Source: Rhodoferax sp. (GTDB lineage Bacteria > Pseudomonadota > Gammaproteobacteria > Burkholderiales > Burkholderiaceae_C). From it: a stretch of DNA of 64,000 bases. How positions within the stretch are numbered: the first letter of the stretch is position 1; each line of letters opens with the position of its first letter. Of the stretch, positions 1 to 64,000 are shown one piece after another. The notes under the pieces were generated by a model, which saw nothing but the letters and a program-made list of their open reading frames with translations, did no database searches and was not told the DNA's origin. The DNA is taken from contig NZ_JAQTWL010000002.1 of assembly GCF_028689295.1 (NCBI RefSeq), positions 62,001-126,000 of the forward strand, written 5' to 3'. A program made the position numbers and the translations under genes.

Positions 1-269
1 TGGCGGCCTGCGGCCTGGCGCAAGGCATGGACTTGTCGACCACGGTGATGCCGTTCATCTTGCGCGGCGTCACGCTGGCGGGCGTTGATTCGGTGATGGC
101 ACCGCTGGCCAAACGCCGGCGTGCCTGGGAGCGCCTGGCACGCGACCTCGATACCGCCTTGCTGGAAACCATGGTGCAAGAGGTACCGCTGGAAGCCGCC
201 ATTGCCAGTGCGCAAAAATTGATGGATGGCAAGGTGCGGGGCAGGGTGGTGGTGAAGGTTGCGGTCTAA
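1..269 (+). CDS. C-terminal end of AcuI/YhdH-type quinone oxidoreductase (partial)
   Basis: This is the 3' end of a gene that begins before the window; the open frame runs from base 3 without a break, so the ATG at 27 is internal. The visible residues ([22 protein letters not shown], with LAGVDSV soon after) match the C-terminal third of the YhdH/YhfP/AcuI group of zinc-less medium-chain dehydrogenases, which reduce acryloyl-CoA or quinones using NADPH. The family name rests on recalled wording of the conserved C-terminus. The Rossmann part is outside the window, so cofactor residues cannot be checked. Confidence 0.75.
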
Positions 270-307
270 TGAAGGCTTACCTTGTGATTCATTTTTGAAA
301 GCCCGTT

Positions 308-928
308 ATGCTGCTCGACGCTGAACTCTCCCAACTGGTGCTGGTTGATTACCAGACCCGCCTGATGCCCGCCATTTTCGAGGCGCCGCTGGTGCTGGCC
401 AACGCCGTGCTGCTGGCGCAAGTGGCCAAATTGATGCAGGTGCCGGTGTGGGGCACCGAAGAAAATCCGTCCAGGCTCGGCGAAAACCCGCCCGAACTGC
501 GCGCCCTGTGCCAGCGCACCCTGGCCAAGATGCAATTCAGCGCAGTCGAAGAAGGTCTGGGCGAATGGCTGCGGCCCCCGGTCAAAGCGCCTGCGGGCAA
601 TGCGCGCAGCCTGCCAAAGCACCTGCAAAAGCCGTCCAGCACACCCGTTGCGCGCAACAGCATTGTGATTGCGGGTTGCGAAGCGCATGTGTGCCTGCTG
701 CAGACTTCTTTGCATCTGCTCGAAGACGGTTTCGATGTCTGGGTGGTCACTGATGCCTGCAGTTCGTCCACCGAACGGCTGCGCGATGCGGCCTTCGACC
801 GCCTGGCCGGTGCGGGCGCCGACCTGGTGACCACCGAGATGGTGGCCTTCGAGTGGTTGCGCAGTGCCGAGCATCCCCAGTTCAAGCCGGTGCTGGCCTT
901 GCTCAAGCAAGGCCATCGTCGCGCCTGA
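308..928 (+). CDS. Isochorismatase-family cysteine hydrolase
   Basis: A 206-residue protein of the isochorismatase-like hydrolase fold. The acid of the triad is in the N-terminal LVLVDYQ (Asp), and the nucleophile cysteine is in the conserved block IAGCEAHVCLLQT near residues 118-130. A lysine-containing segment (NARSLPKHLQK) lies between them. Members hydrolyse small amides or enol ethers (nicotinamide, N-carbamoyl compounds, isochorismate); the true substrate cannot be read from sequence. Length is usual for single-domain members. It sits 38 bases after the acuI-like gene and 48 before uppP with no obvious shared function. Confidence 0.85.
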   Translation: MLLDAELSQLVLVDYQTRLMPAIFEAPLVLANAVLLAQVAKLMQVPVWGTEENPSRLGENPPELRALCQRTLAKMQFSAVEEGLGEWLRPPVKAPAGNARSLPKHLQKPSSTPVARNSIVIAGCEAHVCLLQTSLHLLEDGFDVWVVTDACSSSTERLRDAAFDRLAGAGADLVTTEMVAFEWLRSAEHPQFKPVLALLKQGHRRA

Positions 929-976
929 ATGTCGGCTGGCCGGCGGCCATAATCGCCGGTCATTCAAGGAGTTGTT

Positions 977-1810
977 GTGGACATTGTGTTGCTGATCAAA
1001 GCCGCCATCATGGGCGTGGTGGAGGGCTTGACCGAGTTTTTGCCGATTTCGAGTACCGGCCATCTGATACTGGCGGGTGCTTTGCTGGGTTTTGATGACG
1101 AAAAAGCCAAGGTGTTCGACATTGCCATCCAGACCGGCGCCATTTTTGCCGTGATCCTGGTCTATTGGCAAAAAATACGCGACACCATGCTGGCCCTGCC
1201 ATCCGAGAAGCAGGCACAGCGATTTGCCCTCAATGTGCTGATCGCCTTCGTTCCGGCGGTGGTTCTGGGCCTGCTCTACGGCAAGGCCATCAAGGCGCAT
1301 CTGTTCACGCCGGTGGTGGTCGCCAGCATGTTCATCATTGGCGGTTTCATCATCCTCTGGGCCGAACGGCGGCAGCAAGGCAAGCCGGCGGCCACGCGCA
1401 TTCATGACGTGGAATCCATGACCGCGCTGGACGCGCTCAAGGTGGGCATGGCACAGTGCACCGCCATGATTCCGGGCATGAGCCGCAGCGGCGCCACCAT
1501 CATTGGCGGCATGTTGTTCGGCCTGAGCCGAAAGGCTGCCACCGATTTTTCGTTTTACCTGGCCATTCCCACGCTCATTGGCGCCGGCGCCTACAGCCTG
1601 GTCAAGGAGCGCGCCTTGTTGTCCATGGCTGACGCGCCAATGTTCAGTGTCGGGCTGGTGATGTCCTTCCTGAGTGCCTGGTTGTGCATCCGCTGGCTGC
1701 TGCGCTTCATTTCGACGCACAGTTTTGTTGGCTTTGCCTATTACCGCATCGTTTTCGGCCTGGTGGTGCTGGCCACCGCCTGGAGCGGCACGGTGAACTG
1801 GTCGGCATAA
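977..1810 (+). CDS. uppP: Undecaprenyl-diphosphatase UppP/BacA
   Basis: Integral membrane phosphatase that converts undecaprenyl diphosphate to the monophosphate, recycling the carrier lipid for peptidoglycan and other surface polymers; it also gives bacitracin resistance. Both signature regions are present: [17 protein letters not shown] near residues 14-30 (Glu-rich motif and the SSTGH serine) and [13 protein letters not shown] near 170. 277 residues with about eight hydrophobic segments is the family norm. The start is GTG at 977, preceded by AGGAG at a good distance. The gene ends seven bases before the convergent hydrolase gene. Confidence 0.95.
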
Positions 1811-1817
1811 CGATTTG

Positions 1818-2648
1818 TCAGCTCAAGCCCTGCAGATTGAGCAGAGCCGCCTCGATGGCCGCCGCCGTCACCAGCGGCTTTTCCATCGGAAACAGGTGGC
1901 TGCCGTCGATCATCATAAGGCGGCCCTGCGTGACGCGCCGCGTCAGGTCCAGTCCTACCTGGCTGATTTCGCTTGAGCGCGTGCCGCCAATGAAGGCCAC
2001 AGGGCACTTGATCGGGTGCTGCCTGATCAGCGCTTCCAGGTTGCTGGGCAAGGTGTTGTAAATGGCGGTTTCAATCTCGCGATCAAAGCTCAACACGCGC
2101 TGGATTTGCCCGTTGACGACCTCATCATGGGTGCCGTGGGCAATGTAATCTTCCAGCACTTGCGGATGCCATTTGGCAAAGGCTTTCTTGCTCTTGAAAT
2201 GCGCCAGGGCGGCGTCAAAGCTGGGCCAATGCTGGCGGCGCTTGCGGCTGAACTTGCCCGGCGACACCGACCCCACCAATTGGGTGCGCTTGGCCAGGCC
2301 CAGCGCTTGCGCCCGCCAGCCACCCACCAGGGGCGAGTCGAGCAGCAGCACGCCACGCACCAGCCGGGGCGCCTGGCTGCCTGCCATCAGGCTCAGGAAT
2401 CCACCCAGGGAGTGACCGGCCAAAAAAACCGGGGCACCGGCCTGATCTGCCTGCAACCGTACAAAGTCGATCAGTTGTTGCACCAGATTTGGCCAGTTGT
2501 TGCTGACCGGATAACGCGGGTCGTGGCCATATTTGTCAATGGCCGAAACCTGGATGCCACGCGCCTTCAAGGCCTGGAACAGCACGCCGTAAGTGGCTGC
2601 ACCGAAGCTGTTGGCGTGGGAAAAAATGAGGGGCGTTGAGGGGCGCAT
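1818..2648 (-). CDS. Alpha/beta-fold hydrolase
   Basis: A soluble alpha/beta hydrolase of about 276 residues. The nucleophile elbow GHSLGG follows a strand (PVFLAGHSLGGFLSL), and the N-terminus PLIFSHANSFGA supplies the oxyanion-hole region. A late GSHLFP segment probably carries the catalytic histidine. The ATG at 2648 (MRPSTPLIF) is preferred over the upstream codon at 2672, because the extra residues are unlike the fold. The substrate is unknown; carboxylesterase or thioesterase-like activity is possible. It reads in the same direction as the Anbu gene with a 61-base gap and could be co-transcribed with it. Confidence 0.8.
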   Translation of the reverse strand: MRPSTPLIFSHANSFGAATYGVLFQALKARGIQVSAIDKYGHDPRYPVSNNWPNLVQQLIDFVRLQADQAGAPVFLAGHSLGGFLSLMAGSQAPRLVRGVLLLDSPLVGGWRAQALGLAKRTQLVGSVSPGKFSRKRRQHWPSFDAALAHFKSKKAFAKWHPQVLEDYIAHGTHDEVVNGQIQRVLSFDREIETAIYNTLPSNLEALIRQHPIKCPVAFIGGTRSSEISQVGLDLTRRVTQGRLMMIDGSHLFPMEKPLVTAAAIEAALLNLQGLS

Positions 2649-2709
2649 CCTGATCAGTGGAGCACAGAGCAAAATTGCTCCGCAAAAGTTGGTCTGTGCC
2701 GCAAAGGTA

Positions 2710-3537
2710 TCAGATTAATTTTTCTTGCGGCGAGCTGATCTTCTTCAGTGCCTGGTTGCGACTGGTGGCTTGCATCAGCGGCACGGCGGTTTGCTCGCCG
2801 TTCCACATGGGGTCTTCGATGCTGTCAAAAACCTCGCGCAGCTTGGCACCCCAACTGTTATGCATCATCTTGAAGTAGGGGTTGTGCTCGTCGATGCAGA
2901 CCACCTTGTCGGTTTGGAACCGGTTGACTTCATAGACCACCATGTCCAGCGGCAGACCCACCGACAGGTTGGATTTGAGGGTGGAGTCCATCGACACCAG
3001 CGCGCACTTGGCCGCCTCATCCAACGGAGTGGAGGGGGTGATGACACGGTCCAGCACCGGTTTGCCGTATTTGGACTCGCCCACCTGAAAGTAGGGCGTT
3101 TCGGGCGTGGCTTCAATGAAGTTGCCGGCTGAATAGACCTGGAACAAGCGCATGCCCTCGCCCTTGATCTGACCGCCAAAAATGAGCGACACATTGAAGT
3201 CAACCCCCGCCTGCTTGAGCGCGGCGGCGTCGCGCTCGTACACATGGCGAATGGTCGCCCCCAGCACGCGCGCGGCGTCGAACATGCTCTTGGCGTTCCA
3301 GATGGTGATGGGCTCGCCGTCTTCGGTGTCCTTGAGTTTTTCGACCTGCAAGATCTCGCGCACCGACTGCGAAATGCTCAAGTTGCCGGCCGACAGCAGC
3401 ACCATGAAGCGGTCGTCAGGCTTTTCGTAAACGATCATTTTGCGAAAGGTGCTGATTTGGTCCAGACCAGCGTTGGTGCGGGAATCGGACAAAAAAACCA
3501 GTCCGGCGTTGAGTTTGATGGCGACGCAATAAGTCAT
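2710..3537 (-). CDS. Anbu-type proteasome-related peptidase
   Basis: 275-residue member of the 20S proteasome/HslV superfamily. The N-terminus is MTYCVAIKL followed by FLSDSRTNAGLDQIST. Thr2, exposed after removal of Met, would be the N-terminal nucleophile, and the SDSRTNAG block is the conserved active-site segment of the Anbu (ancestral beta-subunit) clade, also annotated as proteasome-type protease COG3484. Anbu forms open helical or ring-like assemblies and its substrates are not established. In many proteobacteria it is encoded with a circularly permuted ATP-grasp protein, an alpha-E protein and a transglutaminase. None of these is in this window; the only neighbour on the strand is an alpha/beta hydrolase. 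Confidence 0.88.
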   Translation of the reverse strand: MTYCVAIKLNAGLVFLSDSRTNAGLDQISTFRKMIVYEKPDDRFMVLLSAGNLSISQSVREILQVEKLKDTEDGEPITIWNAKSMFDAARVLGATIRHVYERDAAALKQAGVDFNVSLIFGGQIKGEGMRLFQVYSAGNFIEATPETPYFQVGESKYGKPVLDRVITPSTPLDEAAKCALVSMDSTLKSNLSVGLPLDMVVYEVNRFQTDKVVCIDEHNPYFKMMHNSWGAKLREVFDSIEDPMWNGEQTAVPLMQATSRNQALKKISSPQEKLI

Positions 3538-3668
3538 GTAGAAACGAGTTGAAATATACCTTCCGAGTTTAATCCGTTCATGACATCATCCGGCACCGGT
3601 CGTTCCCGTCGGCGCGTCCGGTCATCGACTTCGGATAAACCCTAGGTTCGATGGATATTTTGGCAAAC

Positions 3669-3682
3669 TTGACCGCAATCAA
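3669..3682 (+). promoter_or_regulatory. Candidate Crp/Fnr-type box before the TTT operon
   Basis: TTGAC-CGCA-ATCAA is a 5-4-5 inverted repeat of the Crp/Fnr half-site type. Its first seven bases (TTGACCG) equal those of the palindrome before oxc. Its centre (3675.5) lies 103.5 bases before the tctC start. A weak GACTAT at 3705-3710 is where a -10 box would sit if the site acts from -41.5. The arms are unequal (TTGAC versus TTGAT on the other strand), so this is weaker than the two oxalate boxes. Confidence 0.45.
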
Positions 3683-3778
3683 GAGAATTTATACCAAATC
3701 GTCAGACTATCCACTTCAGCCAAATTCAGCACATGAATTCAAGGCTTTTATGGCAAATAAATCACAGGAGACAGCATC

Positions 3779-4807
3779 ATGAAATTTCGTTTATCAGGAT
3801 TCAAATCCAGCAAATCCGCAGCGACGGTTGCCAGTGCAGTTGCGCTGGCCACAATGACAGCAATGTCCCCGGCATTCGCCGCTTGGGAGCCGAGCAAGCC
3901 GGTGGAATTCGTGGTGCCTGCGGGTACTGGCGGTGGCGCTGACCAAATGGCACGCCTGCTGCAAGGCATCGTCATCAAGCACAAGCTGATGAAAGAACCC
4001 TTGATCGTGGTGAACAAGTCCGGTGGCGCCGGTGCCGAGGGTTTCCTGGCCGTCAAGGAAGCCAAAGGCGATGCGCACAAGATCATCATCACCTTGTCCA
4101 ACCTGTTCACCACCCCGATGGCAACCGGTGTTCCCTTCAACTGGAAAGACATGACGCCTGTGGCCATGCTGGCGCTGGACCAGTTTGTCCTGTGGACCAA
4201 CGCTGATGCGCCTTACAAATCTGCCAAGGAATATCTTGACGCGGTGAAAGCGGCCGGCCCCAGCAAAATGAAGATGGCGGGCACGGGCTCCAAGCAGGAA
4301 GACCAGATCATCACCGTCGCGCTTGAGAAAGCCACAGGCACCAAATTCATCTACGTGCCCTACAAAGGCGGTGGCGATGTGGCGGTGCAACTGGTGGGTG
4401 GTCACGTCGATTCGACGGTCAACAATCCGATTGAAGCCGTCGCCCAGTGGCGTGCCGGCAAGCTGCGCGCCCAGTGCGTGTTCGACACCGATCGCATGCC
4501 CTACAAAACCAAGGTCACAGAGACCCAGTCCTGGAATGACATTCCAACCTGCAAGGAAGCCGGTGTTCCGACCGACTACACCATGCTGCGCGGTATTTTC
4601 ATGCCAGCAGGCGTGACCCCCGACCAGCTCGCGTTTTATGTGGATTTGCTGAAGAAAATTCGCGAGACACCAGACTGGAAAGAGTACATGGAGAAGGGCG
4701 CTTTCAACCAGTCATTCATGACCGGTGCCGAGTTCACCAAGTGGCTGGACGCGACCGAAAAGACGCACCGCACGCTCATGACAGAAGCCGGTTTCCTGGC
4801 GAAATAA
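3779..4807 (+). CDS. tctC: Bug-family TTT periplasmic substrate-binding protein
   Basis: Extracytoplasmic receptor of a tripartite tricarboxylate transporter. A Sec signal peptide ends in MSPAFA-A around residue 34. The mature start KPVEFVVPAGTGGGADQMARLL is the Bug-fold ligand loop region, and GPSKMKMAGTGS and YVPYKGGGDVAVQLVGG match the second ligand-binding region. 342 residues is slightly long for the family because of the signal peptide. AGGAG lies nine bases before ATG. It leads an operon with the TctB- and TctA-type genes. Ligands of the family are carboxylates; oxalate is inferred here from the neighbouring catabolic genes and shared operator-like sites, not from the ligand pocket. 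Confidence 0.92.
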   Translation: MKFRLSGFKSSKSAATVASAVALATMTAMSPAFAAWEPSKPVEFVVPAGTGGGADQMARLLQGIVIKHKLMKEPLIVVNKSGGAGAEGFLAVKEAKGDAHKIIITLSNLFTTPMATGVPFNWKDMTPVAMLALDQFVLWTNADAPYKSAKEYLDAVKAAGPSKMKMAGTGSKQEDQIITVALEKATGTKFIYVPYKGGGDVAVQLVGGHVDSTVNNPIEAVAQWRAGKLRAQCVFDTDRMPYKTKVTETQSWNDIPTCKEAGVPTDYTMLRGIFMPAGVTPDQLAFYVDLLKKIRETPDWKEYMEKGAFNQSFMTGAEFTKWLDATEKTHRTLMTEAGFLAK

Positions 4808-4837
4808 GCCAACTTTTTCCGGGAATGACTCAATGGA

Positions 4838-4869
4838 CCGGTTTGAACCGCAGCTGCGGTTCAAACCGG
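4838..4869 (+). repeat. Perfect 32-nt palindrome between tctC and tctB
   Basis: Left arm CCGGTTTGAACCGCAG is followed at once by its exact reverse complement, giving a 16-bp stem in RNA with essentially no spare loop. It lies 31 bases after the tctC stop and 47 bases before tctB. No T tract follows, so full termination is unlikely. A 3' stabilising or partial attenuation hairpin that raises binding-protein mRNA over the membrane genes is the usual reading at this operon position. Confidence 0.75.
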
Positions 4870-4916
4870 CCCGTCCGGGCATCCGATCAACTTTGAAAAC
4901 CGAGTGAGAATTCCTG

Positions 4917-5438
4917 ATGGAACATAACGAAGCATCTGGTGAAGCTGTGCTAAGGGGCGTCGCTACCTACCTGGTGGAGGCCGTGGTTGCCTTCTGCCTT
5001 TTGGTCCTTGGGATCGTGGTGACCTACGAGAGTAGCAAACTGGGGGCTGGCTGGACCACCGATGGTCCCGGTGCCGGTTACTTCCCGTTTTACATTGGCA
5101 TCATCATGTCCATTGCCAGTGCCGGCTTGTTGTACCAGTCCTTGCTGGGGAAAAATAAGAACACCAAGGTGTTTGTGGATCAGGAGCAGTTAAAGCAGGT
5201 CATGATGGTCCTGCTTCCTGCTGGTCTCTATGTTTTGGTGGTCCAGTTTCTGGGGCTTTACCTGTCATCGGCCATCTACATCGCCTTGTTCATGATCATT
5301 CTTGGCAAGTACTCCTGGATCAAAAGCGTGATCGCAGCTTGTGCGGTCAATACACTGTTTTTCTTTATGTTTGAAGTGTGGTTCAAGGTGCCCTTGTTCA
5401 AAGGCTCTCTGGAACCGCTGAGCTTCCTGGGTTACTGA
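4917..5438 (+). CDS. tctB: TctB-type small membrane subunit of TTT transporter
   Basis: 173-residue membrane protein with four hydrophobic segments (VEAVVAFCLLVLGIVV, the PGAGYFPFYIGIIMSIAS region, VMMVLLPAGLYVLVV, and the C-terminal AACAVNTLFFFMFE). The phrase GPGAGYFPFYIG after the first segment is typical of TctB proteins. It forms the small integral subunit beside TctA in the inner membrane. Sequence conservation in the family is low, so the call leans on this motif, size and position between the receptor and TctA. Confidence 0.88.
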   Translation: MEHNEASGEAVLRGVATYLVEAVVAFCLLVLGIVVTYESSKLGAGWTTDGPGAGYFPFYIGIIMSIASAGLLYQSLLGKNKNTKVFVDQEQLKQVMMVLLPAGLYVLVVQFLGLYLSSAIYIALFMIILGKYSWIKSVIAACAVNTLFFFMFEVWFKVPLFKGSLEPLSFLGY

Positions 5439-5508
5439 GTCGAAACCCTCCCGGTCGCAGTTTCGCCACCGGTCTGCAAAACGTACAAAATCACTTGGAA
5501 CATTGAAA

Positions 5509-7038
5509 ATGGAAGAAATTAACTCATTAATGCAGGGGTTCGCGGTCGTGCTGACCCCGATGAACATCGGCTTGATGTTCGTCGGCATCATCCTGGGTGT
5601 GCTGATCGGCGTTTTGCCAGGGCTTGGCGGTGCCAATGGTGTGGCCATTTTGCTGCCCCTGACGTTCACCATGTCGCCCACCTCGGCCATCGTGATGCTG
5701 TCGTGCATCTACTGGGGTGCCTTGTTTGGCGGGGCGATTACCTCCATCCTGTTCAACATTCCGGGTGAACCGTGGTCGGTAGCGACGACCTTCGACGGTT
5801 ATCCGATGGCGCAAAACGGGAAAGCCGGGGAGGCGCTAACGGCTGCTTTCACCTCTTCATTTGTCGGTGCTTTCCTCGCTGTGGTCATGATCACTTTCAT
5901 GGCGCCGCTGGTCGCCAAGTTTGCGCTCAAATTCGGTTCCCCCGAGTTTTTTGCCGTGTACCTGCTCACATTCTGCAGCTTTGTCGGCATGGGCAAGGGC
6001 TCGCCCTTTAAAATCCTGCTGTCGATGGCACTCGGCTTTGCCCTGGCGACGGTCGGCATGGACACGGTCACCGGCCAATTGCGTCTGACGTTCGGTCAAC
6101 CCGAGTTGATGCGCGGCTTTGACTTTTTGATCGCCGTGATTGGCTTGTTCGGTATCGGTGAAATCCTGATCTCGATGGAAGAGGGATTGAACTTTTCCGG
6201 CAAGAGCGCGAAGATCAACGCCAAGGTGGTTTTTGAAACATGGAAGCAACTGCCCAAGTACTGGATGACCTCGATCCGCAGCGCCTTGGTGGGCATCTGG
6301 ATGGGCATCACCCCCGGCGGCGCGACACCAGCCTCGTTCATGAGCTATGGCCTGGCCAAAAAGATGTCCAAAAACGGTGCCAAATTCGGTACCGGTCACA
6401 TCGAAGGCGTGGTGGCTCCCGAAACCGCCGCTCACGCTGCGGGCACCAGTGCCTTGCTGCCGATGCTGGCCCTGGGTATTCCAGGCTCACCCACGGCAGC
6501 CGTGCTGTTGGGCGGCTTGCTGATCTGGGGTCTGCAGCCAGGCCCGCTGCTTTTTGTCGAGCAACATGACTTCGTCTGGGGTCTGATTGCCAGCATGTAC
6601 CTTGGTAACATCGCCGGCCTGATCGTGGTGCTGACCACGGTGCCCTTGTTTGCGTCGATTCTGCGCATTCCGTTTTCCATCATCGCGCCGGTCATCATCG
6701 TGATCTGTGCCATTGGTGCCTACACGGTGCACAACGCCATGCTGGACATCTGGTTCATGATGGGCTTTGGCATCATCGGCTATGTGTTCAAGAAACTCGA
6801 TTACCCTCTGGCGCCGCTGGTGCTGGCGTTGGTGTTGGGCGACAAAGCCGAAGACTCGTTCCGTCAGGCCATGCTGGTGTCGCAAGGCGACGTCATGATC
6901 ATGTGGTCCAATCCGCTGGTCGGCGGTATCACGACCCTGGCCTTGACCATGCTGTTCTGGCCACTGATTTCCAAGGCACTGGCGATCATCCGCCCTGGCA
7001 AGGTGGAAGAGTTCCCCGCTGAACGCCCCGTTGATTGA
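5509..7038 (+). CDS. tctA: TctA-type large permease of TTT transporter
   Basis: About 509 residues with some 11-12 membrane segments. Signature stretches include IGVLPGLGGANGVAILLPLTF near the N-terminus (the GLGG loop), YWGALFGGAITSILFNIPGE (the glycine-rich IPGEP motif) and the repeat-related LALGIPGSPTAAVLLGG in the second half, reflecting the internal duplication of the family. It carries the sodium- or proton-coupled transport path. ATG at 5509 is chosen over TTG at 5503 because the purine-rich GGAA stretch is better spaced. The downstream kinase-like gene starts 16 bases after the stop, suggesting one transcript. Confidence 0.93.
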   Translation: MEEINSLMQGFAVVLTPMNIGLMFVGIILGVLIGVLPGLGGANGVAILLPLTFTMSPTSAIVMLSCIYWGALFGGAITSILFNIPGEPWSVATTFDGYPMAQNGKAGEALTAAFTSSFVGAFLAVVMITFMAPLVAKFALKFGSPEFFAVYLLTFCSFVGMGKGSPFKILLSMALGFALATVGMDTVTGQLRLTFGQPELMRGFDFLIAVIGLFGIGEILISMEEGLNFSGKSAKINAKVVFETWKQLPKYWMTSIRSALVGIWMGITPGGATPASFMSYGLAKKMSKNGAKFGTGHIEGVVAPETAAHAAGTSALLPMLALGIPGSPTAAVLLGGLLIWGLQPGPLLFVEQHDFVWGLIASMYLGNIAGLIVVLTTVPLFASILRIPFSIIAPVIIVICAIGAYTVHNAMLDIWFMMGFGIIGYVFKKLDYPLAPLVLALVLGDKAEDSFRQAMLVSQGDVMIMWSNPLVGGITTLALTMLFWPLISKALAIIRPGKVEEFPAERPVD

Positions 7039-7054
7039 TCCAGGAGAAACCAAA

Positions 7055-7888
7055 ATGACAGTGATTGCAATGACCCAGGAAATGGGCTCGCTGGCCAAGG
7101 ATGTGGCCCTGGAGCTTGCCGGAGCCTTGAATCTTTCCGTGATGCGCAAGGAAGTGGTGCAAAACGTGGCCGGCAAAATGCACGTTCCCACCAGTCTGAT
7201 TTCCCGTCTGCGCGAGGGCAAGGCGGGGTTCATTGAGCGAGCCACCACCGACAAGGAGCGTGTTGCCATCTACACCGCTGAAGAGGTATTTGAACTGGCC
7301 AACGAGGGCAATGTGATTTTGCGTGGCTGGGGCTCGACCTGCCTGCTGCGCCCTGTCCCGCACGTTTTGAGTGTTCGGATCATGCGCTCCCTGCCCAAAC
7401 GTGTCGAATGGCTGATGCACTACCTGGATACGGACGATCGTGAACTATGTGAAGCCGAGATTTTGCGCAGTGATGCTGCGCATGCCAGCAGCATCCAGCA
7501 GCAATTTGGCGTGACCTGGGGTGACCCTCAGCTCTATGACATCGTTTTGAATACGGACCGACTTTCTGTAGCAGCCTGTGTCGATCAGATCAAACTGCTG
7601 TGCAGTCGCCCTGAGTTCAAGCTGAACGAGGAGTCGCATGAGATTTTGGCGGGTTTGACGCTGTCGGCACGGGTGCGCGCCGCCTTGAAGTTCGAAGAAC
7701 CCACCAAAGATGTCAACATTACGATTGAAGCCAAAAAGGGCATCGTGACCTTGACTGGCATTGTTCTGAATGAAGGCGAGCGCTCAGAGGTTGAAAGAGT
7801 CACGTCGCGGGTGCTCGGCGTGACGGGTGTCGAGGACAAGCTGCGCGTGATGACCACCTTCAGGCGCTTTACCTACGCCAAGACCTGA
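7055..7888 (+). CDS. Cytidylate-kinase-like protein with C-terminal BON domain
   Basis: 277 residues. The first 170 or so resemble the cytidylate-kinase-like (AAA_26) family: TVIAMTQEMGSLAKDVALELAGAL occupies the P-loop position, followed by the GWGSTCLLRPVPHVLSVRI segment with LMHYLDTDDRE later. The phosphate loop is degenerate (GSLAK where GSGGK would be expected), so kinase activity is doubtful. Residues about 195-270 (RVRAALKFEE, VNITIEAKKGIVTLTGIV, EDKLRV) form a BON domain, a fold linked to membrane or ligand binding. AGGAG lies eight bases before ATG at 7055. Position as last gene of the TTT operon suggests a transport-linked regulatory or stress role, unproven. Confidence 0.75.
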   Translation: MTVIAMTQEMGSLAKDVALELAGALNLSVMRKEVVQNVAGKMHVPTSLISRLREGKAGFIERATTDKERVAIYTAEEVFELANEGNVILRGWGSTCLLRPVPHVLSVRIMRSLPKRVEWLMHYLDTDDRELCEAEILRSDAAHASSIQQQFGVTWGDPQLYDIVLNTDRLSVAACVDQIKLLCSRPEFKLNEESHEILAGLTLSARVRAALKFEEPTKDVNITIEAKKGIVTLTGIVLNEGERSEVERVTSRVLGVTGVEDKLRVMTTFRRFTYAKT

Positions 7889-7930
7889 GTCTGTGGAACT
7901 GACCGGATGGTGCCCTGCAGGGCAGTCCGG

Positions 7931-8539
7931 TCAGATTTTCCCACGCTGTTTGAGGCGGCTCAGCGTTTCTGCTGACAAATTCAGGTACGAGGCCAGTTCC
8001 TTTTTGGGAATGCGGTCAAACAAATCGGGATGTTTACGCAAAAAGCGGTGCACCCGGCCCGGTGCATCCAGCAAATGCAAGGTGATGGTGTGGGCCATGA
8101 TTTCACTCATTTCCCGCATCACCTCGTACTCGAATAATTTTTTAACCCCGGCGTGGCGTTCCATGAATGCTACCCACTGCAACATGGACAGCTTGGCAAC
8201 GCGCGCCTTGGTCACGCAGACGATGCTGTAGGGCGTCGGCGTCTTCAGACACCAGGCGGCATAGCTGGTTTCCATATCCCGCTCGGCCGTAAAGCGCAGG
8301 ATCATTTCCTTGGCGGCATTGTTCGTCACCACACGTTTCAGAATGCCGTCAAGAATGAAGTACTGCTCCATTTCATGCACGCCCTGGTGCAGGAGCATGT
8401 CGCCTTTTTGGCAATCAAGCACCGTCAGTTGCGGCTCGAGTTCCGCGCTCATTTCGTCACTCAGTCCAGTGAGCAAAACATTTTGCTTGAGCTGGACGCG
8501 AATGATGTTTTTATCGGGATGATTTTGAACGCGCGACAT
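7931..8539 (-). CDS. Crp/Fnr-family transcriptional regulator, divergent from oxc
   Basis: About 202 residues: a cyclic-nucleotide-binding-like beta barrel (KGDMLLHQGVHEMEQYFILDGILKR) followed by a winged helix. The recognition helix LNLSAETLSRL has the E-x-x-S-R pattern of Fnr-type proteins that read TTGA half-sites. The N-terminal cysteine cluster of oxygen-sensing FNR is absent, so an iron-sulfur sensor is unlikely; the effector is unknown. ATG at 8539 is preferred: the track start at 8605 is a TTG lying inside the operator palindrome. The gene is divergent from oxc, and sites matching its expected specificity precede oxc and frc copy 2. Confidence 0.85.
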   Translation of the reverse strand: MSRVQNHPDKNIIRVQLKQNVLLTGLSDEMSAELEPQLTVLDCQKGDMLLHQGVHEMEQYFILDGILKRVVTNNAAKEMILRFTAERDMETSYAAWCLKTPTPYSIVCVTKARVAKLSMLQWVAFMERHAGVKKLFEYEVMREMSEIMAHTITLHLLDAPGRVHRFLRKHPDLFDRIPKKELASYLNLSAETLSRLKQRGKI

Positions 8540-8591
8540 TGGGGTAAGGAGCGGGGTGTTAACCCCGAATTCAAGCTTATTGTTTCGAAAA

Positions 8592-8634
8592 TTGACCGTG
8601 GTCAATGGCGATTTTCAGCCTGTGATTTTATCAT
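8592..8634 (+). promoter_or_regulatory. oxc promoter with Crp/Fnr palindrome
   Basis: TTGACCGTGGTCAA at 8592-8605 is a perfect inverted repeat apart from the central two bases. TATCAT at 8629-8634 fits a -10 box, placing the start point near 8641. The palindrome centre is then about 42.5 bases upstream, the class II activator position. On the other strand the same TTGACC could act as a -35 box for the regulator gene (18-base spacing to AATAAG), which would allow autorepression. The oxc leader would be about 150 nt. Confidence 0.68.
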
Positions 8635-8791
8635 GCCCGCCATGTGCAAACGATCCGTCAGAGCACATGCGTCAGCCAGCTCCTTTACCTGTGCAAGGCT
8701 TGATGCAATTGCAGGATTTCCCGGGGTGGCCAGTCCAGTGACAGCCAATTTGATCAACCTTCATCGAAGTTAAACGAAGAGACATTCCAAC

Positions 8792-10513
8792 ATGACCAAC
8801 AACGCGCAATCCCCCGAACTGACCGACGGGTTTCATCTTGTCATCGACGCCATGAAGCTCAATGGCATCGATACCATTTTTACGGTACCCGGCATTCCCA
8901 TCACCGACTTTACGCGCATGGCCCAAGCCGCAGGTATTCGCGTCATTTCGTTCCGTCACGAACAGCACGCTGGAAACGCGGCGGCCGCTGCCGGTTTTCT
9001 GACCCAGAAACCAGGCATTTGCATGACGGTTTCTGCGCCCGGCTTTCTCAATGGTTTGACTGCGCTGGCCAACGCCACTACCAACTGCTTCCCGATGATC
9101 CTCATCAGCGGTTCGAGCGAGCGCGAGATCGTTGATTTGCAGCAGGGCGATTATGAGGAAATGGACCAACTCGCCATCGCCAAGCCACTGTGCAAGGCCG
9201 CCTTCCGCGTGCTGCATGCCCAAGACATCGGCGTTGGCATTGCGCGCGCCATTCGGTCGGCTGTGTCAGGTCGCCCGGGCGGTGTCTATCTGGACTTGCC
9301 GGCCAAGTTGTTCGGTCAGACCATGGACGCTGAAGCAGGCAAGAAATCCTTGATCGAAGTCGTTGATCCGGCACCGCGCCAGATCCCTGCGCCGGATGCT
9401 GTGCAGCGTGCGCTGGACATGCTCAAAGGTGCCAAGCGCCCGCTCATTCTGCTCGGCAAGGGTGCCGCCTACGCCCAGGTGGATGCCGACATTCGCGCAT
9501 TGGTCGAGACCACCGGTATTCCTTATCTGCCCATGTCCATGGCCAAGGGCCTGATTCCCGACAATCACGATCTGTCCGCCTCGGCAGCCCGGTCGTATGT
9601 GCTGGCTGAAGCCGACGTGGTGCTGCTGGTGGGGGCGCGCCTGAATTGGCTGCTGTCGCACGGCAAGGGCAAAACCTGGGGCGGCCCGAACGCCGCTACC
9701 CGTCAATTCATCCAGATCGACATCGCGCCGACCGAAATCGACAGCAACGTCGCCATTGCTGCTCCGCTGATTGGCGATATCGGCTCCTGCGTCTCGGCAC
9801 TGCTGGCGGGCATGGGGGCCAACTGGTCCAAGCCGCCTGCCGACTGGACCGGTGCCATTACCGAGCGCAAGGACAAGAACCTGGCCAAGATGGCAGCCAC
9901 CCTGACGCTGAATCCGTCACCGATGAACTTCCACGGCGCCCTGGGCGCCATCCGCGACGTGATCAAGGCGCGTCCGGATGCCATCGTCGTCAACGAAGGC
10001 GCCAACACGCTGGACTTTGCCCGCAGCATTGTTGACATGTACCAGCCGCGCAAGCGCCTTGACGTCGGCACCTGGGGCATCATGGGGATCGGCATGGGTT
10101 ATGCCGTCGCCGCTGCCGTGGTGACCGGCAAGCCGGTGATCGCGATCGAGGGCGACAGCGCCTTCGGTTTCAGCGGTATGGAAGTCGAGACCATTTGCCG
10201 CTACAACCTGCCGGTCTGCGTGGTCGTGTTCAACAACAACGGTATCTACCGCGGCACCGATGTCAATGCCTCGGGCGGTGCCGATGTCGCCCCCACGGTG
10301 TTCGTCAAGGGCGCGCGCTACGACAAGATGATGGAGGCGTTCGGCGGTGTCGGTGTGCACGCGACCACGCCACAGGAACTGACGCTGGCCCTGAATGCGG
10401 CTATTGCCAGCGGCAAGCCGACCCTGATCAATGCCGTCATCGACGAAACAGCGGGCACCGAGAGCGGCCGCATCACCAACCTGAATCCCAAGAGCGCTGC
10501 GCTCAAGAAGTGA
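8792..10513 (+). CDS. oxc: Oxalyl-CoA decarboxylase
   Basis: Thiamine-diphosphate enzyme that decarboxylates oxalyl-CoA to formyl-CoA and CO2. 573 residues, close to the 568 of Oxalobacter formigenes Oxc. The N-terminal domain carries the cofactor-activating glutamate in [18 protein letters not shown], and the C-terminal ThDP/Mg motif is GDSAFGFSG with NNN about 30 residues on ([12 protein letters not shown]). The central domain shows the family ADP-binding region ([17 protein letters not shown]), consistent with ADP activation. The next gene is formyl-CoA transferase, its obligate partner, 82 bases downstream and probably co-transcribed. Confidence 0.97.
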
Positions 10514-10581
10514 TTGAGACCGATAGCAGTTTTCTTCAAACTATCAGCCAACAGACCCACCCCAATCGTTAACCCCTAGAC

Positions 10582-11858
10582 AAGGAAAGACAAACATGAA
10601 CAAACCCCTCAACGGCATCAAGATCATCGACTTCACGCACGTGCAAGCGGGCCCGGCCTGCACGCAGATGCTGGCCTGGTTCGGTGCCGACGTGATCAAG
10701 GTGGAGCGCCCGGGCTCGGGCGACGTGACGCGCTCGCAACTGCGCGACATCCCCAACGTGGACGCGCTGTACTTCACCATGCTCAACAGCAACAAGCGCT
10801 CGCTAACGCTCGACACCAAGACCGCAGAAGGCAAGGCGGTGCTCGAGAAAATGATCAAGGAATCCGACGTCATGGTGGAAAACTTCGGCCCGGGCGCACT
10901 CGACCGCATGGGCTTCTCCTGGGAACGCATCCAGGAAATCAACCCCAAGATGATCCTGGCCTCGGTCAAGGGCTTCAGCGATGGCCACGAATACGAAGAC
11001 CTCAAAGTCTATGAAAACGTGGCCCAGTGTGCCGGCGGCGCGGCCTCCACCACCGGCTGGTGGAAAGGCGAGCAATCGGGCCCGATGATCTCGGCAGCGG
11101 CGCTGGGTGACACCAACACCGGCATGCACCTGGCCATCGGCATCCTGACCGCCTACATCGGCCGCCAGCAAACCGGCAAGGGCCAAAAAGTGGCCGTGGC
11201 CATGCAGGACGCCGTGCTCAATCTGTGCCGCGTCAAAATGCGCGACCAACTGCGCCTGGACACCGTGGGCTACCTGGAAGAATACCCCCAGTACCCGCAC
11301 GAAACCTTCTCCGACGTGGTGCCGCGCGGCGGCAACGCCGGCGGCGGCGGCCAGCCTGGCTGGATCCTCAAGTGCAAAGGCTGGGAAACCGACCCCAACG
11401 CCTACATCTACTTCACCATCCAGGGTCAGGCCTGGTCACCGATTTGCGACGCCCTGGGCAAACCCGAATGGAAGACCGACCCGCTCTACATGACGCCCAA
11501 GGCGCGCCAGCCCCACATCATGGACATCTTCGCCACCATCGAAGACTGGCTCAAGGACAAGACCAAATACGAAGCCGTTGACATCCTGCGCAAGTTCGAC
11601 ATCCCGTGCGCGCCGGTGTTCTCCATGAAAGAGCTGCTGCACGACAAGTCATTGCGCGCCAGCGGCTCCATCGTCGAAGTGCCGCACAAGGAGCGCGGCA
11701 GCTACTGGACCGTGGGCAGCCCGATCAAGTTCTCCGACCTCAAGCCCGAGATCACCGCCTCGCCCCTGCTGGGCGAGCACACCGATGGCGTGCTGGCCGA
11801 GCTCGGCTACAGCGCCGAACAAATTGCGGCTCTGCACGCCGCCAAGGCCGTGTAAAGA
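10582..11858 (+). repeat. 1277-nt direct repeat, copy 1 (frc)
   Basis: From AAGGAAAGACAAAC before the start codon to AGA after the stop, this stretch equals 13563-14839. I found one difference, T at 11831 versus C at 14812, a silent third-position change in an alanine codon. Sequences outside these limits are unrelated. Copy spacing is 2981 bp. Confidence 0.92.
10596..11855 (+). CDS. frc: Formyl-CoA:oxalate CoA-transferase, copy 1
   Basis: 419-residue class III CoA-transferase that moves CoA from formyl-CoA to oxalate, releasing formate and regenerating oxalyl-CoA for Oxc. Family residues are visible: Gln17 ([12 protein letters not shown]), the catalytic aspartate in [13 protein letters not shown] (Asp169 of the O. 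formigenes enzyme), and the tetraglycine loop [11 protein letters not shown] that closes over the active site. Position 48 is Gln rather than the Trp of O. formigenes Frc, the same substitution as in E. coli YfdW. The protein is identical to copy 2 at 13577. AAGGA precedes ATG. Confidence 0.95.
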
Positions 11859-11894
11859 TGGTCACCTGAAAACTTTGGTTTTCCGGTCACCTGA

Positions 11895-11928
11895 CAACGG
11901 CGCTCACCTTGGGCGCCGTTGTTGTTTG
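11895..11928 (+). terminator. Rho-independent-like terminator after frc copy 1
   Basis: CAACGGCGC at 11895-11903 and GCGCCGTTG at 11913-11921 form a perfect 9-bp stem with a 9-nt loop, followed by TTGTTTG. It lies 40 bases after the frc stop and 120 before the next frc gene, so it probably closes the oxc-frc transcript. The T tract is interrupted, so termination may be partial. Confidence 0.65.
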
Positions 11929-12047
11929 CAGGATTGCGCAAACGGCTGATGCCGTCCGATCGTCACCTGGCTCAAAAATAGCGATTGAGGGTGCCATGGG
12001 TGATTAAAATTACCGGCTGACACCATTCACCAATCGATCAAAAATTT

Positions 12048-13295
12048 ATGAGCAAAGCATTAGACGGCGTTCGCATTCTTGACTTCACGCACGTCCAGTC
12101 AGGACCCACTTGCACCCAACTGTTGGCCTGGTTTGGCGCCGACGTCATCAAGGTGGAGCGCGCCGGAGAAGGCGATGCCACACGCGGGCAGTTGCGCGAC
12201 ATTCCGAACGTGGACAGTCTGTACTTCACCATGCTCAACCACAACAAGCGCTCGATCACGCTGAACACCAAAAAGCCCAAAGGAATGGAGGTGCTCAACC
12301 GGCTCATCAAGGAGTGCGATGTGCTGGTGGAAAATTTTGCCCCGGGCGCGCTCGATCGCATGGGCATCACCTGGGAGCACATCCAGAGCATCAACCCGCG
12401 CATGATCGTGGCTTCGGTGAAGGGTTTTGGCCCGGGGCCTTATGAGGATTGCAAGGTCTATGAGAACGTGGCGCAATGCGCGGGGGGGTCTGCCTCCACC
12501 AGCGGTTTCGACGACGGCCCGCCGATGGTCACTGGTGCCCAGATTGGCGACAGTGGCACCGGCCTGCACTTGGCGCTCGGTATCGTGGCGGCGCTGTACC
12601 AACGCAACAGCACCGGACGCGGGCAAAAGGTGCTGGCGCCGATGCAGGACGCCGTGCTCAACCTGTGTCGCGTCAAGCTGCGCGACCAGCAGCGCCTGGA
12701 GCGCACCCACACCTTGCACGAGTACCCGCAGTATCCCGATGGCAAGTTCGGCGACGCGGTGCCGCGCGCCGGCAACTCGTCGGGTGGCGGCCAGCCCGGC
12801 TCGATCCTGAAGTGCAAAGGCTGGGAGACCGACCCCAACGCCTACATTTACTTCATCACGCAGGGAGCCGTCTGGCCCGAAGTGTGCAAGGTGATCGGGC
12901 AGGAAGACTGGCTCACCGACGAGGCTTTTGCCACCCCGTCTGCGCGTCTGCTGCACCTCAAACCGATTTTTGCCCGCATCGAACAATGGACCATGACCAA
13001 AACCAAGTTCGAGGCCATGGAGATTCTCAACCAGCACGACATTCCGTGCGGGCCGATTTTGTCGATGAAGGAAATTGCCGAAGATGCTTCGCTGCGCGCC
13101 ACCGGCACCATCGTCGAGGTCGACCACCCCACGCGTGGCAAATATCTGTCGGTGGGTAACCCGATCAAGATGTCGGACAGTCCGACCGAAGTCACCCGAG
13201 CGCCCCTGTTGGGCGAGCACACCGAAGAGGTGCTGGGCCAGCTTGGCTTCAGCGCCGAACAGGTGGCCCAATTGCGTGCCGAGTCGGTGATCTGA
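12048..13295 (+). CDS. frc: Divergent formyl-CoA transferase paralogue
   Basis: 415-residue class III CoA-transferase, clearly a paralogue of the flanking Frc copies throughout its length (shared [45 protein letters not shown]). Gln17 and the catalytic aspartate are kept. The active-site glycine loop differs: [12 protein letters not shown] in place of [12 protein letters not shown], so the first glycine of the tetraglycine loop and the following Trp are both Ser. This could change oxalate/formyl-CoA kinetics or acceptor preference. It could be a second formyl-CoA transferase or act on another acid such as succinate. Confidence 0.88.
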
Positions 13296-13455
13296 CCAGG
13301 TTGTTCGTTCGCCCCAAGGGCGCGGCGCCAACACCGCGGGTTGCACCCCCAGCAAGCACCCCGAATGGCATCCGGGTGGTGTATCCATACCATGGCGCTC
13401 GCGGTTTGATTTTGACGCGTCCGGCTCAGGGTAATAGTGTCAATTGTTCCAAAAA

Positions 13456-13497
13456 TTGACCATGGTCAATGGTGAATTTCGAATCCATTTTTATCAT
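13456..13497 (+). promoter_or_regulatory. Promoter of frc copy 2 with Crp/Fnr palindrome
   Basis: TTGACCATGGTCAA at 13456-13469 is a fully perfect 14-bp palindrome. TATCAT at 13492-13497 predicts a start near 13504, so the box centre is 41.5 bases upstream, exactly class II geometry. Bases around the box (AAAATTGACC, GGTCAATGG) match the oxc promoter beyond the palindrome itself. The leader before the frc ATG would be about 73 nt. Confidence 0.7.
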
Positions 13498-13562
13498 CCA
13501 CGACAGCGCTAAAGAGCATCCTCTTTTGGCCCGCTTCAATGACGTTTTTGTCGGATAGATAA

Positions 13563-14839
13563 AAGGAAAGACAAACATGAACAAACCCCTCAACGGCATC
13601 AAGATCATCGACTTCACGCACGTGCAAGCGGGCCCGGCCTGCACGCAGATGCTGGCCTGGTTCGGTGCCGACGTGATCAAGGTGGAGCGCCCGGGCTCGG
13701 GCGACGTGACGCGCTCGCAACTGCGCGACATCCCCAACGTGGACGCGCTGTACTTCACCATGCTCAACAGCAACAAGCGCTCGCTAACGCTCGACACCAA
13801 GACCGCAGAAGGCAAGGCGGTGCTCGAGAAAATGATCAAGGAATCCGACGTCATGGTGGAAAACTTCGGCCCGGGCGCACTCGACCGCATGGGCTTCTCC
13901 TGGGAACGCATCCAGGAAATCAACCCCAAGATGATCCTGGCCTCGGTCAAGGGCTTCAGCGATGGCCACGAATACGAAGACCTCAAAGTCTATGAAAACG
14001 TGGCCCAGTGTGCCGGCGGCGCGGCCTCCACCACCGGCTGGTGGAAAGGCGAGCAATCGGGCCCGATGATCTCGGCAGCGGCGCTGGGTGACACCAACAC
14101 CGGCATGCACCTGGCCATCGGCATCCTGACCGCCTACATCGGCCGCCAGCAAACCGGCAAGGGCCAAAAAGTGGCCGTGGCCATGCAGGACGCCGTGCTC
14201 AATCTGTGCCGCGTCAAAATGCGCGACCAACTGCGCCTGGACACCGTGGGCTACCTGGAAGAATACCCCCAGTACCCGCACGAAACCTTCTCCGACGTGG
14301 TGCCGCGCGGCGGCAACGCCGGCGGCGGCGGCCAGCCTGGCTGGATCCTCAAGTGCAAAGGCTGGGAAACCGACCCCAACGCCTACATCTACTTCACCAT
14401 CCAGGGTCAGGCCTGGTCACCGATTTGCGACGCCCTGGGCAAACCCGAATGGAAGACCGACCCGCTCTACATGACGCCCAAGGCGCGCCAGCCCCACATC
14501 ATGGACATCTTCGCCACCATCGAAGACTGGCTCAAGGACAAGACCAAATACGAAGCCGTTGACATCCTGCGCAAGTTCGACATCCCGTGCGCGCCGGTGT
14601 TCTCCATGAAAGAGCTGCTGCACGACAAGTCATTGCGCGCCAGCGGCTCCATCGTCGAAGTGCCGCACAAGGAGCGCGGCAGCTACTGGACCGTGGGCAG
14701 CCCGATCAAGTTCTCCGACCTCAAGCCCGAGATCACCGCCTCGCCCCTGCTGGGCGAGCACACCGATGGCGTGCTGGCCGAGCTCGGCTACAGCGCCGAA
14801 CAAATTGCGGCCCTGCACGCCGCCAAGGCCGTGTAAAGA
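13563..14839 (+). repeat. 1277-nt direct repeat, copy 2 (frc)
   Basis: Second copy of the repeat at 10582-11858, same orientation, with one silent mismatch found. Recombination between the copies would remove or duplicate a 2981-bp unit that contains the divergent frc paralogue and one frc gene. Confidence 0.92.
13577..14836 (+). CDS. frc: Formyl-CoA:oxalate CoA-transferase, copy 2
   Basis: Encodes exactly the same 419 residues as copy 1 at 10596, including Gln17, Gln48, the MQDAVLNL aspartate and the GGGG loop. Its upstream region is different: it has its own predicted Crp/Fnr-activated promoter instead of following oxc. The formate dehydrogenase genes start fewer than 90 bases downstream, so this copy probably heads an frc-fdhB-fdhA operon that couples formate release to its oxidation. 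Near-perfect identity to copy 1 implies recent duplication or ongoing gene conversion. Confidence 0.95.
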
Positions 14840-14922
14840 ACACCTTTTGGCTGCGCAGGTTTTTATCAGGCTGGCAACAGGTAACACGAATGACGCCGCT
14901 GCATCGCTGCGGCAAGAAAACA

Positions 14923-16620
14923 ATGAACCCGAAAATTATCCCCATCGCTGTACAGCAGGTTTCAAAAGAACGCAAACGGCAAGCCCCCAAAGGGCGTCGC
15001 GTCGATCCTGTTGCTTTGGCCGAGGTGCAATCCTTGCTGGGTGATGCGTCGCGACAAGCCGATTTGCTGATAGAGCATTTGCACAAGCTGCAGGATCGCT
15101 TCGGCCATTTGTCGGCGCCGCACCTGGCCGCCTTGGCGCAAGAGATGCGCATGGCGCAAACAGAGGTCTATGAGGTGGCCACTTTCTACCACCATTTCGA
15201 TGTGGTCAAGGAGGGCGAGGCCGCGCCTGCCGCGCTCACGGTGCGCGTCTGTGACGGCTTGTCCTGCGAAATGGCGGGCGCGCGCGAATTGCTGGTCAGG
15301 CTGCCGGCGCTGCTGGGCCGGGAAGTGCGTGTCATTGCCGCCCCCTGCATCGGGCGCTGCGAGCAGGCACCGGCGGCGGTGGTCGGGCAGAACCCGGTGC
15401 CGCAGGCCACCTGCGAGTCGGTGGCGACCGCGGTGGCCGAGGCTGCCGTCACGGACGTTCCCGAGGGCTTTATCGATGCCGCCAGCTACCAGGCCGGTGG
15501 CGGCTATGCACTGCTCAGGGAATGCGTCAGCGGTGCACGCGATGTCGAATCAGTCATCAAAACCATGGAAGATTCCGGTCTGCGGGGATTGGGTGGCGCC
15601 GGTTTTCCGTCGGGACGCAAATGGCGTATCGTCCGCGCTGAAGCCAGCCCGCGGCTGATGGCGGTGAACATCGACGAGGGCGAGCCGGGCACGTTCAAGG
15701 ACCGTTTTTACCTGGAACGCGATCCACACCGCTTTCTGGAAGGCATGCTGATTGCCGCCTGGGCCGTGGGCATTGCCAAAATCTACATTTACCTGCGCGA
15801 CGAATATCATGGCTGCCGCGCCCTGCTGGAGTCCGAGCTGGACAAGCTGCGTTCGGCCCCGCCCATGGCGGACATGCCGCAGATCGAGCTGCGCCGCGGC
15901 GCGGGCGCTTACATCTGCGGCGAAGAGTCGGCCATGATCGAATCGATCGAAGGCAAACGCGGCATGCCGCGCCTGCGCCCGCCCTACGTGGCGCAAGTGG
16001 GTCTGTTCGGGCGGCCCACCCTGGAGCACAACTTTGAAACCCTTTACTGGGTGCGCGACATCCTGGAAAAGGGCAGCGCCTGGTTCAGCGCGCATGGGCG
16101 CAACGGCCGCAAGGGTTTGCGTTCATTCTCGGTTTCAGGGCGCGTCAAGAATCCGGGGGTCAAGCTGGCCCCAGCCGGTATCACGATCCAGCAACTGATC
16201 GACGAATACTGCAGTGGCATGCAGGAGGGGCACACCTTTTACGGTTACCTGCCTGGCGGCGCCTCGGGCGGCATCCTGCCCGCGTCGATGAACCAGATTC
16301 CGCTCGATTTCGACACCCTTCAACCTTACGGCTGCTTTATCGGCTCGGCCGCCGTGGTGGTGCTGTCAGACCAAGACAGCGCCGTTGGCGCGGCACGCAA
16401 CCTGATGCGGTTTTTCAAGCATGAGTCGTGCGGCCAATGCACGCCTTGCCGTGTCGGCACAGCCAAGGCGGCCGATTTGATCGACCAACCCAAATGGGAC
16501 CTGGCCCTGATTGCAGAACTGTCGAACGTGATGCGCGATGCTTCCATTTGCGGTTTGGGGCAGGCTGCGCCCAACCCCATGGACAGTGTTGTCAAGTATT
16601 TTCCACACGAGCTGAGCTGA
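14923..16620 (+). CDS. fdhB: NAD-dependent formate dehydrogenase beta subunit (fused NuoE/NuoF type)
   Basis: About 565 residues joining two modules. Residues roughly 30-170 are NuoE/thioredoxin-like with a [2Fe-2S] set CDGLSC and CIGRC. The rest is NuoF-like: NADH site GLRGLGGAGFPSGRKW, FMN site GEPGTFKDRFYLERDPHRF and GAGAYICGEESAMI, and a [4Fe-4S] motif SCGQCTPCRVGT with a later Cys in ASICGLG. It passes electrons from the formate-oxidising alpha subunit to NAD. The fusion matches the beta subunit of two-subunit enzymes such as Methylorubrum Fdh1, unlike the separate FdsG and FdsB of Cupriavidus. ATG 14923 is chosen; in-frame ATG 14890 is possible, and the track's start at 14587 overlaps frc. 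Confidence 0.92.
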   Translation: MNPKIIPIAVQQVSKERKRQAPKGRRVDPVALAEVQSLLGDASRQADLLIEHLHKLQDRFGHLSAPHLAALAQEMRMAQTEVYEVATFYHHFDVVKEGEAAPAALTVRVCDGLSCEMAGARELLVRLPALLGREVRVIAAPCIGRCEQAPAAVVGQNPVPQATCESVATAVAEAAVTDVPEGFIDAASYQAGGGYALLRECVSGARDVESVIKTMEDSGLRGLGGAGFPSGRKWRIVRAEASPRLMAVNIDEGEPGTFKDRFYLERDPHRFLEGMLIAAWAVGIAKIYIYLRDEYHGCRALLESELDKLRSAPPMADMPQIELRRGAGAYICGEESAMIESIEGKRGMPRLRPPYVAQVGLFGRPTLEHNFETLYWVRDILEKGSAWFSAHGRNGRKGLRSFSVSGRVKNPGVKLAPAGITIQQLIDEYCSGMQEGHTFYGYLPGGASGGILPASMNQIPLDFDTLQPYGCFIGSAAVVVLSDQDSAVGAARNLMRFFKHESCGQCTPCRVGTAKAADLIDQPKWDLALIAELSNVMRDASICGLGQAAPNPMDSVVKYFPHELS

Positions 16621-16657
16621 TCTTGACAGCAGCCCCAGAAGTCTAAAGAGAATCACC

Positions 16658-19483
16658 ATGAATGCGATTACCAGGCGTGAATTGGCGCAACTCGATGCGC
16701 CGCTTGTCACCTTCAGTCTCAACGGGCGCGAGGTGACGGGGCAGGCCAGCGAGTCCCTGCTGCAGGTCGCCGAGCGCGAGGGCATTGAAATCCCCCACCT
16801 TTGCTACAAGGAAGGTCTGGAGGCGGTCGGCAACTGCCGCTCCTGCATGGTCGAAATCAATGGTGAACGGGTGCTGGCGCCTTCGTGCTGCCGCAACCCG
16901 GCGCCGGGCATGAAGGTGGTGACGGACAGCGCGCGCGCGCTGGCTTCACAAAAACTGGTGCTTGAACTGCTGCTTTCGGACATGCCCGAGAAGGCCTACA
17001 CGCGCCACAACGAGGTTGATCACTGGGCTGGCAAGATAGGGGTTGGCAAGCCGCGTTTCAAGGCGCGCCAGCAGGTCAGGCAAGACCTGTCGCATCCGGC
17101 TATTGCCATCAACCTGGATGCCTGCATCCAGTGCACCCGTTGCCTGCGTGCCTGCCGCGACGAGCAGGTCAACGACGTCATCGGACTGGCGTTTCGCGGC
17201 AACCAGGCCAAAATCGTGTTCGACATGGACGACCCCATGGGGTCTTCCACCTGTGTCGCCTGCGGCGAGTGCGTGCAGGCGTGTCCCACGGGTGCGCTGA
17301 TGCCGGCGCGCGAGGCTGCGCTGGCAGTGCCTGACAAACAGGTGGCCTCGGTCTGCCCGTATTGCGGCGTGGGTTGCCAATTGACCTACAACGTCAAGGA
17401 CAACAAGATTCTTTTTGTCGAAGGGCGCGACGGACCGGCCAACCACGGCCGGCTGTGCGTCAAGGGGCGTTATGGTTTTGACTATGCGCACCACCCGCAG
17501 CGCTTGACCCAGCCCCTGATCCGGCGCGCCGATGCGCCCAAGCGCGGCGACTTCACCATGGACCCGGCGCGGGTCATGGACGTGTTTCGCGAGGCCACAT
17601 GGGAAGAAGCGCTGGCGCTGGCGGGTGGCAAACTAAAGCAGATCCGTGACCAGTACGGCAAAAAATCACTGGCAGGCTTTGGCTCGGCCAAGGGCAGCAA
17701 CGAAGAAGCCTACCTGTTTCAGAAGCTGGTGCGCACCGGCTTCGGCAGCAACAATGTGGACCATTGCACCCGTCTGTGCCATGCCTCGTCGGTGGCTGCC
17801 TTGCTCGAAGGCATCGGTTCGGGCGGCGTTTCGAACCCGGTGATGGACGTGACCCAGGCCGAGGTGGTCATCGTCATTGGTGCCAACCCCACCGTGAACC
17901 ACCCGGTGGGCGCGACCTGGATCAAAAATGCGGTCAAGAACGGCACCAAACTGGTGGTCTGCGACCCGCGCCGCTCCGACATGGCGCGCCTGGCGCACCG
18001 TTTCCTGCAGTTCAAGCCCGACACCGACGTGGCCCTGCTCAATGCGATGATGCACGTCATCGTGCACGAGGGCCTGGTCAATCAGGACTTCATCGCCAGC
18101 CGCACCATCGGTTTTGAGGAGCTGCGCAAAAATGTCGAGGGTTACAGCCCCGAGGTCATGGCGCCGATTTGCGGCATCGATGCCGACACCATCAAATACG
18201 TGGCGCGACTCTATGCCACCTCCAAAGCCTCCATGATCCTGTGGGGTATGGGCGTTTCGCAGCACATCCATGGCACGGACAATGCCCGCTGCCTGATTGC
18301 GTTGGCCCTGATGACTGGCCAGATCGGCCGCTCCGGCACCGGCCTGCACCCCCTGCGCGGCCAAAACAATGTGCAGGGCGCGTCTGATGCCGGCCTGATT
18401 CCCATGATGTACCCCGACTACCAGTCGGTGTCCGATCCGCAGGTGCAGGCCCGCTTCGAATCCAGCTGGAAGCTGCCCGCAGGCAGCCTGGACAACAAGC
18501 CCGGCCTGACCGTGATCGAGGTCATGCACGCCATCAAGCGGGGCGAGGTGCGCGGCATGTACATCATGGGCGAAAACCCGGCCATGTCGGACCCGGACGT
18601 GCACCATGCGCACGAGGCGCTGGCAGCGCTGGACCATCTGGTGGTGCAGGACATCTTCCTGACCGAGACGGCCTACCTGGCCGATGTCATTTTGCCGGCC
18701 AGCGCCTTTCCGGAAAAAACCGGCAGCTTTACCAACACCGACCGCCTGGTGCAAATGGGGCGTCAGGCGATCACGCCACCCGGCAACGCCAGGCAGGACT
18801 TGTGGATCATCGAGCAAATGGCGGCCCGTCTCGGTCTGGACTGGCAGTACGCCGATGTTTCCCAAGTGTTCGACGAAATGCGCCACACCATGCCCAGCAT
18901 TGGCGGCATCACCTGGGACCGGCTGGAGCGTGAGCATGCGGTCACCTACCCGTGTGTGGCCGAAGGCGACCCGGGCGAGCCGGTGGTGTTCGTTGACAGC
19001 TTCCCGAGGGAATCCGGCCGCGCCCGCTTTGTCCCGGCCGACATCATTCCGGCCAACGAGCGTCCCGACGCCGAATACCCCATGGTGCTGATCACCGGAC
19101 GCCAACTGGAACACTGGCACACCGGCAGCATGACGCGGCGCGCCACGGTGCTCGATGCCATCGAGCCAGATCCGGTGGTTTTGATGCACCCGCTCGACCT
19201 GGCCGCGCTGGGTGGCAAACCCGGCGATGTAGTCACCTTGGCATCCCGCCGCGGCACGGTATCGCTGTACGCCCGGGCCGACGAGAGCTCGCCGCGCGGC
19301 GCGGTGTTTGTGCCGTTTTGCTACTACGAGGCGGCGATCAACAAGTTGACCAACGCCGCGCTGGACCCGTTCGGCAAGATACCCGAATTCAAATACTGCG
19401 CCATTCGTGCCACCCTGGGCGGTGAAGCCCCGGTGCAGAGCAGCTATGGCGGTGGCCAGGCACTGTTGTTGGCGACCCACTGA
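16658..19483 (+). CDS. fdhA: Formate dehydrogenase alpha subunit, Mo/W-bisPGD
   Basis: 941-residue catalytic subunit oxidising formate to CO2. The N-terminal NuoG-like [2Fe-2S] domain has CYKEG, CRSC and CC. Two ferredoxin-type clusters follow (CIQCTRCLRAC, CVACGECVQACP), then the bis-MGD [4Fe-4S] motif CPYCGVGCQ with C near GRLCVKGRYG. The metal-binding cysteine is in NNVDHCTRLCHASS; no selenocysteine codon is needed. The C-terminal molybdopterin-binding domain includes TGRQLEHWHTGSMTRR. Domain order and length match FdsA and Fdh1A. Mo or W cannot be told from sequence. No fdhD- or fdsC-like gene follows here. Confidence 0.95.
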   Translation: MNAITRRELAQLDAPLVTFSLNGREVTGQASESLLQVAEREGIEIPHLCYKEGLEAVGNCRSCMVEINGERVLAPSCCRNPAPGMKVVTDSARALASQKLVLELLLSDMPEKAYTRHNEVDHWAGKIGVGKPRFKARQQVRQDLSHPAIAINLDACIQCTRCLRACRDEQVNDVIGLAFRGNQAKIVFDMDDPMGSSTCVACGECVQACPTGALMPAREAALAVPDKQVASVCPYCGVGCQLTYNVKDNKILFVEGRDGPANHGRLCVKGRYGFDYAHHPQRLTQPLIRRADAPKRGDFTMDPARVMDVFREATWEEALALAGGKLKQIRDQYGKKSLAGFGSAKGSNEEAYLFQKLVRTGFGSNNVDHCTRLCHASSVAALLEGIGSGGVSNPVMDVTQAEVVIVIGANPTVNHPVGATWIKNAVKNGTKLVVCDPRRSDMARLAHRFLQFKPDTDVALLNAMMHVIVHEGLVNQDFIASRTIGFEELRKNVEGYSPEVMAPICGIDADTIKYVARLYATSKASMILWGMGVSQHIHGTDNARCLIALALMTGQIGRSGTGLHPLRGQNNVQGASDAGLIPMMYPDYQSVSDPQVQARFESSWKLPAGSLDNKPGLTVIEVMHAIKRGEVRGMYIMGENPAMSDPDVHHAHEALAALDHLVVQDIFLTETAYLADVILPASAFPEKTGSFTNTDRLVQMGRQAITPPGNARQDLWIIEQMAARLGLDWQYADVSQVFDEMRHTMPSIGGITWDRLEREHAVTYPCVAEGDPGEPVVFVDSFPRESGRARFVPADIIPANERPDAEYPMVLITGRQLEHWHTGSMTRRATVLDAIEPDPVVLMHPLDLAALGGKPGDVVTLASRRGTVSLYARADESSPRGAVFVPFCYYEAAINKLTNAALDPFGKIPEFKYCAIRATLGGEAPVQSSYGGGQALLLATH

Positions 19484-19505
19484 CATGCTTAAACCAGCGG
19501 CAAGC

Positions 19506-19538
19506 AACGAGCCCATCCGGCTGTGATGGGCGTCGTTT
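19506..19538 (+). terminator. Hairpin after fdhA, possible terminator
   Basis: GCCCATC (19511-19517) and GATGGGC (19525-19531) form a 7-bp stem with a 7-nt loop; outer AACG/CGTT adds four pairs across a small internal loop and is followed by TTG. It lies 22 bases after the fdhA stop and just before terC. The T run is short, so this may be a partial terminator. I see no yybP-ykoY manganese riboswitch consensus in this 81-base gap. Confidence 0.45.
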
Positions 19539-19564
19539 GATCATCATTATTTAGGAGAATTTGA

Positions 19565-20248
19565 ATGGAATTGCAAAACATCGACTTCTGGATTGGTCTG
19601 CTCAAGATCATCTGGATCAATATCATTTTGTCGGGCGACAACGCCGTGGTGATCGCACTGGCAGCCCGTTCGCTGCCGCCCAGCCAGCAACAAAAGGCGG
19701 TTTTGCTGGGCTCTGGCGCAGCGGTGGTGATGCGCATTGCGCTGACCGTGGTGGCGGCCATGCTGCTGGAGCTGTCATTCCTGCAAATCATCGGGGGCCT
19801 GATGCTGCTGTGGATCGGCGTTCAATTGCTCAGCGGCGATGAAGAAGGCGATGGCGGGGTGAAGCAGACCGGCACCTTGATGGCGGCGGTGCGCACCATT
19901 TTGATTGCCGACCTGATCATGAGCCTGGACAACGTGATTGCGGTGGCAGCGGCGGCCAAGGGCAGCATGACCCTGTTGATCCTGGGCCTGGCCATCAGCA
20001 TCCCGCTGGTGATTTTCGGCAGCACGCTGATGATCAAGCTGATGGAACGCTACCCCGTCATCGTGACGCTGGGTGCCGCCCTGATTGGCTGGGTGGGGGG
20101 CGAAACGGTGGTCAGTGATGTGGCGTTGAAGGGGGTGATGGTCGCCAACCCCTGGCTGCATTACGCTGCTGCGGCGATCGGTGCCACATTGGTGCTGGGT
20201 ATTGGGCGGTTAATGCAAAAACGCCATACCGAGCACGTCACATTTTGA
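19565..20248 (+). CDS. TerC-family integral membrane protein
   Basis: 227 residues, about seven hydrophobic segments. The two acidic metal-motif helices of TerC proteins are present: NIILSGDNAVVIALAARSLPP near residues 20-40 and ADLIMSLDNVIAVAAAAKG near 115-135. Family members are linked to manganese/calcium export, tellurite resistance and metalation of secreted proteins; the exact ion here is unknown. TAGGAG is well spaced before ATG. The 3' end overlaps the convergent acyltransferase gene by 39 bases, so the two transcripts are complementary there. Confidence 0.88.
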   Translation: MELQNIDFWIGLLKIIWINIILSGDNAVVIALAARSLPPSQQQKAVLLGSGAAVVMRIALTVVAAMLLELSFLQIIGGLMLLWIGVQLLSGDEEGDGGVKQTGTLMAAVRTILIADLIMSLDNVIAVAAAAKGSMTLLILGLAISIPLVIFGSTLMIKLMERYPVIVTLGAALIGWVGGETVVSDVALKGVMVANPWLHYAAAAIGATLVLGIGRLMQKRHTEHVTF

Positions 20249-21570
20249 CGCAAGCCCCGCATTGGCAGCGTTCACCAAAATAGCCTGGATCCCCTGCGTG
20301 AGCAGGCTGGCGTTGGTTTCGCTTAGCCGGGCTGCGTCAAAAGCCACATTCAAAATCAAGCTGTCCCGGTAGCTGCTGGCTGCCGTGAACAGCGTCTGGT
20401 AGGGCATGGGACACAGCGCAAACGAGATGGCTTCGACCGCAGGGTCTTCCGTCACCGTGGCAATGGCGCCCACATTGCTGACCATGGTGTTGGGAAGCGA
20501 GGCCAGTGTTTTTTGCCGGAACGATGTCAGCCGTTCAGGCAACACCGGCGTCCCGTCCAGCCCAAACAGATGAAACAAAAGATGGCCTTCGCCGCGGGCG
20601 ATCTGCAACCGGGTCTGCCCGATGATGTCGCGCGCCAGTTGCCAGAAATCGGTGTCGGTTCGAACTGAAAAAGTGGCGGAAATCAGCGACACGAACAGGC
20701 CGGTGGGCGATGCCGGTGGCACCGGCTCCAGATGCGGGCGCATATCCACCGGGCAGGACAGGAAGAAAACGCTGGCGTCAACGCCTGCCTGCAACTGGCG
20801 TTGCGCCAGCAGTTGCGCTGCGCACAGGGCGCCGTGCACGCTGGTGCCGTGGGCACGCGCTGCCGTTAGCAGCCGCCGGGTGAGCTCGGGGGCAAAGTTC
20901 AGCCGAACGAATTTGGGAACTCTGCCGGTGGCCTCAGCGGCAAGCCAGGGGATAGCCGGCAGTGGGCCGTGGCGGCGGTAGTCGGCGATCAGCGTGCTTC
21001 TGAGCTGTTTGGCTGCTTCCGGCTGCTCGGCCCAGCGAAAACGCGCGGGGTGAACGTCAGCCATGGCGGGCAGCGCGCTTGGACCAGGCTGCGGGCCCGG
21101 ATCGTCCTGGCTTGCCATCACGGACAGCATTCGCCGCAGCAGCGCAGTACCAGCGCGGCCGTCGGCAATCGCGTGGTGAAAACTCAGCGCCAGCACCGAG
21201 CGCTCGGGCATTTCCAGATACAGGCAACGCATCAGCGGGGCGGCCTCTGCCACAAAGGGTTCGGACAGCTGCTGCTCGATGCAGCCTTGCCAATCGGCGG
21301 CGGTCACGCTGTGGCAGCGCAATTCGATTTGCGCGCCAGGCGCGTGGGTGAAACACAGGCCGTTTTCCTCGCTCCAGTGGACGCTGGCCCGCAGCAACAA
21401 GTTTTCCAGTTGCAGCAGATCGAGCGCAGCGCGGATGCGCTCGGGCTCGAGATGGCCACGGCGTTCGGCAAACACGACAAAGTTCATGCAGGACACGAGG
21501 TCCGACATGTAGAAAAAGGCTTCTCCCGGGTCCAGCGGACGAATGATCGGCGGTGCCGGCAAGGTCTCGG

Positions 21571-21574
<4 letters not shown>
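20210..21574 (-). CDS. Condensation-fold acyltransferase (PapA5/alcohol acetyltransferase-like)
   Basis: About 454 residues of the CoA-dependent acyltransferase/condensation-domain superfamily. The catalytic HHxxxDG motif is [12 protein letters not shown] near residue 140, with an N-terminal [13 protein letters not shown] segment and a C-terminal half ([18 protein letters not shown] onward) typical of the two-lobed fold. The closest description is the PapA5/WS-DGAT-like group; donor and acceptor are unknown. GTG at 21574 overlaps the gcvP stop as GTGA, pointing to translational coupling; the track start at 21595 is a TTG further inside gcvP. It would therefore be expressed from the glycine-riboswitch-controlled gcv operon. 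Confidence 0.75.
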
Positions 21575-24444
<2,870 letters not shown>

Positions 24445-24458
24445 GATGGGCGGCCTGC

Positions 24459-24833
24459 TCAGTGCGCGTCAGCGGCGAAAGCGGTGTAGCTGGTTTCGTC
24501 CATGAAGGCGTCCAGGTCGGCCGGGTTGGCCAGCTTGAACTTGAAGAACCAGCCCGCGTTCAGCGGGTCGGAGTTGGCCAGCGACGGGTCGTCGCGCAGG
24601 GCCTCGTTGACCTGGGTGACTTCTCCATTGGCGGGCATGTACACGTCGGCGGCGGCCTTGACCGATTCAACGACGGCGGCAGGATCTTTGGCTGCGTAAG
24701 TTTTGCCCACTTCGGGCAGATCGACAAACACCACATCGCCCAAGGCGTCTTGCGCGTGGTGGGTGATGCCAACGGTGCCGATGTCGCCGTCAATCTTGAT
24801 CCATTCGTGGTCTGGTGTGTATTTGATCGTCAT
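24459..24833 (-). CDS. gcvH: Glycine cleavage system H protein
   Basis: 124-residue lipoyl carrier. The lipoylated lysine is in [14 protein letters not shown] near residue 60, the N-terminus [24 protein letters not shown] is the family opening, and the end carries [16 protein letters not shown] at 24833 is the real start; the track line begins about 80 codons upstream in sequence that overlaps gcvT. A 52-base gap after gcvT contains a GAGAA-like ribosome site. It shuttles the aminomethyl group between GcvP and GcvT. Confidence 0.97.
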
Positions 24834-24885
24834 GGTGATTCTCTGAAAAATTGAAAAGAAAAAGTGAGGAAAAGTAAAAAGAACG

Positions 24886-26043
24886 TTAACCGCGGAAATA
24901 GTTGGTCGGCACAAAGGGCATCGCCACCACTTCCATTTTGACCGGCTTGCCACGCACGATGGCGTTGACCCGGTTGCCCAGGGTGGCCAGGGCCGGCGGC
25001 ACATAACCCATGGCGATGGGCTGGTCGATGGTTGGGCCGAGCAGGCCGCTGGTGACCTCGCCGATAGGTTCACCGTTCAGGTCTTGCAGCTCAATATGCT
25101 CACGCACGGGAATGCGTTCCAGCGCTTTCAGGCCGACACGCTTGCGCGTGACCGAACCCGGTTCTCCAGCAAGTTGGGCCAGAATTTTGTCCGCACCCGG
25201 GAAACCGCCCGCGCGCGCGCCGCCTGCGCGGCGTACCTTTTGCATCGCCCATTGCAGACCCGCCTCCACCGGCGTGGTGCTGCTGTCGATGTCGTTGCCG
25301 TAGAGGGGTAGTCCGGCCTCCAGCCGCAAGGAGTTGCGCGCACCCAGGCCAATCGGCTTGACTTCGGGTTGCGCCAGCAGCGCCCTGGCCAGCGCCATCG
25401 CCTCCGAGGCGTGGACCGAGATCTCAAAACCGTCTTCACCGGTGTAACCGCTGCGGGTCAGGAACACGTCGATTTTTTGCTCTCCGGTGTCCACCGTGAA
25501 GCTGCCGCCGGTCATGAATACCAGCTTTTCCACGCCCGGCGCCAGACGCGACAGGGCGGTCACGGCTTGCGGGCCTTGCAGCGCCAGCAGAGCGCGCTCC
25601 GGCATGGGAATGACATGGCAACGGCTGCCAATTTTGGCCTGAATATGCGCGATGTCGCCCACCTTGCAGGCGCCGTTGACGATGACAAAGATGTCGCCAC
25701 CGTTGGCATGGTCGCGGTTGACGAACATCAGGTCGTCGATGATGCCGCCGGCATCATTGAGCAGCAGGCCATAGCGCTGTTTGCCCACGGCCAGGTCGAT
25801 CACATCGACCGGAATCAGGCTCTCGAATGCTGCTGCAGCATCCGACCCGACCAGGCGCAACTGGCCCATGTGCGACACATCGAACAAACCGGCGGCAGTA
25901 CGCGTGTGTTTGTGCTCGGCCATCAGGCCTTCGGGGTATTGCACCGGCATGCTGTAGCCGGCAAAAGGCACCATGCGGGCACCCAGGGCAATGTGTAAAT
26001 CGTTGAGGGGAACTTTGAGCAGGTCGTCAGGGGTGGCGGACAT
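24886..26043 (-). CDS. gcvT: Aminomethyltransferase, T protein
   Basis: 385-residue folate-dependent enzyme that transfers the methylene group from aminomethyl-GcvH to tetrahydrofolate, releasing ammonia. Typical regions: MVPFAGYSMPVQYPEGLMAEHKHTR at residues 22-46, DVSHMGQLRLVG, and RSGYTGEDGFEISV in the middle, with the C-terminal barrel ending in MPFVPTNYFRG. It is the first gene of the minus-strand gcv operon and lies 65 bases below the riboswitch, which would control gcvT, gcvH, gcvP and the following acyltransferase. Confidence 0.97.
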   Translation of the reverse strand: MSATPDDLLKVPLNDLHIALGARMVPFAGYSMPVQYPEGLMAEHKHTRTAAGLFDVSHMGQLRLVGSDAAAAFESLIPVDVIDLAVGKQRYGLLLNDAGGIIDDLMFVNRDHANGGDIFVIVNGACKVGDIAHIQAKIGSRCHVIPMPERALLALQGPQAVTALSRLAPGVEKLVFMTGGSFTVDTGEQKIDVFLTRSGYTGEDGFEISVHASEAMALARALLAQPEVKPIGLGARNSLRLEAGLPLYGNDIDSSTTPVEAGLQWAMQKVRRAGGARAGGFPGADKILAQLAGEPGSVTRKRVGLKALERIPVREHIELQDLNGEPIGEVTSGLLGPTIDQPIAMGYVPPALATLGNRVNAIVRGKPVKMEVVAMPFVPTNYFRG

Positions 26044-26107
26044 CAGGACTCCAAAAGAGCAGGGGGCAAATCAAAATCCATGGCCTGACCGTGCGTCAAT
26101 GCCATGG

Positions 26108-26366
26108 GCTGCCCCCGCTGTCCGCTTTACCTGAGAGATTCGCCGCCGCCAGTCGCGCAGGGCGCACGGGCTTTGGGTTGCTCCTTCGGTGGATCATGAT
26201 TGGCACAGGTGCCAGCGATGACCTCTCTCCAGTGGGGAATCGTCAACAAGTTTCAGGGCTCGATGACGGTTGTCAGTCCTTTTGCCTGAGCGTTCAAGCG
26301 GCTGCAATCAGCCACTCTGCGCCTTCGGCGGCCTGCCTCTGAGGACAAGCTCTCTCCTGACGGGGC
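26108..26366 (-). promoter_or_regulatory. Tandem glycine riboswitch upstream of gcvT
   Basis: Read on the minus strand, two glycine aptamers follow each other. The first (about 26366-26273) has GTCAGGAGAGAGC, GCCGCCGAAGGCGC and CGCTCAGGCAAAAGGAC. The second (about 26238-26108) has TGGAGAGAGG, CCACCGAAGGAGCAA and TCTCTCAGGTAAAGCGGAC. These are the conserved pieces of the class in the expected order, with a linker of about 35 nt. No terminator hairpin is evident between the second aptamer and gcvT, so glycine probably turns expression on by exposing the ribosome site. Confidence 0.95.
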
Positions 26367-26422
26367 AAATTCTACATGGGGTTCATGACGGACTTCGCGG
26401 CGCGGCCTTGCTCCAACAGTGC

Positions 26423-26458
26423 GGCATTGGTAGGAGCGGCGCCCCCGCCGCGAATGCC
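26423..26458. repeat. REP-like nested palindrome
   Basis: GGCATT (26423-26428) pairs with AATGCC (26453-26458) around an inner GCGGC/GCCGC stem with a C-rich tip. The inner part, TAGGAGCGGCG followed by GCCGCGAA, resembles the REP sequences common in Pseudomonas (GTAGGAGCGG...CCGCGAA). It lies between the riboswitch and the DUF1015 gene. The rest of 26381-26539 shows no other clear element. Confidence 0.55.
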
Positions 26459-26539
26459 CGCCAAATGCAGACGCCCCATATTGGTCAACAATCGACACCT
26501 TTGAAAACTACATTCGCTTTGCATGGCGAAAGTTCAACC

Positions 26540-27856
26540 ATGAAAATGATCAATGACATTGGCATCCAGATTCCAACGGTGTATCTGCCGAAAAAAAGTA
26601 TCGACCTGAAAAAGTGGGCGGTGATTGCCTGTGACCAATTCACGGCCGAGCCGCAATACTGGCAACAGGTTGAGGAACAGGTGGGCGCGGCGCCCTCGAC
26701 GCTCAAGCTGATCTTTCCCGAGGTGTATCTGGACAAACCAGGCGCGCCCGAGCGCATGACGGCCATTGGTCAGACCATGACAGATTACCTGCGCGATGGC
26801 GTGCTGCTGCCCCACGACGGCATGGTTTACGTCGAACGCAGCGTGGCCGGCAAAACCCGGCACGGCCTGATGCTGTGCCTGGACCTGGAGTGCTACGACT
26901 ACCGCTCGGGTTCGGCCAGCCTGATTCGCGCCACCGAGGGCACCATTGTTGACCGCCTGCCGCCGCGCATCAAAATCCGGGAACAGGCGGCGCTGGAGCT
27001 GCCGCATATCCTGGTGCTGATCGACGACCAGGATCACACCGTGATCCAACCACTCACCGCAGCCAAGGCCGGATTCGCGCCGCTCTATGACTTTGAGCTG
27101 ATGCAGGGCGGCGGCCATCTGGCCGGGTATGCTGTCACAGATGCGGCGCAGCAGCGCGTGGTGGATGCGCTGCGGGCGCTGGCACAGCCAGAGCGCTTTG
27201 CCGCCCGTTATGGCGTTGGCCCCGAGCAGCCAGTGCTGCTGTTTGCCATGGGCGACGGCAACCATTCGCTGGCCACGGCCAAGGCGATCTGGGAGAAAAA
27301 CAAGGCGCGCTTCGGCCTGGATCATCCGAGCCGTTTTGCGCTGGCTGAAATCGACAACGTGCATGACCAGGCGCTGGAGTTTGAGGCCATCCACCGGCTG
27401 CTGCTTGGCTGCAGGAACGATATGCTGACTGAGCTCAAAACAGCCTTTGGTTCGAACCTCAGTTACACCGAAGTGGCTTCAGCCGAACTTATGCGCCAGC
27501 GCGTCGATGCCTCACAGGGGCCCAGACAGGCCGTTGGTTTTATCGGTGGCGGGCAGGCATTCGGGGTCATCGAGATTGATCCGCCCACGTCCAACCTGCC
27601 GGTGGGCACACTGCAAACTTTTCTGGACCAGTTTCTTAAAGGGGGTGGTGCCCAGGCGATTGATTATGTGCATGGTGCCGACGTGTTGGAGCGCCTGGCT
27701 TGGCAAAGCGGCAATGCCGGTTTTTATTTTGCCGGCATGCACAAGTCAGAGCTATTCAAGACCGTCATTCTGGAGGGCGCCTTGCCGCACAAGACCTTCT
27801 CTTTGGGCCAGGCACGCGAGAAACGCTATTACATGGAAGCCAGAAAGATCAGCTGA
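26540..27856 (+). CDS. DUF1015-family protein
   Basis: 438 residues matching the uncharacterised DUF1015 family. Recognisable stretches are KWAVIACDQFTAEPQYW near residue 25, LPHILVLIDDQDHTVI near 155, and the histidine-containing LLFAMGDGNHSLATAKAIWE near 240, which resembles an active or metal-binding site. No membrane segments or signal peptide. ATG at 26540 is the natural start; the track's longer version runs back through the riboswitch region. Function unknown. It is transcribed away from the gcv operon and not obviously linked to it. Confidence 0.78.
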   Translation: MKMINDIGIQIPTVYLPKKSIDLKKWAVIACDQFTAEPQYWQQVEEQVGAAPSTLKLIFPEVYLDKPGAPERMTAIGQTMTDYLRDGVLLPHDGMVYVERSVAGKTRHGLMLCLDLECYDYRSGSASLIRATEGTIVDRLPPRIKIREQAALELPHILVLIDDQDHTVIQPLTAAKAGFAPLYDFELMQGGGHLAGYAVTDAAQQRVVDALRALAQPERFAARYGVGPEQPVLLFAMGDGNHSLATAKAIWEKNKARFGLDHPSRFALAEIDNVHDQALEFEAIHRLLLGCRNDMLTELKTAFGSNLSYTEVASAELMRQRVDASQGPRQAVGFIGGGQAFGVIEIDPPTSNLPVGTLQTFLDQFLKGGGAQAIDYVHGADVLERLAWQSGNAGFYFAGMHKSELFKTVILEGALPHKTFSLGQAREKRYYMEARKIS

Positions 27857-27885
27857 GCCCGTGAACGGCAAGACGCAATACAGTT

Positions 27886-27907
27886 GCCAAGCCGATGTCG
27901 GCTTGGC
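27886..27907. terminator. Hairpin between convergent DUF1015 and diguanylate cyclase genes
   Basis: GCCAAGCCGA-TG-TCGGCTTGGC is a perfect 10-bp stem with a two-base tip, in the 109-base gap between converging genes. No T tract flanks it on either strand, so it is at best a Rho-assisted or mRNA-end-protecting hairpin serving both directions. Confidence 0.4.
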
Positions 27908-27965
27908 AGGCAACTTGGTCGATCTCGTGCTGCGTCAAAGCACCATTTCGTGCCGTCGCAAACAC

Positions 27966-29318
27966 TTATCCCACAATCACCCGGTTTCGACCCGATTCCT
28001 TGGCTGAATAAAGCGCCTCGTCGGCGCGCTTGACAAGTTCCTGATCACTGGCGGCGGCAAGTTCCGGGAAAGAGGTGATCCCGATGCTGATCGTGACGCA
28101 GATCATCTGATCTCCCTCCGCCACGGACGAGTCTTCCACCATGCGCCGTATCCGTTCGCCGAGGTCGTGGGAATTGGCTTTCGAAGCGGCGGGCAGGATA
28201 ACCAAGAATTCCTCGCCGCCGTAACGCATGAGAACGTCTCCCTCGCGAAGGGCGGCGCGCGTTGTTTTGGCAACATGGACGAGGACCCGGTCTCCCGCGA
28301 GGTGGCCGTAGGTATCGTTCACCTTCTTGAAATGATCGATATCGAGCATCATGACACCGAGGGTCCCAGTCATGCGGATCGCGCGGCCGAACTCCTCGTG
28401 AAGCCTCGCCATGCCGAAGCGCCGGTTGTAGATGCCGGTCAGCGGATCGAGGGCGGCCAGCGTTTGAAGGCGGTCATGGGTCAGGGCGTTATTGAAGGCG
28501 AGCGCCAGCCCATGGCGGAACAGATCGAGGCGAGACTTCGCATCATCCTTGAATCCAGCGCCACTGGCCAGGACGATGGCGCCGAGCGGGACTTCCTTGT
28601 AGAACACGGGGTCGACAAGCACCTCACGAGGCCGGAAGTTCGTCAGAATACCCTCAACAGTCACGTCTTGCGGCAGGTTCACGGTGACCCGGCTTGCGGT
28701 CTGGATCGCGCGTCGGACATGGTCGCTTTTACACAGCGAATCCGGCGTGCGGATGCCCTGTGATGACGCAATCTTCAGTTCGCCTTCCTCGGTGATCAGA
28801 ATGGCGCCTGCAGCCGCCTCGGAATGCTCCAGCAACTGCTCAAGAGCCTTACTCGATAAAACATCGAGTTCAAGATGGCTGGAAAGCACCTCGGTAAAGG
28901 AGCGCACTGCCGCATCAGTGCGGTGTGAGTAGGCAAGGGACTCCACGAGATAGTTGAAGGCCTTTGCACTCTCGCCTATTTCATCTTCCGAGTCCACGTC
29001 GACGTGACAGGCATCGACCGTGCATTTTTCCGCATTCCCGGTCTGCGCAAACGTCCTCAGGTTGGTTTCAACGAACCTCATTCGGTCAGCCAGTGTGCGC
29101 AACCTGATGCCGACGACCGATTTGGTCAGCCATATATTGGCCCCGCCAACCATACATCCGGCGGTCATGGTCGCGGCGAAAAACCACGGCGTCAGGGCCA
29201 GTTCAGCCGGCACTCCCATCATCCCGACAAAGAATGGGAAGACCAGACCCATGACAAGGCCCAGTCCGATCATCCATATGGCGAGATCGGTAAATACCTT
29301 CCGTGTCAGACGAATCAT
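27966..29318 (-). CDS. Membrane-anchored GGDEF diguanylate cyclase
   Basis: 450 residues. Two N-terminal membrane segments (about 11-32 and 42-64) are followed by a HAMP-like linker, a GAF-like middle domain (SSHLELDVLSSKALEQLLEHSEAAAGAILI) and a C-terminal GGDEF domain starting at LDPLTGIYNRRFG. The active loop is RYGGEEFLVI, and RxxD five residues before it (REGD) is an intact product-inhibition site, so cyclic-di-GMP synthesis with feedback control is expected. The periplasmic part is too short to be a clear sensor, so the signal probably acts through the GAF region. No EAL domain. Confidence 0.9.
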   Translation of the reverse strand: MIRLTRKVFTDLAIWMIGLGLVMGLVFPFFVGMMGVPAELALTPWFFAATMTAGCMVGGANIWLTKSVVGIRLRTLADRMRFVETNLRTFAQTGNAEKCTVDACHVDVDSEDEIGESAKAFNYLVESLAYSHRTDAAVRSFTEVLSSHLELDVLSSKALEQLLEHSEAAAGAILITEEGELKIASSQGIRTPDSLCKSDHVRRAIQTASRVTVNLPQDVTVEGILTNFRPREVLVDPVFYKEVPLGAIVLASGAGFKDDAKSRLDLFRHGLALAFNNALTHDRLQTLAALDPLTGIYNRRFGMARLHEEFGRAIRMTGTLGVMMLDIDHFKKVNDTYGHLAGDRVLVHVAKTTRAALREGDVLMRYGGEEFLVILPAASKANSHDLGERIRRMVEDSSVAEGDQMICVTISIGITSFPELAAASDQELVKRADEALYSAKESGRNRVIVG

Positions 29319-29440
29319 GGCGATCTCCTGCTTTATATGGAACGGCTAAAAGTATCTCATACGGGGGGTCCCGTCAGACCATCATTGAGCACCGGGAGCA
29401 AGAAGGGGCCAAACACACGCATCCGCTTGTAGGTCGGTTG

Positions 29441-30106
29441 CTACTTGAACAGCCCTTTGATGCCTGCACCCACCTGATTCAAAGCGTCACCACCGGATTT
29501 CATCAGCCGGTCAAAGCTGGCCACCCCACTCAGCTTGGTCTTGAGGGCCGAGACCACTTCCTGCCCCAACTCGCCCGGCGAGATGCCGCCCTTGGCACGG
29601 CCCAGATTTTTCAAGGTGATGTCGGGCAGGGCCACGCTGCCGGTCTTGCCGTTCATGAAGGCGGCGCTGGCCTGCGCCTGCGCGTGGCGGATGGTCAGTA
29701 ACTCGACAATCAGCTTTTTACTGGGCCGCGATGGATCAGCGTTGGTGTTGACGGCTTTGACAATGTGGTTCGACAGGGCGTCAAAGTTGGTCAGCGTGTC
29801 GCCTTTTTCGTAGATCACATCGGGCGCCTCGATGGCAATGCGCCGCACCAGAACCACGTCTTGGGTGACGCTGGCGACGTCGATTTCGACCTCGACGCTG
29901 GCCACTTTCAAGGCGTAGGCGGTCTTGAAGCCCGGCGGGTTGCCAACGCTGAAAGCTTTGACGCTGCCCCGGCCATCGGTGGGTGAGAGTTTCACGCTGC
30001 CGACGCTGACCCTGGCCTGCGTCATGCTGCTGCCATAGCTCTCGATGGCATTTTTGACCAGGCCATCAAGGTTGCCAGACAGCCAGAACAGGGCGCCCGC
30101 CACCAA
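29441..30106 (-). CDS. AsmA-like/exported protein, N-terminus possibly frameshifted
   Basis: About 221 residues of an uncharacterised envelope protein resembling short AsmA/DUF748-like repeats (VKNAIESYGSSMTQARVSVGSVKLSPTDGRGS, then IAIEAPDVIYEKGD). The frame opens only with TTG at 30106, inside a hydrophobic anchor (ALFWLSGNLDG). Directly upstream, in another frame, GGAGG and a TTG begin MKKLGLILLLLP, which looks like the missing lysine-plus-leucine signal anchor. A single-base deletion would explain both halves. Function is unknown; it is probably anchored in the inner membrane facing the periplasm. Confidence 0.6.
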   Translation of the reverse strand: MVAGALFWLSGNLDGLVKNAIESYGSSMTQARVSVGSVKLSPTDGRGSVKAFSVGNPPGFKTAYALKVASVEVEIDVASVTQDVVLVRRIAIEAPDVIYEKGDTLTNFDALSNHIVKAVNTNADPSRPSKKLIVELLTIRHAQAQASAAFMNGKTGSVALPDITLKNLGRAKGGISPGELGQEVVSALKTKLSGVASFDRLMKSGGDALNQVGAGIKGLFK

Positions 30107-30171
30107 GGCAGCAGCAACAGGATCAGACCGAGTTTTTTCAAGTGGCCTCCAAGAGCAGTCTAATCAGGCGC

Positions 30172-31863
30172 TTACATCTCGGTGTAATTGGGTCCGCCAC
30201 CGCCCTCCGGCGTGACCCAGACGATGTTTTGCATCGGGTCCTTGATGTCGCAGGTCTTGCAATGCACGCAGTTGGCGGCGTTGATCTGCAGGCGGTCGGC
30301 TCCGCTGTCGTCCTTGACAAACTCATACACCCCGGCCGGGCAGTAGCGCGCCTCGGGGCCGGCAAACTTGGCCAGGTTCACGGTCACCGGCACGCTGGCA
30401 TCCTTGAGCGTCAGGTGCGCCGGTTGGTTTTCTTCATGGGCGGCATTGCTGATGAAGACGCTGCTCAGGCGGTCGAAGGTGAGCTTGCCATCCGGCTTGG
30501 GGTAGTCGATGGGCTTGCATTCTGACGCGGGCTTGAGGTAGGCGTAGTCGGGTTTGTCGCGTCGGATGGTCCAGGGCATCCTGCCATTCAAGCCAAACTG
30601 CTCCAAGCCGTTCATCAGCGTGCCGACTGTGAGGCCGTGCTTGAACCAGGCCTTGAAGTTGCGCGATTTGTTGAGCTCGGCATACAGCCAGCTGGCCTCG
30701 AAAGCTTCGGGGTAAGCCGTAAGTTCGTCGTGCGCGCGGCCTGCGCTCACAGCATCAAAAGCCGCCTCGGCGGCCAGCATGCCAGACTTGATGGCGGAAT
30801 GGCTGCCCTTGATGCGACTCACGTTCAAGAATCCGGCATCACAACCCACCAGCGCGCCACCCGGGAACACGGTCTTGGGCAATGCCAGCAAGCCCCCGGC
30901 GGTGATGGCGCGGGCACCATAGGCCAGGCGTTTTCCGGTCACTTCGCCCTGGTCGTTTTCCAGGTACCAGCGGATGTTGGGATGAGTTTTCCAGCGCTGG
31001 AATTCCTCGAACGGACTTAAGAATGGGTTGGCGTAGTTCAGGCCGGTGATGAAACCCAGGGCGATCTTGTTGTCTTCCATGTGGTACAGAAACGAGCCGC
31101 CGTAGGTGTCGTTTTCCATCGGCCAGCCGGCGGTGTGCACCACCAGACCGGGTTCGTGGCGGCTGGGTTCGGCTTCCCAGAGTTCCTTGATGCCGATGGC
31201 GTAGCTTTGCGGGTCGCAGCCTTCGTCCAGATTGAATTTGTCGATGACCTGCTTGCCCAAGTGGCCGCGCGAGCCTTCGGCAAAGACGGTGTATTTGCCC
31301 AGCAGCTCCATGCCGATCTGAAAGTTGGGGCCGGGCGCGCCGCTTTTCTCCACGCCCATGTTGCCGGTGGCCACGCCGGTGACCTGGCCGGCCTCGTTGT
31401 ACAGCACTTCGGCAGCGGCAAAGCCGGGGAAAATTTCAACGCCCAGGCTTTCGGCCTGGGTTGCCAGCCAGCGCGTCAGCGCGCCCAGGCTGATGATGTA
31501 GTTGCCGTGGTTCTGGCTGCATTCGGGCAGCATCATGTTGGGCGTGCGGTAGCCGGTGGACTCGCTCAGGAACATCATGGCTTCGTCGGTAACCGGCTGA
31601 TTGAGCGGTGCGCCCATGGCTTTCCAGTCGGGGAACAGCTCGGTGAGCGATTGTGGGTCGAGCACCGCACCGGACAGGATGTGGGCACCGGGCTCGGAAC
31701 CCTTTTCCAGCACCACCACCGACAACTCAGCGCCTGTTCCTGCGGCCAGTTGTTTCAGCCGGATGGCGGTGGCCAGGCCGGCGGGGCCGCCACCGACCAC
31801 GACCACGTCGTACTCCATGGATTCGCGGGGGCCGTATTGGGTCAGGATTTCCTGGTTTGTCAT
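30172..31863 (-). CDS. Electron-transfer flavoprotein-ubiquinone oxidoreductase
   Basis: 563-residue ETF-QO. It takes electrons from ETF, reduced by acyl-CoA dehydrogenases, and passes them to ubiquinone at the inner membrane. The N-terminal FAD dinucleotide motif is VVVVGGGPAGLATAIRLKQ, and the C-terminal [4Fe-4S] ferredoxin-like motif is CVHCKTCDIKDPMQNI with an upstream Cys in YCPAGVYEF. PEGGGGPNYTEM is the usual C-terminus. It is divergent from an SDR gene, with a palindromic operator candidate between them. Confidence 0.96.
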   Translation of the reverse strand: MTNQEILTQYGPRESMEYDVVVVGGGPAGLATAIRLKQLAAGTGAELSVVVLEKGSEPGAHILSGAVLDPQSLTELFPDWKAMGAPLNQPVTDEAMMFLSESTGYRTPNMMLPECSQNHGNYIISLGALTRWLATQAESLGVEIFPGFAAAEVLYNEAGQVTGVATGNMGVEKSGAPGPNFQIGMELLGKYTVFAEGSRGHLGKQVIDKFNLDEGCDPQSYAIGIKELWEAEPSRHEPGLVVHTAGWPMENDTYGGSFLYHMEDNKIALGFITGLNYANPFLSPFEEFQRWKTHPNIRWYLENDQGEVTGKRLAYGARAITAGGLLALPKTVFPGGALVGCDAGFLNVSRIKGSHSAIKSGMLAAEAAFDAVSAGRAHDELTAYPEAFEASWLYAELNKSRNFKAWFKHGLTVGTLMNGLEQFGLNGRMPWTIRRDKPDYAYLKPASECKPIDYPKPDGKLTFDRLSSVFISNAAHEENQPAHLTLKDASVPVTVNLAKFAGPEARYCPAGVYEFVKDDSGADRLQINAANCVHCKTCDIKDPMQNIVWVTPEGGGGPNYTEM

Positions 31864-31971
31864 GGTGGGACTCGCTTCATCAACTGATTAAACTCAAGCC
31901 AATGTGATGTTGGCTAAAACTGGCGTGAATTGTCTTCCAAAAATTCAAATTTCAGGCAACGCACCAAGCAC

Positions 31972-31991
31972 AATAGAACAGTCGTTCTATT
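31972..31991. promoter_or_regulatory. TetR-type operator candidate between ETF-QO and SDR genes
   Basis: AATAGAAC-AGTC-GTTCTATT is an inverted repeat with 8-bp perfect arms and a 4-base centre, 28 bases before the SDR start and 109 before the ETF-QO start. The AGAAC-N4-GTTCT shape is common for TetR-family regulators of acyl-CoA metabolism in Burkholderiales. No tetR gene is in the neighbourhood, so the regulator would be encoded elsewhere. Confidence 0.55.
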
Positions 31992-32018
31992 ACTGATGGA
32001 ATAAATGGAGAAATCACC

Positions 32019-32801
32019 ATGACATACAGCATTGACCTTTCGGGCCGGGTGGCCTTGATCACGGGTGCCTCGGGTGGATTGGGGGCGCAGTTTGCCCGCA
32101 CCCTGGCGGAGGCTGGTGCAGCCGTGGTGCTGGCCAGCCGCCGGGTGGAGAAACTCAAGGAATTGCGCGCGCAAATTGAGGGCGCGGGCGGCGACGCCCA
32201 TGTGATCAAGCTCGATGTGACGGATCAGGACTCGATCAAGTCTGCCGTGGCGCACGCCGAAACCGAGGTTGGCTCGATCGACATTTTGGTCAACAACTCG
32301 GGTGTCAGCACCACCCAGCGCATCCAGGATGTGAGCGAAGACAACTTTGATTTCATGTTTGACACCAACGTCAAGGGTGCCTTTTTTGTGGCGCAAGAGG
32401 TCGGCAAGCGCATGCTGGCGCGCGCCCAGGGGGCAGCGCCGGGCAGCTTTACCGGAGGGCGAATCATCAATATCGCCAGCACAGCGGGGCTGCGCGTGCT
32501 GCCAAAAATTGGCGTCTATTGCATGAGCAAGGCGGCGCTGATCCAGATGACCAAAGCCATGGCGCTGGAGTGGGGCCGCTTTGGCATCAATGTCAACGCC
32601 ATTTGCCCCGGCTACATCGACACCGAGCTCAACCATGCCCACTGGCAAACGGAAGCGGGCCAGAAGCTGATCCAGATGTTGCCGCGCAAGCGCGTGGGTC
32701 GACCGCAGGACCTGGACGCGCTGCTGGTGATGCTGTGCTCCGACCAAAGCCATTTCATCAACGGCGCCGTGATCTCTGCCGACGATGGCTTTGCGGTTTA
32801 G
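32019..32801 (+). CDS. Short-chain dehydrogenase/reductase
   Basis: 260-residue classical SDR. The cofactor motif is TGASGGLGAQF near residue 15, NNSG follows (VNNSGVSTT near 91), and the catalytic Tyr-Lys pair is in VYCMSKAALIQM, with an upstream serine in IINIASTAG. ASRR after the second strand suggests NADP preference. Substrate unknown; 3-hydroxyacyl or 3-oxoacyl-thioester activity is likely given the divergent ETF-QO gene and shared operator. GGAG precedes ATG. Confidence 0.88.
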   Translation: MTYSIDLSGRVALITGASGGLGAQFARTLAEAGAAVVLASRRVEKLKELRAQIEGAGGDAHVIKLDVTDQDSIKSAVAHAETEVGSIDILVNNSGVSTTQRIQDVSEDNFDFMFDTNVKGAFFVAQEVGKRMLARAQGAAPGSFTGGRIINIASTAGLRVLPKIGVYCMSKAALIQMTKAMALEWGRFGINVNAICPGYIDTELNHAHWQTEAGQKLIQMLPRKRVGRPQDLDALLVMLCSDQSHFINGAVISADDGFAV

Positions 32802-32807
32802 CACTGC

Positions 32808-33707
32808 ATGCTGACCGGACTGGTTGCGGGCCTCGCCGCGGGCGCCTTGTGGGGCATGGTGTTCGTGGTGCCGCGTATGACACCGGGTTTGAGTTCGGTG
32901 GATCTGACGGCCGGGCGCTTCATCAGTTACGGCGGCATGGCGGCGCTGGCCATGCTGCTGACTTGGCGCAGCCATACTTGGCCCACGGCGCGCCAGGCGG
33001 TCACCGCCCTGGGCATGAGCCTGCTGGGCGCGACCGGCTACTACCTGCTGCTGGCGCAAAGCATCGTTTATGCGGGCACCGAGGTGCCCACCCTCATCAT
33101 CGGCACCATTCCGATCTGGGTCATGCTGCTGGGCAAGCCGGTCGGCCTCAAATGGGCTGGCCTGTTGCCGGGGCTGCTTCTTACCCTGGGCGGACTGGCG
33201 CTGATGATGCAGTCAACCTTGAGCCAGGCAGCAAGACTGCCCGCCGGGGGTGGCCAGTTCTGGTGGGGCGTGCTGCTGGCGCTCGGCGCCATGCTGTGCT
33301 GGACGGCCTTTGCCCTGGTCAACGCGGCTTGGCTCAAGCGCCACCCGGAAGTCAGCGCCACCGAATGGGCCAACTGGCTTGGCGTGGCCACCGGTCTGGG
33401 CGCTTTTGTGCTCTGGTTGCTGCTGGGTTCTGACATCCGGACGCTTTCCCTGCTGGACAATCAGGCCGTCATCGTGATGGCCTGCATCGCCACCGGCATC
33501 GGGTCGGGCTGGGCTGCCAGCATTTTGTGGAACGTGGCCAGCCAGCGCCTGAGCGTCAGCCTGTGCGGTCAATTGATTGTGAGTGAAACCTTGTTCGCCC
33601 TGTTTTATTCTTTTGTCTGGGACGGTGTCTGGCCTGCGGCAACGCAAGCCTGGGCCGCCGTGTTGTTCACGCTGGGCATTCTGGCCTCGATCAGGGCGCA
33701 TCGCTGA
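32808..33707 (+). CDS. EamA/DMT-family transporter
   Basis: 299 residues with ten predicted hydrophobic segments in two EamA repeats, beginning with AGLAAGALWGMVFVVPR and ending near LFTLGILAS. Drug/metabolite superfamily members mostly export amino acids or metabolites; the substrate cannot be inferred. The gene starts seven bases after the SDR stop and shares TGATG with ubiC, so SDR, eamA, ubiC and the thioesterase gene appear to form one unit. Confidence 0.85.
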   Translation: MLTGLVAGLAAGALWGMVFVVPRMTPGLSSVDLTAGRFISYGGMAALAMLLTWRSHTWPTARQAVTALGMSLLGATGYYLLLAQSIVYAGTEVPTLIIGTIPIWVMLLGKPVGLKWAGLLPGLLLTLGGLALMMQSTLSQAARLPAGGGQFWWGVLLALGAMLCWTAFALVNAAWLKRHPEVSATEWANWLGVATGLGAFVLWLLLGSDIRTLSLLDNQAVIVMACIATGIGSGWAASILWNVASQRLSVSLCGQLIVSETLFALFYSFVWDGVWPAATQAWAAVLFTLGILASIRAHR

Positions 33708-34285
33708 TGGGCTGGCAGGCTACTTCCTCGGCGCGTGGCGGATTGCGGCATTGGTTGCAGGCTTCTGGCTCGCTCAGTGCACGGCTGGCGGCCACGGGTG
33801 AGTGCTTCAGTGTGCAGGTGCTGGTGCAAGGTCGCCAGCCGCTCACCCTGGATGAAGCGCGCGCATTGGGACTGGGTGGGCGACGCACCGGCTATGCGCG
33901 CGAGGTCTTGCTGCGGGTGGATGGCCAACCGATGGTGTTTGCCCGCAGTGTTACGGCGCACGCTGACTCGGTGGGCGCCTGGCGCTCGGTGCGTGGTTTG
34001 GGCAGCCGTCCGTTGGCTGATGTGCTGTTCAAGCGCTCGGGCATTTCGCGTGCGCCGCTGGCCTACAGTCAACTCCAGCGTCAAAGCCGGTTGCAGCGCC
34101 ATGTGGCCAGTTCCTGGCTGGCGGCCACGGGCATGCCTCTGGCCACACAGGCCTTGTCAGCGCGCCGTTCGGTATTTACCCGCCATGGTGCGGCGCTGTT
34201 GGTGATGGAGGTGTTTGCCGCCCCTGAGAACTGTTGGCCTTGGCCCGCGGGTGAAGTATTAAAAAATATCAAGCGAAGGAGATAG
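33707..34285 (+). CDS. ubiC: Chorismate lyase
   Basis: 192-residue UbiC, which removes pyruvate from chorismate to give 4-hydroxybenzoate, the ring precursor of ubiquinone. Diagnostic stretches are REVLLRVDGQPMVFARSVTAH (catalytic Arg and substrate loop) near residue 62 and SRAPLAYSQLQ in the second half. Length is in range. It starts within the stop of the EamA gene (TGATG). ubiA is not in the window. Confidence 0.88.
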   Translation: MGWQATSSARGGLRHWLQASGSLSARLAATGECFSVQVLVQGRQPLTLDEARALGLGGRRTGYAREVLLRVDGQPMVFARSVTAHADSVGAWRSVRGLGSRPLADVLFKRSGISRAPLAYSQLQRQSRLQRHVASSWLAATGMPLATQALSARRSVFTRHGAALLVMEVFAAPENCWPWPAGEVLKNIKRRR

Positions 34286-34287
34286 CG

Positions 34288-34707
34288 ATGAAGTATGACA
34301 TTCCAGAACAGAAAAAGCTGGTATTCGAGGTGGTGATCCCGATCCGCTGGGGCGACATGGACGCCATGGGCCATGTCAACAACACCACCTATTTTCGCTA
34401 TCTGGAAACCTGCCGTATCGACTGGATGCGCGCTGCCGGCTGCATGCCCAACCCGATGGGCGAGGGGCCGGTGATCGTCAATGCCTTCTGCAACTTTTAC
34501 AAGCAGCTGGAATACCCTGGCGACGTGCTGGTCAAGATGTACGCCAGCGACCCGGCCCGCACGACCTTCGAGACCTGGGCCACCATGGAAATGACCGACC
34601 AGCCCGGCGTGATCTACGCCGCGGGCGGGGCCACCACGATCTGGGTCGATTTTCCCAAGCAAAAAGCGATTGACCTGCCCGACTGGATGCGCGCCATTGT
34701 CACGTGA
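34288..34707 (+). CDS. Hotdog-fold acyl-CoA thioesterase
   Basis: 139-residue YbgC/4-hydroxybenzoyl-CoA thioesterase-like protein. The motif IRWGDMDAMGHVNNTTYFRYLETCR near residues 16-36 holds the catalytic aspartate of the 4HBT type. It hydrolyses acyl-CoA or aryl-CoA thioesters; the position directly after ubiC makes a 4-hydroxybenzoyl-CoA-like or short acyl-CoA substrate plausible but unproven. A purine-rich AAGGAGAT lies just before ATG. Confidence 0.87.
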   Translation: MKYDIPEQKKLVFEVVIPIRWGDMDAMGHVNNTTYFRYLETCRIDWMRAAGCMPNPMGEGPVIVNAFCNFYKQLEYPGDVLVKMYASDPARTTFETWATMEMTDQPGVIYAAGGATTIWVDFPKQKAIDLPDWMRAIVT

Positions 34708-34734
34708 AGTGACCCATCGAACCGCTTGAGCCGC

Positions 34735-35046
34735 TTATCTGGAAAAATGACCTGACACGATGAGTTGATCCACTTCAACTTCTGCCGTGGCCCAGTCGTC
34801 CAGCGGATTGCCGGGGGCAAAGCCGCGCCGCTGCGCCACATAAAAGGCGGCGACTTCAATGTAGTTGTGGCGCTGTTCCGAACTCACCTCGGGCCGCGCG
34901 GCAGAGGGCGTGGCCTTTACTTTGCTGATGGCTGCTTTTTTGGCAGGCGCTTTTTTCACAGCAGCAGTCGGTGCCGCTTTGGGTGACGCTGCGGTGGCTG
35001 GCGCGGCAACGGCCTTTTTGGCGGGTGATTTTTTTGCAGTGACCAT
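34735..35046 (-). CDS. DUF2934 protein with Lys/Ala-rich histone-H1-like N-terminus
   Basis: 103 residues. The first 60 are low-complexity lysine/alanine/proline (AKKSPAKKAVAAP, VKKAPAKKAA), like bacterial H1-like tails that bind DNA. The C-terminal 40 (RHNYIEVAAFYVAQRRGFAPGNPLDDWATAEVEVD) form a DUF2934 domain. ATG at 35046 has AAGGAGAA at the right distance; the longer track start lacks support. Possibly a nucleoid-associated protein; no direct evidence of function. Confidence 0.75.
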   Translation of the reverse strand: MVTAKKSPAKKAVAAPATAASPKAAPTAAVKKAPAKKAAISKVKATPSAARPEVSSEQRHNYIEVAAFYVAQRRGFAPGNPLDDWATAEVEVDQLIVSGHFSR

Positions 35047-35138
35047 GAATTTCTCCTTGGATGAAGGGTGTGTGACCATGACCAATACGGTGCCTGCTCT
35101 GCTTGCGGTGGTTGATGCAGTTTTGCGCGGCATCGTGA

Positions 35139-35693
35139 TTAACCCGCCATTAATTTGTGCACCAGATCACCGGTATTGGACGCCTTGTATTTTCGCATCA
35201 AACGGGCGCGGTAGATTTCGACGGTGCGGTGGCTGATGGCGAGCGCCTTGCCGATCTCCTTGCTGGTCAGGCCGCCCATCAAAAAGGCCGCCACTTCGCG
35301 TTCTCGGGCGGTCAATTCTGCCTTGACCGGTCGGCTGGCACTCAAATCTTCAAAGGTCCAGATGCCCGCCTCGTGCGGTGCTGCCTGGTTGAGGGCGCGG
35401 CCGGTCACATGGCACCAGAAGGTTTCACCCTTGAAGCGGCCATCGAGCCGTTTCATGATGCGGTCATCGGCGTAGGTGCCGTTGCGGTTGAGCAGCGGGG
35501 CGATGCGCTGGCCGGTGCGCTCGAATTCGAGCGCGCTGGGGTAGAGCACCTGGAACGACTGGCCGATCAGTTGATCGGGCGCGGCGCCGAACATCTCGCA
35601 CAGGTGTCGGTTGCAGTTCACCATGGTGCGGTTGCGTGACAGGGCCAGCCCCACGGGAGCCATTTCGAAAGCCAGGCGGTAATCAATGTCCAT
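35139..35693 (-). CDS. PAS-LuxR transcriptional regulator
   Basis: 184 residues: an N-terminal PAS domain (DYRLAFEMAPVGLALSRNRTMVNCNRHLCEMFG) and a C-terminal LuxR helix-turn-helix (LTAREREVAAFLMGGLTSKEIGKALAISHRTVEIYRARLMRKY). No receiver domain, so it is not a standard response regulator; PAS may bind a small molecule directly. It is divergent from the scoA-scoB CoA-transferase genes and is the natural candidate to control them, perhaps through the inverted repeat at 35776. Confidence 0.87.
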   Translation of the reverse strand: MDIDYRLAFEMAPVGLALSRNRTMVNCNRHLCEMFGAAPDQLIGQSFQVLYPSALEFERTGQRIAPLLNRNGTYADDRIMKRLDGRFKGETFWCHVTGRALNQAAPHEAGIWTFEDLSASRPVKAELTAREREVAAFLMGGLTSKEIGKALAISHRTVEIYRARLMRKYKASNTGDLVHKLMAG

Positions 35694-35705
35694 GATTCAA
35701 AAAAT

Positions 35706-35756
35706 TTGCGGGTCAGACCATTCGCGCAGCGACGTGCTCTGACCCCAACTGATTAG
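35706..35756. repeat. Intergenic GGGTCAGA palindromic repeat
   Basis: TTGCGGGTCAGACCATTCGC followed by GCAGCGACGTGCTCTGACCCCAACT. GGGTCAGA and TCTGACCC are inverted, giving a hairpin. The reverse complement at 50007-50056 is nearly identical over 50 nt. Such GGGTCAGA elements in Burkholderiales resemble REP sequences mobilised by REP-associated tyrosine transposases; no transposase gene is present in the window. Confidence 0.7.
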
Positions 35757-35775
35757 GGTTTGCACCTTACGAAAA

Positions 35776-35797
35776 ACTACGTATGGAATTAGGTAGT
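35776..35797. promoter_or_regulatory. Inverted repeat before scoA
   Basis: ACTAC-N12-GTAGT lies 39-60 bases upstream of the scoA start, in the gap shared with the divergent PAS-LuxR gene. TAGTAT at 35794-35799 could be a -10 box without a good -35, a pattern expected of an activator-dependent promoter. Assignment to the LuxR protein is inference from position. Confidence 0.35.
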
Positions 35798-35835
35798 ATC
35801 GTAACGCTACTGTTTCTATCTACGGAGTTTTCGCA

Positions 35836-36528
35836 GTGAATAAAATTTACCCATCGGCAGCCGCAGCGCTGCAAGGCATTGTCAGGAACGGCCAATTGCT
35901 GGCTGTTGGCGGCTTTGGCCTGTGCGGCATTCCAGAGGCTCTCATCGACGCCTTGCGCGACAGCGGCGCGAGTGACCTCACGGTCATTTCCAATAACGCG
36001 GGTGTCGATGGCTTTGGCCTGGGCAAGCTGCTGGAAACACGCCAGATCAGCAAGATGATCTCCAGCTATGTGGGCGAGAACAAGGAATTTGAGCGCCAGT
36101 ACCTGGCCGGCGAGCTGCAGCTGGAGTTCACACCGCAGGGCACGCTGGCCGAGAAGCTGCGGGCAGGTGGCGCCGGCATTCCGGCGTTCTACGTGCGCAC
36201 TGGGGTGGGCACATTGGTGGCCGAAGGCAAGGAAAACCGCGTCTTTGACGGCCATGTGTACATTCTGGAACACGCCCTGGTGCCAGATGTGTCGCTGGTC
36301 AAGGCCTGGAAAGCCGACAAGAGCGGCAACCTGCTGTTCCGGCGCACCGCGCGCAACTTCAACCCTGCCGTGGCCATGGCTGGCAAGATTACCGTGGTGG
36401 AAGTGGAAGAAATTGTCGAAACCGGGACGTTCGATCCCGACAGCGTGCATTTGCCCGGCATCTACGTGAACCGCATCGTGCTCAATGCCAAACCCGAAAA
36501 GCGCATTGAAAAGCGCACGATTCGCTGA
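35836..36528 (+). CDS. scoA: 3-oxoacid CoA-transferase subunit A
   Basis: 230-residue alpha subunit of a succinyl-CoA:3-ketoacid (acetoacetate) CoA-transferase. The conserved CoA-binding region [16 protein letters not shown] is near residues 24-39, and [16 protein letters not shown] and [43 protein letters not shown]-type text follow. It works with the B subunit encoded 75 bases downstream to activate acetoacetate, for example from ketone body or polyhydroxybutyrate breakdown. The start context is CGCAGTG, with ATG-less GTG at 35836. Confidence 0.93.
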
Positions 36529-36531
36529 ATT

Positions 36532-36580
36532 TTTGCGGGACAGACCGCAGCGACGCAGTCGCCAGCTCTGTCCTCAACAT
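36532..36580. repeat. Diverged GGGACAGA palindrome between scoA and scoB
   Basis: TTTGCGGGACAGACCGCAGC then CAGCTCTGTCCTCAAC: the arrangement is that of the 35706 repeat with T-to-A and matching A-to-T changes in the two arms (GGGACAGA / TCTGTCC), so pairing is kept. It sits inside the scoAB operon and would form an intercistronic hairpin. Confidence 0.55.
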
Positions 36581-36603
36581 ATTAAACAAATAGGAGTTTG
36601 ATC

Positions 36604-37242
36604 ATGGCTTGGACACACGACGAAATGGCCGCTTTGGCGGCGCAGGAACTGCAGGACGGCTACTACGTGAACCTGGGCATTGGCTTGCCGACGCTGGTGG
36701 CCAATTTTGTGTCGCCCGACATCGAGGTCTGGCTGCAAAGCGAAAACGGCATGCTAGGCATTGGTCCGTTCCCGACCGACGACGAGGTCGATGCCGACCT
36801 GATCAACGCCGGCAAGCAAACCGTGACCACCATTCCCGGCTCCAGCATTTTTGGCAGCCACGACAGCTTTGCCATGATTCGCGGCGGCAAGATCAGCCTG
36901 AGCATTCTGGGTGCCATGCAGGTCAGCGAAACCGGCGACCTGGCCAACTGGATGATTCCCGGCAAGATGGTCAAGGGCATGGGTGGTGCCATGGACCTGG
37001 TGGGCGGCGTGAAAAACGTGGTGGTGCTGATGGAGCACGTGGCCAAAAAGAAAGACGGCACCATCGACATGAAGATCCTGCCCAGCTGCACCTTGCCGCT
37101 CACCGGCGTGGGCGTGGTGGACCGCATCATCACCGACCTGGCGGTGATGGACATCACCCCGCACGGCGTCAAGGTGGTGCAGCGCGCGCCCGGCGTGACG
37201 ATGGAAGAACTGCAGTCGAAAACCGGCGTCCAGCTGCACTGA
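36604..37242 (+). CDS. scoB: 3-oxoacid CoA-transferase subunit B
   Basis: 212-residue beta subunit. The catalytic glutamate that forms the CoA thioester is in [13 protein letters not shown] near residue 47, preceded by [15 protein letters not shown]. Later conserved text includes [46 protein letters not shown] is seven bases before ATG 36604, so this start is preferred to TTG 36598. It completes the heterodimeric SCOT enzyme with scoA. Confidence 0.95.
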
Positions 37243-37247
37243 TCTGA

Positions 37248-38627
37248 TCAGCGTAGCCGGCTGCGTGCCACCCGCCTGAGCAGCGCCGTGAGCCCCAGCG
37301 CGGCAATGGTCAACCCCACCACCAGCGCAATCCAGAAGCCCTGTGCGGCCATGGGGTGTGCCGGTGCCCACGGCATCCAGGCAGGGGCCAGACCCAGCGT
37401 GTAGCCCAGCGGCAGGCCAATCAGCCAAAACGCCGTCATGTGGATCAGCATGGGCGCGCGTGTCACTTTGTAGCCCCGAATGGCGCAACTGGTAATGACC
37501 TGGGTGGCATCCGAGAGCTGGAAAAATGCCGCCAGCAACAGCAGTTGGGCGGTGAGCGCCACCACGGCTGCGTCATTGGTGTAGGCGCTGGCAACCTGCT
37601 GGTTGAAGACGGCGATCAGCGTGGCCGAGACAGCGGCAAAGCCCAAGCCCAGCGCGACGCCCACCCATGCCTGGTAGCGTGCCCTTGTCGGATCCCCTGC
37701 ACCCAGGGATTGGCCCACACGCGTCAGCAGCGCCAGCCCAAGGCTGAGCGGCACCATGAACACCAGTGAGGTGAAATTGAGCGCAATCTGGTGCGCGGCC
37801 ATTTGCGTGCTGCCAAATTTGGCAATCAAGAGCGAAATCAGGCTGAAAGCACTGGTCTCGGCAAAATAGGTGACGCCTATCGGCAGGCCCAGTTTGAGCA
37901 GGCTTTTGATCTCGGGCCAGTGCGGCGCCTCAAAGTGTGCAAATGGCCAACTGGGGCGGTAAACGGCTGAGCGTCGCATCCACCAGATGAGCGCGACCAG
38001 GTTGAAAATAACGGTCAGCAGCGTGGCCCAGGCGCAGCCGACCCCGCCGAGCCGCGGAAAGCCCAGCTTGCCGAACACCAGCAGCCAGTTGATGATGATG
38101 TTGAGCGCCAGCGACAGCAAGGCAATTACCATCAGCGGCTTGGTCTGATTCAGGCTGGTGCTGTAGCCATAAAGCACGCGGTAGCAGGCAAACAGCGGCA
38201 GCGCCAGGCTGGTGATCAGCACGAAGTCCTTGGCGAGATCGTGCACGCGCGGTTCCAGGCTCAAGTGGTCAAACAACAGCCCTGCCAGGTTGGCGAGCAT
38301 CAAGCCGAGCAGACCGATGCCCAGCGCCTTCCAGAGCGCCTGGCGCACCTTGTGCGGTATTTCTTCAAGCTTACCGGCGCCCACGTGATGCGCCACGACC
38401 GGGTTGATGGCCATCGTGATGCCCATGACGGTGAGCATCAGCATGTTCCAGATCGACACCCCGAGCGACACGCCCGCCAGGTCCTGCGCTGAGGCATGGC
38501 CGGCCATGGCCACATCGACCACCGCCATACCGACGTAGGCCAGTTGCCCTACCAGAATCGGCCAGGCCAGATGCCACAGGCTGCGCAGTTCGGTGCTGAG
38601 CCGGTTGCGCTGCGCCGGGTGGCGCAT
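37248..38627 (-). CDS. MATE-family efflux transporter
   Basis: About 459 residues and twelve hydrophobic segments in two homologous halves, beginning LWHLAWPILVGQLAYVGMAVVDVAMAGH, the NorM-type opening of MATE multidrug/sodium antiporters. It probably exports cationic drugs or toxic metabolites. ATG 38627 is chosen over TTG 38651, which lacks a ribosome site. The gene follows mutL at once on the same strand. Confidence 0.88.
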   Translation of the reverse strand: MRHPAQRNRLSTELRSLWHLAWPILVGQLAYVGMAVVDVAMAGHASAQDLAGVSLGVSIWNMLMLTVMGITMAINPVVAHHVGAGKLEEIPHKVRQALWKALGIGLLGLMLANLAGLLFDHLSLEPRVHDLAKDFVLITSLALPLFACYRVLYGYSTSLNQTKPLMVIALLSLALNIIINWLLVFGKLGFPRLGGVGCAWATLLTVIFNLVALIWWMRRSAVYRPSWPFAHFEAPHWPEIKSLLKLGLPIGVTYFAETSAFSLISLLIAKFGSTQMAAHQIALNFTSLVFMVPLSLGLALLTRVGQSLGAGDPTRARYQAWVGVALGLGFAAVSATLIAVFNQQVASAYTNDAAVVALTAQLLLLAAFFQLSDATQVITSCAIRGYKVTRAPMLIHMTAFWLIGLPLGYTLGLAPAWMPWAPAHPMAAQGFWIALVVGLTIAALGLTALLRRVARSRLR

Positions 38628-38655
38628 CAGTTGTTTGAAAGGGCTTAACAAAACG

Positions 38656-40518
38656 TCAACGCCCGCGCATGAACAGCGCGTCGAGTTCGCGCAGGCTGAT
38701 GGGTCGCCAAGTGGGCCGGCCGTGATTGCACTGGTCGCTGCGTTCGGTGGCTTCCATCTGGCGCAGCAGCGCGTTCATTTCTTCGAGCGTCAGATGCCGG
38801 TTGGCGCGCACCGCGCCGTGGCAGGCCATGGTGCCGAGCAGCTCGTTGTGGGCGCGCTGCACCACGCTGCTGGCCTCATGCTGGCTCAGCTCGGCCAGCA
38901 CGCTGCGCGCCAGTTCCACCGCATCACCTTGCGCCAGCGTGGTCGGCACGGCGCGCACCGCCAGCGTCCTGCCGGAAAAGGGCGTGATGTCGAGGCCCAG
39001 CAGGTGCAGCGTGGCGGCGTTGGCTTCTGCCGTGGCGACTTCGAGCGGTGTCGCGGCAAAGGTGGCAGGAATCAGCAATGGCTGGCTGGGCAGGCTGGAG
39101 GTGCCCTCGGTGTCAGACCACTGCGCCTTGAGCCGTTCATAAACGATGCGCTCGTGCGCCGCGTGCATATCGACAATCACCAGGCCCTGCGTGTTTTCGG
39201 CCAGGATGTAAATTCCCTTGAGTTGCGCCAGTGCACGGCCCAGCGGCCAGTCGTTCGCCTGCAGGGGAGCCGCCGTTGGCTGGGGCTGCCACAGCGCTGC
39301 CATGTCACTGACGCGATGGCCCGCCGGTGCCTCAAAATGCATCCCCGACTGCGTGTAGGAATAGGAGGCCGGTGACAACGCCTGACCCCAATCGGTGACC
39401 TGGGCCGCTGACTCAGTGCGGGTCATCGATGCAGCGACTTGCGGTGACGTCTGCCCGGCACGCGGCGCGGCCAGCGCACTTTCCACGGCATGACGCACCG
39501 CCTGGTGCACCTCGCGGCTGTCGCGAAAGCGCACCTCGATTTTGGTCGGGTGCACGTTGACATCGACCCGCGTCGGGTCCAGTTCGATGTACAGCGCATA
39601 AACCGGCTGGCGCTGGCCGTGCAGCACGTCCTCGTAGGCGCCGCGAGCCCCATGGGTGATGACCTTGTCGCGCACGAAACGACCGTTGACATAACAAAAT
39701 TGCTGGTCGCCACGCGCTCGTGCGGCGTCGGGTATGCCGGCCCGGCCCCAGACTTTGATGACGGGTGCGTAGTCCGGGCGGCCCGGTGTGACAGCGCTTG
39801 AGAAATCGACCCATACCGAGCGCTCGACAAAGTCGCTGCCCAGCGCATCGGCCAGGCGCTGCTCCAGCGCGGGCAGGCTGCCCGCCTCGCCGCAGCGCCG
39901 CCATTGTTCGACCAGCTTGCCCTCATGCCAGACGGCAAAGCCGACATCGGGCCGGGCCAGCGCGTGACGCCGCACCGCCTCGACACAATGTGCGAGTTCG
40001 GTGGCATCGGTTTTGAGAAACTTGCGCCGCGCGGGTGTGCTGAAAAACAGCTCCTTGACCTCGACCGTGGTGCCGGTGCTGCGCGCCACCGGTGTGATTT
40101 CGCCGGTCTGGCCTTCCAGCAGGTAGGCATGGGCCTGGCCGCTCACGCGGGACAGCAGGGCGCAATCGGCAATGGCATTGATGGCAGCCAGCGCCTCGCC
40201 CCGAAAGCCCATGGTGCCGACCGACTCCAGGTCTGCCAGGCTGCCGATCTTGCTGGTGGCGTGGCGCTTGAGCGCGATCGGCAGTTCTTCAGGCAGGATG
40301 CCCGAGCCGTCGTCTTCCACGCTGATCAGGCGCACGCCGCCTGCGAGCAGTCGCACGGTAATCTGGCTGGCGCCGGCATCGAGCGCGTTGTCCACCAGCT
40401 CACGCACCACCGAGGCAGGTCGCTCCACCACTTCGCCGGCGGCGATCTGGCTGATCAGTGCGTCAGGCAGTTCACGGATGGGGCGACGGGGGACTGTTTG
40501 GGTCAGCGCGTCACTCAT
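38656..40518 (-). CDS. mutL: DNA mismatch repair protein MutL with endonuclease motif
   Basis: 620 residues. The GHKL ATPase N-terminus has GEVVERPASVVRELVDNALDAGA, DDGSGI and GFRGEALAAI. The C-terminal domain carries DMHAAHERIVYE, which fits the nicking-endonuclease consensus DQHA(X)2E(X)4E with Met for Gln, plus ACHGAVR and CNHGRP near the end. This suggests a MutH-independent nicking MutL. ATG at 40518 overlaps the brnA stop in ATGAGTGA; the track start at 40572 is a TTG inside brnA. It acts with MutS in strand-directed repair. Confidence 0.95.
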   Translation of the reverse strand: MSDALTQTVPRRPIRELPDALISQIAAGEVVERPASVVRELVDNALDAGASQITVRLLAGGVRLISVEDDGSGILPEELPIALKRHATSKIGSLADLESVGTMGFRGEALAAINAIADCALLSRVSGQAHAYLLEGQTGEITPVARSTGTTVEVKELFFSTPARRKFLKTDATELAHCVEAVRRHALARPDVGFAVWHEGKLVEQWRRCGEAGSLPALEQRLADALGSDFVERSVWVDFSSAVTPGRPDYAPVIKVWGRAGIPDAARARGDQQFCYVNGRFVRDKVITHGARGAYEDVLHGQRQPVYALYIELDPTRVDVNVHPTKIEVRFRDSREVHQAVRHAVESALAAPRAGQTSPQVAASMTRTESAAQVTDWGQALSPASYSYTQSGMHFEAPAGHRVSDMAALWQPQPTAAPLQANDWPLGRALAQLKGIYILAENTQGLVIVDMHAAHERIVYERLKAQWSDTEGTSSLPSQPLLIPATFAATPLEVATAEANAATLHLLGLDITPFSGRTLAVRAVPTTLAQGDAVELARSVLAELSQHEASSVVQRAHNELLGTMACHGAVRANRHLTLEEMNALLRQMEATERSDQCNHGRPTWRPISLRELDALFMRGR

Positions 40519-40768
40519 GGGCTGTGAGCAAGGCGGATCGGTGGGTGTTGGTTGATTCGAGTCGCTCAGCAAGCCAGACTTTGATCACTGATTGGCGTGT
40601 GACGCCCAGTTTGCTGGCTTCACGGTCCAACGACTCAACCATCCAGGCTGGAAAGTCAACGTTGACGCGTTTTTGAACTTGCGCCACACGACGCGCTTTG
40701 GCAACATCGAGCTCGGCGCTAATGTCGATGCCCTCATCGAATTTCTGGTCGAAATCTTTAGCTTTCAT
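40511..40768 (-). CDS. brnA: BrnA antitoxin
   Basis: 85 residues, ribbon-helix-helix type. KRVNVDFPAWMVESLDREASKLGVTRQSVIKVWLAERL is the DNA-binding RHH region of BrnA/CopG-like antitoxins. It neutralises BrnT by direct binding and the complex represses its own promoter. The start overlaps the brnT end by 11 bases. The stop overlaps the mutL start by 8 bases, so mutL may be translated from the toxin-antitoxin message. Confidence 0.88.
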   Translation of the reverse strand: MKAKDFDQKFDEGIDISAELDVAKARRVAQVQKRVNVDFPAWMVESLDREASKLGVTRQSVIKVWLAERLESTNTHRSALLTAHE

Positions 40769-41021
40769 AAAGTGCTATCTCCTCGGTTCTGGATCTGCGC
40801 ACGGAGATGAGTCGAATATGGCTGCCGCGATAGGTCATCACGGCTGACCAGTGTTTGTCAAGGATCATCCCAATGACCAAAAACCGAGGCTCGTCCTCGG
40901 TCTTTGCTGGAATCTCCAACAAGTGCGGATCACTCCAGAGGCTTTGGGCATCTTCAAAGCGGATGCCATGCTTGAAGAAATTGGACTCGCTCTTGTTTGG
41001 ATCAAACTCAAATACGTGCAT
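40758..41021 (-). CDS. brnT: BrnT ribonuclease toxin
   Basis: 87 residues of the BrnT (RelE-fold) toxin family. The opening FEFDPNKSESNFFKHGIRFEDAQSLWSDP and the middle RFLVIGMILDKHWSAVMTYRGSHIRLISVRRSRTEE, with basic catalytic residues, are typical. The usual E-W-D-x-x-K opening is FEFDPNKSE here. It should cleave RNA and arrest growth when free of BrnA. The operator palindrome abuts the ATG. Confidence 0.9.
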   Translation of the reverse strand: MHVFEFDPNKSESNFFKHGIRFEDAQSLWSDPHLLEIPAKTEDEPRFLVIGMILDKHWSAVMTYRGSHIRLISVRRSRTEEIALYES

Positions 41022-41059
41022 GGTATAAAAATTATACCAATCCAGAACGTCAAATCAAG
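41022..41059 (-). promoter_or_regulatory. brnTA promoter and operator
   Basis: A 7-bp perfect inverted repeat GGTATAA-N3-TTATACC (41022-41038) directly touches the brnT ATG. On the minus strand it contains TATAAT as -10, with TTGATT 16 bases upstream as -35. Transcription would start within about five bases of the ATG, giving a leaderless or near-leaderless mRNA. The palindrome is the natural BrnA operator. Confidence 0.68.
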
Positions 41060-42390
41060 CCACTCGCCGATGCCAGCAGGTAGCCCGTCAGGCACGAGGT
41101 GGCGACGCCAATCAGCCCTGGGATGATGAAGCTGTGGTTGATCACATACTTGCCGATGCGGGTGGTTCCCGAGCGATCAAACTGAATGGCGGCCAGGTCG
41201 CTGGGATAGGTGGGCAGGATGTAATACCCATAAGAGGCGGCGGCAAACGCCACGATGTAGCCGGGCGGCACGCCAATGGCCAGACCCACCGGCACCATGG
41301 CGCTGATGGCGGCGGCCTGCGAATTCACCAGCTTGGACACCAGCAGCAGGGCGATGGCGTAAGTCCAGGGTTGGGTCTGGACCAGTTCAGAGAGAGCGGC
41401 TTTTAATTCGGGCAGATGGGCTTCAAACACCGTGTCGGCCATCCAGGCAATGCCGAACACGGCCACCACGGCAATCATGCCGGCGCGGAACACTTCGGTC
41501 TTGCCAATCAGAGTCGGATCGGTTTTGGTGAGCATGATCATCAGTGCACCCGCCAGCAGCATGAACATCTGGATGGTGAGCACCATCGACAGCGGCTTGC
41601 CATCGAAGGCTGGCCGCAGGCTGGGGTAAGCACCCAAAAAGGCCACCACGGCAATCGCACCGAGGAAAATCCACATCGCGGTCCATTGGTCGCTGGAGAG
41701 GGTTTTGTTCATCAGCGTGGCGCTGTCGCCGTAGATCATTTTGCGTTGTTCAGGGTCGGCAATGCGCGCCTGAAACTCGGGGTCTTTATCAAGGTCTTTG
41801 CCGCGGAACCAGCTGAAAATACCAATGACCAGCACCCCGGCCAGGGTCGAGGGGATGGTGATGGACAGCACCTGGATAAAGTCGATCACGTGGCCATCGA
41901 CGGGAACCTTGGCCAAAAAGGCCACCAAAGACACCACGGCCACCGACACCGGGCTGGCCAGGATACCCATCTGGCTGGCGATGGACGATGCCGCCATGGG
42001 CCGCTCGGGCCGAATGCCGTTCTTGATGGCAATGTCATAAATGATGGGCAGCATGGTGTACACCACGTGGCCGGTGCCACACAAGATGGTCAGGAAACAG
42101 GTGACAAAAGGCGCCAGGATCGAGATGTACTTCGGATTGCGGCGCAGCAGTTTTTCCGCGCCCTTGAGCATCACTTCCAGGCCACCCGATGCCTGCAAGG
42201 TGGCGGAAGCTGCCACCACGGCGATGATGGTGAGCATCACATCGACCGGTGGCTTGCCGGGCTTGAGACCAAACACAAAGGTCATGATGACAATGCCGAT
42301 GCCGCCCAGCAGCCCCAGCGCCACACCGCCTTTTCTGGCACCGTAAAACAGGCAGACCAGAATGACAATCAGTTGCAGAAAAATGTCCAC
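41050..42390 (-). CDS. Anaerobic C4-dicarboxylate transporter, Dcu family
   Basis: 446 residues from GTG 42390, the same length as E. coli DcuB. Text such as [37 protein letters not shown] at the start and [19 protein letters not shown] and [20 protein letters not shown] in the middle is characteristic of DcuA/DcuB. It exchanges fumarate, malate, aspartate and succinate in anaerobic respiration. AAGGAG is six bases before the GTG, so the longer track start at 42477 is rejected. A perfect FNR box lies upstream. Confidence 0.92.
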
Positions 42391-42463
42391 ATTCAGCTCC
42401 TTCAAAGAAGGCTCTACTGTAAACATAATTAGGGTAAACCCTAGGTATTGACCTGTAGCTTGT

Positions 42464-42477
42464 TTGATTTGAATCAA
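42464..42477 (-). promoter_or_regulatory. FNR/ANR box before the dcu gene
   Basis: TTGAT-TTGA-ATCAA is an exact match to the FNR consensus TTGAT-N4-ATCAA, centred 80 bases before the dcu GTG on the minus strand. A weak TAGGGT lies at the distance expected for a -10 box with class II activation. Oxygen-controlled expression fits an anaerobic dicarboxylate carrier. Confidence 0.75.
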
Positions 42478-42576
42478 TCAAGCTGGATAAACTGTAATTA
42501 TTCTTTAATTATTTACGCTTGACATGTCTTTTGCCAGCCACTGGAGGCCTCCACTTGCCGGGGATAATCCAGTCGC

Positions 42577-43221
42577 ATGGACATCATCAGCTTTCTTCTT
42601 GACTTCATCCTCCACGTGGACAAACACCTGGAGGCCTTCGTGCAAAGCTACGGCGTGTGGGTCTATGCGCTGCTGTTTTTGATCATTTTTGTCGAAACCG
42701 GTCTGGTCGTGATGCCGTTTTTGCCGGGCGACTCGCTACTGTTCGTGGTGGGCGCGCTCTGTGGCGCGGGGCTGATGAGCTACCCGGTGGCGGTCTCGGT
42801 GCTGTTGCTGGCTGCAGTTTTGGGCGACCAATGCAACTTCACCATTGGACGCTATTTCGGGCCCAAGGTGTTCAAGTGGGAAAACTCGCGCCTGTTCAAC
42901 AAGGCGGCGTTCGACCGCACGCACAATTTTTACGAGCGTTACGGCGGTATCACCATCATTCTGGCGCGCTTCATGCCGTTCCTGCGCACTTTTGCGCCCT
43001 TCGTGGCCGGGGTGGCAGCCATGAGTCGCGTCAAGTTCACCCTGTTCAACGTGGCGGGCGCCGTGATCTGGGTGCTGGGCATTTGCACGGCGGGCTTCTT
43101 TTTGGGCAGCATTCCGTGGGTCAAAGTGAATCTGGACAAGATCATCTGGGCAATGATTCTGGTGCCGGGTCTGATTGTATTGTTCGGCGCCTGGAAAGCA
43201 CGCAACCAGCCGGTCACGTAG
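42577..43221 (+). CDS. DedA-family membrane protein
   Basis: 214 residues. The DedA/VTT signature FVETGLVVMPFLPGDSLLFVVGALCG near residues 40-65 and the amphipathic ARFMPFLRTFAPFVAGVAAM near 130 (Arg in the F-x-R motif) are clear, with four to five membrane spans. DedA proteins support membrane lipid homeostasis and carrier-lipid or phospholipid flipping. The 3' end overlaps the convergent amiC gene by eight bases. Confidence 0.93.
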   Translation: MDIISFLLDFILHVDKHLEAFVQSYGVWVYALLFLIIFVETGLVVMPFLPGDSLLFVVGALCGAGLMSYPVAVSVLLLAAVLGDQCNFTIGRYFGPKVFKWENSRLFNKAAFDRTHNFYERYGGITIILARFMPFLRTFAPFVAGVAAMSRVKFTLFNVAGAVIWVLGICTAGFFLGSIPWVKVNLDKIIWAMILVPGLIVLFGAWKARNQPVT

Positions 43222-44569
43222 TCCGGCTGCGCGCCAGCGGCGGATTTTTGGAAAAATAGGCCTCGATGCCGCGCATCAGGGCGTCGGCCAGTTGAATTTG
43301 GTAGGCATCGCTGTTGAGCTTGGCTTCCTCGTCCGGGTTGCTGATGAACGCGGCTTCCACCAGCACGCTGGGAATATCGGGCGCCTTGAGCACGGCAAAG
43401 CCGGCCTGCTCGACGCGCGGCTTGTGCAGTTTGCCGACGCGGCCGATTTCCCTCAGCATGGCGCCGCCCAATTGCAGGCTGTCCTTGATCTGGGCAGCGG
43501 TGCTCATGTCGAGCAGGGCGCGCTTGACCTGGGCATCCCGGGCGCGCACATTCAGCCCGCCGATCACGTCGGCCTTGTTTTCCTTGGCAGCCATCCAGCG
43601 CGCGGCGCTGCTGGAGGCGCCGTCCTGGCTCAGGGCGAACACGCTGGCACCCTGGGGTCGCGGCGTAAAAAAGGCATCGGCGTGCAGACTGATGAAGAGA
43701 TCGGCCTGCACCCGGCGCGCCTTGTCCACCCGGATGTGCAGCGGCACAAAGAAGTCGGCATCGCGGGTTAAAAAAGCGCGCATCGGATTGCCGTTGCTCG
43801 ATGCAGCGTTGATGCGGTCGCGCAGTCGATGAGCCAGGCGCAGCGCCACGTCTTTTTCGCGCGTGCCGCCGGGGCCGATAGCGCCGGGGTCCTCACCGCC
43901 GTGACCGGCATCGAGCGCAATGATGATCAGTCGGTCGGTAGCGCTCGGTGCCGGCACGCTCATGCTTTGCGACGACAGCCTTCTGATTTCTTTTTTACCC
44001 CCGGACCCGGCAGGCAGTGCTGATGCACGGACAGGCGGCGGCTGGGTTTTTTGCGCAATCAAATCACCCAGCGGATCACTGGCTGGCGCCGTGGCCGCAG
44101 CGGTACTGGCGCTCTCCTGGAGGCGCTCGGCGATCAGGGCTTCCAGCGGGTCTGCCACCTGGGTCGGGTACAAATCGAATACCAGCCGATGCTGGTAGGC
44201 CGCCACCGGCGTCAGGGTGAACACCTGCGGCGCAATGGGCTGCTTGAGGTCAAACACCAGCCGCACAACACTCGGGCCGAACTGGCCCACGCGAATGCCG
44301 GAAATGGTCGGGTCGTTGGCGCTCACCTTGGCCACCAGTTCCTTGAGCGCCGGATTCAGGTCGATTCCTTGCACGTCCACCGCCAGTCGAGGCGGGGTGG
44401 GAATAAAAGTCTGGTTGAAACTCAGGCGCGCGTCGGATTCGATGGTGACACGCGAATAGTCGGGCGCCGGCCAGACCCGCACTGCCACGATGCTGGCGCC
44501 GCGCGCCAGATGCTGCGCGCCCAGCAACAGCACCAGCGTGCCGGACTGCAGCAGCTGGCGGCGTTTCAT
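43214..44569 (-). CDS. amiC: N-acetylmuramoyl-L-alanine amidase (AmiC type)
   Basis: 451 residues: an N-terminal twin-arginine-like signal (MKRRQLLQSG then a hydrophobic stretch to RGAS), an AMIN domain (about 25-135) for septal targeting, a proline/alanine linker, and an Amidase_3 domain. Zinc ligands sit in LDAGHGGEDPGA (His), the following Glu of VLVEAAFISNPDEE, and SLHADAF (His). It cleaves septal peptidoglycan to separate daughter cells. It overlaps the tsaE stop by four bases (ATGA), implying coupled translation. Confidence 0.93.
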   Translation of the reverse strand: MKRRQLLQSGTLVLLLGAQHLARGASIVAVRVWPAPDYSRVTIESDARLSFNQTFIPTPPRLAVDVQGIDLNPALKELVAKVSANDPTISGIRVGQFGPSVVRLVFDLKQPIAPQVFTLTPVAAYQHRLVFDLYPTQVADPLEALIAERLQESASTAAATAPASDPLGDLIAQKTQPPPVRASALPAGSGGKKEIRRLSSQSMSVPAPSATDRLIIIALDAGHGGEDPGAIGPGGTREKDVALRLAHRLRDRINAASSNGNPMRAFLTRDADFFVPLHIRVDKARRVQADLFISLHADAFFTPRPQGASVFALSQDGASSSAARWMAAKENKADVIGGLNVRARDAQVKRALLDMSTAAQIKDSLQLGGAMLREIGRVGKLHKPRVEQAGFAVLKAPDIPSVLVEAAFISNPDEEAKLNSDAYQIQLADALMRGIEAYFSKNPPLARSRTT

Positions 44570-45117
44570 GGTCTGTCCTCATCAGGCGCCGAATTTGCAA
44601 GCTGATGGAGCAGGCTTGCACCCAGCTTTGTTTGCGCGGTCAGGGTCACCTGACGCGTCTCGTCATCCTGCACATCGAGTTGAATGATCAGGTCGGCCGG
44701 CGGCACGCAGCCTGCGGCGTTTTCCGGCCATTCGGCAATTTTGAGGCCGGGGCTGGCAAAAATGTCGCGAAAGCCGGCATCAAACCACTCGCGCGGGTCA
44801 CTGAAACGGTAAAAGTCGAAATGCCAGATGTTGAGGCCGGGCAGTTCATAGGGTTCCATCACGGCATAAGTGGGGCTTTTGATGCGCCCCTGCACCCCCA
44901 AGGCGCGCAGCATATGGCGCACCAGCGTGGTCTTGCCGGCACCCAGGTGGCCTTGCAGTTCAATGTAGGCTTGACGCACGCCAGGCAGCGCCGCCAGCGC
45001 GCGGGCAAAGCGCGCGGTGGCGGCTTCATCGCACCAATGCAGGCTTTTTACAATGGGCAGGTGAACAACACCTTGCAGCAAATCAACGGCAGTCAATGGG
45101 TCTCCAGAATTCAGCAA
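44566..45117 (-). CDS. tsaE: tRNA t6A biosynthesis ATPase TsaE
   Basis: Walker A is QGHLGAGKTTLVRHMLRALG, followed by the TsaE-specific KSPTYAVMEPYELPG and WHFDFYRFSDPREWFDAGF, and the late IAEWPENA. It works with TsaB and TsaD to make N6-threonylcarbamoyladenosine at tRNA position 37. The reported start is TTG at 45117; no ATG exists upstream of the domain, and a later non-ATG start nearer VKSLHW would match homologues better. The 5' end overlaps the divergent queG start region. Confidence 0.88.
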   Translation of the reverse strand: MLNSGDPLTAVDLLQGVVHLPIVKSLHWCDEAATARFARALAALPGVRQAYIELQGHLGAGKTTLVRHMLRALGVQGRIKSPTYAVMEPYELPGLNIWHFDFYRFSDPREWFDAGFRDIFASPGLKIAEWPENAAGCVPPADLIIQLDVQDDETRQVTLTAQTKLGASLLHQLANSAPDEDRP

Positions 45118-46170
45118 TGGGGGCGGGCACTGGGATTTTCACAAATTGGCGTGGCCGGTGTCGATTTGAAGGACGCAGAACCCGGATTATCGGCGTGGCT
45201 GGCCGCTGGCTGCCACGGTGATATGCACTACATGGCGATGCATGGCCTCAAGCGCGCGCGTCCGGCCGAACTGGTGCCGGGCACCTTGCGCGTGATCACC
45301 GCGCGCATGGATTATTTGCCGGCCGACTGCCCCGAGGGCTGGCAGACACTGGAGCTGGACCGGCTCAGACGTCCCTCGGAAGCGATTGTGTCGGTTTATG
45401 CCCGCGGCCGGGACTACCACAAGGTGATGCGCAACCGTTTGCAACAGCTGAGTGGTCAGATTGTCAAGGCGCTGGGGCCACTGGCATACCGGGTGTTCAC
45501 CGACTCGGCGCCGGTGCTCGAAGCCGAGCTGGGAAGCCGCAGCGGTCAGGGCTGGCGCGGCAAGCACACCCTGCTGCTGAGCCGTGATGCCGGCTCGATG
45601 TTTTTTTTGGGTGAAATCTTTGTCGATATGGCTCTGCCCGTGACCGACCCAGTGGCGGGGCATTGCGGCCGTTGCAGCGCCTGCATCGACATCTGCCCGA
45701 CGCAGGCCATCATCGCCCCGTACCAGCTCGATGCCCGGCGCTGCATCTCGTACCTGACGATCGAACATGCCGGATCGATCCCGCTGGAACTGCGGCCCCT
45801 GATGGGCAACCGCATTTACGGCTGCGACGATTGCCAGTTGATTTGTCCCTGGAACAAGTATGCCCAGCGCAGCGCCTTGCCCGACTTCGACGCTCGTGCC
45901 GGTCTGGCGGGCAGCCAACTCGTCGAGCTGTCTGGCTGGAGTGAGGAGGCATTTTTGCGTTTCACCGAGGGCAGCCCGATCCGCCGCATCGGCCATGAGC
46001 GCTGGCTGCGCAACATTGCCGTGGCGCTCGGCAACGCGCTGCGCGAGCTTGATGTCGACGCTGCAGAGCCACTTTTGACTGCGCTAGCCTCGCGCGCCGG
46101 GCACCCGAGCGCCTTGGTGCGTGAGCATGTGGCGTGGGCGTTAAAACAATTGGGGTCAGATTCCAATTAA
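45061..46170 (+). CDS. queG: Epoxyqueuosine reductase QueG
   Basis: 369 residues from GTG 45061. It is a cobalamin- and iron-sulfur-dependent enzyme performing the last step of queuosine tRNA modification. Two [4Fe-4S] motifs are present: CGRCSACIDICPTQAI near 200 and CDDCQLICPWN near 255. The FSQIGVAGV opening, RPAELVPGTLRVITARMDY and a C-terminal HEAT-like region follow. Start choice is uncertain because no good ribosome site is visible. The last residues (QLGSDSN) come from an intergenic repeat, GGGGTCAGA, reading into the gene. Confidence 0.9.
   Translation: MNNTLQQINGSQWVSRIQQWGRALGFSQIGVAGVDLKDAEPGLSAWLAAGCHGDMHYMAMHGLKRARPAELVPGTLRVITARMDYLPADCPEGWQTLELDRLRRPSEAIVSVYARGRDYHKVMRNRLQQLSGQIVKALGPLAYRVFTDSAPVLEAELGSRSGQGWRGKHTLLLSRDAGSMFFLGEIFVDMALPVTDPVAGHCGRCSACIDICPTQAIIAPYQLDARRCISYLTIEHAGSIPLELRPLMGNRIYGCDDCQLICPWNKYAQRSALPDFDARAGLAGSQLVELSGWSEEAFLRFTEGSPIRRIGHERWLRNIAVALGNALRELDVDAAEPLLTALASRAGHPSALVREHVAWALKQLGSDSN
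46148..46168. repeat. GGGTCAGA-type palindrome forming the queG 3' end
   Basis: AATTGG-GGTCAGATT-CCAATT: six-base arms around a GGTCAGA core, matching the core of the 35706 and 49966 repeats. It supplies the last codons and stop of queG. Confidence 0.5.
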
Positions 46171-46199
46171 TTCAGCTGGCAAGCCGGTTCACCTTACCC

Positions 46200-46275
46200 G
46201 CGCAGTGGCTGGCTTTGGCGGCTTCCTCATGCTGGGGTACCAGAAATCGTCAGCCCCCAAAGCCAGCCACTGCGC
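46200..46275 (-). repeat. Long hairpin A with conserved apical core
   Basis: Arms GCGCAGTGGCTGGCTTTGG and its exact 19-nt reverse complement flank a 38-nt centre; four more pairs (GGCT/AGCC) form after one mismatch. Read on the minus strand, the centre has CGATTTCTGG, TACC, then CCAGCATGAGG, where CTGG and CCAG make a small inner stem. The same core, in opposite orientation, forms the tip of element B at 46407, although the arms are unrelated. No coding potential and no transposase nearby. Confidence 0.8.
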
Positions 46276-46329
46276 TGGACGCCGGTGCGTGAGAAACGGA
46301 TGGCTTGGCGTGGTGAGGCACAAATCCGA

Positions 46330-46345
46330 CAGGGCATCTGCCCTG
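46330..46345. repeat. Short hairpin between elements A and B
   Basis: CAGGGCA-TC-TGCCCTG, a perfect 7-bp stem with a two-base tip, lies between the two long hairpins. No T tract follows. Role unknown. Confidence 0.45.
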
Positions 46346-46351
46346 GTATCT

Positions 46352-46381
46352 GAATTTGAGTTTGAGTTTGAGTTTGAATTT
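46352..46381 (+). repeat. Hexanucleotide tandem repeat (GARTTT)5
   Basis: Five head-to-tail hexamers: GAATTT, three GAGTTT, then GAATTT. It lies in non-coding DNA between the two hairpins and is AT-rich compared with its surroundings. The small ORF through it (EFEFEF) has no other support. Confidence 0.85.
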
Positions 46382-46406
46382 CAAAAATCGTTGCATATCA
46401 CTGTCT

Positions 46407-46484
46407 CGCGTAGCAATCGGCAGGGGTGGTCACCGATTTCTGGTGCCCCAGCATGAGGTGGCCGCCCCTGCCGATTACCACGCG
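46407..46484 (+). repeat. Long hairpin B with conserved apical core
   Basis: A 78-nt inverted repeat whose 28-nt arms pair throughout except two A-C mismatches. Two U-G wobbles arise only if the plus strand is the RNA, hinting at plus-strand structure. The inner arm segment is AATCGGCAGGGG with matching CCCCTGCCGATT. The tip is GATTTCTGG, TGCC, then CCAGCATGA, matching element A's core at all but one base. Arms share no sequence with element A. The rest of the 46171-46557 gap shows no gene. Confidence 0.8.
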
Positions 46485-46557
46485 AAGCAAGTCACCGCTG
46501 GTTCGAACGCGGCAAGATTAGAGCGCTTTGGCCAAACGATGACAGCCCCTGGGTTGA

Positions 46558-47472
46558 CTAAACCAACGACCTCAAAACCCCCAGCGCCAACGGCAAACTG
46601 AGCATGCCGAGCACGGTGGACACGGTCACCAGCGCAGCCACATAAGGCCCGTCATAACCCATGCGCGCGGCCAAGACATAACAGCTCGACGCTGTCGGCA
46701 GCGCGGAGAACATCAGCAAGATGGTGGCTTGCACCTGATTCAGGCCAAATAACAGGCACAAAGCAAGTGCCAGCAATGGCATCAGCAAGTGGCGAATCAG
46801 AAGCACCGCCACGCCCAACAACTTGGCGTGGTTCAGGGCACTCAGTTGCATGCCGGCACCGGCGGCCATCAGTCCGAGCGTCAGCGATGCGCCGCCTATG
46901 CGGGTGACGGTGGGTTCGGCCCAGCCCGGGATCGAAAAACCGGCCAGGTTGGCGACCAGTCCGCTGGCGGTGCCGATGATCAGCGGGTTGCGCACCAATT
47001 CGCCCAGAAAACCGCGTTCGGCGTGGCGCGCCATCGGCCACACTGCACCAATGTTCATTAGCGGCACACTGACACCGATCAACAGCGCAAGCACCAGCAG
47101 GCCCGGTGGTCCGGCCAGACGTTCGGCCAGCGCCAGGCCGATAAAGGAGTTAAACCGGAAAGCAACCTGGGCGCTGGCCGCGTGCTGGCGCGCCGCCATG
47201 TGCTGCCTGAAGCCCGGCCAGTAGGGCACCGAGTAGGCCATGGCGATGCCGCCCAGTCCCAGCGCCCAGCCGGCCAGCACCAGGTTGCCTGCCGCGCTGA
47301 TGTCGAGCGGGCTTTTCAGGATCGAGTGAAACAGCAGCACCGGAAAGAACAAAAAATAGACCAGTTGCTCCACTTGCGTCCAGACGGCGCGGTTCAGTGG
47401 CGTGAAGCGGCAGATCAGGTAGCCGATCAGAATCAGCGAAAAGTCGGGAAAGAGGAGCTGGGCGTAGTTCAC
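46558..47472 (-). CDS. AEC-family (auxin efflux carrier) transporter
   Basis: About 304 residues and ten hydrophobic segments in two halves, opening YAQLLFPDFSLILIGYLICRFTPLNRAVW. AEC carriers move small carboxylates such as malate or malonate, or other anions; the substrate here is unknown. GTG at 47472 follows AAGG and matches the family start; the longer track start adds 26 unlikely residues. Confidence 0.85.
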   Translation of the reverse strand: MNYAQLLFPDFSLILIGYLICRFTPLNRAVWTQVEQLVYFLFFPVLLFHSILKSPLDISAAGNLVLAGWALGLGGIAMAYSVPYWPGFRQHMAARQHAASAQVAFRFNSFIGLALAERLAGPPGLLVLALLIGVSVPLMNIGAVWPMARHAERGFLGELVRNPLIIGTASGLVANLAGFSIPGWAEPTVTRIGGASLTLGLMAAGAGMQLSALNHAKLLGVAVLLIRHLLMPLLALALCLLFGLNQVQATILLMFSALPTASSCYVLAARMGYDGPYVAALVTVSTVLGMLSLPLALGVLRSLV

Positions 47473-47564
47473 GCCTTGAGAATAGCAGGCCTGGACGCGC
47501 CAAATCCACCGATGGCGCCCGCAGGCGACAGCTCGGCATAAGATGCGCACTTCTTTTTGTCTTC

Positions 47565-48518
47565 ATGCCCATGCCCCCGACTCCAGCCCTTGTGAATGCG
47601 ACTGCGCGCCGCGCCAAAACCGCACCCGACCCGGTGGTCGACACCTTCATCGATGCCCTGTGGCTCGAAGAAGGCTTGTCCAAAAATACGCTGGCGGCCT
47701 ACCGGCACGACCTCACCTTGTTTGGCGCCTGGCTGGCCGCGCAGGGCAGGCATTTGCTGGACGGCACCGAGATGCTGCTCAATGGCTATTTTGCCGACCA
47801 GCACGCCGCAACCAAAGCCACCACCGCCAACCGCCGCCTGACGGTGTTCAAGCGCTTTTACCGCTGGGCCTTGCGCGAACGGCTGCTGGGTGCCGATCCG
47901 ACGTTGAAACTGCAGGCCGCCAAACAATCGCTGCGCATGCCTAAAACGCTGACCGAGCCGCAGGTGGAAGCCCTGTTGAACGCGCCCGACACCAACCAGG
48001 CGCTGGGCGTGCGCGACCGCACCATGCTGGAGCTGATGTACGCAAGCGGCCTGCGCGTGAGTGAGCTGGTGGGCTTGAAAGTGTTGAATGTGAGCCTGTC
48101 GGACAACGTGCTGCGCGTCTTTGGCAAGGGCAACAAGGAGCGCCTGGTGCCGTTCGGCGAGGTCGCCAGCCTATGGCTCAAGCGCTATCTGGCCCAGCCC
48201 CGGGTCGAGCTGTTGGCCGGCCACGCCAGCGAGGCGCTGTTTGTCACCCTGCGCGGCCGCACACCGGGCACGGCCATGAGCCGGGTCATGTTCTGGATGA
48301 TCGTCAAAAAATACGCGCTGCTGGCAGGCATCACTGCGCCGTTGTCACCGCACACGCTGCGCCACGCCTTCGCCACCCATTTGCTCAACCATGGCGCCGA
48401 CCTGCGCGCGGTGCAATTGCTGCTCGGCCATGTGGATATCTCCACCACCACCATCTATACCCATGTGGCACGGGAGCGCCTCAAAGTCCTGCACGCCCAG
48501 CACCATCCGCGCGGATGA
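47565..48518 (+). CDS. xerD: Tyrosine recombinase XerD
   Basis: 317 residues. An N-terminal SAM-like DNA-binding domain ([29 protein letters not shown]) precedes the catalytic domain with [12 protein letters not shown] (Arg), [12 protein letters not shown] (His, Arg) and [16 protein letters not shown] (His and the nucleophile Tyr). XerD acts with XerC at dif to resolve chromosome dimers, under FtsK control. It is divergent from the AEC gene. No dif-like site was noticed nearby. Confidence 0.93.
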
Positions 48519-48532
48519 GCGCTTGAGGCAAA

Positions 48533-49336
48533 TTAAGCGGCGGTGACGCTGGCTTGAGCGCTCAAGGCGCTGAGTTCGGCTTCGGTGAAGCCCGCGGCGC
48601 GGCGCGCGTCCAGGTTGAATGGGCCCTTGAGGGTGGGCGCCTGATAGAGCAGCGCCAGTTCGGCATAGGCGCTGATGGGGTCGAGTTGGCGCGCTGCGCA
48701 AAGAAAACGGTACCAGCGGTTGCCAATGGCCACATGGCCGATTTCGTCGCGCAGGATGATGTCCAAAATTTTGGCGGCGCCATGGTCGCCCGCAGACACC
48801 AGCCGGTTGCGCACTGCTGGCGTGGCGTCCAAGCCGCGCGCCTCCAGCGTGCGCGGCACCAGCGCCAGGCGCGCCAGCACATCGTTTTTGGTGCGCTCTG
48901 CCATGTCCCACAGGCCGTCGTGGGCGGGAAAGTCGCCATAGGCGAATTCCATCTGGTTCAGGTGCGCGTTGAGCAATTCAAAATGCAGCGCTTCCTCCTG
49001 CGCCACGCGCCACCAATCGCGGTAAAAATCGTCGGGCATGCCGGCAAAGCGCCACACCATGTCGAGCGCCAGGTTGATGGCGTTGGCCTCGATGTGGGTC
49101 AGCGCGTGGATCAGCCCGGCGCGGCCTTCAAGCGTGCCGACGGCGCGGGTCTTGAGTTGAGCGGGCTGGACCAGCAGCGGTCGTTCGGGTCGCCCCGGCA
49201 GGCCGGGCGGCTCAGGGAAAGTTTCAGCAGCATCAGGCGCGCAGCGGTCTGTGGACATGGCGCGCACCCGCGCCGCCTTATCCTGCGGGGCGCTGATTTG
49301 CAGCAGGCGCAGGCATTCAGGGCGCAACGAATTCAT
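48533..49336 (-). CDS. DUF455 ferritin-like protein
   Basis: About 267 residues of the uncharacterised DUF455 family. Carboxylate/histidine motifs of a ferritin-like four-helix bundle are visible: [36 protein letters not shown] and [18 protein letters not shown], which could bind a di-iron centre. ATG 49336 matches the family start ([12 protein letters not shown]); in-frame ATGs at 49387 and 49420 exist without ribosome sites. Function unknown. Confidence 0.82.
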
Positions 49337-49436
49337 TGAGGCTGCTTTGAACTCGCTTGGCGCAAGGCTTGAGGCAGTGGGGCGCATGAGGCTGTGGTGT
49401 TTCCCTACAATTCTAGACATATGATTTTGAAAGCTG

Positions 49437-49964
49437 ATGATGGCAATTTATGAAGTGGATGGCATGACGCCGCAGATTCCGGACTCGGCCTGGGTGGCAG
49501 ACAGTGCCGAGGTGATGGGCGATGTGGTGCTGGGCGACCAGGTCAGCATCTGGTTTGGCGTGGTGGTGCGGGGCGACTCCGAGCGGATCACGATTGGTGC
49601 TGGCACCAACATTCAGGATTTAAGCGTGCTGCATGCCGACCCGGGCAAGCCGCTCATCATTGGTTCTGGCGTGACAGTGGGCCACAAGGTCATGCTGCAT
49701 GGCTGCACGGTCGGCGACGACAGCCTGATCGGCATCGGTGCGGTGGTGCTCAATGGTGCCAGAATTGGCAAAGGCTGCCTGGTGGGTGCCAGTGCACTGG
49801 TGACCGAGGGAAAAGTGTTTCCTGATGGCTCCATGATCATCGGCAACCCGGCCAAGGCGGTACGGGAACTCACTGCGGAGCAGTTGCAGGGCCTGCCCCT
49901 GATTGCCCAGCATTACGTGGCCAATGCGCTGCGCTTCAAAGCCAGTCTGCACAAGGTTGCCTGA
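49437..49964 (+). CDS. Gamma-class carbonic anhydrase-like protein
   Basis: 175 residues forming a left-handed beta helix with hexapeptide repeats ([33 protein letters not shown]). Metal-binding histidines are in VLHAD and VGHKVMLHG. It resembles YrdA/CaiE/PaaY proteins and may be a zinc or iron carbonic anhydrase; activity varies in this group. ATG 49437 or 49440 are both possible. Confidence 0.87.
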
Positions 49965-49965
49965 G

Positions 49966-50056
49966 GTCGCTACGCGAGTGGTCTGACCCGCAAGGTGTTT
50001 CATCAATTAGTTGGGGTCAGAGCACGTCGCTACGCGAGTGGTCTGACCCGCAAGGT
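49966..50056. repeat. Tandem GGGTCAGA/GGTCTGACC repeat before hslO
   Basis: A 31-nt unit containing GTCGCTACGCGAGTGGTCTG occurs at 49966-49996 and again at 50026-50056, 60 bases apart. The stretch 50007-50056 is, reversed, almost the same as 35706-35756. GGGGTCAGA and TCTGACCC allow hairpins. It fills the gap between the carbonic anhydrase and hslO genes. Confidence 0.85.
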
Positions 50057-50061
50057 TTCAA

Positions 50062-51045
50062 ATGTCTGAAATTCACAAATTTATCTTCGAGGGTCTGCCG
50101 GTGCGCGGCGCCTTGGTGCGCCTGACCGACGCCTGGGTCGAAATATTGCGGCGGCGCGCCAGCAACACCCTGCATGGCGCTTACCCGCCGCAGGTGCAAG
50201 AGTTGCTGGGTGAAATGACGGCGGCTGCCGTGCTAATGCAGTCCAACATCAAGTTCAACGGCTCGCTAATCGTTCAGGTGTTCGGCGACGGCCCGGTCAA
50301 GCTGGCCGTGGTGGAGGTGCAAAGCGACTTCGCCCTGCGCGCCACCGCGACCGTGTCCGGCGCGCTCAGCCCGGATGCCACGCTGAGCCAGCTGGTCAAT
50401 GTGGGCAATGCGGGGCGTTGCGTCATCACGCTCGACCCCAAGGACCGCCAGCCCGGCCTGCAACCCTACCAAGGCGTGGTGCCACTGTTTGGCGAGGCCC
50501 ACAAAAAGCTCGAAAAGTTCAGCGATGTACTGCAGCATTACATGCTGCAGAGCGAGCAACTCGACACCACGCTGGTGCTGGCCGCCGACGGCAAGGTGGC
50601 CGCAGGCCTGCTGATTCAGCGCCTGCCGATGGCGGGGTCGGGCAACCTGACCGGCAGTGCCCAGTCTGCCGATGAAGACCAGATCGGCCGCAACGAGCAC
50701 TACAACCGGATCGCCATTTTGGCTTCGAGCTTGAAACGCGAAGAATTGTTGACGCTGGACGTGGACACCATCCTGCACCGACTGTTCTGGGAAGAAAAGC
50801 TGCTGCGCTTTGAACCTATGCAAGGCGCAACCGGCCCCCATTTTTCCTGTTCCTGCAGCCGCGAGCGGGTGGGCAGGATGATCGTGGGTTTGGGCCAGTC
50901 CGAGGCTGATGGCATTTTGCGGGAGCGTGAGGTGATTGAAGTCGGCTGTGATTTCTGTGGTCTCCAGTACCATTTTGACGCGGTCGATACGGCCCTGCTT
51001 TTCCGCAGTTCAGTCCAGACCACGCCCCCGGCGCCGCTTCAGTAG
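50062..51045 (+). CDS. hslO: Redox-regulated chaperone Hsp33
   Basis: 327 residues. The C-terminal zinc switch is CSCSRERVGR followed by GCDFCGLQYHFD, the CxC/CxxC set that releases zinc and unfolds under oxidation. The N-terminal domain (FIFEGLPVRGALVRLTDAW) and GEMTAAAVLMQSNIKFNGSLIVQV are typical. It protects proteins from aggregation during oxidative stress. The start lies six bases after the repeat array. Confidence 0.94.
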   Translation: MSEIHKFIFEGLPVRGALVRLTDAWVEILRRRASNTLHGAYPPQVQELLGEMTAAAVLMQSNIKFNGSLIVQVFGDGPVKLAVVEVQSDFALRATATVSGALSPDATLSQLVNVGNAGRCVITLDPKDRQPGLQPYQGVVPLFGEAHKKLEKFSDVLQHYMLQSEQLDTTLVLAADGKVAAGLLIQRLPMAGSGNLTGSAQSADEDQIGRNEHYNRIAILASSLKREELLTLDVDTILHRLFWEEKLLRFEPMQGATGPHFSCSCSRERVGRMIVGLGQSEADGILREREVIEVGCDFCGLQYHFDAVDTALLFRSSVQTTPPAPLQ

Positions 51046-51060
51046 CACCGACCCGGCCCC

Positions 51061-51089
51061 TGCCAGGCGACAGGGCGCGGTGCTATACT
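51061..51089 (+). promoter_or_regulatory. Predicted rpsB promoter
   Basis: TATACT at 51084-51089 is a good -10 box; TGCCAG 17 bases upstream is a weak -35. It lies just after hslO and would start the rpsB-to-lpxB transcript with a leader of about 124 nt. Confidence 0.5.
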
Positions 51090-51146
51090 CCAATGGCTTT
51101 GCGGTGGGTCTGGTTTTCAGGCCACTGCCGTAGAGTCATCCGCAAA

Positions 51147-51190
51147 CCAGTTCATCAAGGTGTTGCCAGAACCCTGGCAAAACGAACTGG
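51147..51190 (+). promoter_or_regulatory. rpsB mRNA leader with nested hairpins
   Basis: CCAGTTC (51147) pairs with GAACTGG (51184-51190), enclosing TTGCCAG paired with CTGGCAA around an AACC loop. The element ends 29 bases before the S2 start. Leader structures bound by S2 that repress rpsB are known in other proteobacteria; this nested pair is the likely equivalent. Confidence 0.6.
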
Positions 51191-51219
51191 ATTTCAGACC
51201 TAACCTTTGGAGTATTTTT

Positions 51220-51972
51220 ATGGCAGTTACTATGCGCGACATGCTGGAAGCCGGCGTCCACTTTGGTCACCAGACCCGCTTCTGGAATCCCAAGATGGCC
51301 CCCTTCATTTTTGGCCATCGCAACAAAATTCACATTATCAATCTGGAAAAATCGCTGCCGATGTTCCAGGAGGCCGCCAAATTTGTCCGTCAAATTTCGG
51401 CCAAACGCGGCACCGTGCTGATGGTGGGCACCAAGCGCCAGGCGCGCGAAACCGTGGCCCTTGAGGCGCAACGCGCCGGTGTCCCCTACGTCGACACGCG
51501 TTGGCTTGGCGGTATGCTGACCAACTTCAAGACCGTCAAAACCTCGATCAAGCGTCTCAAGGACATGAAGATCCAGCAAGAAGCCGGTCTCGAAGCCATG
51601 AGCAAAAAAGAGCAATTGATGTTTGCCCGTGAGATGGCAAAGCTGGAAAAGGACATTGGCGGTATCCAGGACATGGTCACCTTGCCTGATGCCATTTTTG
51701 TGATCGATGTGGGCTACCACAAGATTGCCATCTCCGAAGCCCGCAAGCTGGGTATTCCGCTGATTGCCGTGGTGGACACCAACCATTCGCCAGAAGGCAT
51801 CGACTACATCATTCCGGGCAATGACGACTCGTCCAAGGCCGTCACCCTGTATGTCCGCGGCATTGCCGACGCCATCCTCGAAGGCCGTGCCAATGCCATG
51901 GACGACGTGGTCAAGGCGGTTGCCGAAGACAGTGCCGATGAATTTGTCGAGGTGAATGAGGCTGCTGCCTGA
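51220..51972 (+). CDS. rpsB: 30S ribosomal protein S2
   Basis: 250 residues. The N-terminus [44 protein letters not shown] is the S2 signature, with [15 protein letters not shown] and [27 protein letters not shown] further on. It is a structural protein of the small subunit. ATG 51220 follows TTTGGAG; the track's 51160 start falls in the leader hairpin. Confidence 0.99.
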
Positions 51973-51992
51973 TTTGTTGGCGACCCCAATCC

Positions 51993-52020
51993 AAAGGGGG
52001 GCTCATGTGCCCCTTTTTTT
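51993..52020 (+). terminator. rpsB-tsf intergenic attenuator/terminator
   Basis: AAAGGGG and CCCCTTT flank a short GC-rich loop and are followed by seven T residues. It is a textbook intrinsic terminator 21 bases after rpsB, with tsf following. In such operons it is usually leaky and lowers tsf and downstream expression relative to rpsB. Confidence 0.85.
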
Positions 52021-52060
52021 AATTTCAATTGATTAACTGAACTGATTTCCGGAGAAAAAA

Positions 52061-52984
52061 ATGGCTGTAATTACCGCAAGCATGGTGGCTGAACTGCGTG
52101 GCAAAACCGATGCCCCGATGATGGAGTGCAAGCGCGCCCTGACCGAGGCCGAAGGCGATATGGTCAAGGCCGAAGAACTGCTGCGGGTCAAACTGGGCAG
52201 CAAGGCCGGCAAAGCCGCTGGCCGCATCACGGCCGAAGGCGTGGTGGTGTACAGCTTTGACGCCGGTGTGGGCGCTCTGCTCGAAGTCAATTGCGAAACC
52301 GACTTTGTTACCAAGAACGATAGTTTCCTGGCTCTGGCCAACGCCGCTGCGGCCTTGATAGCCAAGCACGGTCCGGCGGACGTCGCCGCCCTGGGTGCCC
52401 TGGCTTACACGCAGGACGGCTTTGGACCCACCCTGGAAGATGTGCGCAAGGGCCTCATCGGCAAGATTGGCGAGAATATGAGCTTTCGCCGTTTCAAACG
52501 TTTTGCCAGCGGCAACAAGCTCGCGTCTTACCTGCACGGCACCCGTATCGGTGTGGTGGTCGAGTATGAAGGTACTGACGCTGCCGCCAAGGATGTCGCC
52601 ATGCATGTGGCCGCCATGAAGCCCGTGGCCTTGTCCAGTGACGATGTGCCCGCTGAACTGGTGGCGCGCGAGCGCTCAGTGGCGGCCGCCAAGGCGGCCG
52701 AAGATGCCGCCGTGGCCACCGCAGCCGGCAAACCCGTGCAGTCCGCAGAAATCGTGACCAAGCGTGTCGAAGGTGGCGTGCAAAAGTTTCTGAAAGAAGT
52801 CTCTTTGCTGAATCAGGCGTTTGTCAAGAATGACAAACAAACGGTTGAACAAATGCTCAAGGACACGGCCACCACAGTCAAGGCATTCACGCTCTATGTG
52901 GTGGGAGAAGGCATTGAGAAAAAGGTCAATGACTTTGCTGCCGAAGTGGCGGCCCAGGTGGCTGCTGCGCAGCAGGTCGTCTGA
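52061..52984 (+). CDS. tsf: Translation elongation factor Ts
   Basis: 307 residues. [28 protein letters not shown] is the N-terminal UBA-like signature and [14 protein letters not shown] the second EF-Ts motif, with the [11 protein letters not shown] core. It recycles EF-Tu by GDP release. GGAGAAAAAA precedes the ATG. Confidence 0.99.
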
Positions 52985-53035
52985 TCGGACCCGCGCCGTT
53001 TCATCATTGAATCCCACAAACCCAAGGAGCCCACC

Positions 53036-53758
53036 ATGACCGATGCCAAACCCGCCTACAAGCGAATTTTGCTCAAATTGTCGGGTGAGGCACTGATGGG
53101 GGACGACCAGTTCGGCATCAACCGTGACACGATCGTGCGCATGGTCGATGAAATCGCTGGCGTGACGGCTCTGGGCGTGCAGGTGGCCGTGGTCATTGGC
53201 GGCGGCAACATATTCCGCGGCGTGGCCGGCGGCTCGGTCGGTATGGACCGGGCCACGGCCGATTACATGGGCATGCTGGCCACCGTCATGAATTCGCTGG
53301 CGCTGGGCGACACCATGAACAAGGCCGGCCTGACGGCGCGCGTGATGTCGGCCATCGCCATCGAACAGGTGGTGGAGCCCTATGTGCGCCCCAAGGCCCT
53401 GCAGTACCTTGAAGAGGGCAAGGTGGTGATTTTTGCCGCTGGCACCGGCAATCCGTTCTTTACCACCGACACCGCTGCCGCATTGCGCGGGGCCGAGATT
53501 GGTGCCGAGATCGTGCTCAAGGCCACCAAGGTAGATGGTGTTTACAGCGCCGATCCCAAAAAAGACCCCAACGCCACCCGATACAGCAAAATTTCGTTTG
53601 ACAATGCCATGTCTCAAAATCTGGGCATCATGGATGCCACGGCTTTTGCCTTGTGCCGCGATCAGAAATTGCCGATCAAGGTGTTCTCCATTTTTAAACA
53701 CGGTGCGCTGAAGCGCGTGGTGCTGGGCGAGGATGAGGGCACACTGGTTTACGCCTGA
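53036..53758 (+). CDS. pyrH: UMP kinase
   Basis: 240 residues of the amino-acid-kinase fold. [14 protein letters not shown] opens the nucleotide site, [10 protein letters not shown] and [20 protein letters not shown] form substrate and phosphate loops, and [14 protein letters not shown] is the acidic segment. It makes UDP from UMP and is usually UTP-inhibited. Follows tsf on the same transcript. Confidence 0.98.
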
Positions 53759-53821
53759 TCCTGTCCGAATCCGCTGCTATTCAATCGTTTTTTATTTTGC
53801 ACCCTGAGTGAGGAAAGACCC

Positions 53822-54382
53822 ATGTCAGTCACCGAAATTAAAACCAATGCAGAAACCAAAATGGACCAGTCCATCGAGGCGTTCAAACACAATTTAACCA
53901 AGATCCGCACCGGTCGCGCCAACCCCGCCATTCTGGACACTGTGCACGTGGACTATTACGGCGCTCTGGTGCCGATCAGCCAAGTGGCCAATGTGTCGCT
54001 GCTCGATTCCCGCACCGTGAGCGTGCAACCCTGGGAAAAGGGCATGGGCGCCAAGATCGAGAAAGCCATTCGCGACAGCGACCTGGGTCTGAACCCTTCG
54101 TCCATGGGCGACCTGATCCGCGTGCCGATGCCGCCCATGTCGGAAGAGCGCCGCAAGGAGTTGACCAAGCTGGTGCGCAACGAGGGCGAGGGCGCCAAGA
54201 TTGCCGTGCGCAACCTTCGCCGCGATGCCAATGAAGGCGTCAAGAAACTGGTCAAGGACAAGCTCGCCTCCGAAGATGAGCAGAAACGCTGCGAAACCGA
54301 TATTCAAAAAGTGACCGACAAACACATCGGCGTAATCGATCAACTGGTGGCCGCAAAAGAACACGACATCATGGCGGTTTGA
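53822..54382 (+). CDS. frr: Ribosome recycling factor
   Basis: 186 residues; the three-helix bundle domain is obvious from [27 protein letters not shown] and [36 protein letters not shown]. It splits post-termination ribosomes with EF-G. AGGAAAG precedes the ATG, 63 bases after pyrH. Confidence 0.98.
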
Positions 54383-54388
54383 CCGGCC

Positions 54389-55117
54389 ATGACGAACAAG
54401 TCAACGCCCCACCACGTTGCCATCGTCATGGACGGCAACGGGCGCTGGGCCTCCAGGCGGTTTTTGCCCCGCATTGCGGGCCATAAGCAGGGGGTTGATT
54501 CGCTCAAGCGCTGTGCCCGGGCCTGCGATGCGCGCGGCATCAAGGTGCTCACCGTGTTTGCCTTTTCGTCTGAAAACTGGCAGCGCCCGCAAGAAGAAGT
54601 CTCGGGACTGATGGACCTGTTTGCCATGGCCTTGGGACGCGAGGTGCCCCAGCTCAAGAAGGATGGCGTGCAATTGCGTTTCATCGGCGAACGACAGGGC
54701 CTGTCGGCACGTGTGCAGAAGGGTATTGAGCAGGCTGAGGCCACCACCGCTGACAATCGCAGGCTGGTGTTGAATGTCTGTTTCAACTACGGCGGTCGCT
54801 GGGACATCGTTCAGGCCGCTGTGCGCGTGGCCGCCCAGGGATTGGCAATGACTGAGCAGAGCCTGAGCCAGATGATGGCGCTGGCGCATGTGCCCGACCC
54901 TGACCTGGTGATTCGCACCGGTGGCGAGCAGCGCATCAGCAACTTTTTGCTGTGGCAGTCGGCCTATTCAGAATTTTTCTTCTCCGACAAATTGTGGCCT
55001 GACTTTGACGAGGCCGAGCTCGACCTGGCCATTCAAACCTTTGGCCAACGCGATCGCCGCTTTGGCCGGGTCTCGGGCCAGAGTGAGGCCAATGCCTTGC
55101 CAACGACCCCCAACTGA
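54389..55117 (+). CDS. uppS: Undecaprenyl diphosphate synthase
   Basis: 242-residue cis-prenyltransferase. HVAIVMDGNGRWASRR holds the catalytic aspartate, FAFSSENWQRP follows, and the C-terminal RTGGEQRISNFLLWQSAYSEFFFSDKLWPDF is diagnostic. It makes the C55 carrier that UppP (1 kb in this window) recycles. It starts six bases after frr. Confidence 0.98.
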   Translation: MTNKSTPHHVAIVMDGNGRWASRRFLPRIAGHKQGVDSLKRCARACDARGIKVLTVFAFSSENWQRPQEEVSGLMDLFAMALGREVPQLKKDGVQLRFIGERQGLSARVQKGIEQAEATTADNRRLVLNVCFNYGGRWDIVQAAVRVAAQGLAMTEQSLSQMMALAHVPDPDLVIRTGGEQRISNFLLWQSAYSEFFFSDKLWPDFDEAELDLAIQTFGQRDRRFGRVSGQSEANALPTTPN

Positions 55118-55126
55118 GGTGCTGCC

Positions 55127-55972
55127 ATGCTCAAGCAACGCGTGATCACGGCCCTTTTGTTGTTGTTGCTGCTGTTGCCAGCGCTTTTTTACCGTGATCC
55201 GGCGCCCTTCAATTTTCTGGCGCTGCTGTTCGTGGCCGCCGCCACTTGGGAGTGGGCGCGTTTGAATGCTTGGGCGATGCCAGCGAGCACACTGGCGGCG
55301 GCATTGATGGCTGTGATCTGCGCGCTGTTATGGTGGTCTGGCTGGCTGGCGCAGCCCTTGCCGCTGATCTGGCTTTTCGCCGGGGCCGCCTGGGTTCTGC
55401 TGGGCGGCTGGATTTTGCGCGCCGGCGTGCCCGCCTGGGGGCAACTCAATCGCAGTTTCCGCATGCTGGTCGGCCTGCTGGCGCTGGTCGTCACGTGGCT
55501 GGCGGTGGCGCAGGCGAGGCTGATCGGCACCAATTTCCTGCTCTCGATCTTTGCCCTGGTGTGGGCGGCCGACATTGGCGCTTATTTTGCAGGCCGCACT
55601 TGGGGCAGTCGCCTTATCAAGCGCAAACTGGCGGCGTCGATCAGCCCTGGCAAAAGCTGGGAAGGCGTCTTTGGCGGCATGGCGGTTGTGCTGTTGCTCG
55701 CCTGGGGTTGGACCCGTTTTGACCTCTGGGCGCAACCCGCGGTGCCCAGCTTTTACAACCACTTGGCTGGGCGCGGTACGGTGTTTGCCGTGATCGCCTG
55801 TTTGTTCCTGGCGGCCATGAGTGTGGTAGGCGACCTGATCGAGTCGTTGGTCAAACGAAGCGCCGGGGCCAAGGACAGCAGCAAGCTGCTGCCTGGTCAC
55901 GGCGGCGTGCTGGACCGGGTGGATGCGATGCTGCCCACCTTGCCGCTGGCCATGATGCTTTACACCTTTTGA
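55127..55972 (+). CDS. cdsA: Phosphatidate cytidylyltransferase
   Basis: 281 residues, about seven membrane segments. The signature near the C-terminus is DLIESLVKRSAGAKDSSKLL followed by PGHGGVLDRVDAM. It makes CDP-diacylglycerol for phospholipid synthesis at the inner membrane. ADIGAYFAGRTWGSRLI is the preceding conserved loop. Confidence 0.97.
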   Translation: MLKQRVITALLLLLLLLPALFYRDPAPFNFLALLFVAAATWEWARLNAWAMPASTLAAALMAVICALLWWSGWLAQPLPLIWLFAGAAWVLLGGWILRAGVPAWGQLNRSFRMLVGLLALVVTWLAVAQARLIGTNFLLSIFALVWAADIGAYFAGRTWGSRLIKRKLAASISPGKSWEGVFGGMAVVLLLAWGWTRFDLWAQPAVPSFYNHLAGRGTVFAVIACLFLAAMSVVGDLIESLVKRSAGAKDSSKLLPGHGGVLDRVDAMLPTLPLAMMLYTF

Positions 55973-55980
55973 AAGTGACC

Positions 55981-57192
55981 ATGTCTGCGCAAAGCGGTTC
56001 TAAAAAGCAACGGGTTGCGATTCTCGGTTCGACCGGCTCGATTGGTGTCAGCACGCTCGAAGTGCTGGCACTACACCCCAATCGGTTTGAAGTCTTTGCC
56101 CTGACAGCATCCACCCAGGTTGATAAATTGCTGCAGCAATGCGTGCAGTTCCGGCCCGCTTTTGCGGTGATGGCCACCTGCGAGCATGGCCAGGAACTGG
56201 CGCGCCGATGCAAGGCGCTGGGCTTGCCGACCCGGGTGTTGTGCGGCTCAGCCGAGATTACCGCCATGGCCCGTCACGAGCAGGTCGATGTGGTGATGGC
56301 GGCCATTGTGGGCGCTGCCGGGCTGGCCTCGTGCTTGGCTGCGGCACGTGCCGGCAAGCGTTTGTTGCTGGCCAACAAGGAAGCTCTGGTGGTCGGCGGC
56401 AACTACTTTTTGCAAGCCGTCGCATCGGGCGGCGCCAAGCTGTTGCCGATCGACAGTGAACATTCCGCGGTCTTCCAGTCCCTGCCTGACGATCAAGCCA
56501 CATGGGCAGCGCAGATCGACAAAATCATCCTGACCGCCTCGGGCGGGCCGTTTCGGCAACGCGACCCAGCCAGCTTTGCCGACATCACGCCCGACCAAGC
56601 CTGCGCCCACCCCAACTGGGTCATGGGGCGCAAAATCTCGGTCGATTCGGCCACCATGATGAACAAGGCGCTGGAAGTGATTGAGGCGCACTACCTGTTT
56701 GGCGTGGCGCCGGGGCAAATCGAGGTGGTGATCCATCCGCAAAGCGTGATCCACTCGATGGTGCAATACCTCGACCATTCGGTCATTGCACAGCTTGGCA
56801 CCCCCGATATGAAGGTGCCCATCGCCTATGGCCTGTCCTGGCCGCAGCGCATGGCCTCGGGCGCTGGTGCGCTTGATTTCCGGGCCATGGCGGGGTTGAC
56901 GTTCGAGGCGCTTGATGCCAACGGCCACCGCGCGCGTTTTCCAGGCCTGGCGCTGGCTTGGTCGGTGCTGGCTGCGCCAGCGGGCACCACGGCGGTGCTC
57001 AATGCCGCCAACGAGGTGGCTGTGGCGGCTTTTCTGGGCAGCCAGATCCGCTTTGACCAGATGCACGCCGTCAATCTGGAAACCCTGAGCAGCGTGCAGC
57101 CTGCAGCGCCGGGGTCGCTGGAAGACCTGCTCGAACTCGATGCGCAGAGCCGTGACGCGGCTTGCCGCGTGGTGGCACGCTTGGCGCATTGA
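55981..57192 (+). CDS. dxr: 1-deoxy-D-xylulose 5-phosphate reductoisomerase
   Basis: 403 residues. NADPH motif VAILGSTGSIGVSTLEVL; metal site in LLPIDSEHSAVFQ, with later ASGGPFR and HPNWVMGRKISVDSATMMNKALE. It is the second step of the MEP isoprenoid pathway and supplies precursors for UppS. ATG 55981 is preferred over upstream TTG 55969 that overlaps the cdsA stop. Confidence 0.97.
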   Translation: MSAQSGSKKQRVAILGSTGSIGVSTLEVLALHPNRFEVFALTASTQVDKLLQQCVQFRPAFAVMATCEHGQELARRCKALGLPTRVLCGSAEITAMARHEQVDVVMAAIVGAAGLASCLAAARAGKRLLLANKEALVVGGNYFLQAVASGGAKLLPIDSEHSAVFQSLPDDQATWAAQIDKIILTASGGPFRQRDPASFADITPDQACAHPNWVMGRKISVDSATMMNKALEVIEAHYLFGVAPGQIEVVIHPQSVIHSMVQYLDHSVIAQLGTPDMKVPIAYGLSWPQRMASGAGALDFRAMAGLTFEALDANGHRARFPGLALAWSVLAAPAGTTAVLNAANEVAVAAFLGSQIRFDQMHAVNLETLSSVQPAAPGSLEDLLELDAQSRDAACRVVARLAH

Positions 57193-57206
57193 CGGCCTGA
57201 TCGCGC

Positions 57207-58565
57207 ATGCTGACCTTCATCGCCTTCGTCGTCGCCATTGCGCTGCTGATTGCCGTCCATGAATTCGGCCACTACCGGGTGGCCGTTGCCTGTGGGGTCA
57301 AGGTGTTGCGTTTTTCCATTGGTTTTGGCAAGCCGCTGCTGCGCTGGCAGTCCAAAACGAGTGGCACCGAATATGTGCTGGCGCTGTTTCCGCTGGGCGG
57401 TTTTGTCAAGATGCTCGACGAGCGCGAAGCCCCGGTGGCGCCCGCCGAACGGCATCTGGCCTTCAACACCCAAAGCCTGGGGCGGCGCACGGCCATCGTG
57501 GCGGCCGGCCCGCTGGCCAACTTGTTGCTGGCGGTGCTGCTGTACAGCGTGGTCAACTGGACCGGTGTGCAACTTCCCGCAGCCGTGCTGGCACCGCCGG
57601 TGGCCGATTCCATCGCCAGCCAGGCCGGCTTGGTCGGCGGCGAGCGGGTGCTGCGCGCTGGTCTGGAAGGTGAAGCCGACTATGAGGTCAGGTCATTTGA
57701 AGACCTGCGCTGGCAATTGACCCGTGGCGCGCTGGAGGGGCAGGACGTCCGGCTCTGGGTGCAGGGCGACGCCTCCACCGAGCGCGAATTCCTGCTCAAG
57801 CTTTCGGGCATTGATACCAGGGATGCCGATGCCCGAATGTTCCAGAAAATTGGCCAGATCGGCCCGATGACGCGCCCCGTGCTCGGTGACATCCTGCCCG
57901 ACTCGGCCGCCGCGCAAGCGGGCTTGTTGATGGGAGATGAAGTGACCCAGGTCGATGGCAAGCCGATCGTCGATGGCCAACAGTTGCGGCTGATGATTCG
58001 CCAGTCCGTGGTGGATCAGGTGGCACCGACCCAGCTCTGGGCCATTTTGCGTGCGGGCCGGCGCCTGCAGCTCAAGGTGACGCCACAGGTTGTGATCGAG
58101 CAAGACCGAGCCATTGGCCGCATCGGTGCCTATGTGGGGACACCGCCGGAGCAGGTTCTGGTGCGCTATGGCGCGTTCGATGGCAGTTGGCAGGCGCTCG
58201 TGAAAACCTGGGATGTCTCGACGTTGACGCTCAAGATGATGGGCAAGATGCTGATCGGCGAAGCCTCGGTAAAAAATATCAGCGGCCCCCTGACCATCGC
58301 CGACTACGCCGGCAAGTCTGCGGGTCTGGGGCTGACCCAGTACCTGATTTTTCTGGCGCTGATCAGCGTCAGCCTGGGCGTTTTGAATTTGCTGCCCTTG
58401 CCGGTTCTGGATGGTGGACACCTGATGTATTATCTTTGGGAGGGTGTCACAGGTCGGCCTGTTTCAGATGCCTGGATGGAACGCCTGCAGCAAGGCGGCG
58501 TTGCCATTCTGGTGCTCATGATGTCGATTGCTCTTTTCAACGACATTTCCCGCTTGTTCGGTTGA
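57207..58565 (+). CDS. rseP: Site-2 protease RseP
   Basis: 452 residues. Zinc motif HEFGH is in the first membrane helix (IAVHEFGHYRVA), with the LDG motif near the end in PLPVLDGGHLMYY. Two PDZ domains lie between (about 120-200 and 215-300: ILPDSAAAQAGLLMGDEVTQVDGKPI). It cleaves membrane anti-sigma factors and signal peptides in the envelope stress response. Confidence 0.97.
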   Translation: MLTFIAFVVAIALLIAVHEFGHYRVAVACGVKVLRFSIGFGKPLLRWQSKTSGTEYVLALFPLGGFVKMLDEREAPVAPAERHLAFNTQSLGRRTAIVAAGPLANLLLAVLLYSVVNWTGVQLPAAVLAPPVADSIASQAGLVGGERVLRAGLEGEADYEVRSFEDLRWQLTRGALEGQDVRLWVQGDASTEREFLLKLSGIDTRDADARMFQKIGQIGPMTRPVLGDILPDSAAAQAGLLMGDEVTQVDGKPIVDGQQLRLMIRQSVVDQVAPTQLWAILRAGRRLQLKVTPQVVIEQDRAIGRIGAYVGTPPEQVLVRYGAFDGSWQALVKTWDVSTLTLKMMGKMLIGEASVKNISGPLTIADYAGKSAGLGLTQYLIFLALISVSLGVLNLLPLPVLDGGHLMYYLWEGVTGRPVSDAWMERLQQGGVAILVLMMSIALFNDISRLFG

Positions 58566-58610
58566 TCTTTGGTTACATGGCTGGCGGCTATCATTTTTTG
58601 AATTTTTAAT

Positions 58611-60914
58611 ATGCATCTCAATCGTTTTCGCCTCAAAACCCTCTCTGCTTTTGCGGCGCTGGTGCTCGTTGCCCAATCGTCTTGGGCCGTCAGTCCTTTT
58701 ACGGTGCGCGATATCCGGATCGAAGGTCTTCAGCGGGTCGAACCGGGCACTGTTTTTGTCTCCCTGCCGGTGCGGGTCGGCGACACCTACAGCGATGACA
58801 AGGGCACCGCCGCCATCCAGAGCCTGTTTGCGCTGGGCCTGTTCAAGGACGTGCGCATCGAAGTGATCGGCGATGTGTTGGTGGTGGTGGTGGAGGAGCG
58901 ACCCACCGTGGCCAATGTGGAGTTCGTCGGCACCAAGGAGTTTGACAAGGATGTGCTGGTCAAGTCCTTGCGTGATGTCGGTCTGGCGGACGGCCGCCCT
59001 TTTGACAAGGCCCAACTTGATCGTGCCGAGCAGGAGCTCAAGCGCCAGTACATCAATCGCAGTCTGTATGCCGCCCAGGTGGTGACCACGGTAACGCCAA
59101 TTGAGCGCAACCGGGTCAATCTGACCTTTACTGTGGTTGAAGGTGAGCCGGCCAATATCAGCGAGATCCGCATCGTTGGCAGCAAGGCGTTTTCCGAATC
59201 CACCCTGCGCGGCTTGTTCGATCTGGATACCGGCGGCTGGTTGAGCTGGTACACAAAGTCCAACCGCTATTCGCGCGCCAAGCTCAACGCCGACCTGGAG
59301 ACGCTGCGCTCCTATTACCTGACGCGCGGTTACCTGGAATTCAAGGTGGACTCGACGCAGGTGGCAATCCTGCCCAACAAGACCGACATCGGCATCAATA
59401 TCAACATCACCGAGGGCGAACGCTATGTGGTTAGCAGCGTCAAGCTGGCCGGTGAATACCTGGGCAAGGAAGAAGAGTTCAAGTCGCTGGTGGTGATTCG
59501 TCCGGGGCAAGCCTTCAACGCCGACGATGTCGCCAAGACCACCAAGGCGTTCACCGACTATTTCGGCAACTTTGGCTACGCCTTTGCGCGCGTCGAGGCA
59601 AGGCCCGAGATTGACCGCATCAACAACCGCGTGGCCCTTGTGCTGCAGGCCAACCCGTCGCGCCGCGCCTATGTGCGCAAGATCAACGTGGCGGGCAACA
59701 CCCGCACCCGCGATGTGGTGGTACGCCGCGAATTTCGCCAGTTGGAGGCGTCATGGTACGACGCTGAAAAGATACGCCTGTCTCGCGACCGGGTGGACCG
59801 TCTGGGCTACTTTGGTGAAGTTGCCGTTGAAACTCAAGAGGTTCCCGGCACCCCGGATCAGGTTGACCTGACCATCAATGTGACTGAAAAGCCCACCGGT
59901 AGCCTGAGTTTGGGCGCTGGCTATTCAAGTGGTGATGGTCTGGGCTTGTCGTTCGGCCTGAAACAGGAGAATGCGTTCGGTTCTGGCAACTCGCTGGGCA
60001 TTCAGGTCAACACCAGCAAGATCAATCGGGTGATGGTGCTCAATACCACCGACCCCTATTTCACCGAAGATGGCGTGTCCCGTACCCTTGACCTTTATTA
60101 CCGGACCAGCCGTCCCTACCAGGATCAGGACTATTACGAGTTGGTGACCGCTGGCGCCGGAATCCGTTTTGGCGTGCCCTTCTCTGAAACTGACACCGTA
60201 TTTTTTGGATTGGGGATTGAAAATACGGAAATTGTGGAGGGGCTATCGTTACCCCAATCATACAAGGCGTTTGTCGAAGAATATGGCACTCCCACTTTAG
60301 CGGTGCCGCTGACGGTGGGTTGGTCGCGTGACAGTCGCGACAGTGCGCTGGCCCCTAACAGTGGACGTTTTCAACGCGTCAATGCCGAGTGGTCTTTTGC
60401 TGGTGATGTCAGGTATCTGCGCGCCACCTACCAGTTTCAGCAGTATGTGCCTCTAAGCAAGCAGTTCACCGCGGCAATGAATGCCGAAATTGGACTTGGC
60501 GCCTCCGGCAGCGACAAAACCTTCCCGGTATTCAAGAATTTCTTTGGCGGTGGCTTGGGATCTGTTCGTGGTTTTGAGCAGGGCAGCCTGGGACCAGTGG
60601 ATGTCAATGGCACTAATGTCGGCGGCACCAGCAAGATCAATCTCAACATGGAACTTCTGGCGCCGTTTCCCGGGGTTGGCAACGACCGTACTTTGCGCCT
60701 GTATGGATTTTGGGATATCGGCATGGTGAGGGGACCAGATCAGGACTTACCCATTATTAATGCCAATGCCAATGAATTGCGCTCGTCGGTGGGCTTCGGC
60801 ATCAGCTGGATTTCACCGGTTGGACCGCTGCGTCTGGCGTTTTCCAAACCGTTACGGAAGTTTGATAACGATAGAATTCAGAATATGCAATTTCAGATTG
60901 GGACAAGTTTCTAA
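58611..60914 (+). CDS. bamA: Outer-membrane assembly protein BamA
   Basis: 767 residues. A signal peptide ends near SSWAVS; five POTRA domains run to about residue 420, starting with PFTVRDIRIEGLQRVEPGTVF, and a 16-strand barrel follows. The conserved GGLGSVRGFEQGSLGP is the loop-6 VRGF motif, and the C-terminus ends in aromatic F (FQIGTSF). It is the central insertase for outer-membrane proteins. The stop overlaps the skp start (TAATG). Confidence 0.98.
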   Translation: MHLNRFRLKTLSAFAALVLVAQSSWAVSPFTVRDIRIEGLQRVEPGTVFVSLPVRVGDTYSDDKGTAAIQSLFALGLFKDVRIEVIGDVLVVVVEERPTVANVEFVGTKEFDKDVLVKSLRDVGLADGRPFDKAQLDRAEQELKRQYINRSLYAAQVVTTVTPIERNRVNLTFTVVEGEPANISEIRIVGSKAFSESTLRGLFDLDTGGWLSWYTKSNRYSRAKLNADLETLRSYYLTRGYLEFKVDSTQVAILPNKTDIGININITEGERYVVSSVKLAGEYLGKEEEFKSLVVIRPGQAFNADDVAKTTKAFTDYFGNFGYAFARVEARPEIDRINNRVALVLQANPSRRAYVRKINVAGNTRTRDVVVRREFRQLEASWYDAEKIRLSRDRVDRLGYFGEVAVETQEVPGTPDQVDLTINVTEKPTGSLSLGAGYSSGDGLGLSFGLKQENAFGSGNSLGIQVNTSKINRVMVLNTTDPYFTEDGVSRTLDLYYRTSRPYQDQDYYELVTAGAGIRFGVPFSETDTVFFGLGIENTEIVEGLSLPQSYKAFVEEYGTPTLAVPLTVGWSRDSRDSALAPNSGRFQRVNAEWSFAGDVRYLRATYQFQQYVPLSKQFTAAMNAEIGLGASGSDKTFPVFKNFFGGGLGSVRGFEQGSLGPVDVNGTNVGGTSKINLNMELLAPFPGVGNDRTLRLYGFWDIGMVRGPDQDLPIINANANELRSSVGFGISWISPVGPLRLAFSKPLRKFDNDRIQNMQFQIGTSF

Positions 60915-61426
60915 TGAATCATTTTTTACGTCATATTTGTGCATTGACTTTTTGTGGCCTGGCCGTTGTGTCAGTGCAAGCGCAGGAATTGCGCATGGGC
61001 TTTGTCAGCACCGACCGGGTACTCAAAGAGGCTGGTACTGCCAAGGCCGCGCAGGCCAAGCTCGAGCAGGAGTTTTCCAAGCGCGAAAAAGAGCTGGTCG
61101 ATCAAAAGGCCAACATTAAGTCTTTGGCCGACAAGTTTGAGCGCGAGGCACCCACCTTGCCCGAAACCCAGCGCCAGACACGTCAAAAACAACTGCTGGA
61201 GCAGGATCGCGATTTTCAGCGCAAGAGCCGCGAATTTCAGGAAGACCTGAACGCCCGCAAGAATGAAGAACTGCAATTGGTGATTCAGCGTGCCAACAAA
61301 GTCATCAAGGACATCGCGGTGGCCGAAAAATACGACTTCATCTTTCAGGATGCGGTGTATGTCAACCCCAAGCATGACATGACTGACAAGGTCATCAAGG
61401 CGCTCAATAGCGCGCCAGCCAAATAA
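60914..61426 (+). CDS. skp: Periplasmic chaperone Skp/OmpH
   Basis: 170 residues with a signal peptide ending near VQAQE and a long coiled-coil region (QAKLEQEFSKREKELVDQKANIKSL). LRMGFVSTDRVLKEAGTAK is the OmpH-family start. It carries unfolded outer-membrane proteins to BamA. Its ATG uses the last base of the bamA stop, implying tight coupling. Confidence 0.94.
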   Translation: MNHFLRHICALTFCGLAVVSVQAQELRMGFVSTDRVLKEAGTAKAAQAKLEQEFSKREKELVDQKANIKSLADKFEREAPTLPETQRQTRQKQLLEQDRDFQRKSREFQEDLNARKNEELQLVIQRANKVIKDIAVAEKYDFIFQDAVYVNPKHDMTDKVIKALNSAPAK

Positions 61427-61444
61427 ACCGCCCTTAAAGGCTCG

Positions 61445-62440
61445 ATGCCTGTGACCCTGCGTTTAGGATCTTTTGTTGATGCGCTGGGCGGCGAACTGCA
61501 TGGCGATGCGAATCTGTTGATCAAGGGCCTGGCTCCTCTGGAAAACGCCGTCCCCGGGCAGTTGAGCTTTCTCAGCCAGACCAGGTTCCTGAAGCAGTTG
61601 GCTGCCTGCCAGGCTTCCTGTGTAATCGTCAGCCCGCAGTTCGCGCAGCAGGCGCGTGCGCGCGGCGCCTGCATCATCACGGATCAGCCCTATCTGTACT
61701 ATGCCCGCGTTACCCAGCTCTGGAAAAGGAACCTGCCTGCGGTTGTCAGACCATTGATTCATCCCAGCGCCGTGATTGACCCCCAGGCCCTTCTTCACCC
61801 CAGCGCGCGCATCGGCGCGCTGTGCGTGATCGAGGCGGGTGCCCAAGTGGGCGCCGAAACAGAACTCAAGTCACGCGTCACGCTGGGCGAGCGCTGCGTG
61901 GTGGGGGAACGCTGCCTCATTCACCCGGGCGTGGTGATCGGGGCCGACGGCTTTGGCTTTGCCCCCAACGCCGGCGCATGGGAAAAAATAGAGCAACTCG
62001 GGGCCGTGCGCATCGGCAACGATGTTGAGATTGGTGCCAACACCTGCATTGACCGCGGTGCTCTGCAGGACACGGTGATTGAAGACGGCGTGAAGCTCGA
62101 CAATCTGATCCAGATTGCCCACAACGTGCACATTGGCCGACACACCGCCATGGCTGGCTGTGCCGGCGTGGCAGGCAGTGCCACCATTGGCGCCCATTGC
62201 ACGGTGGGCGGCAGTGCCAATGTGCTGGGCCATTTGACGCTGGCCGATGGCGTGAATATTTCTGCGGGTTCCATGGTGATGCGCTCCATCACCAAGCCGG
62301 GTCACTATACCGGCATTTTTCCGATCGACGACAACGCGTCCTGGGAAAAGAATGCGGCAGCGCTCAAACAACTGGCCAACCTGCGTGAGCGCCTGCGTGC
62401 GCTCGAGACGCAGCTCAAATCCGGACAAAATTCAAACTAA
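61445..62440 (+). CDS. lpxD: UDP-3-O-acylglucosamine N-acyltransferase
   Basis: 331 residues. An N-terminal uridine-binding domain ([17 protein letters not shown]) precedes a left-handed beta helix of hexapeptide repeats ([20 protein letters not shown]), with the catalytic His in [19 protein letters not shown] and the [10 protein letters not shown] loop. It is the third step of lipid A synthesis. Confidence 0.97.
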
Positions 62441-62452
62441 GGACATTCCCCG

Positions 62453-62890
62453 ATGGATATTCACAAAATTCTCACCAAGCTGCCGCACCGCTACCCGTTT
62501 TTGCTGGTCGACCGGGTGCTCGAAATCGACAAGGGCAAGACCATCAAGGCGCTGAAGAATGTCACCATCAACGAGCCCTTTTTTCAGGGCCATTTCCCTT
62601 ACCGGCCGGTGATGCCGGGCGTGCTGATGCTTGAAGCCTTGGCCCAGGCGTCCGCCTTGCTGGCTTTCGATGCCATGGACTCCGGCGCCACCGAGGACAA
62701 GGTCTATTACTTTGCCGGCATGGAAGGAGTGCGCTTCAAGCGGCCGGTCGAGCCCGGCGACCAGTTGATCCTGGAAGCAACGCTTTTGCGCATGAAATCC
62801 GGCATTTTCAAGTTCCAGACGCGCGCTTTGGTCGATGGCGTGATCGCCGTGGAGGCTGAACTCACCTGCGCTTTCCGCAAGATCGTCTGA
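62453..62890 (+). CDS. fabZ: 3-hydroxyacyl-ACP dehydratase FabZ
   Basis: 145 residues, hotdog fold. The catalytic His is in [13 protein letters not shown] and the Glu in [23 protein letters not shown]. It dehydrates 3-hydroxyacyl-ACP for fatty-acid elongation and competes with LpxA/LpxD for the shared substrate, which fits its place between them. Confidence 0.98.
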
Positions 62891-62900
62891 GGGTGCTGCC

Positions 62901-63695
62901 TTGACTGCCATTCATCCCACCGCCATCATCGACCCGGCGGCCGAGCTGGACAGCACGGTGACGGTCGGGCCCTATACCGTCATCGGTCCGCACGTCAAAA
63001 TTGGTGCTGGCACCACCGTGGGCCCGCACTGCGTGCTCGAAGGCCACACCACCATTGGACGCGACAACCGCATTTTCCAGTTTGCCTCGCTCGGGGCAAT
63101 TCCCCAGGACAAAAAGTACGCCGGCGAGCCCTGCGAACTGGTTATCGGCGAGCGCAACACCATTCGCGAGTTTTGCACTTTCAACATCGGCTCGCCGGCC
63201 GATGTGGGCGTGACCCGGGTGGGTGATGACAACTGGCTGATGGCCTATGTGCATCTGGCGCATGACTGCCAGGTCGGCAGCAATACCATCTTTGCCAACA
63301 ACTCGACCCTGGCCGGCCACGTGCATGTGGGTGATTGGGCCATTCTGGCCGGCTTTACCATGGTGCACCAGTTCGTCAGGATCGGCGCCCACAGCATGAC
63401 GGCCATTTGCTCGGTGCTGCTGGCCGACCTGCCACCGTTTGTCATGTGCCAGGGGCAACCGGCGGTGGCGCGCTCGATGAACTTTGAGGGCTTGCGCCGG
63501 CGCGGTTTTTCGCCCGAGCGCATTAGTGTCGTCAAAGCCATGCACAAGGCCTTGTACCGGCGTGACCTGACACTGCAAGCCGCCCAGGAGAGCATCGCCG
63601 ATTTGAGACAAGCGCACGCGGAATCAGAGCCGGATGTGCAGATGATGCTCTCGTTCCTGGCTCAGACATCGCCCCAGCGCGGCATCGTGCGCTGA
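62901..63695 (+). CDS. lpxA: UDP-N-acetylglucosamine acyltransferase
   Basis: 264 residues. Hexapeptide repeats start at [21 protein letters not shown]; the catalytic His is in [12 protein letters not shown] and the G-rich segment [16 protein letters not shown] follows. It commits UDP-GlcNAc to lipid A. The start is TTG at 62901 with GAGG eight bases upstream; no ATG fits the family N-terminus. Confidence 0.97.
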
Positions 63696-63710
63696 GCCTT
63701 GTCCTGCGCC

Positions 63711-64000
63711 ATGCAAGCCGCCCTGGTCGCTGGTGAAACGTCTGGCGACCTGCTCGCAGGCTTGCTGCTTGATGGCCTGAAGTTGCGCTGGCCCGGATTG
63801 CAATCGGTTGGCATTGGCGGCCCGCAGATGGCACAGCGTGGGTTTGAGGCCTGGTGGCCGCACGACAAGCTGGCGGTGCACGGGTTCAGCTGGGAGGTGC
63901 TGCGCCGTTACCGCGAGATTCTCGGGATACGCAATCAGCTCAAGGCACGTCTGCTGCAGCATCGCCCGGATGTTTTCATTGGTGTGGACGCGCCTGATTT
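63711..64000 (+). CDS. lpxB: Lipid-A-disaccharide synthase, 5' part
   Basis: The frame from ATG 63711 runs to the window edge with 96 codons visible and no stop. VAGETSGDLLAGLLLDGLK, VGIGGPQMAQRGFE and RPDVFIGVDAPD are typical of LpxB, a family GT19 glycosyltransferase. It joins UDP-2,3-diacylglucosamine to lipid X. This frame is missing from the supplied track because it is incomplete. Confidence 0.94.
   Translation, partial: MQAALVAGETSGDLLAGLLLDGLKLRWPGLQSVGIGGPQMAQRGFEAWWPHDKLAVHGFSWEVLRRYREILGIRNQLKARLLQHRPDVFIGVDAPD

Follow-up and report, generated by a model that had tools for sequence, protein, structure and literature searches.

Inverted hairpin doublets with a fixed internal loop in Comamonadaceae-type bacteria, probably non-autonomous palindromes of the REP/REPIN kind

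The doublet between a queG-like and a transporter-like gene

In the 64,000-nucleotide stretch of DNA analyzed here (the window), two hairpins of opposite orientation lie between a queG-like gene (plus strand, ending at 46170) and a transporter-like gene (46558-47550, minus strand), both named by reading the sequence, without a domain search. Hairpin A (46200-46275, minus strand, 76 nt) is built of a 5' arm at 46249-46275 and a 3' arm at 46200-46226, which form 27 bp on the minus strand around the 22-nt tip GATTTCTGGTACCCCAGCATGA (46227-46248, minus). Hairpin B (46408-46483, plus strand, 76 nt) has 27-bp arms at 46408-46434 and 46457-46483 (plus) around the 22-nt tip GATTTCTGGTGCCCCAGCATGA (46435-46456, plus). 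A 132-nt spacer (46276-46407) separates their inward-facing 5' ends and contains, at 46345-46380, a brief tandem run (GAATTTGAGTTTGAGTTTGAGTTTGAATTT). The sequence-only reading that pointed to this pair had described a shared core with one difference, which is the single-base difference (TACC or TGCC) found between the tips. Placed in register, both hairpins measure 76 nt, with 27-bp arms and a spacing of 132 nt, where it had given 76 and 78 nt, 19 to 28 bp and 131 nt.

Both hairpins are real by folding: their energies, -58 to -63 kcal/mol, are lower than those of shuffled sequences by 8.3 to 9.5 SD, and none of 200 shuffles folded as well. The two wobbles reported in B are indeed G.T pairs on the plus strand. 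A family covariance model matches A with 91.8 bits (G000:C43:108198-108276) and B with 83.4 bits; in Rfam 15, no model reached its gathering threshold on the hairpins, the sub-threshold matches being miRNA models only. Had A and B proved to be fragments of one annotated insertion sequence, the hairpin proposal would, as set beforehand, have been refuted; they are not such fragments.

At 46148-46168 lies the palindrome AATTGGGGTCAGATTCCAATT, which in these genomes is associated with RAYT genes; it overlaps the queG-like gene upstream at its last codons. RAYT-type ends are absent around the doublet itself. The window also holds an XerD-type tyrosine recombinase gene (47565-48518, plus strand; TIGR02225, 347.5 bits), about 1 kb to the right of the doublet, and tandem glycine riboswitch aptamers (RF00504, two matches) at 26108-26369 on the minus strand.

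Pairing, host range and genomic sites of the family

Forty-one copies align without gaps in a single register, with a covariation score of 0.609, whereas shuffles reach 0.174 and slid structures 0.07-0.14, and double changes occur, in at least one of these copies, at 25 of the 27 outer pairs. The compensated arm variation that had been proposed from A and B is thereby borne out. The other result set beforehand as refuting, a core occurring without paired arms, was not found: of 292 sites chosen by the exact tip alone, all but one (291) have arms that pair around it. The tip itself is less rigid than had been supposed: the invariant part is a 5x5 internal loop formed by GATTT and, opposite it, YATGA, and the apical stem-loop undergoes compensated changes (CTGGTACCCCAG, CGGGTACCCCCG, CTGGGCCTTTGACAG, CTGCTCGCAG and others). 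About half of the copies, among them A (GAC-GATTT...YATGA-GGA), have an additional tandem G.A mismatch (GAC...GGA), and the remaining half, B included (ACC-GATTT...YATGA-GGT), are Watson-Crick paired at this position. Family-wide, the arms measure about 27 bp and the tip 20-26 nt. As stated previously, the arms of A and B have no sequence in common; across the family, a weak consensus in the arms is still visible, as are arm subfamilies that recur, one of which occupies 12 loci in both orientations in a single genome (G073).

Wobbles account for approximately 9% of arm pairs in the wider family. Since an A.C pair on one strand is a G.T pair on the other, these mispairs can be read as a comparison of the two strands. 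On the GATTT strand, non-Watson-Crick arm pairs comprise 572 G.T and 34 A.C (17 to 1), and the ratio is 558:71 in a set chosen by tip alone, irrespective of the arms.

The tip, allowing up to three mismatches, was present in 24 of 61 genomes, all of the same genus. The covariance-model search that had been suggested recovered copies in 69 out of 90 genomes from the same genus; family-wide, 60 of 301 genomes, belonging to 38 of 141 genera, were positive, and single genomes contain up to about 50 copies. Across an order-wide sample of 399 genomes, matches were restricted to the same family, in a scan whose stricter filters and 1e-6 threshold could let weak relatives outside it escape. Records with copies are assigned to Rhodoferax, Limnohabitans, Polaromonas, Curvibacter, or Comamonadaceae or Burkholderiales MAGs. 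One record titled Singulisphaera holds a copy of the Limnohabitans composite type (see below), and this is therefore probably a binning error. The exact tip is absent from the viral contigs searched, and no DNA resembling the hairpins was found in phage and plasmid records, which speaks against a phage or plasmid origin. The open-access text holds no relevant paper on the tip or end sequences, although an earlier description elsewhere is possible. A and B thus form one doublet of a real, abundant and apparently undescribed hairpin family, which in the genomes searched is confined to Comamonadaceae-type bacteria (one GTDB family).

Doublets are almost uniform in orientation (115 of 116): the minus copy lies on the left and the plus copy on the right, 5' ends face to face, with spacers of 29-224 nt (median 85). 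Doublets are mostly intergenic, only 5 of 93 lying at divergent promoters, and single copies are antisense more often than sense (42 to 16), these context counts being approximate because the classes come from a home-made codon-usage gene caller. At the site of the window, after queG, a doublet is present in several close species (79-86% identity) and absent in others, while a one-hairpin remnant is seen at locus L350 and a deletion fusing both hairpins at L354. Downstream of queG at L348, a CGTC-type repeat (CGTCATTGCGAACGAAGTGACGCAAT) is found near a relative of hairpin A.

Hairpins in both orientations also occur inside coding genes (uvrA, dnaE2-like, leuS), some of them in frame, and one uvrA gene contains three doublets. 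Very long uvrA-like frames with two UvrA-like halves (at least 2167 aa in L180) were observed at L180, L181 and L183, and their linker regions contain as many as three hairpin doublets. The leuS gene of genome G195 carries a 28-aa insert (residues 392-419) that coincides with a hairpin; nothing corresponds to these residues in the LeuRS structure 6q89, where residue 374 is directly followed by 375, and the hairpin is absent from leuS of the sister species (G298). The hairpin is therefore DNA able to arrive in a coding loop.

Some intercistronic sites recur across genera. Between aldehyde dehydrogenase and DUF779 genes, doublets or singles were seen at L092-L096, L195, L238, L255, L264, L282 and L313 (several genera), the first hairpin often lying 34-42 nt past the stop codon. 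In Limnohabitans-type genomes, hairpins repeatedly occupy the interval between boxB- and boxA-like genes, named from sequence reading, at L098, L106, L204, L210, L268 and L269, as well as at L280, L283, L288, L290 and L293. Such recurrence could reflect a cis function instead of mobility. At the aldehyde dehydrogenase-DUF779 site, however, only 8 of 30 loci carry hairpins and their presence varies within genera, so that an obligatory cis function there is unlikely. As to the suggested check for a particular protein family near the copies, neighbour clustering did not reveal an unrelated hairpin-linked gene family: it returned shared operons (aldehyde dehydrogenase-DUF779, box genes, rdgB) and no transposase.

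RAYT-type transposases and composite palindromes

Nearly every host encodes a single Y1 protein of about 235 aa, and the two proteins tested against NF047646 (REP-associated tyrosine transposase) scored 86.0 and 79.8 bits (cut-off 80). No hairpin was found within 1.5 kb of the approximately 60 Y1-transposase loci examined, and a hairpin directly flanking the Y1/RAYT gene was thus discarded as a candidate arrangement (0 of about 60 loci). RAYT genes are present in hairpin-free genomes too, and in one genome with several hairpins (G221) no Y1 gene was found. The palindrome AATTGGGGTCAGATTCCAATT is located at 30 of 37 RAYT loci and its half-site at 40 of 44.

A more direct link is provided by composites. 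In Limnohabitans-type genomes, the hairpin forms the apex of a palindrome of about 147 bp with outer ends AATTGGGGTCAGATCAACATTAATTT and its complement, and these 26-nt ends are identical to a repeat at the RAYT gene. Symmetric AATTGGGGTCAGA ends surround 25 of 284 tips, the background being about 0.014 half-sites per 300 bp, and composites total 30, with the tip centred and the arms symmetric. All seven composite-bearing genomes searched encode an NF047646-type RAYT (four of the seven proteins exceeding the cut-off), its gene carries AATTGGGGTCAGA half-sites on both sides in 7/7 and the extended 26-nt repeat in 6/7. The RAYT-flanking repeat containing GGGGTCAG fits GGGGWSAS, the TIRtron motif (PMC3733652). 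These findings suggest that RAYT acts in trans on composites, for which the link is good; that it also moved the window doublet, which is without RAYT ends, we infer by extension.

Within composites, there is hardly any variation in the outer 26 nt or in the tip and its flanks of about 10 nt, whereas 27 of the 30 differ in their middle arms. Of 561 middle pairs, taken from few genomes and hence not independent draws, 557 are Watson-Crick, two G.T, none A.C and two other. Half-compensated states are accordingly almost absent in composites, and both observations agree with the idea that arm pairing is kept mainly by a mutational process, such as hairpin-templated correction or arm copying, and not by selection. 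As a main explanation we consider this doubtful, as the wider family has about 9% wobbles with the 17:1 excess of G.T over A.C, a bias that symmetric copying followed by neutral decay would not yield. It bears on the way in which arm pairing is maintained, and a mobile element would be compatible with it. In a related and equally tentative form, the near-absence of half-compensated composite arms raises the possibility that, at each move, a single strand folds back at the fixed tip and one arm serves as template for the other, which would reset the pairing to near-perfect while leaving the arm sequence free to wander. To our knowledge, such arm-from-arm copying has not been described for REP-like elements.

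Somewhat less likely again is that the hairpin is an independent element moved by another enzyme, which sometimes inserts into the middle of a RAYT-type TIR element and hitch-hikes, RAYT being otherwise inactive on it. Such an element would fit the restriction of RAYT ends to 25 of the 284 copies, the existence of TIR elements without the tip, and the Y1 loci examined without a nearby hairpin. Yet no candidate enzyme is linked to the hairpins, and 30 composites with centred tip and symmetric arms are more regular than random insertion.

Strand asymmetry, related systems and a model for movement

The excess of G.T is insensitive to the surroundings of the hairpins. Doublet hairpins sense to co-directional genes have G.T:A.C counts of 116:6, those antisense 120:4 and those between convergent genes 77:6, and the bias is equal for both replication directions in two genomes; a candidate replication-strand bias of single copies gave 11 of 12 in G194 but about 6 of 10 in G066. 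Because the bias is independent of gene and replication direction, folding of mRNA does not easily account for it, and nor does mutation linked to transcription or replication. The hairpin itself might bring about a hidden mutational asymmetry; we take the count to reflect selection for the single-stranded DNA fold of the GATTT strand, the conserved structure thus residing on one DNA strand and not in mRNA.

A structured RNA whose tip is bound by a protein, be it a small RNA or an element at the 3' end of an mRNA, as had been offered earlier, would match the very stable folds, the strong covariation, the tolerated G.T (G.U) wobbles, the location after stop codons and the few doublets at divergent promoters (5/93), but is improbable given that the antisense and sense counts are alike, so that selection is not on the mRNA strand, that singles are mostly antisense (42 vs 16), that copies lie within coding genes in either orientation, that any doublet transcript has one hairpin on the wrong strand, that spacers as short as 29 nt are too small for two divergent promoters and that no Rfam family reached threshold. 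The same indifference to gene direction led us to reject an intrinsic terminator or riboregulator as the main function, the terminator having been set aside from the sequence already.

The other earlier suggestion, a non-autonomous hairpin element, is well supported: copies are scattered, orthologous sites may have or lack them, insertions occur in frame, and some copies bear transposase ends. The closest systems are TIRtrons/TIRYT and RAYT-mobilised REPINs (Di Nocera 2013, PMC3733652; Bertels and Rainey 2011, PMC3116915). Shared with these systems are an NF047646 HuH tyrosine transposase flanked by inverted repeats containing GGGGTCAG, short non-autonomous units with the same ends elsewhere and extragenic doublets. 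In contrast, the hairpins have a central apex with the fixed GATTT/YATGA loop and long, hypervariable, self-complementary arms, and most copies, those of the window included, lost or never had the ends. The TIR that a TIRYT MITE-like element would have in common with its transposase gene is seen, as a 26-nt repeat, for composites but is absent at the window doublet; likewise, the gene-flanking repeat that a RAYT-dependent element would share is present on composites and lacking on hairpins without RAYT ends. The arrangement as inverted hairpins at short spacing (29-224 nt) in one orientation (115/116) is that of REPIN/BIME doublets.

CGTC-tagged REPs and Rickettsia palindromic elements resemble the family in their inverted doublets, in having no transposase directly adjoining, and in in-frame insertion into uvrA, dnaE2 and tRNA-synthetase genes, the Rickettsia type of insertion being matched here by uvrA, dnaE2 and leuS with its 28-aa insert. 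CGTC REPs differ by stems of 8-9 bp, loops of 4-5 nt and conserved sequence, as opposed to hypervariable arms of about 27 bp. A CGTC tag at offset -33 was detected in 12 of 184 representatives (YGTC in 16 of 184), in one subfamily and not generally, and a GTAG tag in 0-4 of 184 at any offset from -45 to -25, which argues against a universal tag of either kind and agrees with the earlier view that these are not classic REPs. GTAG REPs and E. coli BIMEs are likewise extragenic inverted pairs with a stem irregularity that TnpA-REP reads strand-specifically; TnpA-REP acts on folded REP DNA and reads or needs the stem bulge (PMC8266576). Unlike these, the hairpins have no GTAG tag, stems several-fold longer and their conserved part in an internal loop near the tip, not at the foot.

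Integron attC sites are also recombination-type DNA hairpins in which one strand matters and the arms vary. They differ in that the conserved part of the hairpins is at the tip and the outer R''/R' boxes (GTTRRRY) are absent, as the sequence-only reading had concluded: the outer flanks of doublets yielded no conserved box, terminal repeat, target duplication or precise end. No association with an integron integrase was seen in the genomes examined.

Taken together, the dispersed copies, the constant orientation of doublets, the pairing bias towards one strand, the insertions in frame and the transposase-type ends of composites make it probable that the hairpins are REP/REPIN-like non-autonomous DNA palindromes, marked by a loop on one strand and moved by a RAYT-type HuH transposase. 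In this model, each unit would fold as single-stranded DNA into an arm of about 27 bp, the fixed GATTT/YATGA loop and a short apical stem-loop, the loop marking one strand for recognition and presumably being what the protein reads. The arms would need only to pair, so that their sequence could drift. The probable mover would be the RAYT-type HuH tyrosine transposase encoded once by nearly every host.

REP-like elements are usually detected by shared sequence; here almost only the internal loop and pairing are common, and sequence searches would therefore overlook much of such a family. The asymmetry of G.T and A.C pairs, independent of transcription direction, offers an inexpensive way of telling which strand of a palindromic DNA is the important one. 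For the open question of how RAYT enzymes move repeats, composites supply a concrete pair of transposase and substrate. Hypervariable, near-perfectly paired arms between constant ends and tip hint at palindrome copying as single-stranded DNA and, if self-copying were true, the fixed ends and tip would frame a sequence that is self-complementary but unconstrained.
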